Assembly: GCF_010672085.1 (NCBI RefSeq) | Contig: NZ_JAAHHT010000053.1 | Span: forward strand, 1 to 45,749 | DNA length: 45,749 nt | DNA from: Okeania sp. SIO3I5 | GTDB taxonomy: Bacteria > Cyanobacteriota > Cyanobacteriia > Cyanobacteriales > Microcoleaceae | Reading direction: 5' to 3' | Shown here: piece by piece, positions 1 to 45,749 of the stretch | Numbering within the stretch: position 1 is the first letter of the stretch | Layout: the number at the start of each line of letters is the position of its first letter | The notes under the pieces: model-generated | Seen by the model: only the letters and a program-made list of their open reading frames with translations | The model's database searches: none | Told to the model about the DNA's origin: nothing | Made by a program: the position numbers and the translations under genes

Positions 1-290
1 GGCTGTGTGTATAATTGTCAATAGCTATAGCAAACAGGATCTTGTGAAAACCGCACACCCTAGCCCGGCTCTCATCCCGACGCTCCCCTTACGGGAGAGC
101 GCGGGACTTCCCGCCGGGGGAGTTAAAGAGGATGTGATGGAACGAGGTTTACTTTGTAAATTTCAAAACTTTCTGATCCGGAATTTACGCTTGGGGAGAC
201 ACGCCCTCTGCCTTGGTTGGAGAAATCCTGTCAAGTGATGGTGAGTTGTTGAGCCAAGAATTCCCGTCGCTTTAGCGCGGGGAGTGTCAA
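1..290 (+). mobile_element. IS200/IS605-type right-end remnant
   Basis: Right end of a dead IS200/IS605-family element. The terminal hairpin CCCGTCGCTTTAGCGCGGG (263-281) followed by GGAGTGTCAA (281-290) is typical of the right end of cyanobacterial IS605-type elements, where the guide (omega/re) RNA of TnpB also ends. A second hairpin-like segment, CGACGCTCC...GAGAGCGCGGG, lies around 79-108 and resembles one at 9091-9155. Only the 3' end of tnpB remains, so the element cannot move by itself. It ends 25 bp before the EamA gene start. Family assignment is from recognised motifs, not a search. Confidence 0.6.
180..275 (+). pseudogene. tnpB 3' fragment (C-terminal tail)
   Basis: An open stretch ending at TAG 273-275 reads as the C-terminal tail of an IS605 OrfB/TnpB protein, with the pieces GDTPSALVGEILSSDGEL and EFPSL that commonly close cyanobacterial TnpB proteins. 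All catalytic parts (RuvC motifs, zinc ribbon) are missing. The coding tail overlaps the terminal hairpin of the element, as in intact copies. It is a truncated remnant with no expected function, although the right-end RNA could still be transcribed. Confidence 0.5.
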
Positions 291-315
291 TAAGTATAGC
301 ATTCAGGCATGAGAA

Positions 316-1257
316 ATGGTATTAGAACTATCAAAGCCAAAATTATCAGGATGGGAAACAAAACTGGCGATCGCGATCGCATTAGCTACCTCAGTATTCT
401 TTGCTTTCATACCTATATTAATCAGAATCAGCGAAAATTTTGTCAGCCCTAATGCTACAGTATTTAATCGCTTCTGGATAGCCACCGGTATCCTAGGTTT
501 ATGGAACGGACTTATCTTGCCAAATAGACAAACAAATCCTCCTATTAAAAAGTATTCTAATAGCAAAAGACCATTGATACTATTGCTCATCCTAATAATA
601 GTTTTTGTAAGCACTCAACTACTGTGGGCTTGGGCGATCGCTCAAACCACTGTTGCTAACTCAGAAGTTTTGCATTGTCTTGCCCCAGTATTTACAACTA
701 TAGCCGGATGGCTGCTATTTGCCCAAAGGTTTGGTGGAAGATTCCTAATTGGAATGGTAATAGCAACAGGGGGAACACTCGGTATTGGATTTAGCGATAT
801 GTCTCACAGTATTAGCTTACAAGGCGATGGCCTGGCATTCCTCTCAGCCGTCTTTTGGGCAGCATATATAATGTCTATGGAAAAACTCCGTAATTATTTA
901 AGCCCAACAATGATTGTAATGTGGGCATCAGGGTCTTGTTCTGTTTTGTGCTTGCCTGTTATGTTAATAGTTGATAATGAAGTATTTCCTCATTCTGGAG
1001 GTGCTTGGTTAACCCTAATAGCTCTAGCCCTAAATACAATTGTTTGTCACAGTTTGGTCGCATATAGCCTCAAATGGATATCTTCAGGATTAATGGCAAC
1101 AATTCTTCTGCTCAGTCCTATTTTGACTGCAATATTGGGTTGGGTTTTGTTCTCAGAAGCTCTAAGTCTGTTAAACTTATTTGGGTTTGCAGTGATTCTG
1201 GTGGGTATATACATGGCCATATCTGACAAAGGAGAGTTAAAAATATCAGAAGATTGA
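316..1257 (+). CDS. EamA/DMT-family transporter
   Basis: Inner-membrane drug/metabolite transporter (EamA family), 313 aa, the usual size for a two-repeat, ten-helix member. The sequence is a run of hydrophobic segments. The first half starts with AIAIALATSVFFAFIPILI and holds ...LLWAWAIAQTT and an EVLHCLAPVFTTIAGWL segment typical of EamA repeat 1. The second half repeats the pattern (AFLSAVFWAAYIMSMEKL, then LLLSPILTAILGWVLFSEAL). The start at ATG 316 lies 25 bp after the IS605 remnant, so its promoter must lie in or across the element. The substrate cannot be told from sequence. It is single, with no gene close downstream. Confidence 0.85.
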   Translation: MVLELSKPKLSGWETKLAIAIALATSVFFAFIPILIRISENFVSPNATVFNRFWIATGILGLWNGLILPNRQTNPPIKKYSNSKRPLILLLILIIVFVSTQLLWAWAIAQTTVANSEVLHCLAPVFTTIAGWLLFAQRFGGRFLIGMVIATGGTLGIGFSDMSHSISLQGDGLAFLSAVFWAAYIMSMEKLRNYLSPTMIVMWASGSCSVLCLPVMLIVDNEVFPHSGGAWLTLIALALNTIVCHSLVAYSLKWISSGLMATILLLSPILTAILGWVLFSEALSLLNLFGFAVILVGIYMAISDKGELKISED

Positions 1258-1705
1258 CCATTTTTTGAATTCAAAATTCAAAATTCAAAGTTCAAAAATT
1301 TTGATTCTAAGTGAATTTCAATAATTGTTTAATTAAGGATTCTTTTTCTCGTTCTTGAGAACGAAAAAATCAAAAATATTTTCCTTATTTCAAACTTTTG
1401 GACGTTGCTGAATGATTGTATAATTTTTAGTAGGGGCGATTCGCGTAATTAGGAGCATGACAAACGGAAATCGCCCCTACAGTAGTTATGCACAGCTTTT
1501 TTCCTGACTATTAATCTTACTCCAATAGGAATTTCATACCTTATTTCAGCAATGCCTAATTTTGAATTAATAATTTTTAATTTTGAATTGATTTGACATT
1601 TTCCCACCGTTCAGTAAAACTAAGAGGCTGTTTTTAAGGAAGTCAGAAGTCAGTAGGGGCGAATGGCCATTCGCCCTTAGAGAGGTGTTGCTGAACCAAG
1701 GGATG

Positions 1706-1831
1706 ATATCATGTCCGGTAGCATCGTTTGTGTATAGAATTAAGTTTTTTTTGGAAAAAACCTTCTGACTCCTGACTCCTGACTCCTGACTCCTCCCTCC
1801 TTATCTATAATTATTCAACCGGACATGATAT
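1706..1831. repeat. Mini inverted-repeat element, family M2 (copy 1)
   Basis: The ends are ATATCATGTCCGGT (1706-1719) and its reverse complement (1818-1831). The interior carries GCATCGTTTGTGTA and a GACTCCT run. A second copy lies at 6230-6376 with the same ends, and its right end matches 21 bp of the left end here. Short length, matching ends and lack of coding capacity make it MITE-like. Confidence 0.6.
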
Positions 1832-1871
1832 GAATCTTTGTACTTCCTATGCACTCTAAAAGTATAATTCC

Positions 1872-1926
1872 TCCCACACTCCCCACACTTCCCACACTTC
1901 CCACACTCCCCACACTCCCCACACCC
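1872..1926. repeat. CACACTCCC/CACACTTCC tandem repeat
   Basis: About six tandem copies of a roughly 9-10 bp unit of the form CACACTCCC or CACACTTCC. It is a short pyrimidine-rich STRR, similar in style, though not identical, to the much larger 9-bp array at 22.6-26.6 kb. Confidence 0.7.
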
Positions 1927-1975
1927 GCTAATTCATCCCGCAAATATGCAACGCCGAGAAGTCGTTTTTGTAACG

Positions 1976-2031
1976 GGGATTAGAGCAACGCTCCAAAAAC
2001 ATTTCGCCTTAAAAGGCGTTGCTCTAATCCC
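1976..2031. repeat. Inverted repeat (long hairpin)
   Basis: GGGATTAGAGCAACGC around 1977-1992 is the reverse complement of GCGTTGCTCTAATCCC at 2016-2031. The loop contains a second small palindrome (CGCCTTAAAAGGCG). It lacks a T-tract, so it is a dispersed palindrome rather than a clear terminator. Confidence 0.6.
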
Positions 2032-2430
2032 AATTATTTTGGTAAAGAATTATGAAGTGTTTTTAATCCTCGCACGCAAATTAGGTATTGCAGACTACAA
2101 ATCTAGGATAAATAACTAAGTTTTTACAGTTTAAAGGGCGATATATAGCTAAGAAAGAGTTGGTTAGGACATAGACTGATGATGAACCTTAGACTAGGAA
2201 ATATTTTTCCGACTGTTCCCTGTTCCCTGTTCCCTGTTCCCTGCTATAGCTACCGCTAGGCTCCGCCAATACTTTATTTTATAAAACTTTACAAATAGTC
2301 TCTCATAAAGAGGATTGCCAAAATAACTATTAAGATTTATTATTTTATTTGGTTGATTTACTGCCAGTTTTAGGGTAATTTTATCTATGAGCTGATCCGT
2401 AAAATTTGATGCCTTAATTTCTAATAACTT

Positions 2431-2916
2431 ATGACTATTTACTTTTTTACTGCTGACGAAAAACCTTACGGTTGTTTCTGTAATTTTTCACTCCACGGTT
2501 TTGAATTAGACGGGCTCTGGTGGCATACATCAGAGCATTATTATCAAGCCCAGAAATTTGCTGGCACTGCCCATGCTGAAACAATCCGATTGGCAAAAAC
2601 TCCGGCAGATTCTGCTAAACTGGGTCATGCTCTTCCTCACCGCAGTGATTGGAAAAAAATTAAATATGATGTGATGCAACGAGCGGTACTCCAAAAGTTT
2701 CAGACTCATGGGGATATTCAGAAAACTCTGCTGGCAACAGGAGACGAAATGATTATTCAAGAAGATCTTGGAGATTATTATTGGGGTACTGGTAAAGATG
2801 GGAGTGGTAAGAATTACCTGGGACAAGTTTTAATGGAAGTTAGATCCACTTTGCGTTGCATAAGTTTAGATCGGATGGTTTCAACAAAATCAGAGAAGCT
2901 CATAAAGATGGGCTGA
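2431..2916 (+). CDS. NADAR-domain protein (YbiA-like N-glycosidase/ADP-ribosyl hydrolase family)
   Basis: 161 aa with the NADAR fold across about residues 1-145. Visible family features are the early FxNFS-type motif (CNFSLHGFELDG), the catalytic-glutamate motif SEHYYQAQKF (about 34-43), the RSDWKKIKYDVMQRAVLQKF helix (about 70-90) and the closing YYWGTGKDGSGKNYLGQ (about 117-133). Known relatives include E. coli YbiA (reported N-glycosidase on riboflavin-pathway intermediates) and NADAR proteins that remove ADP-ribose from guanine in DarT-type systems. No DarT toxin gene is nearby. It is the first of four closely spaced genes (25 bp to the next), suggesting an operon. The C-terminal ~20 residues are extra to the family core. 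Which substrate applies here is unknown. Confidence 0.85.
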   Translation: MTIYFFTADEKPYGCFCNFSLHGFELDGLWWHTSEHYYQAQKFAGTAHAETIRLAKTPADSAKLGHALPHRSDWKKIKYDVMQRAVLQKFQTHGDIQKTLLATGDEMIIQEDLGDYYWGTGKDGSGKNYLGQVLMEVRSTLRCISLDRMVSTKSEKLIKMG

Positions 2917-2941
2917 GGTAGTTTGACTGAGGTAATAATTT

Positions 2942-3541
2942 ATGTCTAACTTGGCGATTGTCTATTTTTCAGGTTCAGGTAAGACACACCTGATGGCTCA
3001 AGCTATAGCTGAAGGTGCTACTCAGGTGATCAAAGTAAAAGTTGAGTTATTGCGGATTGTCGAAGATCAGATTGTGAAAGGAGTTTGGCAAGATCCAGAA
3101 ATCCTGGAAAAGCTTAACCAGGCTGATGCTATTGTTTTTGGCTCGCCAACTTATATGGGAGGTGTAGCTGGTCAGTTTAAGCTATTTATAGATGCTGCTA
3201 GTGAAGTCTGGTTTAGGCAAGGATGGAAAGATAAAATAGCTGCTGGTTTTACCCATGGGAGTTGCCCTAGTGGCGATCAACAAAGTACATTGCTTTATTT
3301 GGCAATCAATGCAGCCCAACATGGTATGATTTGGGTCAATGTTGGCGATTTACCCAGTCAATTTCTGGAAAAGAATGATGGTGTAAATCGTCTGGGGTCA
3401 TTTTTAGGAGTGACAGGCCAAGGTACGGATCTGAGTACAGGAGAAGATAAAATTGATCTTGATCCTGGCGATCGCTTAACAGCTTTCCAATTTGGAAAAC
3501 GTATTGCACAGGCAGCCCAACGTTGGAATCATGTTCACTAA
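2942..3541 (+). CDS. Flavodoxin-like NAD(P)H-dependent oxidoreductase (WrbA-like)
   Basis: 199 aa, the size of WrbA-type flavodoxin-like proteins. The N-terminal IVYFSGSGKTHLMAQAIAEG is the FMN phosphate-binding loop (usually SGTGHTE, here SGSGKTH), and FGSPTYMGGVAGQFKLFID (about 67-85) is the second FMN-contact loop. The later AAGFTHGSCPSGDQQSTL fits the region that stacks on the flavin in this family. It is likely a soluble quinone or flavin reductase. It sits 25 bp after the NADAR gene and about 45 bp before the COG1058 gene on the same strand, so co-transcription is likely. Its natural electron partner is not visible. Confidence 0.85.
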   Translation: MSNLAIVYFSGSGKTHLMAQAIAEGATQVIKVKVELLRIVEDQIVKGVWQDPEILEKLNQADAIVFGSPTYMGGVAGQFKLFIDAASEVWFRQGWKDKIAAGFTHGSCPSGDQQSTLLYLAINAAQHGMIWVNVGDLPSQFLEKNDGVNRLGSFLGVTGQGTDLSTGEDKIDLDPGDRLTAFQFGKRIAQAAQRWNHVH

Positions 3542-3586
3542 ACTTATAAACTTATACCAATACCATTATTGTATAAAACCAAAAAT

Positions 3587-4399
3587 ATGGTGACAGTTGA
3601 AATATTAGCAATAGGAAACGAACTTTTAATTGGAGATGTACTAGATACTAATACTAACTGGATTATCAAAAAAATTACTGGTATGGGAGGGCAAGTAAAT
3701 CGCTCTGTAATCCTCCGAGATAATTTAGATGCAATTGCAACAGAAATACAATCGGCATTGGAAAGGAAAACTGAGGTGATTTTTACAATAGGAGGAATGG
3801 GGCCAACTGTTGACGATCTGACTCTTGAAGCTATAGCTCAAGGAATAGATCGGCCTTTGGCAGAAAATAAAGAAGCCCTCGCTTTTGTGAATCAAAAATA
3901 TCAAGAATTTGCTAACAAAGGATATGTAGATGATGCAAAAATGACGCCAGCACGAGCGAAAATGGGAATTTTGCCTATGGGGGCAATTCCGATAGACAAC
4001 CCTGTGGGAGCCGCACCAGCAGTAATTTCAAAGGTAAAAGAAAGCATAATAATTAGTTTGCCTGGAGTACCTAGAGAACTTAAAGAAATATTTGATAATT
4101 CTTTGCAACCTATTCTGAAAGAAAAATTTGGGGAAAGTTTCTTTTTAGAGAAAGTTGCCATTGTTGATAGTAAAGATGAATCTGTTATTGCTCCTATCTT
4201 AAATGCTGTTTCTCAAAAAAATCCTCAAATATATATTAAGTCAAGAGCTAAAAAGTTTGACATAGATACAAAATTTAAGGTGACTCTTTCTTACTGTAGT
4301 AGTTTCAAAGAAGAAGTAGTTCAAGCAATTAATCAAGCAATACAAGACCTCAAGCAAGAGTTAGGTAATGCAGGAATTTCTCTAGATTATACTGAATAG
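3587..4399 (+). CDS. CinA-N-terminal (COG1058) MoCF-fold protein
   Basis: 270 aa from ATG 3587. A TTG at 3569 is in frame, but the family starts right before VTVEILAIGNELLIGD, so the ATG is preferred. Family motifs: GNELLIGDVLDTN (about 10-22), GGMGPTVDDLT (about 66-76), NPVGAAPA (about 138-145) and LPGVPRELKEIF (about 159-170). This is the N-terminal domain of CinA only. The C-terminal NMN-deamidase domain of full CinA (about 416 aa in total) is absent, which makes it a stand-alone COG1058 protein. COG1058 domains have been shown to be ADP-ribose pyrophosphatases, which fits the NADAR and nicotinamidase-like neighbours. The older label 'molybdopterin-binding' rests only on fold. Confidence 0.85.
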   Translation: MVTVEILAIGNELLIGDVLDTNTNWIIKKITGMGGQVNRSVILRDNLDAIATEIQSALERKTEVIFTIGGMGPTVDDLTLEAIAQGIDRPLAENKEALAFVNQKYQEFANKGYVDDAKMTPARAKMGILPMGAIPIDNPVGAAPAVISKVKESIIISLPGVPRELKEIFDNSLQPILKEKFGESFFLEKVAIVDSKDESVIAPILNAVSQKNPQIYIKSRAKKFDIDTKFKVTLSYCSSFKEEVVQAINQAIQDLKQELGNAGISLDYTE

Positions 4400-4442
4400 T
4401 GAACTGATGGCTTTCTCAGTTGTAAGCAGATAAACAATATTT

Positions 4443-5186
4443 ATGTCCACAACTTTAACGAGACTAGATTCAACTTTAGCAGCCATTGAAGTGGCTTTAC
4501 CTATCGATCCAAAACCTTATACTGTAGGCGATCGCCCTACAGGTTTAGTAGTGGTGGATGTTCTCAACGGTTTTTGCACTGTTGGTTATGGCCCAATAGC
4601 ACCCCAAGAACCTGACGAACAAATTTCAACAATGGTATCAGAAAGCGATCGCCTAGCACGCTGCTTTGTTGAAAAAGGTTTGCCTGTACTAACCTTCTTA
4701 GATACCCATGAACCGGGAAAACCTGAACCCCCTTATCCAACCCACTGCGAGAAAGGTAGCGGGGAAGAAAAGCTCGTTCCAGAACTGGAATGGTTGGAAA
4801 ATCACCCCCTGGCCACCTTAGTTACCAAAGATTGCATAAATGGTTTTATCGGTTCAATTAATGGGGATACGGGGCATAATATACTTTTGGACTGGATAAG
4901 CGATTGGAAACTAGAAGCATTACTGGTGGTTGGAATTTGCACTGATATCTGCGTGATGGATTTTGTTATCACTATGTTATCAGCCCGGAATCACGGTTTG
5001 TCCCCAACTTTAAAAGATGTTGTCGTCTATGCCAAAGGTTGTGCTACCCACAACCTCACGGCAGAAATGGCAGTTCAGCAAGGACTACCGAAAACGGCGA
5101 TTCATCCCCAGAAAATAGCCCATCATGTTGGGTTATACACAATGACAGAGCGCGGTGCATTGATTGCTTCTACTATTACGTTTTAA
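4443..5186 (+). CDS. Isochorismatase-family hydrolase, nicotinamidase-like
   Basis: 247 aa cysteine hydrolase. The expected D-K-C triad is visible: D39 in VVVDVLNGF, K129 in LVTKDCINGF and C170 in GICTDICVMD. A nicotinamidase-type metal site is also suggested by D87-T-H89 (FLDTHEPG) and H101 (YPTHCEKGS), a pattern absent from plain isochorismatases. This argues for nicotinamide to nicotinate conversion in NAD salvage. About 25 extra N-terminal residues precede the core. It is the last gene of the four-gene run, 43 bp after the COG1058 gene. Another isochorismatase-like amidase activity remains possible. Confidence 0.82.
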   Translation: MSTTLTRLDSTLAAIEVALPIDPKPYTVGDRPTGLVVVDVLNGFCTVGYGPIAPQEPDEQISTMVSESDRLARCFVEKGLPVLTFLDTHEPGKPEPPYPTHCEKGSGEEKLVPELEWLENHPLATLVTKDCINGFIGSINGDTGHNILLDWISDWKLEALLVVGICTDICVMDFVITMLSARNHGLSPTLKDVVVYAKGCATHNLTAEMAVQQGLPKTAIHPQKIAHHVGLYTMTERGALIASTITF

Positions 5187-5310
5187 GAGATTTTCAAGAA
5201 AAGAGGTTATATTAGGTACTTTTCTGCTCTATAAAACTGATACAAAGCGTCACATTGATGCGACAATTTGATGTTTATTTCCTGCTTCCACTGAGGCCGC
5301 CGGCGGTTAC

Positions 5311-5818
5311 TCATCCACAGGCATTCACGATCGAGCCGACCGCATCTCTCAAATTTATACTGGCGTTTAAATCTCTATCTATTGATCGGCCACACTCTGG
5401 GCAATCATAAGTTCTCGCATTTAATGGCATATCTTGGACGTGACCGCAGTTAGAACAAGTCTTTGATGATGGAAAAAATCTATCAACGACTACTAATTCA
5501 GAGCCGTACCACTGAGTTTTATATTCTAGTTGACGCCTGAACTCATAAAATACTTGATTTGCTATAGATTTACCTAGTTTACGGTTAGCTAACATTCAAT
5601 TAACGTTTAAGTCTTCTATGACAACTGTGCCGTGGTTTTTGGCTAGTATGTTGTCAATTTATGAAGTGCGTCTTTACGGATGTTTCGCTGCGCGACATGA
5701 AAAGCTACTTTTGTGTGTAGCTTGGCAATTTTAAGTTGTGCTTTTCGCCAATTAGCTGAACCAATATCTTGATTCCGGTTTAGATATTAAGTTTGAGTTT
5801 GGTACGAATTGATTTCAT
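5311..5818 (-). pseudogene. tnpB (IS605 OrfB) remnant with internal deletion and stops
   Basis: Minus-strand remnant of an IS200/IS605 TnpB. The C-terminal 94 residues (5311-5595) are intact in frame and show the zinc ribbon CSNCGH...CPECGR and the last RuvC aspartate in DRDLNASINL. Upstream the reading continues as ANWRKAQLKIAKLH, IRKDALHKLTT and VVIEDLNV. It is cut by TAG after LTTY and by TGA just before MLANRKLG. The N-terminal MKSIRTKLKLN (ATG at 5818) joins straight to this part, so roughly 200 central residues are deleted. The element left end follows to about 5870. It should be inactive. Confidence 0.8.
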
Positions 5819-5940
5819 CTATGGGTGAGTGCAGTCTATCAATAGTATGCGTTTTTACGATAATTGATTTGATTTTTTATTGTTGGAGATGTCTAATTAT
5901 GATTTCAGACACTCCAACAACAATTTATGCTTAACTTGGT

Positions 5941-6034
5941 AATATCAAATCCGTCTAATTGTATATACTTCCAATTACCTTACGAATGGGATTTTAGCCT
6001 ACTGATCGTGAGGTTGTTTAAACGGATTTGACAT
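5941..6034. repeat. Mini inverted-repeat element, family M3 (copy 1)
   Basis: The left end ATATCAAATCCGTCTAA (from 5942) is matched by TTTAAACGGATTTGACATA at the right end (to about 6034). A second copy with better ends is at 39545-39689. It is non-coding. Confidence 0.5.
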
Positions 6035-6068
6035 AATGTAGTTTTTCTTATTTTCACTGCTAATCTTT

Positions 6069-6175
6069 TTACAGCGCTTTTCAGATTGATGAACCACATC
6101 GTCATAACCAAAACCTCGTAGGGATGTTCCATGGAACGTCCCTACTGTGGTTTACTGAAATGAAAACTGCTGTAA
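6069..6175. repeat. Mini inverted-repeat element, family M1 (copy 1)
   Basis: 107 bp with ends TTACAGCGCTTTTC (6069) and GAAAACTGCTGTAA (to 6175). In the centre is a second palindrome, GTAGGGATGTTCCATGGAAC plus GTCCCTAC. Related copies are at 29012-29188, 29743-29850, 30158-30266, 34641-34759 and 44673-44778. It is the most common MITE-like family of the window. Confidence 0.7.
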
Positions 6176-6229
6176 AAAATTCCACACTCTAAAGTAATTA
6201 GTAATTCTCCTTTGAGGAAATACCGGATG

Positions 6230-6376
6230 ATATCATGTCCGCTGGTATCGTTTGTGTAAACCAAAGGGTGAATTTTACCGGAAATTTAAGTTTTTTTCTT
6301 CCTCTTAAGTATTCTTCCTCCCTGTTCCCTGTTCCCTACCTTTGCTATACAATACCGATGCTACCGGACATGATAT
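6230..6376. repeat. Mini inverted-repeat element, family M2 (copy 2)
   Basis: The left end ATATCATGTCCG (6230) and the right end CGATGCTACCGGACATGATA plus T (6356-6376) are inverted relative to each other and match the element at 1706-1831. A short CCTGTTCCCTGTTCCC run lies inside. The right end supplies the last codons and stop of the minus-strand ORF at 6361. Confidence 0.6.
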
Positions 6377-6711
6377 GAGTTGCCATTAATTGGGTTAATT
6401 ATCTTGTACCAGTACCTGCCAGAATTATCCATTTCAATCATAACTTCAGTACCTTCTCCAACTCCAATCCTCCTGTAATATTTGATCTTGTATACCTTAC
6501 CAGTCTTCTGTGAAACTACAACAGCCTCACATATACTGGAGCCGCCTAAACCTCTTCTGAAAACAAAAGGCACTGTTTGGTTAGCCAATGCTCATTGAGC
6601 AAACATGGTAACAGTTGGCACTGCAATTAACAAAGGTATAGCTACATTAGAAGAAAGTGCTAACAAAGAAGATGCTGCAAAAGATTTGATTTGTTTAATG
6701 ATAGTTTTCTC
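6361..6711 (-). pseudogene. Small secreted-protein gene with a stop at the signal cleavage site
   Basis: I do not recognise the family. The downstream frame (6361-6588) encodes about 75 aa, beginning ANQTVPFVFRRGLGG and including VSQKTGKVYKIKYYRR. Directly upstream in the same frame lies a Sec-type signal peptide, IKQIKSFAASSLLALSS then NVAIPLLIAVPTVTMFAQ. It is separated by a single TGA at 6592-6594, right where signal peptidase would cut (FAQ-stop-ALANQ). The upstream part also lacks a normal start codon (ATT at 6699), so two lesions are present. The last codons (YHVR, stop) lie in the right end of an M2 mini-element, so the original C-terminus was probably replaced. A TTG at 6588 could start a cytoplasmic version, but no ribosome-binding site supports it. 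Confidence 0.5.
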
Positions 6712-7100
6712 TCAATTTGTAAGTTTTGTTGTCAGCCAGAAATATTTTCCTATTGGCCAAAATTAATCAAACATTTACCTACATTTTAACCATACCAGGA
6801 AAAAAACAAAATTGAGTAGATAGTAAATCTTTATAATTCATATCTAGATTATGTAACGCCTTTAAATTTTCTATAAAAAAAGTCTAAAAAAAGTAGCTGA
6901 ATTTTAAGAAAGCAATTATAATCTCTCTAATCTGTACACAATGAGCGATCTTCTTTTCTGTCCTCTCTTTATTAAAGAGGGGTCAAGGAATCTGCTTGTC
7001 ATTTTAGCTATAAACATTCTCTTAAATCAACCCAGAAAAAGACTTGTTCAAAAAATGTTGTACACCAAATTATTCTATATCAAAACATAACTTTATACAA

Positions 7101-8804
7101 ATGCCAAGATTAACGCCTCAAGATATTCCATCCCACTTTGACATTATAGTAGTAGGTTCCGGTGCGGCAGGACTTTATGCAACCCTTTGTTTACCTACTC
7201 ATCTGCAAGTTGCCTTAGTTACTAAAAATACCATAAACATGGGCTCCAGTAACTATGCTCAAGGAGGTATTGCTGCTGCTATCGATCCTTCGGATAACCC
7301 CGTATTGCACCTAGAAGATACTCTCAAAGCAGGTGTCGGTTTGTGCGACGAGGAATCGGTAAAATTTATGGTGGAAAATGCACCAGCAGCGATCGCTCAT
7401 CTAGTAGAAATGGGAGTTGCCTTCGATCGCAAAGAAGAAAAACTGGCAATGACCTTGGAAGCTGCACACTCTCGCCCCCGCGTACTTCATTCCGCAGATA
7501 CAACAGGTAGAGCTATTATCGATACACTTGTCGCTAAAGTTCAAGAACGTTCAAACATTCAGGTTATTTCCCAGGCAATAGCATTAAATTTATGGCTAAC
7601 TCCACTAAAAGATCGGGTTCAAGGTATTAGTCTTCTCCACGAAAGTAAAATCCAATGGTTAAAATCCTCTGTAGTAGTTCTGGCAACAGGTGGAGGCGGT
7701 CAAATATTTGCCCAAACTACTAATCCCGAAGTTAGTACCGGAGATGGAGTCGCAATAGCTTGGCGTGCAGGAGCAGTTTTGCGAGACTTGGAATTTTTCC
7801 AATTTCATCCTACTGCCTTAACTAAAACAGGAGCGCCTCGTTTTTTAATTAGTGAAGCTGTTCGTGGAGAAGGAGCGCACCTAATAGATGAGGAGGGAAA
7901 GCGCTTTGCCTTTGAGTATCATTCTGCTGGAGAATTAGCTCCTAGAGATGTTGTCAGTAGAGCTATTTTCCATCATTTGCACAAAACTGCTACCAACTCT
8001 ACCCATGCTCGCGTTTATTTGGACTTGGGAGCAATTGATCCAGACCGCATTCGCTACAGATTTCCCAATATTATCAATGTCTGTCAACAATGGGGTATTG
8101 ATGTTTTTCAAGAACCTATTCCGGTTGCTCCTGCTGCTCATTATTGGATGGGTGGAATTGCTTGCGATCTAATGAGTCAGACTTCGATTCGCGGACTCTA
8201 TGCAATTGGAGAAACAGCGAGTACAGGAGTTCACGGAGCAAATCGTTTAGCTAGTAATTCTTTGTTAGAATGTTTAGTATTTGCTGCTCAACTATCTCAG
8301 ATTGAAATTCAGCCAAATTTGGTTGCGCCTGATTCCGATATCTCTCAGGTAAATTCTGACTGGAATACGGATATGGAACAGATAGAGGCGATTCGGCAAA
8401 TGTTACCAAGTTTAATGTGGGAAAGTGCAGGAATTTCTCGTCAAGGAGAGTTATTAAATCAGGCACTATATCAAGTTAATCGCTGGCGAGATAGTTTGGC
8501 AAATTTTGAGATCGTTAAATTTTTAGCTAATCTCTTGCCTAATCAGACGATCGAATTAAATTCTACTAATGCTGAACAGCAATTGCGGAAGGTTGCAGAA
8601 ACACTAAATCTTTTAGACTTGGGTTACTTAATTCTCAAAAGCGCTGCATGGCGAACTGAAAGCAGAGGCGGACATTATCGTAATGATTATCCCCAAACTT
8701 CTAATCATTGGAATGTACATACTTTAGTGCAGGGCGATCGCTTCTGGAAGTCACCAACCAAGATTAAATCTGAACCCTCGAAAATTAAAAGTATAGGTAG
8801 TTGA
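7101..8804 (+). CDS. nadB: L-aspartate oxidase NadB
   Basis: 567 aa flavoenzyme that oxidises L-aspartate to iminoaspartate, the first step of de novo NAD synthesis, working with quinolinate synthase NadA (not in this window). The N-terminal DIIVVGSGAAGLYATLCL is the FAD-binding GxGxxG fold. Further succinate-dehydrogenase/NadB family marks are SNYAQGGIAAA, the HSRPRVLHSADTTGR segment, LEFFQFHPTAL, RFLISEAVRGEGAHL, PAAHYWMGGI and GANRLASNSLLECLVF. The start at ATG 7101 is chosen because an upstream in-frame TTG (7044) adds 19 non-conserved residues. The C-terminal domain extends to RGGHYRNDYP, typical of full-length NadB. It has no close neighbour on the same strand. Confidence 0.95.
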   Translation: MPRLTPQDIPSHFDIIVVGSGAAGLYATLCLPTHLQVALVTKNTINMGSSNYAQGGIAAAIDPSDNPVLHLEDTLKAGVGLCDEESVKFMVENAPAAIAHLVEMGVAFDRKEEKLAMTLEAAHSRPRVLHSADTTGRAIIDTLVAKVQERSNIQVISQAIALNLWLTPLKDRVQGISLLHESKIQWLKSSVVVLATGGGGQIFAQTTNPEVSTGDGVAIAWRAGAVLRDLEFFQFHPTALTKTGAPRFLISEAVRGEGAHLIDEEGKRFAFEYHSAGELAPRDVVSRAIFHHLHKTATNSTHARVYLDLGAIDPDRIRYRFPNIINVCQQWGIDVFQEPIPVAPAAHYWMGGIACDLMSQTSIRGLYAIGETASTGVHGANRLASNSLLECLVFAAQLSQIEIQPNLVAPDSDISQVNSDWNTDMEQIEAIRQMLPSLMWESAGISRQGELLNQALYQVNRWRDSLANFEIVKFLANLLPNQTIELNSTNAEQQLRKVAETLNLLDLGYLILKSAAWRTESRGGHYRNDYPQTSNHWNVHTLVQGDRFWKSPTKIKSEPSKIKSIGS

Positions 8805-9276
8805 ATTGAATTATACCCCTGCTCAACCGAATCTGTCGAATAACTAAAAAGTCTGGGATTTGACATACTCCCGACGTTGCCCTTCTATTCCCCCCTTTCA
8901 AAGGGGGGTTAGGGGGGATGGACAACGCGGGATTCTTCAGTCTGGGAAACCCTGACCGCTGCGCATGACAGAGGTGATGTCCTCCCCCTGTGTTGACATT
9001 GATAATAACAAAATGCTCGTAGCTTGTGTCTTGGGCATATGAACGTTTAGCTTATGAAGGTATCCGAATCCGGGCCCAGGCTTTCCCATACGACGCTCCC
9101 CCTCCCCCCTTGGAAAGGGGGGTTAGGGGGGATGGAGAGCGCGGGACTTCCCGCCAGGAAAGTTAAACCCAGACTTACTATAATAGGACTTACGCAGAGC
9201 AGGCATATCTAGTAGGGGCGAATGGCATTCGCCCCCTACCGATAGTGTATTATCTAAGAATTTGCGTAATACCAAC
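8805..9276. other. Gene-free stretch with IS605-type end hairpins
   Basis: No gene is seen. At 8860-8942, TTGACATACTCCCGACGTTG pairs with CAACGCGGGATTCTTCAG, and at 9091-9161 CGACGCTCC pairs with GAGAGCGCGGGACTTCCCGC. Both match the hairpins at the ends of IS200/IS605 elements (compare 34.25 and 34.47 kb). In both, the loop holds the same extra palindrome, with core AAAGGGGGGTTAGGGGGGAT (about 8889-8922 and 9107-9134). A further GTAGGGGCGAATGGCATTCG hairpin is at about 9213-9240. Confidence 0.5.
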
Positions 9277-10641
9277 AGGACTTACGCAAAGACACTATAT
9301 ATAGCGTATGCTTGCATAGAGCGATATAGCTGCCGCTAGGCTCCACCAACGCCTAAAAAATTATAGCAATCCCCCAGCTTTGCTGATTCTAAACAATCTA
9401 TAAAAACTTAAATAACTCTCATTTTAATTGTCGGATATTTTAGTTCAGAGACCAGATATTTAGATGACAATTGATGTTTCAGTTGATCAATAGTAATTCC
9501 AACGAAAATTTGCCATTTTTTTCAAATGATTCCACACCAACATAGCACAAGCTTTTGTGTTTTTTTGAATTTTTGCCCGACGACATTGGCAAAACTCAAG
9601 CCCTGTTAGTTGTTTAATTTATCTGTGGAATTCCTCAATTTTCCATCTAGTTTGAATTTCAAACTCAACGTCATCTGTACTTTGGGAACTGAGGTCATGA
9701 TATTGCAATATATTCTGTTCTGTTTGTAGAAACAGTAGCCCAGAATAATTTGACTTTTTTATCTCTAGGAAAACCTTTAATCTTAATAATCTTTCCTGAT
9801 ACTAATTCTAACTCATTCCATTTTAATTATTCCAGTTTTTGATATTTTTTTACACCCCCACCCCTTGTCTACTAAACGATTAATTTTTAATTGGCAATAG
9901 TAAATTTTACCTAAATTATCTATTAGCGCCATTAGTCTTAATCGTTGCATACCAACTATCCATCAATACTATTTTTACTGGTATTTTCTTCTTTTTTACT
10001 ACATCAACCATCATTTATTGAACATGATCTATTTTACTCTTTTCATCACTTTCTGGATTATAGATACGATAATCTATTATCCTTGCATTGCTCTATATCA
10101 GGATTAAAATATAAGCAATTAACTATTCCTATTCCATTCACTACTCCATGTTCATTACCACGCTCATTGACGCCGGAAAAGTGCCTCTTTCAGAGGAGCT
10201 TCGCTATCAATTTTATGGGAATATTTTTTATTAATATACTGTATCATCAAAAATTAAATAACCATCTTCAGAAGTGACAATTTCTCCCCTTACATTTTCC
10301 CACAAAGTTTCTGTTCCTAAATCAACATTTTTTTGTAGGACGATTAATTTGATCGTGGCTAATTTTTTCCAGATGCTCGGCCAGATTTGTTAGAGTATAA
10401 TTTTTATGACTACTTATTAAATACTCACAATATTTTATATAATTAAAGTTCATAAATATTGGCATTGATAAATAATTATTTTCATACTAATCTAGTCTAC
10501 CAAGTAATTTTGCGTAAAGCAAATTTTTAAGGTTTTTATATTTTGTTGTTCAAACGTTGGCGGAGCCTAGCGGCAGCTATATCGCTAAATAAACCAACCT
10601 TTAATGACAAACACTATATATAGTGTCTTTGCGTAAGTCCT
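9277..10641 (-). mobile_element. Dead IS701/IS4-like insertion sequence
   Basis: 1365 bp bounded by perfect 28-bp terminal inverted repeats. The left end is AGGACTTACGCAAAGACACT plus ATATATAG (9277-9304), and the right end is its reverse complement (10614-10641). A second, inner matching block (AGCTGCCGCTAGGCTCCACC / GGCGGAGCCTAGCGGCAGCT) lies just inside both ends. The inside is a degenerate minus-strand DDE transposase gene. No clear target duplication is seen. The ends are intact, so a related transposase could in principle still act on it. Confidence 0.75.
9470..10453 (-). pseudogene. DDE transposase remnant (IS701/IS4-like)
   Basis: Reading the minus strand in all frames gives pieces of one cyanobacterial DDE transposase in order: MNFNYIKYCEYLISSHKNYT (from ATG 10453), NLAEHLEKISHDQINR, LWENVRGEIVTSEDGYLIFD, then the IDYRIYNPESDEKSKIDHV region, VLMDSWYAT, and finally an EFHR..IKQLTGLEFCQCR motif near 9600 followed by CAMLVWNHLK. 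At least three frameshifts and several stops break it. Family placement rests on the DSWYA and FHR..KQ motifs and is tentative between IS701 and other IS4-group families. Confidence 0.65.
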
Positions 10642-10712
10642 GAACAATTAATAATGAACAATAATTATTAATTATTCATTATTAATTATTCATTATTATC
10701 CTACCTTTCTTC

Positions 10713-11013
10713 TTAAACCTTGGGTGTTTTCAAAGGTCCTTGAAAGAATCTCTGAAATGCTTCACCCAAGTTAGGACAAGCATATTGATAGACTCGCTTA
10801 CGACAAGTTTTTCATCCAAGGGTAAAGAGGTCTTTGTGTGATTGGTAAAAACCTCTCTGAGCTTACGAATATTTGGCTTATAACCATCTCTATAAGCAGC
10901 ATTCCATAAACCTTTTACCCCAATTATAACACCATCTGCTATAACCGGGGTGTTGAGCCATTATGGTTTTCTACTTGTTCCGCGAGTTTGAGCTTGGTAT
11001 GAATTGATTTCAT
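10713..11013 (-). pseudogene. tnpB N-terminal remnant (second IS605 copy)
   Basis: A minus-strand fragment starting at ATG 11013 with MKSIHTKLKLAEQVEK, nearly the same start as the remnant at 5818. It then gives, in shifting frames, SRWCYNWGKRFME (the family YNWG motif), YRDGYKPNIRKLREVF and, at the end, LGEAFQRFFQGPLKTPKV. This is only the first ~110 residues of an OrfB protein and it is frameshifted. The RuvC and zinc-ribbon parts are absent. The sequence just upstream (11014-11065) resembles 5819-5870 and is likely the element's left end. Confidence 0.7.
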
Positions 11014-11166
11014 ATATTGATAAGTACAGCCTATCTAATGGTATGCTTTTTAACGTATTATATCGTTATTCTGTGATTAAGTCAAAACTCTATCTCTCTA
11101 TATATGTTTTGCCTTAAAATAACCACGATCCTTATTCAGTAATCATTTTAGAGATTGACTTTGCAT

Positions 11167-13890
11167 TCATACAGAGTCAATTTCCTCATTCACAGGGAAA
11201 CGATCAATCAACTGCATAGCCCGATAAGCATTCCGTTTCAAAACATCAGATAAATAAGGCACATGAGGAATCTGAGACAAAAAATCCAAAGTCCGACGTA
11301 AAATCCGAACAACATCCCCCTCATCCAGACTTGTATTTTCCACTAACTCCTGCCATTCCACTCTCAAAGCCCACTGTTCCACCAAACCAATTAAATCCAG
11401 TTTCAACCAATCCAACCAAACAGGTAAAGCTACCCCATACCGATGTTGAACCTTAATTAACTGCTGTTTTAAACTACGCAAACTAGCCAAAGCCTCCTTC
11501 ACTTCAGCAGACAACTCATAACGAGTCCAACTATCAGGTCTACTAATCTCCGTGACCAGAGCAGCACAAGCAGCAGCTAAATGATGGGGGTCAAGTCCGT
11601 CAAAAGCTCCAGACATCAGCACTAAACCAAGCCACAATTCATTATCACCCCGAATTGCTGCACAAGCTTGACCAATATCTGTAGGCTTGACTCCATGCAG
11701 ACAGCCAAAATACTGTAAAATTTCAATTAGATTAAGAAACTCTTGCCAGTGATGTGCCAACCGATCCTCCAAATCATTTTGGCGATCCTCTATTTCTTCC
11801 CTCAACATTTCCATCCGTCGCCAACCCTTTAACAAAGTACGAGGGTTCCCCCATTCTTTCACAGGATGTTCCTCGGCTTGTGCTTCCACCATTGCTACTT
11901 TTTGCATTTGTGCTAAAACCTCTGGAGCATCTACTGGCACTGGTACTACTGGAATTTGTTGAGCTAAAGCAAGAGTTGTTTCATCTCCTTTGCGACATTG
12001 CCCCAAACGAGATTCCATCTCTTCAGGCAATTCCATGTAGTCTACAGCAACCAACCGAGGCAACTCTGCGTGTAAAGCCACTACATCCATTGCTCCTACT
12101 ACATACCACCGATTATCTCTACCTAAACACAAGGAGTAAGGAGACTGACCAGAACCACGAACTTTTGCCACTAATACTGCTGGAATCGGTTCGGAAGTCG
12201 ATTTCTTGGCAGTAGGAACGTGCTTTCCTTTTAAACTAACCACAGTTCCCAATACTGCAAAAGACAAAGATAAAGACATCTCTCTAATCCGAGTTTCCTC
12301 TGCCTGCTTTTGTAAAATCTTCAGCAGTCGTTTTTCCTCTTTGGCTTTTTCCCGTAACTTTTCATAACTTGCCAGTAGTTGTTCGAGATTAACCCAATCA
12401 TTCTCTTCATAAATTCCTAGTTTATTCTCGACAGAGGTCAATTCCTCTAACTTTTGTTCAATCTCTTTTCGCTCTGGCAACAGAGATAAGGTAGACAAAT
12501 ACTGACCAAAACTACGTTCTACTAAATCTTTTGCCTCCTCCAACGTATGAGTTTGTAGTAAATTCAGTACCATACCGTAGCTAGGAGTAAACTGACTAAC
12601 CAAGGGGTCAGCTCCTGAAGTTGCTAAATAAGCTGCCTCCTTAGCACCCTCAAACCTGGTTTGCACAGTTAGAACATAACCTTGATGATCCATTCCTCGC
12701 CGTCCTGCCCTACCTGCCATTTGCAGAAATTCTGATGGTTTTAGAAGTCGGTGTCCATCATCTGTACGCTTGGAAAGACTAGAAATAACGGTTGTTCGGG
12801 CTGGCATATTAATTCCTGCCGCTAAGGTTTCTGTGGCAAATACTACTTTGATTAAGCCTTGCTGAAATAATTCTTCAACTAATCCTTTCCAGACTGGTAA
12901 CATTCCGGCATGGTGAGCTGCTATTCCTCTGGTGAGAGGTTCTAACTGTTGAGACCTGGCTAGCTCTGGGTTGCGATTGAGAAATTCCTGAATTAGCTTT
13001 TTTAGTTTGGTTGCTTCTGCTTCATTGACCAAGGTAAGATTGCTGACTGCTATTTCTGTTACTGCACGAGCGCATCCTCTACGGCTGAATATGAAGTAGA
13101 TGGCTGGTAACATATCTCGCTCTTTGAGCTGAGATAAGACTGTTGATAAGGTTGGTTCTTGTTGTCTGTCTCTTTTATCTCTTCCTGTGTGTCTACTTTT
13201 AGGCTTGAGTTGGGGATTGATTCTTTTTTGATTGTTGTTGAGTAGAGGAAATAAGCCTTTATTGTTGGAGAAATTAAATTCTAGGGGGACTGGTCGGAAA
13301 TCAGAGTAGATCAGTTCGGTTGGTCCATGGACTTTGAGAATCCAGTCTGTGAGTTGGTCACTGTTGGCTACTGTGGCGGAGAGGGCCAATAGTTGGATTT
13401 CTGGCGGACAGTAAATTATTGATTCTTCCCAGACTGTGCCTCGTTGGCGATCGTTCATGTAGTGGCATTCATCTAGAACTACTGCTTCTACTTTTTCCAG
13501 GGATGTGCCTATTTCTCCAATGGGAGTACCGTACAGCATATTGCGGAAGATTTCTGTGGTCATTACTAGGACTGGTGCTTCCCGGTTGACAGAGGTATCT
13601 CCTGTGACAAGTCCTACCATTTCGGGTCCAAATAGGTTACGGAAGTCCCGCAATTTTTGGTTTGATAGGGCTTTTAGGGGTGTGGTGTAGAATACTCGTT
13701 GTCCACGACTTAGGGCGCGGTAGATGGCATATTCTCCGATTAAGGTTTTGCCTGAGCCTGTGGGGGCACAAACAACTACTGATTTTACAGCGTTCAGGGC
13801 AGCGATCGCCTGTTTCTGGAAGTTGTCTAGTTCAAATGGAAATAAGGTCTTCAGATCCAGCTCTTGGCTGTTCTGGGTTGAGTATGACAC
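11167..13890 (-). CDS. Ski2/Mtr4-like DExH RNA helicase with DSHCT-type C-terminus
   Basis: 907 aa superfamily 2 helicase of the Ski2-like group conserved in cyanobacteria. Motif I is CAPTGSGKT (41-49), motif Ia FYTTPLKALSNQK, motif II DECH (140-143) and motif III SAT (171-173). In the second RecA domain are AAHHAGMLP, FATETLAAGINMPARTTV and the motif VI segment QMAGRAGRRGMDHQG. A long C-terminal part with helical stretches corresponds to the arch/DSHCT region. It probably unwinds structured RNA in degradation or processing. The protein is full length and undamaged. The neighbours on both sides are not co-directional, so it is monocistronic. Confidence 0.9.
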   Translation of the reverse strand: MSYSTQNSQELDLKTLFPFELDNFQKQAIAALNAVKSVVVCAPTGSGKTLIGEYAIYRALSRGQRVFYTTPLKALSNQKLRDFRNLFGPEMVGLVTGDTSVNREAPVLVMTTEIFRNMLYGTPIGEIGTSLEKVEAVVLDECHYMNDRQRGTVWEESIIYCPPEIQLLALSATVANSDQLTDWILKVHGPTELIYSDFRPVPLEFNFSNNKGLFPLLNNNQKRINPQLKPKSRHTGRDKRDRQQEPTLSTVLSQLKERDMLPAIYFIFSRRGCARAVTEIAVSNLTLVNEAEATKLKKLIQEFLNRNPELARSQQLEPLTRGIAAHHAGMLPVWKGLVEELFQQGLIKVVFATETLAAGINMPARTTVISSLSKRTDDGHRLLKPSEFLQMAGRAGRRGMDHQGYVLTVQTRFEGAKEAAYLATSGADPLVSQFTPSYGMVLNLLQTHTLEEAKDLVERSFGQYLSTLSLLPERKEIEQKLEELTSVENKLGIYEENDWVNLEQLLASYEKLREKAKEEKRLLKILQKQAEETRIREMSLSLSFAVLGTVVSLKGKHVPTAKKSTSEPIPAVLVAKVRGSGQSPYSLCLGRDNRWYVVGAMDVVALHAELPRLVAVDYMELPEEMESRLGQCRKGDETTLALAQQIPVVPVPVDAPEVLAQMQKVAMVEAQAEEHPVKEWGNPRTLLKGWRRMEMLREEIEDRQNDLEDRLAHHWQEFLNLIEILQYFGCLHGVKPTDIGQACAAIRGDNELWLGLVLMSGAFDGLDPHHLAAACAALVTEISRPDSWTRYELSAEVKEALASLRSLKQQLIKVQHRYGVALPVWLDWLKLDLIGLVEQWALRVEWQELVENTSLDEGDVVRILRRTLDFLSQIPHVPYLSDVLKRNAYRAMQLIDRFPVNEEIDSV

Positions 13891-14453
13891 TAATATTTTT
13901 TTCTTGACTTTATAAAGGTTTTGTGATAATGTCTATTCTGTTTTACCAGTAAATATAGACTTTATATTTTGATTTTAACTACTTCTTTCAAAGTAGAGTT
14001 GATAGGTTTGAAGTTAGAAAGCATTAGATCTAAAGTTTTCAAGGGGTTAGTAAAATTGACTTTTTATTTGAAAAAATTTGGATATCTAAAAACATGAAAA
14101 AACTTTTGATTTAGTTACAAAAATAGTCAAGGCAGTCAAAATATTTTGTTATTTTAGATAAAAAATATTAAGATATAGCATCCTTAAGTAATTTAATTTG
14201 TTAAAAAACATAAATATATAAAAAATCGGAAAATATTACTTCTAATCCCTCAATTTCCAAATACTTCCTACATAACTCAAATATAAATCCTATATGTCTG
14301 AAATAATATTTTGAAATTACCTCTACATCTTTAGTTTAACTGTATAGCTTTAACATAGATTCATAAAGTTAATCAAATTGAGAAACAAACTGAAAACAGG
14401 CTGTAGAAAATCCACAAAAATCCAGTAATTTTTGACTTGAAATTGAAAATATT
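13891..14453. other. Divergent intergenic region, AT-rich
   Basis: 563 bp between the helicase (minus) and the FAD oxidoreductase (plus). It must hold both promoters. It is strongly AT-rich with no tandem repeats or clear hairpins, which is unusual for this window. I see no further gene. Confidence 0.5.
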
Positions 14454-15965
14454 ATGAAAACAGAAACTCAAACTCCAAAAATAGTAGTAGTAGGTGCTGG
14501 TTGGGCTGGTTTAGGAGCCACTCATCACTTGGCCAAAAACGGCTATGATGTTACACTTCTAGAAGCTGGCCCTTATCCTGGTGGTTTAGTGGCTGGTTGG
14601 AAAACTTCTGGTGGCCGTTCAGTGGAAGTGGGCATACATGGTTTTTGGTATCCCTACCATAACATATTCTCTCTAGTCAAGGAATTAAACCTTAATCCTT
14701 TTACTCCTTGGACTCGTTCGGCTCAATATTCTCCTGCTGGATTAGAAGTAGAATCACCAATTTTTCAAGATTTACCACCTCTACCAACGCCTCTTGGTAC
14801 TTTTATTTATACTCAATTTAAACGATTGCCTTTGAGCGATCGCCTTTCTGCTCTGCCACTACTTTATTCCCTGATAGATTTTGATAATTCGGATGAAGCT
14901 TGGCAACGATATGATTCAGTAACGGCTAGAGAATTATTCAAACAATATGGTGTGACTAAAAGATTATATGATGATGCTTTTAATGCCATGTTATTAGTTG
15001 GTTTATTTGCTCCGGGAGAACAATGCTCGGCTGCTGCTGCTTTGGGTATGTTGTATTATTTTATTCTGGGTCATCAACCTAATTTTGATGTGGTTTGGTG
15101 TCGGGGAACTGTGGGGGAAATGATATTTAAACCTTGGGTGGAAAATATTGAAAATTTAGGTGGAAAAGTTCTGACAAAACAGCGAGTTACTGACTTAATT
15201 GTTGATGATAATGGCAAAGCAACAGGAGTCGTTTGTGAAGAGCAAATATTTGAGGCGGATGCTGTAATTTTTGCTGTTGGTATTAGTGGAATGAAAAAGA
15301 TTTTGGCGGGAAGTGAAGCTTTACAAAGTCGTCAAGAATTTAGGAATATTAATAATCTGGGTGGTGTTGATGTATTAGGAATTAGGTTATGGTTTGATAG
15401 AAAAATTCTGATTCCTCGTGCTTCTAATGCTTGTTTTGGATTTGATAAAACTACTGGTTGGACGTTTTTTGATTTGAATGCTTTACATGACGAATTTCGA
15501 GATGAAGCAGGAACGGTTTTAGAAGTAGATTTTTATCATGCTAATCAATTTTTACCTTTGAGTGATGAGGAGATAATTAAAATTGTGCAGGGATATTTAG
15601 CAACTTGTATTCCTGAATTTAGAGCAGCAGAAATTATTGACCAGAGTGTTGTAAGAGTGAGGGAAGGGGTGACTCATTTTTTCCCTGGTAGCTATCAATA
15701 TTTACTTTCAGCAAAGACAAGTTTTGACAATGTATTTATGAGTGGGGATTGGATTGTTAATCGTCATGGTTCCTGGTCTCAGGAAAAAGCTTATGTGACT
15801 GGTTTGGAGGCTGCAAATTTAGTAGTGGATAAGTTTAAGTTAGGGGAGAAAGCTAATATTATTCCTGTGGAAGAAGATGAGGAGCATATTAAATTTTTCA
15901 GGACGATTAACCAGTCAATGCGAGAAGTCGGGAAGTCGATATTTCCTAATATTTGGTTGCCTTAA
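14454..15965 (+). CDS. FAD-dependent oxidoreductase, phytoene-desaturase/amine-oxidase superfamily
   Basis: 503 aa. The N-terminal PKIVVVGAGWAGLGATHHLA (about 8-27) is a strong FAD-binding GxGxxG motif, followed by the acidic ribose-binding end VTLLEAGPYPGGLVAGW. GIHGFWYPYHNIFSLVKELN (about 61-80) and the C-terminal VFMSGDWIVNRHGSWSQEKA (FAD-contact) place it with carotenoid desaturases/isomerases and related amine oxidases. Carotenoid or prenyl-lipid chemistry is likely, but the reaction is not clear. It is not a standard CrtP, CrtQ or CrtH by the motifs I can recall. No operon partner is seen. Confidence 0.8.
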   Translation: MKTETQTPKIVVVGAGWAGLGATHHLAKNGYDVTLLEAGPYPGGLVAGWKTSGGRSVEVGIHGFWYPYHNIFSLVKELNLNPFTPWTRSAQYSPAGLEVESPIFQDLPPLPTPLGTFIYTQFKRLPLSDRLSALPLLYSLIDFDNSDEAWQRYDSVTARELFKQYGVTKRLYDDAFNAMLLVGLFAPGEQCSAAAALGMLYYFILGHQPNFDVVWCRGTVGEMIFKPWVENIENLGGKVLTKQRVTDLIVDDNGKATGVVCEEQIFEADAVIFAVGISGMKKILAGSEALQSRQEFRNINNLGGVDVLGIRLWFDRKILIPRASNACFGFDKTTGWTFFDLNALHDEFRDEAGTVLEVDFYHANQFLPLSDEEIIKIVQGYLATCIPEFRAAEIIDQSVVRVREGVTHFFPGSYQYLLSAKTSFDNVFMSGDWIVNRHGSWSQEKAYVTGLEAANLVVDKFKLGEKANIIPVEEDEEHIKFFRTINQSMREVGKSIFPNIWLP

Positions 15966-16136
15966 TTCAATTATTAGTTATCAGTTAAGAGTTATCAGTA
16001 CATCTTGAAATTAGTAGGAGACTTGAAATACGGAATTTTATTTGTTTATTCTCTTAAAAGATTAGACTTAAAACCTTATTTATTGGATCATAAATGTTAA
16101 GTAAAAATTCAGCCGTCAGCTAGCCTCTTAGGTCTT

Positions 16137-16180
16137 CAATAATTAATAATTAATAATTAATAATTAATAATTAATAATTA
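16137..16180. repeat. AATAATT heptamer tandem repeat
   Basis: About six copies of the 7-bp unit TTAATAA, a heptamer STRR of the type common in filamentous cyanobacteria. Confidence 0.75.
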
Positions 16181-16743
16181 CCTCTTCTTAAAAAGAAGAG
16201 GATTAGTTAAAAGGAATTTTTTCTCTTTGAAACGAGAGGCTTTAAACCTTATTTCTTCGGTAACTGCGTTTTTCATGTCGCGTAGCGTTTGTCATGTCGA
16301 CTACAGCCGTTAGCGGAGCTTTGCGCTAGCAAAACGAAGTTGTACGGTAGTAAAATAGCTATTACTTTTAGTCTGAGATAAAAGCTTTATTAATTGTGGC
16401 AGAATTAAATCTTACTACTAAAGTCAGCTCCCTTGACCTTGAGTCTATATTCATTTAAATACTGTCCTTAATAGTAAAGTTTTATTGTTGAGAGTTAATA
16501 GCTAATAGCTGAATGCTTAGAATGCTAAATCCTCTGTTCTCTGCTGTTTGGGGATCAAAAATATTGGGAATTTCTGAATCGAAAGATTTTCTCGCAATCA
16601 AGACAATTGAATTTTTCCTTTTGTCTGGGAATACATTTATTTTTGTGGATTGTTTTAATTTTTTCCCTGGCTAGATCGTATATCCTATAGATTCTAGTAA
16701 TTAGTAAATTTAAAATAAAAAATCTGATATCTCTAGGAAGAAA

Positions 16744-16772
16744 AAATTGGCAAATTTTTAAGTTTGCCAATT
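16744..16772. terminator. Possible hairpin terminator
   Basis: A 10-bp stem, AATTGGCAAA (16744-16753) and TTTGCCAATT (16763-16772), with a short T-rich loop. A-rich sequence on the left becomes a T-run when read on the minus strand. There is no assigned gene next to it, so its role is uncertain. Confidence 0.35.
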
Positions 16773-17011
16773 TATTTATGTTTGTTTACTCGACTAATAT
16801 TGTGTTTTATAACAGTCATAATTAATATATTTATTCAGCGAATACTTCAAGTAAGAAAATATTAATAATCAATTTTCTTCCTTCTTCCCTCTTCCTTCTA
16901 AATTTGTAAAGAATTATTGCTAAGTCTCACCAGGAGAAAAAAAAGAACAATTTTCTGATATAAAGATGCAACTGAGGTTTTCAATGTACACATAACATAG
17001 GACAAGAAAAA

Positions 17012-17272
17012 ATGCTTTACTCAACCTTATTAACACTTGGCCCCAATACTTTTAGCTGGAGTCCAAAAATTGCCCTAATAATGATTATCTGCAATATCGT
17101 AGCGATCGCTTTTGCCAAGTTAACAGTTAAATATCCTAGTGTCGGTCCAGCGATGCCTGGTTCCAACTTTTTTGGTGGTTTTGGAGTAGCTGGTGTTTTG
17201 GCAACTACAAGCTTTGGTCATATTTTAGGTGCTGGTGTGATTCTTGGTTTGGCAAATTTGGGCAGCCTCTAA
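17012..17272 (+). CDS. psaK: Photosystem I subunit PsaK
   Basis: 86 aa, the normal length of PsaK, a two-helix membrane subunit at the edge of photosystem I. It shows the first hydrophobic helix IALIMIICNIVAIAFAKLTV, the charged loop KYPSVGPAMPG and the second helix starting FGGFGVAGVLATTSFGHILG. The loop/helix pattern and GHILGAGVILGLANLG are characteristic. The start at ATG 17012 lies behind AGGACAAGAAAA (AGGA 11 bp upstream). A strong hairpin terminator follows at 17320-17346, so it is transcribed alone. It may bind IsiA or phycobilisome antenna in stress in other species; nothing here bears on that. Confidence 0.93.
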   Translation: MLYSTLLTLGPNTFSWSPKIALIMIICNIVAIAFAKLTVKYPSVGPAMPGSNFFGGFGVAGVLATTSFGHILGAGVILGLANLGSL

Positions 17273-17319
17273 ATAATTTAGGTTAACACTCATCAATAAT
17301 TTCATTTACAATTATTTTT

Positions 17320-17346
17320 AGGTAACTTTGTCAAAGTTACCTTTTT
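17320..17346 (+). terminator. Rho-independent terminator of psaK
   Basis: AGGTAACTTTG and CAAAGTTACCT form a near-perfect 11-bp stem around a single T (probably a slightly shorter stem with a 5-nt loop), followed directly by TTTTTATTA. It sits 48 bp after the psaK stop. Confidence 0.8.
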
Positions 17347-17386
17347 ATTATATACTGACTATTGTCCAACAGTTGAGGGAAAAATC

Positions 17387-17875
17387 ATGGGTACTATGGG
17401 TACTAGAGAAGCGTCTATGTTATTAGGTATCTCTCGTCAACGTCTGCTTGTTTTATTGGCTCAAGGAAGAGTCCAAGATGCTGAGAAAAATGGTAGATTC
17501 TGGGAAATCCCAGTTTCTGAGAATGGAATGCCTGTAATCATTCCGGCTCGGCGCGGTCCTCAAGGTATCTGGCACAAGGAAAAACCCAAGGAACCTAAAA
17601 TGATTCATGTTAATCAAAGCAAGATTAAAGGTAATAAGGGTAAGCCTCCAGAGGAATTGGAACCTGTGCTTTCTGTTAAGGACGGCGATCGAAACGATTA
17701 TGGTTATGAGTTATATATTCCAGGTCCTTGCCAAATCGTCTATGAACCTTACAAACCCGCCAAATGTGGCGCTCATTTGTGGATTAATACTTATGAGCCA
17801 GTGGAATTTATACATAATGAATTTTCATCAGATCCTGCAAGACAACCTAGCAAACAACTTTTTATATATGTATAG
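17387..17875 (+). CDS. Helix-turn-helix protein, MerR/excisionase-like N-terminus
   Basis: 162 aa. The first ~50 residues (TREASMLLGISRQRLLVLLA then QGRVQDAEKNGRFWEIP) match the DNA-binding fold of excisionase/MerR-like proteins, with a helix-turn-helix followed by a short wing. A basic linker follows (WHKEKPKEPK, about 65-75). The remaining ~90 residues, with YIPGPCQIVYEPYKPAKCG and LWINTYEPVEFIHNEF, are not a domain I recognise. The start at ATG 17387 has GAGG about 9 bp upstream; a second ATG at 17396 is possible. It could be a transcription regulator. It lies alone after psaK, and the psaK terminator separates them. Confidence 0.7.
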   Translation: MGTMGTREASMLLGISRQRLLVLLAQGRVQDAEKNGRFWEIPVSENGMPVIIPARRGPQGIWHKEKPKEPKMIHVNQSKIKGNKGKPPEELEPVLSVKDGDRNDYGYELYIPGPCQIVYEPYKPAKCGAHLWINTYEPVEFIHNEFSSDPARQPSKQLFIYV

Positions 17876-17986
17876 TTTGTTTCTATAGGCAGTAGATCAT
17901 CACAAAAGAATATTTATTCGCACTTAAGCTTGACTGACGATAACTTCAGTTAATTTGTGCTGTTTGGTTGTGGGAAATCGTCATTT

Positions 17987-18017
17987 CAGTTATCAGTTAT
18001 CAGTTATCAGTTATCAG
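17987..18017. repeat. GTTATCA heptamer repeat
   Basis: Four to five tandem copies of the 7-bp unit GTTATCA, a simple STRR between the HTH gene and the toxin-antitoxin pair. Confidence 0.7.
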
Positions 18018-18138
18018 TACCTCTTACTTCAGTAGGAGGCTGGAAATATTAAAGTTGATTTTTTTCATCTCCTTGTAGAGCGACAGCTCGTGGCGAAGTC
18101 AAGAGAAGGCTTAAGACCTTATTTTCTGGTAACAATAT

Positions 18139-18242
18139 TAGACCTCTCCGGAAAAGAGGGAACACTTAACTGGGAACAGGAAGAAGTAATTGATAATTTC
18201 TGGATAAGAATTGATTCTATTTTTAATTTTCGGAGATGTCTA
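18139..18242. repeat. Mini inverted-repeat element, family M4 (copy 1)
   Basis: The left end TAGACCTCTCCGGAAAA (18139) and the right end TTTTCGGAGATGTCTA (to 18242) form imperfect inverted ends. The interior AATTGATAATTTCTGGATAA is shared with 22383-22506 and, more weakly, with about 28475-28540. GGGAACA-type repeats lie inside. Confidence 0.55.
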
Positions 18243-18388
18243 TTATAGCGAAATACGGTTTTCTAGGTCATGCGGAGCAAACAGTTAAGACGAAAACTCA
18301 TAAGATATAGAACCATTAGATAGGCTTTTCAGACTACAAAACTGCCAAAAAAATCCTCAACTGAACTGTATTGATTTATAATGGATAG

Positions 18389-18424
18389 TAAGCATTCAGC
18401 CGTTAGCTAATAGGTGAATGCTTA
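18389..18424. repeat. Inverted repeat at the antitoxin start
   Basis: TAAGCATTCA (18389-18398) pairs with TGAATGCTTA (18415-18424). The same palindrome type, AGCATTCAGCCGTTAGCTAA, is dispersed in the window. It overlaps the first in-frame ATG (18418) of the antitoxin ORF, so that ATG is unlikely to be the real start. It could be only a mobile palindrome or a site for autoregulation. Confidence 0.5.
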
Positions 18425-18429
18425 CGTTA

Positions 18430-18726
18430 ATGTTTAATTTAAAAAATGATATGACCGACCATTCACTCACAGATTTCCAGGATAACCCGAAGTATTTTGT
18501 AGAACAAATTAAAGAAACACAAAAACCTATAGTCTTGACAGTTAATGGTAAAGCAGAGCTAGTGATTCAAGATGCAATTGCCTATCAAAAATTAGTGGAA
18601 AGATTAGATTATGCTGAATCAGTAGCGGCAATTCGCCAAGGAATAACAGAATTTGAACAAGGTAAGGGAAAACCTGCCCGTTTTGCATTAGCAGAATTAA
18701 GAAAAAAACATGATATTTCAAGTTGA
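18430..18726 (+). CDS. Phd/YefM-type antitoxin
   Basis: 98 aa from ATG 18430 (another ATG at 18451; the one at 18418 lies in a palindrome). The N-terminal HSLTDFQDNPKYFVEQIKET then QKPIVLTVNGKAELVIQDA is the Phd/YefM DNA-binding and dimerisation fold, and EFEQGKGKPARFALAELRKK is the toxin-binding tail common in cyanobacterial Phd proteins. It overlaps the following ParE/RelE toxin gene by 17 bp, the standard arrangement of such operons. It should bind its own promoter together with the toxin. Confidence 0.85.
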   Translation: MFNLKNDMTDHSLTDFQDNPKYFVEQIKETQKPIVLTVNGKAELVIQDAIAYQKLVERLDYAESVAAIRQGITEFEQGKGKPARFALAELRKKHDISS

Positions 18727-19015
18727 AATTTCTCCATCTGCTTTATCTGATGCAGAAAATGTCTTTTTGTGGATTCAACAACAAAATCTTCAAAAAGCTT
18801 CGGAATGGTATAATGGTTTCGTAGATGCAATTTTGTCTCTAGAAACTTTCCCGAACAGATGTACGATTGCTCCTGAGAGTGCTGATGTTGGTAGAGAAAT
18901 TAGGCAATTGATTTACAATAAACACCGGATTTTGTTTGTAGTCAAAGAGCAGGTTGTACAAGTCTTAAGAGTCAGACATACTGCACAGGATTCTATTTCA
19001 ATCGATGACTTATAA
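18710..19015 (+). CDS. ParE/RelE-family toxin
   Basis: 101 aa, typical size. The pattern FQVEISPSALSDAENVFLWI, then a helix with QKASEWYNGFVDAILSLETF, PNRC.IAPES, then REIRQLIYNKHRILFVVKEQ and VVQVLRVRHTAQD matches the RelE/ParE fold. The closing VLRVRH motif is characteristic. Partner of the overlapping Phd antitoxin. Whether it cleaves mRNA (RelE) or hits gyrase (ParE) cannot be told, but the WYNGFVDAI helix leans towards ParE. No lesion is seen. Confidence 0.85.
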   Translation: MIFQVEISPSALSDAENVFLWIQQQNLQKASEWYNGFVDAILSLETFPNRCTIAPESADVGREIRQLIYNKHRILFVVKEQVVQVLRVRHTAQDSISIDDL

Positions 19016-19130
19016 TACCAATTTGCTAAACCAGTAGGGGGGCAAATAGCCCCTACAATTTGTTGATACTTTCCAATTTTTCAAGTTGATTTTTTAGAGA
19101 CTGAATGTATCAGGAAATATAAAAAGGAGA

Positions 19131-19221
19131 TAGGGAACAGGGAACACTTAACTGGGAACACTTAACTGGGAACAGGGAATAGGGAATAGGGAATAGGGAA
19201 TAGGGAATAGGGAATAGGGAG
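19131..19221. repeat. GGGAACA/GGGAATA heptamer repeat
   Basis: A run of GGGAACA units broken by two CTTAACT units, then about seven GGGAATA units. It is an STRR between the toxin gene and the NB-ARC pseudogene. Confidence 0.8.
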
Positions 19222-19352
19222 AAAGAAATCAAGACAAGTATTAAAGAGTTAAAATAAAGGGAATAGATATACCTTTCCACCTAATCAATCTACCAAATTT
19301 TAATCTCTTGAAGTACCTTTTACTTTTAGATTTTAGTCACTCAATAACTCTC

Positions 19353-20919
19353 TTAAGACTTATTTTGCAAACAGTTTATTAAGTATTGTTTCCAGACAGA
19401 ATTAAGAGTAAATACTGTCAAATTATTCTCTAATTGTCTATCTAATAATAATCGGTTTTTCAGGGATTGAATTAAGTTGACAGATTCCTGAATGGATAGT
19501 TGTAATTTGCTAATTATTTCTCCTATTGAAATAGGTTGATCTTGGTTAGCAACTTGTTCCATAATTCTGATTTCCACAGGAGATAAACGTTGCAATTGTT
19601 GTTCTAATTCTGCTTGTAATGCTTCTGGTAAAATTAGGGTTTCATATTCTATAAATTCTGCTACTTGACCGCTAAATAATTCTTGAATTGTTGTTGCTGT
19701 CATATCTAACCATCGGGGATTTCCTTGATAATTATTAATCAATTTTTCCCAGAATTCTCGATCTGCTAATTGGTGTTTTTGGCAGATTTTTTGAGCAGCA
19801 ATTCCTAAACTTCCTAAAATTAAGGTTCGTACTGGATAATTTTCTGTTTCTAATTTGATAATTTCTGGGATTTTTTCTCTACTTATTAACAGTAAAGAAC
19901 TCTGATGGGAGACTGTGACAAGTAGTTGAAAAAAATCTTGATAATCTTCGTAACCAGATTTATATTGACCTGCAAGTTTTCCAGGAGCAAATAATTTTTG
20001 TACGTCATCAAATATGATGCAGCAACGATATTTTTCTAGATATTTTTGGAGTTTTGATAATAGGGTTTCGATATTGTCGGAAGTTTCTGTTTCTGGTGCA
20101 AAAATTTGCAAGAGGTTAGTAATAGTTTGGGTGAGAGTGGGAGAAAAGCGAAGGGTTCGATAAATGATGTAATTAAACGTAGGGGTTTGGTCTCTAAATC
20201 CATTTATTTCCTCGGTAAAATTCGTAGGGGTTTGGTCTCCAAACCCATTTATTTCCTCAGTCAAATTCGTAGGGGTTTGGTCTCCAAACCCATTTATTTC
20301 CTCGGTAAAATTCGTAGGGGTTTGGTCTCCAAACCTATCTTGGTTTCCCACAAACCCATTTTCTCTCAACCCATTTATTTCCTGAATTAATTTTAGAGAA
20401 AGACTTGTTTTGCCAATACCACTTATTCCTAAAAGGGAGATGACACGGAGGCGATCGCTTACTATCCATTTTGATAAGGTGGAAAGTTCGTTTGTACGAC
20501 CATAAAAGTTGATAATTTCTCGTGCTTTGTCTAGGTCGATAATATTTTGAGTTGGTTTTTGTTGAGAGTTGGTTTTTGTTGGGGAAACGCCAGGGTTTGA
20601 CGGACAAATATTGATATTACTTGTGACCTTATCCTTACAAAAAACTGGCGCAAAATTGTAAATATTTGCATTTTCTAATATTGTTCTAAAATTTGCTTTG
20701 GTAATATTTTCACCGAGTATTTCCGATAAAGTTTTCTATAATTTAGAACCGATATACTTAACATGAGTTTCGCGCTTCGTAAGTTTCCTCAGCAATTTTT
20801 TTGTAAGTCTGATTTTCTAAAGTGCGTTGCAATATCGTTTTTTGCAGGTAGTCTAAATTTTCCCCAGTATGGTCATAAATTAGCTCTTCAGCTAACTTTA
20901 AGATTTCTTGAATATTCAT
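19353..20919 (-). pseudogene. NB-ARC ATPase with N-terminal HTH, broken near the start
   Basis: Minus-strand gene of the cyanobacterial HTH-plus-NB-ARC type, usually the sensor/ATPase part of larger STAND proteins. It begins at ATG 20919 (MNIQEILKLAEELIYDHTGE, then TILQRTLENQTYKKIAEETY). It suffers a one-base frameshift near 20795 and then a TAG where the family has Trp (GSKL-stop-KTLSEILGE). After that it is open to the end: YGRTNELSTLSKWI, P-loop LLGISGIGKTSLSL and the Walker B-type CCIIFDDVQKLF. The usual sensor (LLISREKIPEII) and winged-helix parts follow, ending with no WD40 or TPR sensor. Between P-loop and the RTLRFSPTL strand is an in-frame 15-aa tandem repeat (see 20178-20335). A product from TTG 20369 would lack the P-loop. 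Confidence 0.8.
20178..20335 (-). repeat. 45-bp tandem repeat inside the NB-ARC gene
   Basis: Three full units and one partial unit of 45 bp. On the minus strand they encode about four copies of the 15-residue unit EEINGFGDQTPTNFT. The core, GTAGGGGTTTGGTCTCCAAA, is the same palindromic sequence found in intergenic DNA at about 44791-44819 (TTTGGAAACCAAACCCCTAC). The length is a multiple of three, so the frame is kept. Confidence 0.85.
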
Positions 20920-21089
20920 AAATCTGTAGACATATTATATTTATATAGTGCTATTATATCTACTAATTGTTAAGTATTCCCCTGGCAATGACAAGCAGGC
21001 AACATTTGTCAGACCCATTTGAACTGGCTCGATTTACAGGTTATTAAGACTTACTCAGCAATTTACTAACAACATAAACATAGAGAATA
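20920..21089 (+). promoter_or_regulatory. Intergenic region between divergent genes
   Basis: 170 bp between the start of the broken NB-ARC gene (minus) and the lectin-RTX gene (plus). TATATTTATATAG near 20936-20949 could supply -10 elements in either direction. No strong ribosome-binding site precedes ATG 21090 (nearest purine stretch AGAGAA at about 21081). Confidence 0.3.
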
Positions 21090-22316
21090 ATGACTAAATT
21101 CAGTTTTAAGAATTTCAGTAATCCATTAAAGGTAAGCTTGAATGGGGATGCTCGCCTCACCAATGATGTGTTGCGTCTTACCAACGGTGGTGGTTGGGAA
21201 GCAGGTAGTGCTTTTTATTCTAAGCCTATTCCTATGAAAGACAAGACCTCTTTCAATACCCACTTTCAGTTTCAACTTCATAATAGTAATGGTTCCGAAT
21301 CAGGACGTGAAGGTTTTGTTTTTATGCTGCATAAAGACAGTAAAGCGGCTCAATCTCTAGGTTCCAATCGCAGTGGGTTAGGCTACAGAGGTATTTCTTC
21401 AAGCATTGCTATAGAGTTTGATACTGACCAAGACAACTCTTTCGATCCTAATGACAATCATATTGGTTTAAATTCTGGTGGATCTATTGAGTCTAAAGTG
21501 ACAAGTACCCCAGATTTAGACTTAAATAGTGGAAATATTATTAATGCCTGGATTGATTATAATGGCAACAATGATCAGCTGAATGTATTTGTATCTGAAA
21601 CCTCAAAAAAACCGAAAAAACCTGCTTTTTCTACATTTACTAATATTATAGGAGGTGAAACAACCGTTCATGTCGGATTCAGTGCAGCAACAGATGGTAG
21701 CTTTATGGGTGTTGACAACAACATCCACGACGTCCTCACATGGGAATTCTCTACATCTGACAGCAATACAAGCAAACTCGGTAAAAACATCAACGGTAAT
21801 AATAGAAACAACCGACTCCAAGGAACAAATAAAGGCGAACGCATTAATGGTAAAGGTGGCAACGATGTCTTAACTGGTAGAGGAGGGAATGACACATTAA
21901 CAGGTGGTGGCGGTAGAGACACCTTAACTGGCGGATCAGGCAACGATGTCTTAACAGGTGGTGGCGGTGCAGATGACTTTATTTTAGGTAGTGGCAAAGT
22001 TTACAAGAAAAAAGATGTAGGCATAGACATCATTAAAGACTTTCAACGCAATATTGACGATATAATTCTTGATACTGACACATTTACGACTCTCAAAAGT
22101 GAATTAGGAGAAGGGTTCAGTATTAGGCGAGAGTTTCAAGCAGTTAACAGAAAAAATGCCGTTGCCAACTCCAGAGCAGATATCGTATACGATCGCTCTA
22201 CCGGAGATTTATATTACAATGCCAATGGTTCATTAGCTGGTTTTGGAGGTGGCGGAAAAATTGCCACATTAGAAGGTGCGCCTAGAATTAGTGCGTCTGA
22301 TTTTGTCTTGGAATAA
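21090..22316 (+). CDS. Secreted L-type lectin with RTX calcium-binding repeats
   Basis: 408 aa. Residues about 1-221 read as a bacterial L-type (legume-lectin-like) beta-sandwich, with the metal-site segment IAIEFDTDQDNSFDPNDNHI (about 107-126) and VHVGFSAATDGSFMGVDNNI near 193-212. Residues about 251-297 are five to six RTX nonapeptides (GGNDVLTGRGGNDTLTGGGG), followed by a C-terminal segment (DIIKDFQRNIDDIILD, ending SASDFVLE) typical of type I secretion targeting. There is no N-terminal signal peptide, as expected for type I substrates. It probably binds glycans outside the cell when Ca2+ is present. No transporter genes lie nearby. Its 3' end faces the large 9-bp array. Confidence 0.88.
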   Translation: MTKFSFKNFSNPLKVSLNGDARLTNDVLRLTNGGGWEAGSAFYSKPIPMKDKTSFNTHFQFQLHNSNGSESGREGFVFMLHKDSKAAQSLGSNRSGLGYRGISSSIAIEFDTDQDNSFDPNDNHIGLNSGGSIESKVTSTPDLDLNSGNIINAWIDYNGNNDQLNVFVSETSKKPKKPAFSTFTNIIGGETTVHVGFSAATDGSFMGVDNNIHDVLTWEFSTSDSNTSKLGKNINGNNRNNRLQGTNKGERINGKGGNDVLTGRGGNDTLTGGGGRDTLTGGSGNDVLTGGGGADDFILGSGKVYKKKDVGIDIIKDFQRNIDDIILDTDTFTTLKSELGEGFSIRREFQAVNRKNAVANSRADIVYDRSTGDLYYNANGSLAGFGGGGKIATLEGAPRISASDFVLE

Positions 22317-22382
22317 TCGGTAATAGCGATCGTCGTACAATGGGTAGGGGCGCGTCAAGCTGAAAATGGTGTATTAAATTTT

Positions 22383-22506
22383 TAGACATCTCCGGAAAAG
22401 AGGGAACAGGGAACAGGGAACAGGGAACAGGGAACAGGGAACAGGAAGAAAGAATAGATAATTTATGGATGAGAATTGATTTGATTTTTAATTTTCGGAG
22501 ATGTAT
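22383..22506. repeat. Mini inverted-repeat element, family M4 (copy 2)
   Basis: TTAGACATCTCCGGAAAAG at the left end and TTTTCGGAGATGTATT at the right. The inside holds five GGGAACA heptamers and the shared GATAATTTATGGATGAGAAT segment. Same family as 18139-18242. Confidence 0.6.
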
Positions 22507-22610
22507 TTTGAGTATAATTCTTGCTATGACAAGGTTTGGAGAATTTTTCTCAAACACTATTTCACGCTTGACGCGCCAGTAGGGGCGAATAGCCATTCGC
22601 CCCTACAATC

Positions 22611-25600
22611 GAAACTTCTGAGACTTCTGAGACTTCCGACACTTCTGAAACTTCCGACACTTCTGAGACTTCCGACACTTCTGAAACTTCCGACACTCCC
22701 GACACTTCTGAGACTTCCGACACTTCTGAAACTTCCGACACTCCCGACACTTCTGATACTCCCGACACTTCTGATACTCCCGACACTTCTGATACTCCCG
22801 ACACTTCCGACACTCCCGACACCTCCAACACTTCCGACACTTCCGACACTCCCGACACCTCCAACACTTCCGACAGTTCTGACACCTCCAACACTCCCGA
22901 CAGTTCCGACACTTCTGAGACTCCTGACACTCCCGATGCTCCCGACACTTCTAACGGTTCTGACACTCCCGACACTTCTGAGACTCCCGAGAGTTCCGAT
23001 AGTTCCGACACTTCCGACACTTCCGATAGTTCCGACACTTCCGACACTTCCGATAGTTCCGACACTCCCGACACTCCCGACACTTCTAACGGTTCTGAGA
23101 CTTCCGACACTTCTGAGACTCCCGACACTTCCGACACTCCCGACACCTCCAACACTTCCGACAGTTCTGACACCTCCAACACTCCCGACACTCCCGAAAC
23201 TTCCGACACTCCCGACACTCCCGACAGTTCCGACACTTCTGAGACTCCTGACACTCCCGACACTTCTGAGACTTCCGACACTTCTGAGACTCCCGACACT
23301 TCTAACGGTTCTGACACTCCCGAGAGTTCCGATTTGAGAGTTCCGACACTTCCGATAGTTCCGACACTTGTGAGAGTTCGGAGAGTTCCGACACTCCCGA
23401 CACTCCCGACGGTTCGGAGAGTTCTGACACTTCCGACACTCCCGACACTTCCGAGAGTTCTGAGACTTCCGACACTTCTGAGACTTCCGACACTTCTGAG
23501 ACTTCCGACACTTCTGAGAGTTCCGAGAGTTCCGACACTTCTGAGAGTTCTGAGAGTTCCGAAACTTCTGAGAGTTCCGAGAGTTCCGAAACTTCTGAGA
23601 GTTCCGAGAGTTCCGAAACTTCTGAGAGTTCCGAAACTCCCAACACTCCCGAAACTCCCGAAACTCCCAACACTCCCGAAACTCCCGAAACTCCCAACAC
23701 TCCCGACGCTTCTGACACTCCCAACACTCCTAACACTTCTGACGCTTTCGACACTCCCAACACTCCCGACGCTTCTGACACTCCCAACACTCCTAACACT
23801 TCTGACGCTTTCGACACTCCCAACACTCCCGACGCTTCTGACGCTTTCGACACTCCCAACACTCCCGAAACTTCTGACGCTTCCGAAACTTCTGATACTC
23901 CCGACACTTCCGACACTCCCGACACCTCCAACACTTCCGACAGTTCTGACACCTCCAACACTCCCGACACTCCCGAAACTTCCGACACTCCCGACACTCC
24001 CGACACTTCCGAAACTTCTGAGACTCCTGACACTCCCGATGCTCCCGACACTTCTAACGGTTCTGACACTCCCGACACTTCTGATACTCCCGACACTTCT
24101 AACGGTTCTGACACTCCCGACACTTCTGATACTCCCGACACTTCCGACACTCCCGACACCTCCAACACTTCCGACAGTTCTGACACCTCCGACACTCCCG
24201 AAACTTCCGACACTCCCGACACTCCCGAAACTTCCGACACTTCTGAGACTCCTGACACTCCCGATGCTCCCGACACTTCTGAAACTTCCGACACTCCCGA
24301 CACTTCTGATACTCCCGACACTTCTAACGGTTCTGACACTCCCGACACTTCTGATACTCCCGAGAGTTCCGATAGTTCCGACACTTCCGAGAGTTCCGAT
24401 AGTTCCGACACTTCCGACACTCCCGAGAGTTCCGATAGTTCCGACACTCCCGACACTTCTAACGGTTCTGAGACTTCCGAGAGTTCTGAGAATTCTGACA
24501 CTTCCAACACTTCCGACACTTCTAACGGTTCTGAGACTTCTGAGACTTCCGGAACTTCCGACACCTCCGACACCTCCGACACTTGTGAGAGTTCCGACAC
24601 CTCCGACACCTCCGACACTTGTGAGAGTTCCGACACTTGTGAGAGTTCGGACACTTGTGAGAGTTCGGAGAGTTCCGACACTCCCGACACTCCCGACGGT
24701 TCGGAGAGTTCTGACACTTCCGAGAGTTCCGACACTCCCGACGGTTCCAACACTTCCGAGAGTTCTGAGACTTCCGAGAGTTCTGAGACTTCCGAGAGTT
24801 CTGAGACTTCCGAGAGTTCTGAGACTTCCGAGAGTTCTGAGACTTCCGAGAGTTCTGAGAGTTCCGAGAGTTCCGAAACTTCTGAGAGTTCCGAGAGTTC
24901 CGAAACTTCTGAGAGTTCCGAGAGTTCCGAAATTTATGACACTCCCGAAACTCCCAACACTCCCGAAACTCCCGAAACTCCCGAAACTCCCGAAACTCCC
25001 GAAACTCCCGAAACTCCCAACACTCCTAACACTTCTGACGCTTTCGACACTCCCAACACTCCCGACGCTTCTGACACTCCCAACACTCCTAACACTTCTG
25101 AAGCTTTCGACACTCCCAACACTCCCGACGCTTCTGACACTCCCGACGCTTCTGACACTCCCGACGCTTCTGACACTCCCAACACTCCTAACACTTCTGA
25201 AGCTTTCGACACTCCCAACACTCCCGACACTTCCGACACTCCCGACACCTCCAACACTTCCGACAGTTCTGACACCTCCAACACTCCCGACACTCCCGAA
25301 ACTTCCGACACTCCCGACAGTTCTGACACCTCCAACACTTCTGAGACTCCTGACACTCCCGACACTTCTGAGACTTCTAACGGTTCTGACACTCCCGAAA
25401 CTTCTGATACTCCCGACACTTCTGAAACTTCCGACACTTCTAACGGTTCTGACACTTCTGAGACTTCCGACACTTCTGAGACTTCCGACACTTCTGATAC
25501 TCCCGACACTTCCGACACTCCCGACACCTCCAACACTTCCGACAGTTCTGACACCTCCAACACTCCCGACACTCCCGACACTTCCGACACTCCCGACACT

Positions 25601-26562
25601 CCCGACACTTCTGAGACTCCTGACACTCCCGATGCTCCCGACACTTCCGACACTTCTGAGACTTCCGACACTTCTGATACTCCCGACACTTCTAACGGTT
25701 CTGACACTCCCGACACTTCTGATACTCCCGAGAGTTCCGATGTGAGAGTTCCGACACTTCCGATAGTTCCGACACTTGTGAGAGTTCGGAGAGTTCCGAC
25801 ACTCCCGACACTCCCGACGGTTCGGAGAGTTCTGAGACTTCCGAGAGTTCCGACACTCCCGACGGTTCCGACACTTCTGAGAGTTCTGAGACTTCCGACG
25901 GTTCCGACACTTCCGACGGTTCCGACACTTCCGAGAGTTCTGAGAGTTCCGAAACTTCTGAGAGTTCCGAAACTTCTGAGAGTTCCGAAACTTCTGAGAG
26001 TTCCGAGAATTCCGAAACTCCCAACACTCCCGAAACTCCCGAAACTCCCGAAACTACCGAAACTACCGAAACTCCCAACACTCCTAACACTCCTAACACT
26101 TCTGACGCTTTCGACACTCCCAACACTCCCGAAACTCCCAACACTCCCAACACTCCCGAAACTCCCAACACTCCCGAAACTCCCGAAACTCCCGAAACTC
26201 CCAACACTCCCGAAACTCCCAACACTCCCGAAACTCCCAACACTCCTAACACTTCTGACGCTTTCGACACTCCCGAAACTCCCAACACTCCCGAAACTTC
26301 TGACGCTTCCGAAATTTCTGAGAGTTCCGAAACTTCTGAGAGTTCCGAAACTTCTGACACTACCAACACTCCCGACACTCCCAAGACTCCCGAAATTTAT
26401 GACACTCCCGACACTCCCGAAATTTATGACACTCCCGACACTCCCGAAATTTATGACACTCCTGAAACTCCCGACACTCCTGAAACTTCTGACACTCCCA
26501 AGACTCCCGACACTCCCGACACTCCTGAAACTTCTGACACTCCCAAGACTCCCGACACTCCC
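22611..26562. repeat. 9-bp minisatellite array with higher-order structure
   Basis: About 3.95 kb of head-to-tail 9-bp units (main forms ACTTCCGAC, ACTCCCGAC, ACTTCTGAG, ACTCCCGAA, ACTCCCAAC, AGTTCTGAC). Unit variants occur in blocks that recur in the same order about every 1.1-1.3 kb. A: CACCTCCAACACTTCCGACA type. B: CTTGTGAGAGTTCGGAGAGT (near 23366, 24633-24664, 25777). C: ACTTCTGAGAGTTCCGAAAC. D: CCCAACACTCCCGAAAC with CTTCTGACGCTTTCGACAC. This gives three higher-order repeats, near 22.6-23.88, 23.88-25.22 and 25.22-26.3 kb. Long open frames appear in several frames on both strands only because 9 is a multiple of three. Phase breaks at about 23335 and 25742 rotate the frames. It fills nearly the whole gap between two convergent genes. 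Confidence 0.9.
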
Positions 26563-26599
26563 CCACTACTAACAACCGAAAAATAACCTCCCTCCTCAA

Positions 26600-28339
26600 C
26601 TAAAACCCAATATCATCTAAAGCCACCTGAGCTGCTTCAAACAATTCATCATCAGAAACATACCGCCAATCTGTATCTCCAATTTCCTGATAAAAAGTCT
26701 GATCGTAAGCACGAGTCTGAATTACCACAGGCATCGGTACTGCATGACCTAATACCAACGCTTGCTGTTTAGAATCCAATTTTGCCAAAACAGACCGCAA
26801 ACTATGACCGCCAGAAACTCCCGTAAAAATAGAATCAATATCTTTATCATCATTCAACAGAGCGGTAATTCTCGTACCTATTTGAGACATAACTTCTGCA
26901 TCTATTCCGGAAGGTCGTTGATCTACCACCAATAAAGTCACAAAATACTTCCGCATCTCCCTAGCGATCGTACCAAAAATAGTTGAACGTACTATGGCAG
27001 GGTCGAGAAAACGGTGAGCTTCCTCAATAGTTATAACTAATGGTTGAGGGCGATCGCTCGGATTTTTAGAACTTAAAAATTTATCTGCTTTCCGCACATA
27101 ACTGTTATGAATTCGGCGAGTAATCATATTAGCTGCCAACATATAGGAAAGCATATTTGACTGGGAACCAAATTCAATAATAACGTGTTTTCCTGCATCT
27201 AAAGATTCTAATATTTCTTCTATATAATTATTCGTATTTTTTGTCTGCATATATTTCAGATTATCGAGTCGTAACAACTTTCTTTGCAACGACATAATTG
27301 AACCTTTATGACCTCTTTTTTCATCACAAAATGTTTGAATATCTTCATTAGTCATTGCCAATAATTGAGTAATCCAAGACTTACCAAATTCACTTCTGAG
27401 AATATTTGCACTATCAATACTTGCCTCAGACAAATTCAACTCCCGCTGCACCAACCCAATATCTTCAACCTCAATTTGGTTATAGCTAAGATACAATTCT
27501 CGTGCATCATGCACCCCTCTACGTTTAGTAGATTCTGGATCGAGCGTCCAAAGTTCGACTCGATCGGGAAATAATTGTCGTAAACCTTTTACAGTATTAA
27601 TTTGTTTTCCTTCTGCCATTGCTTCCCAACCATATTCCGAGTGCATATCAAAAATTAAATTTACCGCAGCACCTTTCCGAATAATGCCAGATAAAAGCAG
27701 ACGAGTCAGAAAAGATTTACCAGTTCCCGACTTACCAAAAATTCCATTACTTCGTTCTACAAATCTATCTAAATCTAAACAAACAGGTACATCCATATCA
27801 ATAGGTTTACCCACAGCAAAATTCCGCCGAGTCGGGTCGTCTTCCCTACCAAAAACTAGACTAAAATCTCTCACACTTGCTTCAAATACTTGGGAAAAAT
27901 GACTAGGAATAGTTTTCACAGGCATTAATTTAATTTCGGCACTGGTTTGAGCTTCAAAGGATGCTAAATTTTCGGTCGATTTTAATTTTTTTTGATTATC
28001 ATTTTTGTTGTTGAAATTGAAAGATTCTGGTAATTCTTCTGGAGCAATAATTAACATTAACATTGGAGCAAGTTCGATAGTTCCGTAGGTGCTACCTCCA
28101 GCTAAAACAGATTGCAAAAAATCATCTGTGGGTAGGGGAGGGTTAATCATTATTCGTTCGCTAGATGTTCCTAATAAAACATCGGTTAGCATACAGAAAA
28201 AATGGGCGCGTACTCCTTGTACGACTAAAAATTTGCCAACTCGCATATCTTCTACTAATATGTCTGGGTGGAGTCGTACTTCTAATCCTTGACTGAGAGA
28301 GCCTTGAATTACTGAGCCTAATGGTCTTTCAAAATCCAT
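26600..28339 (-). CDS. HerA-like/DUF87 ATP-binding protein
   Basis: 579 aa. The N-terminal ~90 residues (GSVIQGSLSQGLEVRL...) look like a HAS-barrel. The ATPase core has Walker A GKSGTGKS (202-209), the HerA-type FDMHSEYGW (about 230-238) after the first strand, and the Walker B-like LVITIEEAHRFLDP late in the protein, followed by LLVVDQRPSGIDAEVMSQIG. HerA proteins form hexameric DNA translocases, typically with the nuclease NurA. No NurA is near. The stop lies 38 bp from the end of the 9-bp array. The start at ATG 28339 fits conservation of the first residues. It is intact and is probably a core cyanobacterial gene. Confidence 0.85.
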   Translation of the reverse strand: MDFERPLGSVIQGSLSQGLEVRLHPDILVEDMRVGKFLVVQGVRAHFFCMLTDVLLGTSSERIMINPPLPTDDFLQSVLAGGSTYGTIELAPMLMLIIAPEELPESFNFNNKNDNQKKLKSTENLASFEAQTSAEIKLMPVKTIPSHFSQVFEASVRDFSLVFGREDDPTRRNFAVGKPIDMDVPVCLDLDRFVERSNGIFGKSGTGKSFLTRLLLSGIIRKGAAVNLIFDMHSEYGWEAMAEGKQINTVKGLRQLFPDRVELWTLDPESTKRRGVHDARELYLSYNQIEVEDIGLVQRELNLSEASIDSANILRSEFGKSWITQLLAMTNEDIQTFCDEKRGHKGSIMSLQRKLLRLDNLKYMQTKNTNNYIEEILESLDAGKHVIIEFGSQSNMLSYMLAANMITRRIHNSYVRKADKFLSSKNPSDRPQPLVITIEEAHRFLDPAIVRSTIFGTIAREMRKYFVTLLVVDQRPSGIDAEVMSQIGTRITALLNDDKDIDSIFTGVSGGHSLRSVLAKLDSKQQALVLGHAVPMPVVIQTRAYDQTFYQEIGDTDWRYVSDDELFEAAQVALDDIGF

Positions 28340-28593
28340 ATAAATTTCTTAATTATTTTGAGATCTTATATTAGGTTATACCATTTTTATTCAATAAGGA
28401 AGAAGTTTATTAATGGATAATGAATAATTAATAATTAATAATGGATCGTGAGATAATAGGGAATAGGAGACAAGGGGAAGTAATTGATAATTTACTGATA
28501 AGAATTGATTTTGTTTTTGATTTTCACCAGATATCTAATGAAAACTATCTCATTATCCATTATAATTACCTTATAGTGAATAAATATTGAAAT

Positions 28594-28939
28594 ATGACAG
28601 AATTACTTCGACGTGTAATTTCCGCTTTGGAGAAATTGCCAGAAGCAGAACATTTTGGCGATCGCCTCTCGTTTTTTAGCTGAATTAAAAGATGAAAAAT
28701 TGTGGCAGGAAAAATTTGAAGCTACTAAGGATGAACAGTGGAATATTTTGGCTGAAATGGTGCGCCAAGAAATAGTTGCGGGTGAAACGGAAACTCTGAA
28801 TTTTTTTTTTGTTTTGAGAAATGAAATCATTTTAAAACCCTATATTATAAAACTTGTCAGAAGCAATTTAGGATTGCTATATCTATCAATAACTACTTTT
28901 GATTGTGAGGATGAATTAATCATTAAATATAAAGATTAA
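28594..28939 (+). pseudogene. Antitoxin-like small protein gene, frameshifted and fused
   Basis: Begins MTELLRRVISALEKLPEAEH (ATG 28594), which matches a common small cyanobacterial protein that usually precedes a RelE-type toxin gene. A frameshift at the HIP1 site near 28663 ends that frame. The expected continuation is found in the other frame: IASRFLAELKDEKLWQEKFE, then DEQWNILAEMVRQEIVAGET. After that the frame runs into unrelated sequence (NFFFVLRNEI...) instead of the usual LDDIF ending, and closes with TFDCEDELIIKYKD, which belongs to the duplicated segment at 28894-29013. There is no toxin gene next to it. A second broken copy is at about 39365-39534. Confidence 0.65.
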
Positions 28940-29013
28940 AACTTAATTGAAGCAGGAATAAGGAAACAATATTGCTATAATAGTAGAGTTGAGCTAAATA
29001 CTCCCTAACTTTT
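28894..29013. repeat. Direct duplication, left copy
   Basis: About 120 bp closely similar to 30978-31097. It starts ACTTTTGATTGTGAGGATGA and includes the end of an ORF (FDCEDELIIK.KD) and a TATAATAGTA motif. The right copy ends 7 bp before the kinase-fusion start. The two copies flank the 2-kb repeat island. Confidence 0.7.
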
Positions 29014-29188
29014 ACAGCGCTTTTCTTTCTTGATGAACCACACCGCCATAACCAAAACATTGTAGGGACGTTTAGCTAAAGCACAACACCGTTAACGCTC
29101 AGTGACATGGAATAGGAGCATTCCGGAACGGAAAACGCATTAATGCTCAAGCAACGTCCCTACTGTGGTCTACCGTGCAGGAAAACGG
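29012..29188. repeat. Mini inverted-repeat element, family M1 (copy 2, enlarged)
   Basis: The left end TTACAGCGCTTTTC is kept and the right side TACCGTGCAGGAAAAC is recognisable, but the terminal bases are lost. The central palindrome is split by about 70 bp of other sequence (near 29070-29145) containing GGAGCATTCCGGAACGG. Confidence 0.5.
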
Positions 29189-29268
29189 ATTGAGTTGGTA
29201 CTGGGAGGAAAGGAGAAAACTTTTGAGGTTGCTTCGCCGAAAGAACTAGCCATGCAATAAATATTCTC

Positions 29269-29446
29269 GGCGTTGGTAAAGCGCGTGTATGATATTAATC
29301 TTAATTACTGAGGAGTCAGGAGGACCGAGTCAGGAGAAATGAGGGAAGAAAGAGGAATAGAAGGAGAAAGTTTTTTGGTCATGTAAACAGATAGTTCTAT
29401 CGCGCTCTTATCCGGACAAGGTATCATACCTCAAATTACCAACGCC
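29269..29446. repeat. Mini inverted-repeat element, family M5 (copy 1)
   Basis: GGCGTTGGTAAAG at the left and ATTACCAACGCC at the right. Inside, TATGATATTAATC faces GGTATCATACC. A nearly identical copy is at 30433-30614, so this element has been copied recently or lies in a duplicated block. Confidence 0.6.
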
Positions 29447-29742
29447 AGATTCTCTAAATTTTTGATATTTGACATTAGATATTTTACAGCGGTTTTCATA
29501 TGAATAAACCACAATGATACTGACTCCGATCCTCGTAACTCCGATCCTCGTAACAATTTATCTATTGTCCAATAGTTATTGCTCTGCTGACAAAGCGATC
29601 GCTATCTTTTGATGTTCTATTTATCTATTGTCCAATAGTTATTGCTCTGCTGACAAAGCGATCGCTATCTTTTGATGTTCTATTTATCTATTGTCCAATA
29701 GTTATTGCTCTGTTGAGAAAGCGATCGCTATCTTTTTATAGA

Positions 29743-29850
29743 TTACAGCAGTTTTCCTGCACGGTAGACCACAGTAGGGACGTTCCATGGAACGTTCCTA
29801 CAAGGTTTTGGTTGTGCTGGTGTGGTTCATCAATCTGAAAAGCGCTGTAA
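29743..29850. repeat. Mini inverted-repeat element, family M1 (copy 3, reversed)
   Basis: TTACAGCAGTTTTCCTGCAC at the left and GAAAAGCGCTGTAA at the right, with GTAGGGACGTTCCATGGAAC in the centre. It sits inside the 60-bp repeat array, in reverse orientation to the copy at 6069. Confidence 0.75.
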
Positions 29851-30157
29851 TGTTCTATTTATTGTCCAATAGTTATTGCTCTGCTGAGAAAGCGATCGCT
29901 ATATTTTGATGTTCTATTTATCTATTGTCCAATAGTTATTGCTCTGCTGAGAAAGCGATCGCTATATTTTGATGTTCTATTTATTGTCCAATAGTTATTG
30001 CTCTGCTGAGAAAGCGATCGCTATATTTTGATGTTCTATTTATTGTCCAATAGTTATTGCTCTGTTGAGAAAGCGATCGCTATATTTTGATGTTCTATTT
30101 ATCTATTGTCCAATAGTGATTGCTCTGTTGAGAAAGCGATCGCTATCTTTTTATAGA

Positions 30158-30266
30158 TTACAGCAGTTTTCCTGCACGGTAGACCACAGTAGGGACGTTC
30201 CATGGAACGTTCCTACAAGGTTTTGGTTGTGCTGGTGTGGTTCATCAAGAAAGAAAAGCGCTGTAA
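30158..30266. repeat. Mini inverted-repeat element, family M1 (copy 4, reversed)
   Basis: Nearly identical to the copy at 29743-29850, including the flanking repeat unit and a shared extra TATA before the left end. This indicates that element plus repeat units were duplicated together. Confidence 0.75.
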
Positions 30267-30432
30267 TGTTCTATTTATCTATTGTCCAATAGTTATTGCT
30301 CTGCTGAGAAAGCGATCGCTATCTTTTGATGTTCTATTTATCTATTGTCCAATAGTTATTGCTCTGCTGAGAAAGCGATCGCTATCTTTTGATGTTCTAT
30401 TTATAGCACTACGCAAATAGGTTAGGAAATTT

Positions 30433-30614
30433 GGCGTTGGTAAAGCGCGTGTATGATATTAATCTTAATTACTTAGGAGTCAGGAGGACCGAGTCAGGAG
30501 AAATGAGGGAAGAAAGAGGAATAGAAGGAGAAAGTTTTTTGGTCATGTAAACAGACTCTTAGTTCTATCGCGCTCTTATGCGGACAAGGTATCATACCTC
30601 AAATTACCAAGGCC
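30433..30614. repeat. Mini inverted-repeat element, family M5 (copy 2)
   Basis: Very close to 29269-29446 with a few changes (for example an extra CTCTT before AGTTCTATCGCGC). The right end reads ATTACCAAGGCC, with one change from the other copy. Confidence 0.6.
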
Positions 30615-30652
30615 GGAAATTTCTCCATCCTGAAACTCTTTGAGAGTCTACT

Positions 30653-30724
30653 GTTACCTGTTACCTGTTACCTGTTACCTGTTCCCTGTTCCCTGTTCTC
30701 TATTCCCTGTTCCCTATTCCCTAT
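30653..30724. repeat. TTACCTG/TTCCCTG heptamer repeat
   Basis: Four GTTACCT units followed by GTTCCCT and TATTCCC units, a heptamer STRR at the right side of the repeat island. Confidence 0.8.
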
Positions 30725-30764
30725 TCACGCTTCGCGTAGCGCTATATTTATTGTCCAATAGCTA

Positions 30765-31022
30765 TTGCTCTACCGATCAAATCTAAAACTATTTACCAAT
30801 AAAAATTTCAGCATTTTTTGGTCGGAAAAAGTGTCAGCTTTTCGGTCTAAACAGCTCAAAAAATTAGCATTTTGGATAAGCGAATGTAGACAACCTGTTG
30901 CTATCAATGAGACTTATTTTATAGAAGCAAATCTAGACAATAAAGGAAAATTTGAAAGGATAAAAAAAGCTTTAATTACTTTTGATTGTGAGGATGAATT
31001 AATCATTAAATCTAAAGATTAA
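30765..31022 (+). CDS. Doubtful small ORF or gene fragment
   Basis: 85 codons from a TTG start with no ribosome-binding site. I do not recognise it. The middle (AINETYFIEANLDNKGKFER) reads like real protein sequence, so it may be the 3' piece of a lost gene. The last 14 residues (TFDCEDELIIKSKD) are shared with the fused pseudogene at 28594-28939 through the 120-bp duplication. Function unknown. Confidence 0.25.
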   Translation: MLYRSNLKLFTNKNFSIFWSEKVSAFRSKQLKKLAFWISECRQPVAINETYFIEANLDNKGKFERIKKALITFDCEDELIIKSKD

Positions 31023-31097
31023 AAGTTAATTGAAGCCGGAAGAAGAAAAAAACATTGGTATAATAGTAAAATTTAGCCAAATGCTCCTTAACTTTTA
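30978..31097. repeat. Direct duplication, right copy
   Basis: Partner of 28894-29013. It ends just before ATG 31104 and contains GGTATAATAG (31057-31066), a plausible -10 element for the transporter-kinase gene. The left copy therefore carries a duplicate of that leader. Confidence 0.65.
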
Positions 31098-31103
31098 AAG
31101 TCA

Positions 31104-34004
31104 ATGACAAACACAGATCCGAAAATAGTTAAAGAACGTCGAGATTACAACAGTTGGGTTGCCACAGAAACCCTAGAAGATTATTCTCTTCGTTACGCTC
31201 CAAAATCATTTCGGAAATGGTCAGAATTTCTCGTAGCAAATACTGCAATAGGGGGCATTTCCTTCTTAGCATTAGAAGCAATAGGAGGCTCTTTAGTCAT
31301 CAACTATGGCTTTACTAACTCTTTTTGGGCAATTATTGTAGTTAGTCTAATTATTTTTTTAGCAGGTTTTCCTATTGCTTACTACGCCTCTAAATACAAT
31401 ATTGATATAGATTTACTAACTAGAGGTGCAGGATTTGGATATATTGGTTCAACCATTACTTCCTTAATTTATGCTTCTTTCACATTTATTTTCTTTGCCA
31501 TCGAAGCAGCAATAATGGCTCAAGCTCTAGAACTATATTTTCACATTCCCTTAGCCTGGGGTTATCTGATTTCTTCAATCATTATTATTCCCATAGTTTT
31601 TTATGGAGTTACCTTAATCAATAAATTGCAATTGTGGACTCAACCTATTTGGTTGTTTTTGATGGTTTCTCCCTATTTATTTGTGCTTCATAAAGAACCA
31701 GAAGCTCTAAATTATTGGTTTAACTTTACTGGAAATTCTCCAACAGGAACTCAATTCGATCCGATTTTATTTGGTATGGCAGCAAAAGTTTCCTTTTCTT
31801 TAATTGCTCAACTTGGGGAACAGGTTGATTACTTGCGGTTTTTACCTCCAAAAAACCAAAATAATTCCAGGAAATGGTGGATAGCAATGCTAGTAGCAGG
31901 ACCAGGGTGGGTTATTTTAGGTGGTGCCAAACAGTTAGGGGGAGCATTTTTAGCAACATTAGCGATCGCCCACGGCAACACGATCGCTCAAGCCAAAGAA
32001 CCCATCCAGATGTATCTAGCAGGATTCGCAGATATGTTTTCCCAACCTGAAGTTGTCTTATTCGTCGCCACTCTATTTGTCATAATTTCCCAAATCAAAA
32101 TTAACGTCACTAATGCTTACGCAGGATCTCTCGCTTGGTCTAACTTTTTCTCTCGCCTCACCCATTCTCACCCTGGGAGAGTAGTTTGGTTAATTTTCAA
32201 TGTAGCGATCGCTCTACTATTAATGGAACTGGGAATATTTGAAACCTTAGAATCTATTTTGGGTCTCTATTCTAATGTTGCCATTGCCTGGATAGGAGCG
32301 ATAGTCGCCGATCTAGTCGTCAATAAACCCCTCAAACTCAGTCCCTCCTACATTGAATTTAAAAGAGCTTACCTCTATAACATTAATCCCGTAGGCTTTG
32401 GTGCAATGGCGATCGCTTCGGTTGTTGCCATTATGGCATTTGTTGGGTTCTTTGGCCCATTGCTACAAGCTTATTCGCCTTTTATCGCTCTCACTGTTGC
32501 ATTCTGTCTATCTCCAATCATCGCCTTAGTTACCAAAGGCAAATATTACATTGCCCGACAAAACACCGTCCGGACTCTTAACCTCAGCGACTCTTTACTC
32601 ACCTGCTCTATTTGTACTGAAAGCTATGAAGCCCAAGATATGGCATTTTGTCCTGTTTATGACGGATATATTTGCTCACTATGCTGTAGTTTGGATGCTC
32701 GCTGTGACGATCAATGTAAGAAAGAAACACCTGAAATTGCTGAGGAGAAAAGTAGCTTTAGCCAGAAACTAATTAGGAGCAAAATTTCACCTCTATTAGG
32801 TCAAAGAATTATCAAATTTTTGGGAATCTTTCTGTCTATTGCAGGCATTCTAGCTGCATTTTTGGGATTACTTTATTATCTACAGATAGAACAGTCATCA
32901 GAAATCTCAAGTTACACCAAGCAAGTTGTAGCGAGTGTCATTGAAGTAGTTTTCTTTTCCCTACTCTTACCTATTGCTATAGGGATTTCGTGGTTTATCT
33001 TAAGTGAAGAAAGTCGTGAACGAGCTGAGGCAGAACTAGATAAACAAAATATACAATTGCAACAGGAAATTGCTGAACGCAAACGTGCAGAAATTGCTCT
33101 CCAAGAACTTGCCCAGGAATTAGAAATTCGGGTAGAACAACGGACCGCTGAATTATCAGAAGCATTGCAAAACTTACGCCAAGCTCAAACCCAACTGATT
33201 AAAGAAAAACTTTCTAGTTTAAGTCAGTTAGTAGCTGGAATTGCCCATGAAATTAACAATCCTGTCAGTTTTATTCATGGTAATCTCCAATACGCTAAAA
33301 CTTATATAGAGGACTTACTGACTTTTATCGACACCTATCAACAGGAAATTCCTGAAACTCCGCCTATGGTAGCTGAATTGTTTGATGAAATTGACGTAGA
33401 TTTTATTAGAGCTGATTATCCTAAATTGCTAGAGTCGATGCGGGTAGGAACAGATAGAATTACTCAGATTGTTTTGTCGTTGCGAGTTTTTTCCCGCTTA
33501 GATGAATCGGATATCAAGGAAGTAGACTTGCATCAAGGTTTGGATAGCACTTTGGTGATTTTAGGGAGCCGTTTGAAAGCTAATTCAGAACGGTCAGAAA
33601 TTGAGATATTGAAACTTTACGGCGATTTACCCTTAGTTGAGTGTTATGCAGTAGAAATTAATCAAGTGTTTCTAAATTTGCTGATTAATGCGATCGATGC
33701 CTTGGATGATTTCTGTAGAAACTGCAAGTCTACAAATTATTCTCCTAAGATTACTATCAAAACTTGCTTGCTTGATTCTAAATGGGTGCGAATTGAAATA
33801 GCAGATAATGGTTCTGGTATTCCCGAACATATCCAACCCAAATTATTTGATGCCTTTTTTACTACTAAAGATGTTGGTAAAGGAATGGGATTAGGGCTTT
33901 CAATTAGTTATCAAATTGTCGTGGAAAATCATGGGGGAAAGTTGTATTTTTTGAATGTTGAGCAAGGTGCAGCTTTTGTTATGGAAATTCCAGTTAGGAG
34001 TTAA
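31104..34004 (+). CDS. NCS1-like transporter fused to a Cys-rich domain and a histidine kinase
   Basis: 966 aa membrane protein. Residues about 20-475 resemble NCS1/cytosine-purine permeases, with an N-terminal ETLEDYSLRYAPKSFRKWSE, about 12 membrane spans and KINVTNAYAGSLAWSNFFSR near 332-351. Residues 501-538 hold eight Cys (C501, C504, C516, C524, C527, C528, C534, C538), like a treble or RING-type zinc site. Two membrane helices (about 571-592, 608-632) and a coiled coil (635-700) lead to a HisKA domain with phospho-acceptor H715 in AGIAHEINNPVSF. The HATPase has an N box (NLLINAIDAL 857-866), DNGSGIP (901-907) and GKGMGLGLSIS. The layout is like CbrA-type transporter kinases, but with NCS1 instead of SSS. 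No response regulator gene is adjacent. It likely reports on a nucleobase-like or other NCS1 solute; the ligand is unknown. Confidence 0.88.
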   Translation: MTNTDPKIVKERRDYNSWVATETLEDYSLRYAPKSFRKWSEFLVANTAIGGISFLALEAIGGSLVINYGFTNSFWAIIVVSLIIFLAGFPIAYYASKYNIDIDLLTRGAGFGYIGSTITSLIYASFTFIFFAIEAAIMAQALELYFHIPLAWGYLISSIIIIPIVFYGVTLINKLQLWTQPIWLFLMVSPYLFVLHKEPEALNYWFNFTGNSPTGTQFDPILFGMAAKVSFSLIAQLGEQVDYLRFLPPKNQNNSRKWWIAMLVAGPGWVILGGAKQLGGAFLATLAIAHGNTIAQAKEPIQMYLAGFADMFSQPEVVLFVATLFVIISQIKINVTNAYAGSLAWSNFFSRLTHSHPGRVVWLIFNVAIALLLMELGIFETLESILGLYSNVAIAWIGAIVADLVVNKPLKLSPSYIEFKRAYLYNINPVGFGAMAIASVVAIMAFVGFFGPLLQAYSPFIALTVAFCLSPIIALVTKGKYYIARQNTVRTLNLSDSLLTCSICTESYEAQDMAFCPVYDGYICSLCCSLDARCDDQCKKETPEIAEEKSSFSQKLIRSKISPLLGQRIIKFLGIFLSIAGILAAFLGLLYYLQIEQSSEISSYTKQVVASVIEVVFFSLLLPIAIGISWFILSEESRERAEAELDKQNIQLQQEIAERKRAEIALQELAQELEIRVEQRTAELSEALQNLRQAQTQLIKEKLSSLSQLVAGIAHEINNPVSFIHGNLQYAKTYIEDLLTFIDTYQQEIPETPPMVAELFDEIDVDFIRADYPKLLESMRVGTDRITQIVLSLRVFSRLDESDIKEVDLHQGLDSTLVILGSRLKANSERSEIEILKLYGDLPLVECYAVEINQVFLNLLINAIDALDDFCRNCKSTNYSPKITIKTCLLDSKWVRIEIADNGSGIPEHIQPKLFDAFFTTKDVGKGMGLGLSISYQIVVENHGGKLYFLNVEQGAAFVMEIPVRS

Positions 34005-34220
34005 GTAGGGTTTGGTGAAAAAGTCTTTTTCAAGGAGTAGGGGAGTAGGGGAGTAGGGGAGTAGGGGAGTAATTTTTTAGCCCAACTTTAAACCCTAGAT
34101 AATTAGATATTAGAGCCTCTTGGGTTATCAAAATATATGTACTTTTACTTAAGTATTTTTCAGTCATACTATGGACATCTTTAACCAAGTCAGTCTTTTT
34201 GGGTCTAATACGCATAATAT

Positions 34221-34296
34221 TTAAAACAGCGGTCAGAGTTTCTCTGACTGAATAATCCCGCGTTGTCGCGTAAGCGCAACGTCGGGAGTATGTCAA
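34221..34296. repeat. IS605-type end remnant, copy 1
   Basis: TTAAAACAGCGGTCAGAGTT followed by a hairpin, CCCGCGTTG...CAACGTCGGGAG, and the terminal TATGTCAA. It resembles the right end of an IS200/IS605 element with no tnpA or tnpB beside it. A near copy lies at 34433-34509. Confidence 0.5.
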
Positions 34297-34432
34297 GCAA
34301 TTAGCTTGTGTTTCTTAGAAAAAACCATTAGGTACTGTTGAAGTAAATATGTTTATGTGCTGTGCTAAATTGTTTTGTCAGGGGGGTTGACATGAGCTGA
34401 TAAAGTAATTTAGTATTCTTAATTAGGTGATT

Positions 34433-34509
34433 TTAAAACAGCGGTCAGAGTTTCTCTGGCTGAAGAATCCCGCGATGCCCTTGCAAGCGCAACGTCGGGA
34501 GTATGTCAA
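34433..34509. repeat. IS605-type end remnant, copy 2
   Basis: Same layout as copy 1, with a slightly different loop (GATGCCCTTGCAAGCG). The two ends lie 212 bp apart in the same direction, with no transposase between. They may be solo ends or an encoded guide-type RNA that has lost its protein. Confidence 0.5.
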
Positions 34510-34927
34510 ATTGCCAGGAATTATGTTTTGAAATTGTCTTAGGAGCCGTGTAAGAATAACTTGAACAGTTTTTTTCGGGAAGCTAGATTTCACAATCTAT
34601 ATTCAGATAAAATTTGTACAACTTATTTTGACATGATGCCTTACAGCGCTTTTCATTTCAGTAGACCAGAAAGTAGGGACGTTCGCATTTTTGTTATGCA
34701 ACGTCCCTACGGGGTTGTTATTTTTTTAATATGGTTCATTGACCTGAAAACTGCTGTAATTACAACGTCAGCTTGATAAAAACCATTTTTTTCAACTGAA
34801 GTTAAGTTAGTCCTCGAAGTTGGCTTCGCTATATCTCAACTCCATCGTTATGCTTGCTGCAAGCTTAAGTCGTTTGTACCAATCTCAAGTTTGCAAACAG
34901 AGAAAAAGTTTAATTTAGGAGATTCTA
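34510..34927. other. Gene-free stretch with one M1 element
   Basis: It contains the M1 mini-element at 34641-34759 and otherwise AT-rich sequence. The end (from about 34880) carries the leader of the secreted protein, with AGGAG at 34917-34921. Confidence 0.5.
34641..34759. repeat. Mini inverted-repeat element, family M1 (copy 5)
   Basis: TTACAGCGCTTTTCATTTCA at the left and GAAAACTGCTGTAA at the right. The central palindrome is GTAGGGACGTT...AACGTCCCTAC with a changed loop (CGCATTTTTGTTATGC). Confidence 0.7.
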
Positions 34928-35572
34928 ATGAAGAACATGACAAAATCTGCTCTGGTATTTGCGCTATCATGTCTTATGGTAGTTATATCCTTCTTAGGAT
35001 CGACAGATATCAGTTTAGCAGACTCACCCCGATGCTATTGGATGGAAAATTATACAGGCAAATACACCTGGGTTGATGCACCTCAAGGCAATGTTGACAA
35101 GGAACAGTGCTATGCCCTTGATAGTTGTGACGGCGGACTAGGGGAATCCGGTGGCGGTTGTTATAAATGGGCTATAACAGCCGATAGTCCCAGAATTCCT
35201 TGGATTGTTTGTCCTTCAATTGCTGGGATGTATGTTGATAATTATGGAGGTCAACATATAATTAATTGCAAAAATTGGCTAATGGGAGAAAATTCAGACT
35301 CGATTTTTACCTATACATATGTAGGCAATAGCTCGAAAATAATTATCGCAGAAAACGGCGCTGACAATCCTTACTTCCCGGAAAAATTTAGCCAGTTTAA
35401 CTGGACGTATTCTGATAACGCTCTCTGGTATTGTCAACAGGTTTACGACGCAGATACTGCAGAGGAAGCTGTTTCTCACGAAACTGCAGATACTAGCGCT
35501 CCATCTCAGGGAGGTTGTGGTATTCCTGATAATGATTTTCCTTGGAGTAAATTGATATCCCAAGGAAGCTAA
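34928..35572 (+). CDS. Secreted Cys-rich protein of unknown function
   Basis: 214 aa. A clear Sec signal peptide: KNMTKSALVFALSCLMVV then ISFLGSTDISLADS, with likely cleavage after SLA (about residue 31). The mature part carries eight Cys (in SPRCYW, EQCYAL, DSCDGG, GGCYKW, IVCPS, INCKNW, WYCQQV, GGCGIP), consistent with four disulfides in the periplasm or outside. Trp and Tyr are frequent, as in carbohydrate-binding or beta-rich proteins, but I recognise no family. AGGAG 6 bp before ATG 34928 supports the start. It is single, with no operon partner, and is followed by hairpins at about 35579-35653 and 35671-35707. Confidence 0.75.
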   Translation: MKNMTKSALVFALSCLMVVISFLGSTDISLADSPRCYWMENYTGKYTWVDAPQGNVDKEQCYALDSCDGGLGESGGGCYKWAITADSPRIPWIVCPSIAGMYVDNYGGQHIINCKNWLMGENSDSIFTYTYVGNSSKIIIAENGADNPYFPEKFSQFNWTYSDNALWYCQQVYDADTAEEAVSHETADTSAPSQGGCGIPDNDFPWSKLISQGS

Positions 35573-35670
35573 CATCAACGTCAGTTCGATAGATGCTAAA
35601 ACCCTGATTTTTCTGCTAGCAGACTAAAAAGCTCGGTTTTTATTGAACTGACGCTAACATCAACACCCAA

Positions 35671-35707
35671 GTCTCGCCCTCCGGAGGCATATTTCCGGGG
35701 GTGAGAC
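35671..35707. terminator. Hairpin between secreted-protein gene and lodB
   Basis: GTCTCGCCC (35671-35679) pairs with GGGGGTGAGAC (35697-35707) with a small inner CCGGAGG...TTCCGG pairing. There is no clear T-run, so it is only a candidate bidirectional terminator between two convergent genes. Confidence 0.4.
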
Positions 35708-35794
35708 TACAAGCAACTGAGGAAATTTTCATTGCAAATTTCCTCAATACTCGCTGGATGGCAGTTCCTTGCAGGTTACGGGAAAAAACCTGAG

Positions 35795-36850
35795 TCAGTT
35801 CATTGATTTCCATACCACATTCTGAAACTTCTGTCGTGTCGCCAGGTAAGCCCCAAAAATTTTCCGCAACTTTTCAGAATAGACTCCCAATGCAAAATCC
35901 GAATCGCTGCTCAATCGCTCTTCAATAGCCTCCGCTGCTTGCCAAGCAGTATATACCGCATTGGCTATCCCATGTGAAGACAAGGGGTCAAAAGCGATCG
36001 CTGCATCGCCCAAAGCCAACCAGTCCGAACCAGCAATTTCATTACTGCAAATCGAATTGGCAGCCGATACAAGAACCGGAGACAAAACTTCATTAGCCAG
36101 GAATGCTTGCAATATCTGTGTTTCAGAAAGCAAGGTTTGCCAATGATGGTACTCGCGCATTTTCAAACCTTGAGGGCTACCTTTTTCAGCATAAAGTGTC
36201 ATCACATTAGTCTTTTGATCCAAACTGGATACAATTCCCCATCCACCTTTAAATGCCTCAGTAAATACTCCGTGCTTGATTTTAGGGTGTCGGATACGAG
36301 GAAGATGACAACTGAAAGCGATCTGTTTGTCATGCACCGTGCTACCAATTCCCAATTTCCTCAATAGGGCTTTTTTCCTTCCCGTTGCATCCACAAAAAT
36401 CTGCCCGTATAGATCAAACACCTTTTCTGCTGAATTTACCCGAATACATCGTTCCTCTTCCTCCCAAAACCAATCCTTGCACTGTAGACACCTGTGGCTA
36501 TCCAAGCAGCCCTCCAATTTTTCCAGCAATAACTGTTTGTCTAGTTTCAAACCATAATTATAGGGGTGGTGAAAATAAAAGTTGACGTCCTGAACCTTAG
36601 AGCTTCCCCATAAGGAATGATATCCTAAAGTTTTTTCCAGGGCATTTTCCTCAAAAACCTCCCGCAGCCCAAGTTGCTGTATCATTGCCAGTGCCGAAGG
36701 TGGCAGAGTTTCCGCCAGCGCTATGACTTTCTGCTGCATTTCTCTTGCTACAAGGAAATGTTCAATTCCCTTTCTTTGCAAAAGCACAGAAAGACACAAG
36801 CCGGCGATCCCTCTGCCAATGATAACGACATCACTATGGATCGAACCCAT
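35795..36850 (-). CDS. lodB: LodB-like FAD-dependent maturation enzyme
   Basis: 351 aa from ATG 36850, overlapping the lodA stop by one base (TGATG), so the two are translationally coupled. The N-terminal SDVVIIGRGIAGLCLSVLLQ is a GxGxxG FAD fold, and DWLALGDAAIAFDPLSSHGI is the second FAD motif (GD...DP) of flavin monooxygenases such as halogenase/GG-reductase relatives. In LodA/GoxA systems the adjacent LodB-type flavoprotein is needed to form the cysteine tryptophylquinone cofactor; by position and fold this is that partner. By eye, base composition is more GC-rich than nearby genes. Confidence 0.8.
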   Translation of the reverse strand: MGSIHSDVVIIGRGIAGLCLSVLLQRKGIEHFLVAREMQQKVIALAETLPPSALAMIQQLGLREVFEENALEKTLGYHSLWGSSKVQDVNFYFHHPYNYGLKLDKQLLLEKLEGCLDSHRCLQCKDWFWEEEERCIRVNSAEKVFDLYGQIFVDATGRKKALLRKLGIGSTVHDKQIAFSCHLPRIRHPKIKHGVFTEAFKGGWGIVSSLDQKTNVMTLYAEKGSPQGLKMREYHHWQTLLSETQILQAFLANEVLSPVLVSAANSICSNEIAGSDWLALGDAAIAFDPLSSHGIANAVYTAWQAAEAIEERLSSDSDFALGVYSEKLRKIFGAYLATRQKFQNVVWKSMN

Positions 36851-38949
36851 CAATGAATACCACCTTTTCCATCGTAGGCTACATAGACAATATCAGGAAT
36901 TTCCATCTCTGGCTCCACGCCAGACTTTCGGCCTGTAACCATACCAACGCTTTTCCATTTATATACCATAGCAATCAACCCATTCTGGTAGCCAGCTTCA
37001 GCGTGGTAACCTACAAATCCAGTATCGGCGCTATGAAGCCAGGGCAAGCGGTTAGCGTAAATATATCGGCGCGTTTCCGGAATGAGACTTTGATCCTGAA
37101 CTTTTTTGAGGCTTTCAGCAGTCAATATGGTGACAGGCAAATTGGCTGCCCACCAAGCGGGTACTGGATACTGCATATCGATGAATACAGTCTGGCAACT
37201 TCCTGCATCCGATTGCCAAGGAATTCCCATCCATTTAGTCAAGTCTCCAGGAGTTGCTTCCCAGAGCCAATGCTTGGGATTGGATGGTTCGAGAGATTCT
37301 TGGATGTCTACGGGAACCATTTCATATCCAAAATCATTGTAGAAAATCTCTTTTTTGCGTTCTGGGCTGGCGGCATTGATGCGAACTTCCCATAAACCAT
37401 AAAATCCATAGTTGTAGCCTTTGTCCTGGTTGACAAATTCATAGACGGGACGGTTTTCAGTATACATCTGATTATGGCGCATAGGCCAGGTAAGCTCTAC
37501 CCCAGGGTGGAAACCTCCTCCATACAGAGTCTCCAGGACAGCCCTGGTCATCAGTAAGGCACTCTTAGCAGGATCTTGAGCTGCTTCCAGAAATTGACGT
37601 TGGTAAAAACGACCCATTTCATCCATGTCCTTAAAATTGAAATCAGGTGGAGTGGTAAAGTTGCCGTCTTTCCATTGTTTCAATTGTTCGTAGAGAAAAG
37701 GAGGTATGGCAAACCACTGGGCTGGACTGCCTGGATAATTAATTCCGTCCCCAGGATAACTTGGGTATTGCAGTTTTTCTGTTCCAGTACCCAACTGCGT
37801 GAGGTCTGTCTTTTGGTTGCTAGGAATCACCGGTTCATTGTCGTAATCGTAGATAGGATTCCGAAACAGCTTAAAAATTTTTTCGCGAACCGCCTTACAT
37901 TCTGGGCTGTTGGAATAAATGCAATGAAATTTGTTCTCAGCATAGAGTTTATCTATCACTTCCCGGAAAGAAGGGGCAAGGAAATCACTTGCATTGACCC
38001 ATTGCATGCGGTAGAGCCGATATAGCAAAGGGAATACCAGGCTCAGTTCAGGAGTAAATGTCTCGTCTGCTGCCCCTACGATCAGGTCGAAAAGGGTAGA
38101 AAGGGGCTGGATTTGGGGAGCGTAATCTGGCGGAGTGGTTGCAATCCAGGCAGCAGATTTTGCATCAGTCAAATCATAACTTTCTCCCGTCTTTTTGTGG
38201 GTGATTTTCGCCGTAATGATGCCATCACAAATATCATCGTACCAATTGGAATTATCGGCAAAATCAGTATTCAGATCGGAAGGATTCAAAGAAGCAGAAG
38301 TGCCGTCTGCTCCATAAAAAATCAGGGTGCCTTCATCGTATTCAACTGTACCCAATTTCACATTCACAGAAGACTTCTTCATTTTTGAAGCTATTCTACT
38401 GAGTTTATCGCCTTGTGGATAAGGGAACATTCCGCAAATTTCCTTCCGGGTAGAAGATGAAGAAACTGTAACCGAGGGAGGACTGTTGACCAACTCCTGC
38501 CGGAAATTTTCTCCTCCTGATTTGCGCAGACCTTCATTCAGGACATTGGGGTTGCGGTATGTGGTGCTGATGGCGGGAGCAATGCGTTCATCGTAAAAAT
38601 TAGGACTGAGGTTTTGGTGGTTTTCCAACTGAACAGAAAGGTCTAGACTGTTGTTGAAATTGTACCAAAAAGGTTTCTTATTGGCTACTTCTGCAGTCCA
38701 CTCAATCTCATATTCCGCTGGGTCAATCTTTTTGATTGGGTTGCCAGCGTCATCACATTGATAAATGTAAAACCGCTGGGCCTGTTTCTTGATCTCCCCT
38801 TTATCGGTCAAATATTCATTTTCTGTTTCAAACAGATTTGCCCATGGGATTTCCGGGCTGAAGACGACCTGGTCCTTTTCAGCAGGACCATTTCCAAGGC
38901 GTGCAATCCCTATCGAGGGATAAATTCTAAACTTAGGATTTTCATTCAT
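36850..38949 (-). CDS. lodA: LodA-like quinoprotein oxidase (CTQ-dependent)
   Basis: 699 aa, similar in length to LodA/GoxA proteins, which oxidise L-lysine (epsilon position) or glycine with release of H2O2 and ammonia. The N-terminal FRIYPSIGIARLGNGP is a hallmark of the family. The cofactor segment TKWMGIPWQSDAGSCQTVF holds D581 and C585, with the same four-residue spacing as the key Asp and Cys of LodA (D512, C516). Candidate tryptophans for the cross-link are W599/W600 (PVPAWWAANLP) or W637; I cannot choose without alignment. No signal peptide is seen, as in other members of this group. It pairs with lodB downstream. Substrate unknown. H2O2 release could make it antimicrobial, as for marinocine. 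Richer in G+C than neighbours, so transfer is possible. Confidence 0.85.
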   Translation of the reverse strand: MNENPKFRIYPSIGIARLGNGPAEKDQVVFSPEIPWANLFETENEYLTDKGEIKKQAQRFYIYQCDDAGNPIKKIDPAEYEIEWTAEVANKKPFWYNFNNSLDLSVQLENHQNLSPNFYDERIAPAISTTYRNPNVLNEGLRKSGGENFRQELVNSPPSVTVSSSSTRKEICGMFPYPQGDKLSRIASKMKKSSVNVKLGTVEYDEGTLIFYGADGTSASLNPSDLNTDFADNSNWYDDICDGIITAKITHKKTGESYDLTDAKSAAWIATTPPDYAPQIQPLSTLFDLIVGAADETFTPELSLVFPLLYRLYRMQWVNASDFLAPSFREVIDKLYAENKFHCIYSNSPECKAVREKIFKLFRNPIYDYDNEPVIPSNQKTDLTQLGTGTEKLQYPSYPGDGINYPGSPAQWFAIPPFLYEQLKQWKDGNFTTPPDFNFKDMDEMGRFYQRQFLEAAQDPAKSALLMTRAVLETLYGGGFHPGVELTWPMRHNQMYTENRPVYEFVNQDKGYNYGFYGLWEVRINAASPERKKEIFYNDFGYEMVPVDIQESLEPSNPKHWLWEATPGDLTKWMGIPWQSDAGSCQTVFIDMQYPVPAWWAANLPVTILTAESLKKVQDQSLIPETRRYIYANRLPWLHSADTGFVGYHAEAGYQNGLIAMVYKWKSVGMVTGRKSGVEPEMEIPDIVYVAYDGKGGIH

Positions 38950-39364
38950 ATGTAAATTAACAGCAGTTGGGTATTATACCAATTCAAAAAAATAATGTTA
39001 CAAATAATAAGGGTGATAAAAAGACTTTACAGGAGATGTCTCTTTGACGAATTCAATAAATTATGAACTAAGAATGGCTAATAAGCTATTTATTATGCAT
39101 CCTGACTCCTGACTTCTGACTCCTTAAAAAACTAGGTATTTGTAGCAAACATTTATCAAATTGGTATTACTCTTTTTTAACTAAACAATCTAGAATAATG
39201 GTACTGCCATTAGTTAAGTTAAGTCAATGGTTTAAGAAAAGTTTTTTTCTGGTCTAGAGGAGCGAGCTATTCTAGTCGTGGATAGTCAATATGGATGTGC
39301 ATTCTTTATCAAAAAAACTACAGACATTCCATAGGAAATTGATGTGCTTACAGCAGTTTTGGAG

Positions 39365-39534
39365 TTTATATCACCTCTCGTCTTTTAACTGAATTAGAAG
39401 ATGAGAGGTTATGACAAGATAAATTTGGAGCGACTAAGGATGAACAGTGGAATATTTTGGCTGAAATGGTGCGTCAAGAAATAGTCGCGAGTGAAACGAA
39501 AGCTCTGGAAGATATTTTTGGTTTTGAGCAATGA
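39365..39534 (+). pseudogene. Second broken copy of the antitoxin-like small gene
   Basis: Reads TSRLLTELEDERL, stop, QDKFGATKDEQWNILAEMVR then QEIVASETKALEDIFGFEQ. It is about 80% the same as the copy at 28655-28830 and keeps the normal end (EDIFGFEQ-stop) that the other lacks. The first ~30 codons are missing, and an M1-type end (TTACAGCAGTTTTGGAG) replaces them. It cannot give a full protein. Confidence 0.65.
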
Positions 39535-39544
39535 AGTCAAGTGT

Positions 39545-39689
39545 TATATCAAATCCGGTTAAACAGTTATAGATTGCTTAACTCAGGAGGAGACAGGAGT
39601 CAGGAGTCAGGAGGAGAAAGAATTATAAAGATGAGCGTAGTTATGAAGATAGGAAATTTTTTTTATGTTCAATTAAACGGATTTGATAT
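39545..39689. repeat. Mini inverted-repeat element, family M3 (copy 2)
   Basis: ATATCAAATCCGGTTAAAC at the left end and AATTAAACGGATTTGATAT at the right form good inverted ends. A CAGGAGT heptamer-like run (GACAGGAGTCAGGAGTCAGG) lies inside. Same family as 5941-6034. Confidence 0.65.
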
Positions 39690-39802
39690 TACGAGTATTT
39701 GACATTCCAGAAATCTGTTAAAAAGCATGGGGGAGGTTAAACCCCCACATTTTATTTAATACCTAGTTTGTAGATTACTCTACGAAAAAAGCTGATAGCT
39801 TC

Positions 39803-42451
39803 CTAAACCGTTGCAAAATTAGAATTAGTGGCTAATACATTTACATCTACTACTCCTTGAACGATCGCTAAATAATCACTATCTAGTCTAATAGCAGTAG
39901 AAGGTGTGGCCAATCCTGCATCCAGTTGTAGATTAACAGGTTCAAAGGTAAGCTGCTCCAATAATAGATTGTTGGCCAAACCAATTATATCTACCCCCAC
40001 TTCAAAGTCGGTGATAACATCCGCTTGTTGGATGGGGGTTGTCACATTAGGCTCAGTGGCAATGACAAATATATCGTTGCCTGGACCACCAATTAGAGCA
40101 TCTTGGCCAGAGTCACCCCAGAGAGTGTCGTTACCAAGGTCGCCTGTTAGAACGTCGTTATCCCTACCACCTCGCATGGAGTCGTTACCATCTCCACCAT
40201 TGAGGCGATCATTATCTGAACTGCCCCATATTAGGTCGTCGCCAGTTCCACCGTCTATTAGATCGGACGCTTGTCCGCCAAATAAAGAGTCGTTACCACC
40301 TAGTCCACTGAGAGTATCGCTTCCCTCGTCGCCACTAATATAATTTCTTCCTTCTGTACCTGTGAGGTTGTCGTTGCCAGCTAAAGCAAGAATAGGAGTT
40401 TCGGCAAACTCGGCAGGTATGCCAGTATCATCGAGTTCTGTCAAATGATAGAACCCATTGTTAAAGGTATTTTGGGGTCTGCCAAGGTTGTTAGGTATGG
40501 GTGTGGTGATGGAAATACCGTCGAATGGTGTGTTGTTGTCATCTGGTGATGCTTGAATAGCTGAAATTATTACGTCAACGATTTCAGAAGCATCTAAAGC
40601 ATTGAAAGATTGACCCCCAGTTGCAGTCGCAAGGCTTTGAAAATCAGCGGCAGTTTCTGAGTCATTGCCAATTAGAATCGTAAAAATTTCTACTGGAGTT
40701 GTAGTAGGAGCATCGGTTGGAGTTGTAGTGGCAGGATCGGTTTGGAGAGCAAAGCGGGTGACAGCTAAATTATCTGCTATGTTAGTTGTTTCAATGTCCC
40801 CCGCTATTGATAATGAGGAGAGACTGCTACCAGAGGTAGGAGCGTTTAGGTTAGATGCTAGTTCGAGTACCTGTCCGCGAAGTTCAGTATCTTTAGGTGG
40901 AGCATCACCAAAGAGGATAATACGTCTCGAATCCGCTTCTGGACGCCACTCTCCAGCACCACCAGACAGAGCAGTGATTAAACCAGCGTTTACTACTTCG
41001 GGAAAATCACCACCACCACTGACTGAAATACTATTTATTGCATTAATAGCTGCAGTTTTTCTCTGTTCAATGTCAGGTTGATCGGTAAAGGGAAGAAAGA
41101 CATCTGTTCCTGGATCGTTGTACCCAACTACAGCAATTCGAGAACCACGAGAATCACTTTCATCACCTTCTACTGCCTCAATAGATTCATCTTCATTACC
41201 TAATACTGCGTTGATAATATCACTAGCACGGGCTTTGACTTGATCGATGTCGTCAGACATACTTGAGGTAGTATCAATGACAAAGGCTACATCTTGTGCT
41301 AGGAATGGTGATGACCCCTCAAAGACTATTTCCTCTATATTTTTGAGGATATCAGAACCACCAGGAGGAAATGGGTTCTCCTCAGTAGCTCGCCTAGTAA
41401 TTCGTCGAGAGCCATCGGGCAAATTCTCTATGTTATAATCCTCCTCCTTGCCCTCATAAACTGCTGTATCAAACCCCTCACCTCCGTCAAGCTCATCGTC
41501 ATTTAAGCTTCCTCTCAAGGTATCGTTACCACTACCACCTACTATGAGAAAAGCATCCAATATTGAAACAGAAGATATATTTGCAGAAGATATACTAAGA
41601 TTGTCATTTCCGGGAGTACCATAGATTACTTGTAAGTTACCTCGTCGATAGGATAGGAATGGAGCGGTGGTGAGATTAAAGCCTGTTACCACAACACCAG
41701 GAATCGCCGGTGTAAGACCAAGACCCGTAGTAAATGTATTCCTGATAGTATCAAAATTTATATTTAAATTTACCCTCTCCTCTTCTCTCTGATCCCGATC
41801 AAAGTCGGTCTGACTGTAAGTCTCATAAGTCTTTCCTGAACCCTGGAAATTTATGGTTACTGGCTGACGACCTAAATTGTAAGGATCCAAAAGTGGTTGA
41901 AGTATTTCTTCGTTAGCCCTTTGCTGAGGAGTACCTGGTGCGGCTTGGAAGTCGAAATTGTCGCTATCAGCAAATACCTTTAAACCCCCGATCGTTTTGA
42001 CACCATTATTAACACGGAAAATTATGTCAGTAGTGTCGAGTAGAAAACGACCCGTGCCAAATATATATGTACGCAGAGGATAATCAGAACTACCTACGTC
42101 TGTTTCGTACTGAGAGATATTTGTTTCAAGGTCGTCCTCGGAAAATTCCAGACGATCAGCTATCTCGCTGTAGGTGTACTCCCTATCTTCAAGTGTCGCA
42201 CTAAAAAATTTTTCCACAGCACCAAACCTCGATGGATAGGCGAAACGTCCACCACCGCTATTCATGTATGTGGCCATATCATAGGTTATGGAAGGTTGAG
42301 TGGCATTAAAGGGTCTAATGTGTTCGTTATAGTTGTCTGGTGATGGTGTATTTGTTCCAAATACAAAGAGCCTAGTAATTTCAACAGGGTCAAAAGCAGT
42401 TGCCCCTCCAGTTGTCTGTAATGAGAAGAGATTAGCATTTTCTGTATCCAT
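39803..42451 (-). CDS. Secreted von Willebrand A protein with RTX repeats
   Basis: 882 aa. Residues about 278-328 form a first RTX block (GTPGNDNLSI, GGSGNDTLRGSLNDDELDGG). A vWA domain spans about 386-640, with the metal-site motif DTTSS (393-397, a DxSxS form with T) and later GGDFPEVVNAGL. Residues about 700-830 are a long second RTX block (GNDNLTGTEGRNYISGDEGS onward, with about ten nonapeptides). The C-terminus (DVITDFEVGVDIIGL) is typical of type I secretion substrates. There is no N-terminal signal peptide. It probably works outside the cell in Ca2+-dependent adhesion or matrix. No HlyB/HlyD-type genes are near. The N-terminal ~275 residues match no domain I know. Confidence 0.87.
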   Translation of the reverse strand: MDTENANLFSLQTTGGATAFDPVEITRLFVFGTNTPSPDNYNEHIRPFNATQPSITYDMATYMNSGGGRFAYPSRFGAVEKFFSATLEDREYTYSEIADRLEFSEDDLETNISQYETDVGSSDYPLRTYIFGTGRFLLDTTDIIFRVNNGVKTIGGLKVFADSDNFDFQAAPGTPQQRANEEILQPLLDPYNLGRQPVTINFQGSGKTYETYSQTDFDRDQREEERVNLNINFDTIRNTFTTGLGLTPAIPGVVVTGFNLTTAPFLSYRRGNLQVIYGTPGNDNLSISSANISSVSILDAFLIVGGSGNDTLRGSLNDDELDGGEGFDTAVYEGKEEDYNIENLPDGSRRITRRATEENPFPPGGSDILKNIEEIVFEGSSPFLAQDVAFVIDTTSSMSDDIDQVKARASDIINAVLGNEDESIEAVEGDESDSRGSRIAVVGYNDPGTDVFLPFTDQPDIEQRKTAAINAINSISVSGGGDFPEVVNAGLITALSGGAGEWRPEADSRRIILFGDAPPKDTELRGQVLELASNLNAPTSGSSLSSLSIAGDIETTNIADNLAVTRFALQTDPATTTPTDAPTTTPVEIFTILIGNDSETAADFQSLATATGGQSFNALDASEIVDVIISAIQASPDDNNTPFDGISITTPIPNNLGRPQNTFNNGFYHLTELDDTGIPAEFAETPILALAGNDNLTGTEGRNYISGDEGSDTLSGLGGNDSLFGGQASDLIDGGTGDDLIWGSSDNDRLNGGDGNDSMRGGRDNDVLTGDLGNDTLWGDSGQDALIGGPGNDIFVIATEPNVTTPIQQADVITDFEVGVDIIGLANNLLLEQLTFEPVNLQLDAGLATPSTAIRLDSDYLAIVQGVVDVNVLATNSNFATV

Positions 42452-42539
42452 GACTATAAAATATTCTTTTTTGTTTGATTAGTTAAGACAATAATAAGTT
42501 AACTAACTTCTAATCATCTACTGAGTGGCGTTAGAAATA

Positions 42540-42570
42540 ATGTTAGAGTTATGTTAGTAAACTCTAACAT
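42540..42570. promoter_or_regulatory. Inverted repeat directly before an HTH gene
   Basis: ATGTTAGAGTT (42540-42550) and AACTCTAACAT (42560-42570), perfect 11-bp arms with a 9-bp centre that itself reads ATGTTAGTA. It ends 8 bp before the ATG of the HTH protein, so it could be an operator for autoregulation or a hairpin limiting translation. Confidence 0.55.
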
Positions 42571-42578
42571 CCAAAAAA

Positions 42579-43082
42579 ATGGCTCAAATTGACAAAATCT
42601 TCAGCCAAGCTGGCCAAGAATGGGACTTAGAAAGTCTTTATGCCGATTTAGCTTCTGCAAAAGGAAAACATCTCACCCCTATTGAAAAGGCTCATTTAAG
42701 AGGTTTATTATGTGGCTTTAGTCCTTCGGAAATTGCCGAACATTTAGGTAAAATTCCTAGAGGTGTAGAATCGGATTTATGTGCAACGGTTTACAAATAC
42801 GTTAAATGTCTTTTAGAGAAGGTTGAAAAAGTAGAAAATTGGCGAAAGATTTATGAATGGCTGGATGAATCGGGTTATAAATCTAAATTAGAACAAGTGC
42901 CAGTTAAGAGTTTATTACCGGAACAAAGTATTGTAAATATCACTAATATTAATCTGGAACAAGATAAAATTGTCTTTCAATTTAATCTCACAATTCCCAC
43001 ATCAGAAGTGCCTGAATTATCACAACAAGATTTGAAGGTTGACGAGCATCTGGATGAAAATCAAAATAATCATAATAATTAA
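42579..43082 (+). CDS. HTH protein of the vWA-MoxR-associated N-terminal type
   Basis: 167 aa. Residues about 35-80 (LTPIEKAHLRGLLCGFSPSE then IAEHLGKIPRGVESDLCATV) form an HTH of the LuxR-like kind used at the N-terminus of many cyanobacterial STAND ATPases, including the type seen in the broken NB-ARC gene at 20919. Here it stands alone, followed by VYKYVKCLLEKVEKVENWRK and a hydrophilic tail (HLDENQNNHNN). The segment LLPEQSIVNITNINLEQDKI is not recognised. It is a likely DNA-binding regulator, perhaps acting on the palindrome at 42540-42570 and on the divergent vWA-RTX gene. No frame lesion is seen. Confidence 0.7.
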   Translation: MAQIDKIFSQAGQEWDLESLYADLASAKGKHLTPIEKAHLRGLLCGFSPSEIAEHLGKIPRGVESDLCATVYKYVKCLLEKVEKVENWRKIYEWLDESGYKSKLEQVPVKSLLPEQSIVNITNINLEQDKIVFQFNLTIPTSEVPELSQQDLKVDEHLDENQNNHNN

Positions 43083-43244
43083 TCAAGTTATAGCAATTCC
43101 TACAGTTATGAGCTACATTTACGATCCCCCTAAATCCCCCTTAAAAAGGGGGACTTTGAAAACTCCCACCTCTTTTTAAGAGGTATCTAAAATATACTTA
43201 ATCTGTTTGACTTGTAGGACTATTATTTGGAGTCAAAGTCTCTA

Positions 43245-43438
43245 ATGAAATATAGTATTTTAATTCAATGTTCTGAAGAAAAGAAAATATATATTGCTAG
43301 TTTGCCTGAGTGGGAAAATATTCTCAAACTGATAGTAAAACTTATGAAAAAGCACTGGAGAATGCCAAAGAAATTTTAGAAGATTTAGTATCTGCTTATG
43401 AGGAAATGGGAAAACCATTACCAATGGATAATGGATAA
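43245..43438 (+). pseudogene. HicB-type antitoxin gene with a frameshift
   Basis: Starts MKYSILIQCSEEKKIYIASL then PEWEN (ATG 43245), the usual opening of cyanobacterial HicB/UPF0150 proteins. The expected rest (SKTYEKALENAKEILEDLVS then AYEEMGKPLP) is in another frame, after a short indel near 43325. It ends at about 43438 in GGATAATGGATAATTGATAA repeat sequence. No HicA toxin gene is seen next to it. One lesion only, so decay looks recent. Confidence 0.75.
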
Positions 43439-43633
43439 TTGATAATTGATAATTAATCCATTAGGTTTAAAGCCTCTCCTTTTAAGGATAAAAAAAGTGC
43501 TAGGAGATTTCATTATATTCAATTCCCTTACGGTTTTAACTAGAGGTAATTATCCATTGTTCATTATCTAATTATCAATTAAAGAACCAAGCTTCAGAAA
43601 CTACAATTAATATCAAACCCGCTTGGTGTTATA

Positions 43634-43696
43634 AGAAACCGGGTTTGTGGGAGGTAGATGTTATATAGCGAAGCATTTAAAACAAACCCGGTTTCT
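43634..43696. repeat. Inverted repeat AGAAACCGGGTTTGT
   Basis: AGAAACCGGGTTTGT (43634-43648) and its reverse complement ACAAACCCGGTTTCT (about 43682-43696) flank 33 bp. The same AGAAACC/GGTTTCT palindrome type occurs at 44892-44906. It is followed by CTTTTTTT (43701-43708), so it could also act as a terminator for rightward transcription. Confidence 0.55.
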
Positions 43697-43818
43697 GGTG
43701 CTTTTTTTATAACGATATACCGGATTTTATATCCTCTAAATTTAGTAGCGATCGCTCCCCATAATTTATCAACAAAAGTATCAATATAACCGTGAAAAAT
43801 TAAGCCAAAAATACTCAA

Positions 43819-44235
43819 ATGCCAGCTAAAGACTTGTATCACAACACAGTAAAAAATGCCTTAATTAAGGATGGTTGGAATATTACCGACGATCCCTATA
43901 TTTTGGCAATTGGGAAAAGAGATTTGTTTGTTGATTTAGGAGCTGAGAAATTAATTTCTGCTGAAAAGGGAAACCAAAAAATTGCTGTGGAAGTTAAAAG
44001 TTTTACCAGTTTATCGCGAGTTAATGATCTGGAAAAAGCGTTAGGTCAATATATCCTATATTATGATATTATCCAGGAAGTAGAACCGGATCGTTTATTA
44101 TATTTAGCAATTATAGAAAGTGTTTTTGAAGAAATTTTTGCAGAACCGATTGGTCAAGTTTTATTGAAAAATAAACGGTTTAGTTTAATTATTTTTGATG
44201 CTAAACAGGAGATTATTTGTCAATGGATACCATGA
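43819..44235 (+). CDS. xisH: XisH-like protein
   Basis: 138 aa, full length for the family. It starts MPAKDLYHNTVKNALIKDGW and carries LFVDLGAEKLISAEKGNQKI then AVEVKSF, a PD-(D/E)XK-like core (D..E.K). The next segment is LEKALGQYILYYDIIQEVEP, ending IICQWIP. XisH was first defined as a controlling factor for excision of the Anabaena fdxN element, but xisHI pairs are spread over many cyanobacteria without that element. It overlaps xisI, so they are co-transcribed. Its own biochemical role is unproven; the nuclease-like fold is known for the family. Confidence 0.9.
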   Translation: MPAKDLYHNTVKNALIKDGWNITDDPYILAIGKRDLFVDLGAEKLISAEKGNQKIAVEVKSFTSLSRVNDLEKALGQYILYYDIIQEVEPDRLLYLAIIESVFEEIFAEPIGQVLLKNKRFSLIIFDAKQEIICQWIP

Positions 44236-44558
44236 ATAATTATCATCAAATTATAACTGAAATTCTAGGGGAATATGCTAAATTACCCTATGCTCACGGC
44301 AACTTAGAACGAAAATTTATCATTAGTGAAGACCACAAAAATTATTTATTATTAACTGTGGGATATTTAAAGGGAAAAAGAGTACATGGTTGTGTAGTTC
44401 ACTTAGAAATTATTAACGATAAAATTTGGATTTACGAAGATGGATTAGAAGATGGAATAGCTTTAGATTTACTCAATGCAGGTATTCCTAAAAGTAAAAT
44501 TGTATTGGGTTTTCATCCACCAGAAATTCGTCCTCATACAGGGTTTGCAGTCAATTAA
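44223..44558 (+). CDS. xisI: XisI-like protein
   Basis: 111 aa from ATG 44223. A second ATG at 44232 overlaps the xisH stop as ATGA; the upstream one fits the family opening MDxxNxYxxII. Features: ILGEYAKLPYAHGNLERKFI, YLKGKRVHGCVVHLEIINDK, IWIYEDGLEDGIALDLLNAG, and the closing IVLGFHPPEIRPHTGFAV, all hallmarks of XisI. Partner of XisH, overlapping it by 13 bp. Followed by gene-free DNA and an M1-type mini-element. No site-specific recombinase gene (xisF) is in the window. Confidence 0.9.
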   Translation: MDTMNNYHQIITEILGEYAKLPYAHGNLERKFIISEDHKNYLLLTVGYLKGKRVHGCVVHLEIINDKIWIYEDGLEDGIALDLLNAGIPKSKIVLGFHPPEIRPHTGFAVN

Positions 44559-44918
44559 TTTTTCAAAGTTTTTTCCTAATCAACTAAAAAGTTTTACTGA
44601 TAAAGTCTGCCGGATTAATAATTTCTGTGTAATGATAATTTTCCAAAACTAGCAAGTCTTTATCTCCTGTTATTACAGCAGTTTCGGAGTTAGTGAGGTA
44701 CAGAGTTTTATCACTTTAGTAAATATGAAACAGAGATTAGTTTTTAACTGTACCTCACCATCCTAAAAAATGCTGTAATTTCAAATTTATGGTAAGGGTT
44801 TGGAAACCAAACCCCTACAATCATTTGTCTGCGAATTTATGAATTTTTTGTACTATCTTTATTATCTATTATAAAAATAACGATTGTTTCCAGAAACCCG
44901 GTTTCTTTAACTTCCCTA
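44559..44918. other. Gene-free stretch between xisI and lpxD
   Basis: It holds an M1-type mini-element (44673-44778), a GGTAAGGGTTTGGAAACCAA palindrome (from 44791, same type as the repeat inside the NB-ARC gene) and AGAAACCCGGTTTCT (44892-44906). No gene is seen. Confidence 0.5.
44673..44778. repeat. Mini inverted-repeat element, family M1-like (copy 6)
   Basis: Ends TTACAGCAGTTTCGG and TGCTGTAA match M1, but the interior is different: GTTAGTGAGGTACAGAGTTT pairs with AACTGTACCTCAC. Either a distinct subfamily or an M1 element whose core was replaced. Confidence 0.5.
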
Positions 44919-45749
44919 CTATTCCAGATTAAATTTTCTTTTCATCTGCTTGATAGATTGATAAATTTCTGGCAAACGCTTATAAATCGCAGAAGCTTTC
45001 AAATAAATTTTATTAGGAACCGCTGGACTACTAGAAACAATCTCTCCCGGAGCAACATCATTATGAACACCGGCTTGAGCAGTAGCGATCGCTCCATTTC
45101 CGATTTTTGCCTGGTTAGCAACTCCTACTTGACCTGCTAAAATCACATTATCTCCAAGCTTGACTCCACCTGCTAAACCAACTTGAGCAGCTAAAGCGCA
45201 ATTTTTACCAATTTGACAACCATGAGCGATATGCACTAAATTATCTAACTTTGTATTCTTACCAATTCTCGTTTCTCCTACCGCTGGGCGATCGATAGTA
45301 GTATTACTTCCAACTTCTACCCCATCTTCTAAAACAACTTTGCCAGACTGTTGCATCTTAAACCAACCTTGGGGAGTCGGCACAAAACCAAAACCCTCTC
45401 CTCCAATAACTGCTCCACTATGAATTACACAATCCTTACCTATCTGACTCCTCTCGTGAATCGAACAGTTAGCGTGTAAAACAGTATTTTCTCCAATTTC
45501 CACATCTGGATAAATTACGACATTCGGATAAATACAAACATTATCGGCAATTTTTACCCCTGCTTCAACCACAACATGAGCGCCAAGATAAACATTTTTA
45601 CCTAATTTTGCCGTCGGGTGAACTACAGAAGTAGGATGAATTTCAGCAGTAGCTTGAAAAGGTTGATAAAAAAGAGCGATCGCTTTGGCAAATAATAATC
45701 TCGGTTCTTTGCTAGACAACCACCCAATACCACGGTTACTTGCCAAATA
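44919..45749 (-). CDS. lpxD: LpxD, UDP-3-O-acylglucosamine N-acyltransferase (5' end off the window)
   Basis: The last 276 residues of LpxD, which adds the second acyl chain in lipid A synthesis. It starts inside the N-terminal domain ([11 protein letters not shown]) and shows [11 protein letters not shown], then the left-handed beta-helix of hexapeptides ([40 protein letters not shown]). The catalytic-His region [20 protein letters not shown] follows, then the substrate-contact segment [19 protein letters not shown] seen slightly earlier in the chain. The tail ([18 protein letters not shown]) is the usual C-terminal helix. The frame is open at the right edge, so the gene continues outside the window. 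No damage is seen. Confidence 0.92.

What the first reader, a model, noticed from the sequence alone, without database searches (positions are those of the whole stretch)
22611..26562. 3.95-kb 9-bp minisatellite with three higher-order repeats between convergent genes
Seen: about 440 consecutive 9-bp units whose variants are arranged in the same block order (A, B, C, D) three times, with landmark blocks at about 23366/24657/25777 (CTTGTGAGAGTTCGGAGAGT) and at about 23640/24940/26030 (CCCAACACTCCCGAAAC). This nested structure is like satellite DNA of eukaryotes and far larger than the usual heptamer STRRs of cyanobacteria. Inference: growth by unequal exchange of ~1.2-kb segments, tolerated because it lies between the 3' ends of two genes. 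A role in transcription termination between convergent genes or in chromosome structure is possible.
Basis: partly seen in the sequence, partly recalled or inferred. Interest (0 to 1): 0.82.

Follow-up and report, generated by a model that had tools for sequence, protein, structure and literature searches.

The report
Giant nested minisatellite in a cyanobacterium
A stretch of about 4,000 bases between two genes of a Trichodesmium-like cyanobacterium is one 9-letter DNA word repeated about 440 times and arranged in larger blocks that are themselves repeated three times, a pattern better known from the satellite DNA of plants and animals; it is probably DNA that multiplied by itself and does nothing for the cell.

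Summary
Window 22611-26562 holds 440 consecutive units, all exactly 9 bp except two homologous 5-bp units. The variants form a three-copy higher-order repeat: the best unit-level self-alignment pairs 194 units, mean lag 135 units (~1.2 kb), score 258 against at most 14 (6 unit shuffles) and 37 (6 Markov chains). No 127-mer recurs in the array, so an assembly error is not the obvious reading; reads were not available.

The unit is a genome-wide family: 40 other places in the same genome match. Eight of those 40 lie in or at the end of a MITE that carries the 9-bp array inside; 65 end pairs of that MITE, 101-270 bp, were found, with exact 8-bp target duplications in 24 of 28 distinct copies examined. 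The giant array lacks the MITE ends, so descent from it is not shown. The array abuts the edge of an 8.6-kb segment absent at this place from three same-genus genomes.

Best explanation: inert minisatellite DNA grown by slippage plus duplication or exchange of ~1.1-1.3-kb blocks. Coding and terminator roles gained no support. New variant of a known kind.

The parts
22611..26562 (+). 9-bp minisatellite, 440 units; commonest units GACACTCCC (74), GACACTTCT (44), GAGAGTTCC (35); 53% GC in a 39% GC contig
22836..23902 (+). higher-order repeat copy 1 (about 1.07 kb, boundaries approximate)
23903..25225 (+). higher-order repeat copy 2 (about 1.32 kb, boundaries approximate)
25226..26310 (+). higher-order repeat copy 3 (about 1.09 kb, boundaries approximate)
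23331..23335 (+). 5-bp unit GATTT, breaks the register; counterpart in copy 3, none in copy 2
25739..25743 (+). 5-bp unit GATGT, homologous to the one at 23331
   Evidence: 93-bp exact match 23335/25743
17979..26591 (.). 8.6-kb segment absent at this place from G001, G003 and G004; the array abuts its right edge
22579..22606 (.). palindrome GTAGGGGCGAAtagccaTTCGCCCCTAC, ending four bases before the array
   Evidence: self-match
22386..22504 (.). MITE-like element, inverted ends ACATCTCCGGAAAA / TTTTCGGAGATGT, with an inner AGGGAAC heptamer array; further copies in the genome
21090..22316 (+). legume-type lectin with RTX repeats, 3' end towards the array
   Evidence: PF00139, PF00353
26600..28339 (-). 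HerA-like ATPase (HAS-barrel + DUF87), 3' end towards the array
   Evidence: PF01935, PF09378

Best explanation
A non-coding minisatellite, the longest one seen here of a genome-wide family of 9-bp repeats (CACACTTCC/GACACTTCC and variants). Shown: its size, its near-perfect 9-bp register, three higher-order copies, its absence from the herA side in the relatives examined, its place at the edge of a segment that three same-genus genomes lack, and a genome-wide family of which part rides on a MITE. Inferred: it began as a short array of the common unit, grew locally by replication slippage (runs of one-, two- and three-unit words), then by tandem duplication or unequal homologous exchange of blocks of about 1.1-1.3 kb, with later exchange between copies. 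It most likely has no product and no function for the cell, and is tolerated because it lies between two 3' ends in a lineage described as repeat-rich.
For: Higher-order structure above both controls. Exact repeats at many scales: 109 bp (23118/23897), 100 bp (23118/25220 and 23897/25220), 93 bp (23335/25743), and short lags of 18, 36, 63 and 99 bp. The 5-bp unit is in copies 1 and 3 but not 2, which points to exchange or an unequal duplication order. 40 further places in the genome match the array. In G004 the counterparts of window 17978 and 26592 are 12 bp apart; G003 keeps the left flank 43 bp from a copy of the herA 3' end, next to an IS605-type gene of its own; G001 keeps the left flank about 30 bp behind herA (83% over 47 bp). 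No array in 11 relatives' herA loci. Little sign of coding: the frame is broken twice; silent share of single-step unit variants 20 of 69, 19 of 69 and 8 of 69 in the three frames, expected 24%, 31% and 21%.
Against: One frame shows slightly more silent change than expected (29% vs 24%), and the 40 types of 9-bp unit come with only one kind of indel, present twice, which would also fit a selected register. The lowest fold energy (near 24587) is not reached in 60 unit shuffles, though 1 of 60 Markov chains reaches it, so a structural role is not excluded. Length rests on one assembly of unknown method. There are no expression data.
Confidence: 0.75

Rival explanations
1. Origin variant of the best explanation: the array was seeded by the nonamer-bearing MITE, of which one copy lost its inverted ends while its inner minisatellite kept growing.
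For: The MITE carries the same kind of unit: 21 of 28 distinct elements examined hold at least two adjacent units; 65 end pairs, 101-270 bp, median 138. Of the 40 other places that match the array, 8 lie in or at an end of this MITE.
Against: Neither MITE end is found at the array's edges: six comparisons, all scores below the shuffled means. The closest MITE array (L008, 111 of 126 bases) does not exceed 300 unit-shuffled controls (maximum 111). Of 38 arrays compared with 60 shuffles each, 3 (L004, L008, L017) were slightly above the maximum, which is weak. 32 of the 40 places show no MITE end by these tests, and 18 of 28 MITE copies hold a different 9-bp variant, CACACGGAC or CACACGAAC.
Confidence: 0.3
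2. Degenerate gene for a Thr/Ser/Asp/Pro-rich repeat protein, three residues per unit.
For: Open stretches of 1044 and 1082 codons in two + frames; ORFs 22501-23337, 23334-25745, 25742-26572; slight excess of silent variants in one frame.
Against: The - strand is as open (up to 1147 codons), as a stop-poor 9-mer would be; the register is broken at 23331 and 25739.
Confidence: 0.05
3. Functional intergenic element: two-way transcription stop, insulator, or nucleoid or partition site.
For: Position between two converging 3' ends; C-rich strand, GC skew -0.16 to -0.61 in 500-bp windows inside the array; low-energy folds near the block junctions.
Against: Not at this place in 11 relatives' loci; no terminator-like site; mean fold energy not below unit shuffles: 20 of 60 as low (+ strand only).
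Confidence: 0.12
4. Assembly artefact: a shorter array inflated by the assembler.
For: 562-contig assembly; several other arrays of the family stop at or near contig ends, such as C145, C248, C76, C6.
Against: Longest exact repeat 109 bp and no repeated 127-mer in the array; copies differ by substitutions and by missing units rather than being exact duplicates.
Confidence: 0.08

Closest known systems
BrickBuilt MITE/minisatellite of Porphyromonas gingivalis (PMC4596501; abstract and found passages seen)
   Same: Bacterial intergenic minisatellite; a minisatellite of variable copy number inside a MITE with inverted ends, as in the MITE family found here.
   Different: Unit 23 bp and at most 22.8 repeats there; here 9 bp, and 440 units with higher-order repeats in the giant array, which itself lacks MITE ends. 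Both BrickBuilt ends are intact in only 4 of 19 copies and its target duplications vary in length; here 24 of 28 distinct MITE copies examined have an exact 8-bp duplication.
Cyanobacterial heptamer repeats, GGGGA(C/T)T of Nostoc PCC 7120 (PMC4692102; found passages seen)
   Same: Dispersed short tandem repeats in a filamentous cyanobacterium.
   Different: Unit 7 bp and 39-179 nt there; here 9 bp, 3,952 bp and nested.
Eukaryotic satellite DNA with higher-order repeats, such as alpha satellite (recalled)
   Same: Diverged monomers in multi-monomer blocks that are themselves repeated.
   Different: One 4-kb array with three blocks in a bacterium; no centromere-like role known.

Membership tests
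Minisatellite | head-to-tail copies of one unit without spacers | tested here: met
   440 units in one register, two of them 5 bp
Satellite-type higher-order repeat | multi-monomer blocks repeated with the monomers in the same order, above chance | tested here: met
   score 258 vs at most 14.0 in 6 shuffles and 37.4 in 6 Markov chains
Satellite-type higher-order repeat | blocks more alike than the monomers within them | tested here: inconclusive
   aligned units 91-97.5% identical per base against 72% for random unit pairs, but the alignment itself picks like units and this was not controlled
Minisatellite-bearing MITE, applied to the giant array | terminal inverted repeats at the array's edges | tested here: not met
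Minisatellite-bearing MITE, applied to the other arrays | short element with inverted ends and a target duplication | tested here: met
   65 end pairs of 101-270 bp; arms match at 16-21 of 27 in 8 distinct arm pairs, no control run; exact 8-bp duplication in 25 of 30 rows, 24 of 28 distinct, vs 6 of 870 mismatched pairings
Minisatellite-bearing MITE, applied to the other arrays | moved by the transposase of a related full element | tested here: inconclusive
   no partner found; longest end pair 270 bp, 9 right and 19 left ends unpaired
Cyanobacterial heptamer STRR | 7-bp unit | tested here: not met
   unit is 9 bp
Length-polymorphic VNTR | length differs between isolates of the species | not testable with these tools
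   no second genome with the array was seen

The most novel reading that the evidence does not exclude
Birth of satellite DNA in a bacterium: a 9-bp word that is spread through the genome in part by a MITE escapes its carrier at one site and evolves true higher-order repeats by slippage plus kilobase-scale exchange, the steps proposed for eukaryotic satellites.
Probability: 0.3. Interest if true: 0.65.

Novelty: new variant of a known kind. Interest (0 to 1): 0.52.

Why it matters
[quoted passage not shown] abstract and found passages). Here one bacterial array reaches 440 units with nested order, and the same genome holds many short arrays of the same word. That would make the birth of higher-order repeats testable in an organism without meiosis or centromeres, and the MITE that carries the word gives a simple means of spread.

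Tried and rejected
Coding: not supported. RNA family: 0 matches at gathering scores in the window. Terminator-like sites: 0 in 21000-28500. RNA fold: 9 segments of 150 nt gave z-scores from -2.4 to +2.5; 270-nt windows of the + strand against 60 unit shuffles and 60 Markov chains gave no lower mean, but a minimum that no shuffle and 1 Markov chain reached. Conserved junction: 0 of 11 loci. Descent from the MITE array in L008: suggested by an 89% match, not above unit-shuffled controls. MITE ends at the array's edges: not found. Full transposon partner of the MITE: not found among nearest end pairs within 3 kb; a hypothetical partner with other ends was not sought. Printed descriptions: in the titles and abstract starts listed by searches (partial lists for 18, 28, 29, 50, 51 and 61) I saw no paper on higher-order repeats in a bacterium or on a nonamer-bearing MITE in Trichodesmium or Okeania. 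The library holds openly licensed papers only, and two Trichodesmium papers that I asked for are not held.

Full report
Setting. The window is the whole contig C479 of a 10.5-Mb genome in 562 contigs. No call names the window's own species.

The array. From 22611 to 26562 the sequence is 440 head-to-tail units: 438 of 9 bp, in 40 types, and two of 5 bp (GATTT at 23331, GATGT at 25739). The 5-bp units lie at matching places in the first and third higher-order copies; the second copy has none. Position 2 of the unit is nearly invariant, position 3 the most variable. The array is 53% GC in a 39% GC contig, C-rich on the + strand.

Higher-order structure. Aligning the string of units to itself gives 194 aligned units, 148 identical, at a mean lag of 134.8 units, and a second alignment of 97 units, 72 identical, at a lag of 266.9. 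Best score 258; 6 unit shuffles reach at most 14.0 and 6 first-order Markov chains at most 37.4. An earlier and cruder test was borderline: the longest exact run of units is 11, with up to 11 in 20 Markov chains and up to 5 in 20 shuffles. Smaller repeats lie inside the blocks (lags of 18, 36, 63 and 99 bp), so at least two scales of duplication acted.

Assembly. The longest exact repeat is 109 bp and no 127-mer recurs within the array, so long k-mers or long reads can resolve it. Other arrays of the family end at or near contig ends (C145, C248, C76, C6), so this one need not be the longest in the real genome.

Surroundings. A lectin/RTX gene and a HerA-like gene point towards the array. In G004 the counterparts of window 17978 and 26592 are 12 bp apart. 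In G003 the left flank lies 43 bp from a second copy of the herA 3' end, and between the two copies stands an IS605-type gene (PF01385, PF12323). In G001 the left flank is about 30 bp behind herA (47 bp at 83%). So 17979-26591, with the AAA-type gene, the lectin gene and the array, is probably an insertion in this lineage. None of 11 relatives' herA loci holds the array; for 10 of them the DNA held behind herA ranges from 0.7 to 14 kb.

The family. The array finds 41 places in its own genome, itself included (40 of 80 first-look candidates were scored); the next longest is 745 bp, at a contig end. In relatives 14 of 40 genomes match, own included (at most 7 candidates scored each); in the order 44 of 243, own included (2 scored each); an exact 33-bp pattern is in 4 of 195, own included. 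The longest match outside the own genome is 262 bp at 65%. For scale, 631 TRF rows in 80 other loci reach 439 bp at most.

The carrier. Seven arrays share the same left flank; six of them also share the right one, and the seventh (L003) ends with its contig. The shared flanks form imperfect inverted ends. In the own genome 74 right and 84 left ends were found, none with the reversed control pattern. 65 pair up into elements of 101-270 bp; 9 right and 19 left ends stay unpaired. DNA was fetched for 30 of the 74 right ends. The script saw 32 right ends there: 30 rows with both ends (28 distinct elements) and 2 without a left end, of which one has a diverged left end on inspection and one lies near the end of its DNA. 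The 8 bp on either side are identical in 25 of 30 rows (24 of 28 distinct), one base apart in 3 (2 distinct), unlike in 2; 6 of 870 mismatched pairings are identical. 21 of 28 hold at least two adjacent CACACTTCC-type units; 18 of 28 hold CACACGGAC or CACACGAAC variants; some hold both. The right end occurs in 10 of 61 genomes of the family, own included. This is a MITE with a nonamer minisatellite inside, comparable to BrickBuilt of P. gingivalis.

Is the giant array one of these? Of the 40 other places that match it, 8 lie in or at a MITE end: 7 by the end lists and L003 by its flank. The giant array's own edges carry neither end. Its likeness to the closest MITE array does not exceed unit-shuffled controls; of 38 arrays compared with 60 shuffles each, 3 were slightly above the maximum (arrays under 60 bp and repeat listings of the same loci were dropped). 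The link rests on the kind of unit only.

Mechanism. Shown: nested repeats at two scales and a mosaic pattern. Inferred: slippage for the small scale; duplication or homologous exchange for the large one. No function was found: no RNA family, no terminator-like site, no lower mean fold energy although the minimum is lower than in all 60 unit shuffles (1 of 60 Markov chains reaches it), little sign of coding, no conservation of place.

Literature. PMC9950141 calls Trichodesmium genomes large and repeat-rich (found passages). The abstract start of PMC4649490 in a search listing gives 40% non-coding DNA for Trichodesmium. PMC12699852 finds no expansion of short tandem repeats in bacteria (abstract and passages).

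Noticed in passing
own genome, 65 end pairs; e.g. L004, L008, L170, L177: MITE family of 101-270 bp with imperfect inverted ends (GGTAGTCCTGC... / ...GCACCACCACC), 8-bp mostly A/T-rich target duplications and an inner 9-bp minisatellite of variable length; its right end also in other genomes of the family, Okeania among them.
   Followed up: yes
window 22386-22504 and about 18135-18248: Second MITE-like element with inverted ends ACATCTCCGGAAAA / TTTTCGGAGATGT; the copy at 22386 holds an AGGGAAC heptamer array; further copies in the genome.
   Followed up: partly
L052 (G003) 5328-6701: IS605-type gene right behind herA, then a 78-bp copy of the herA 3' end; a similar copy of the herA 3' end is in G002. 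The herA 3' side may be an insertion hot spot.
   Followed up: partly
window 29556-30404: Direct repeats of 59-63 bp in three arrays (2.2, 2.9 and 5 copies) upstream of a histidine kinase gene.
   Followed up: no
window 18418-19015: Small gene pair; the first looks like a Phd-type antitoxin (20.5 bits, cut-off 20.8).
   Followed up: no
L007 about 526-996: Several 9-mer arrays alternate with exact copies of a 66-72-bp spacer, a compound repeat.
   Followed up: no
window 22611-26562: No GCGATCGC (HIP1) in the array, 30 in the whole window; about 2-3 would be expected by length alone.
   Followed up: no
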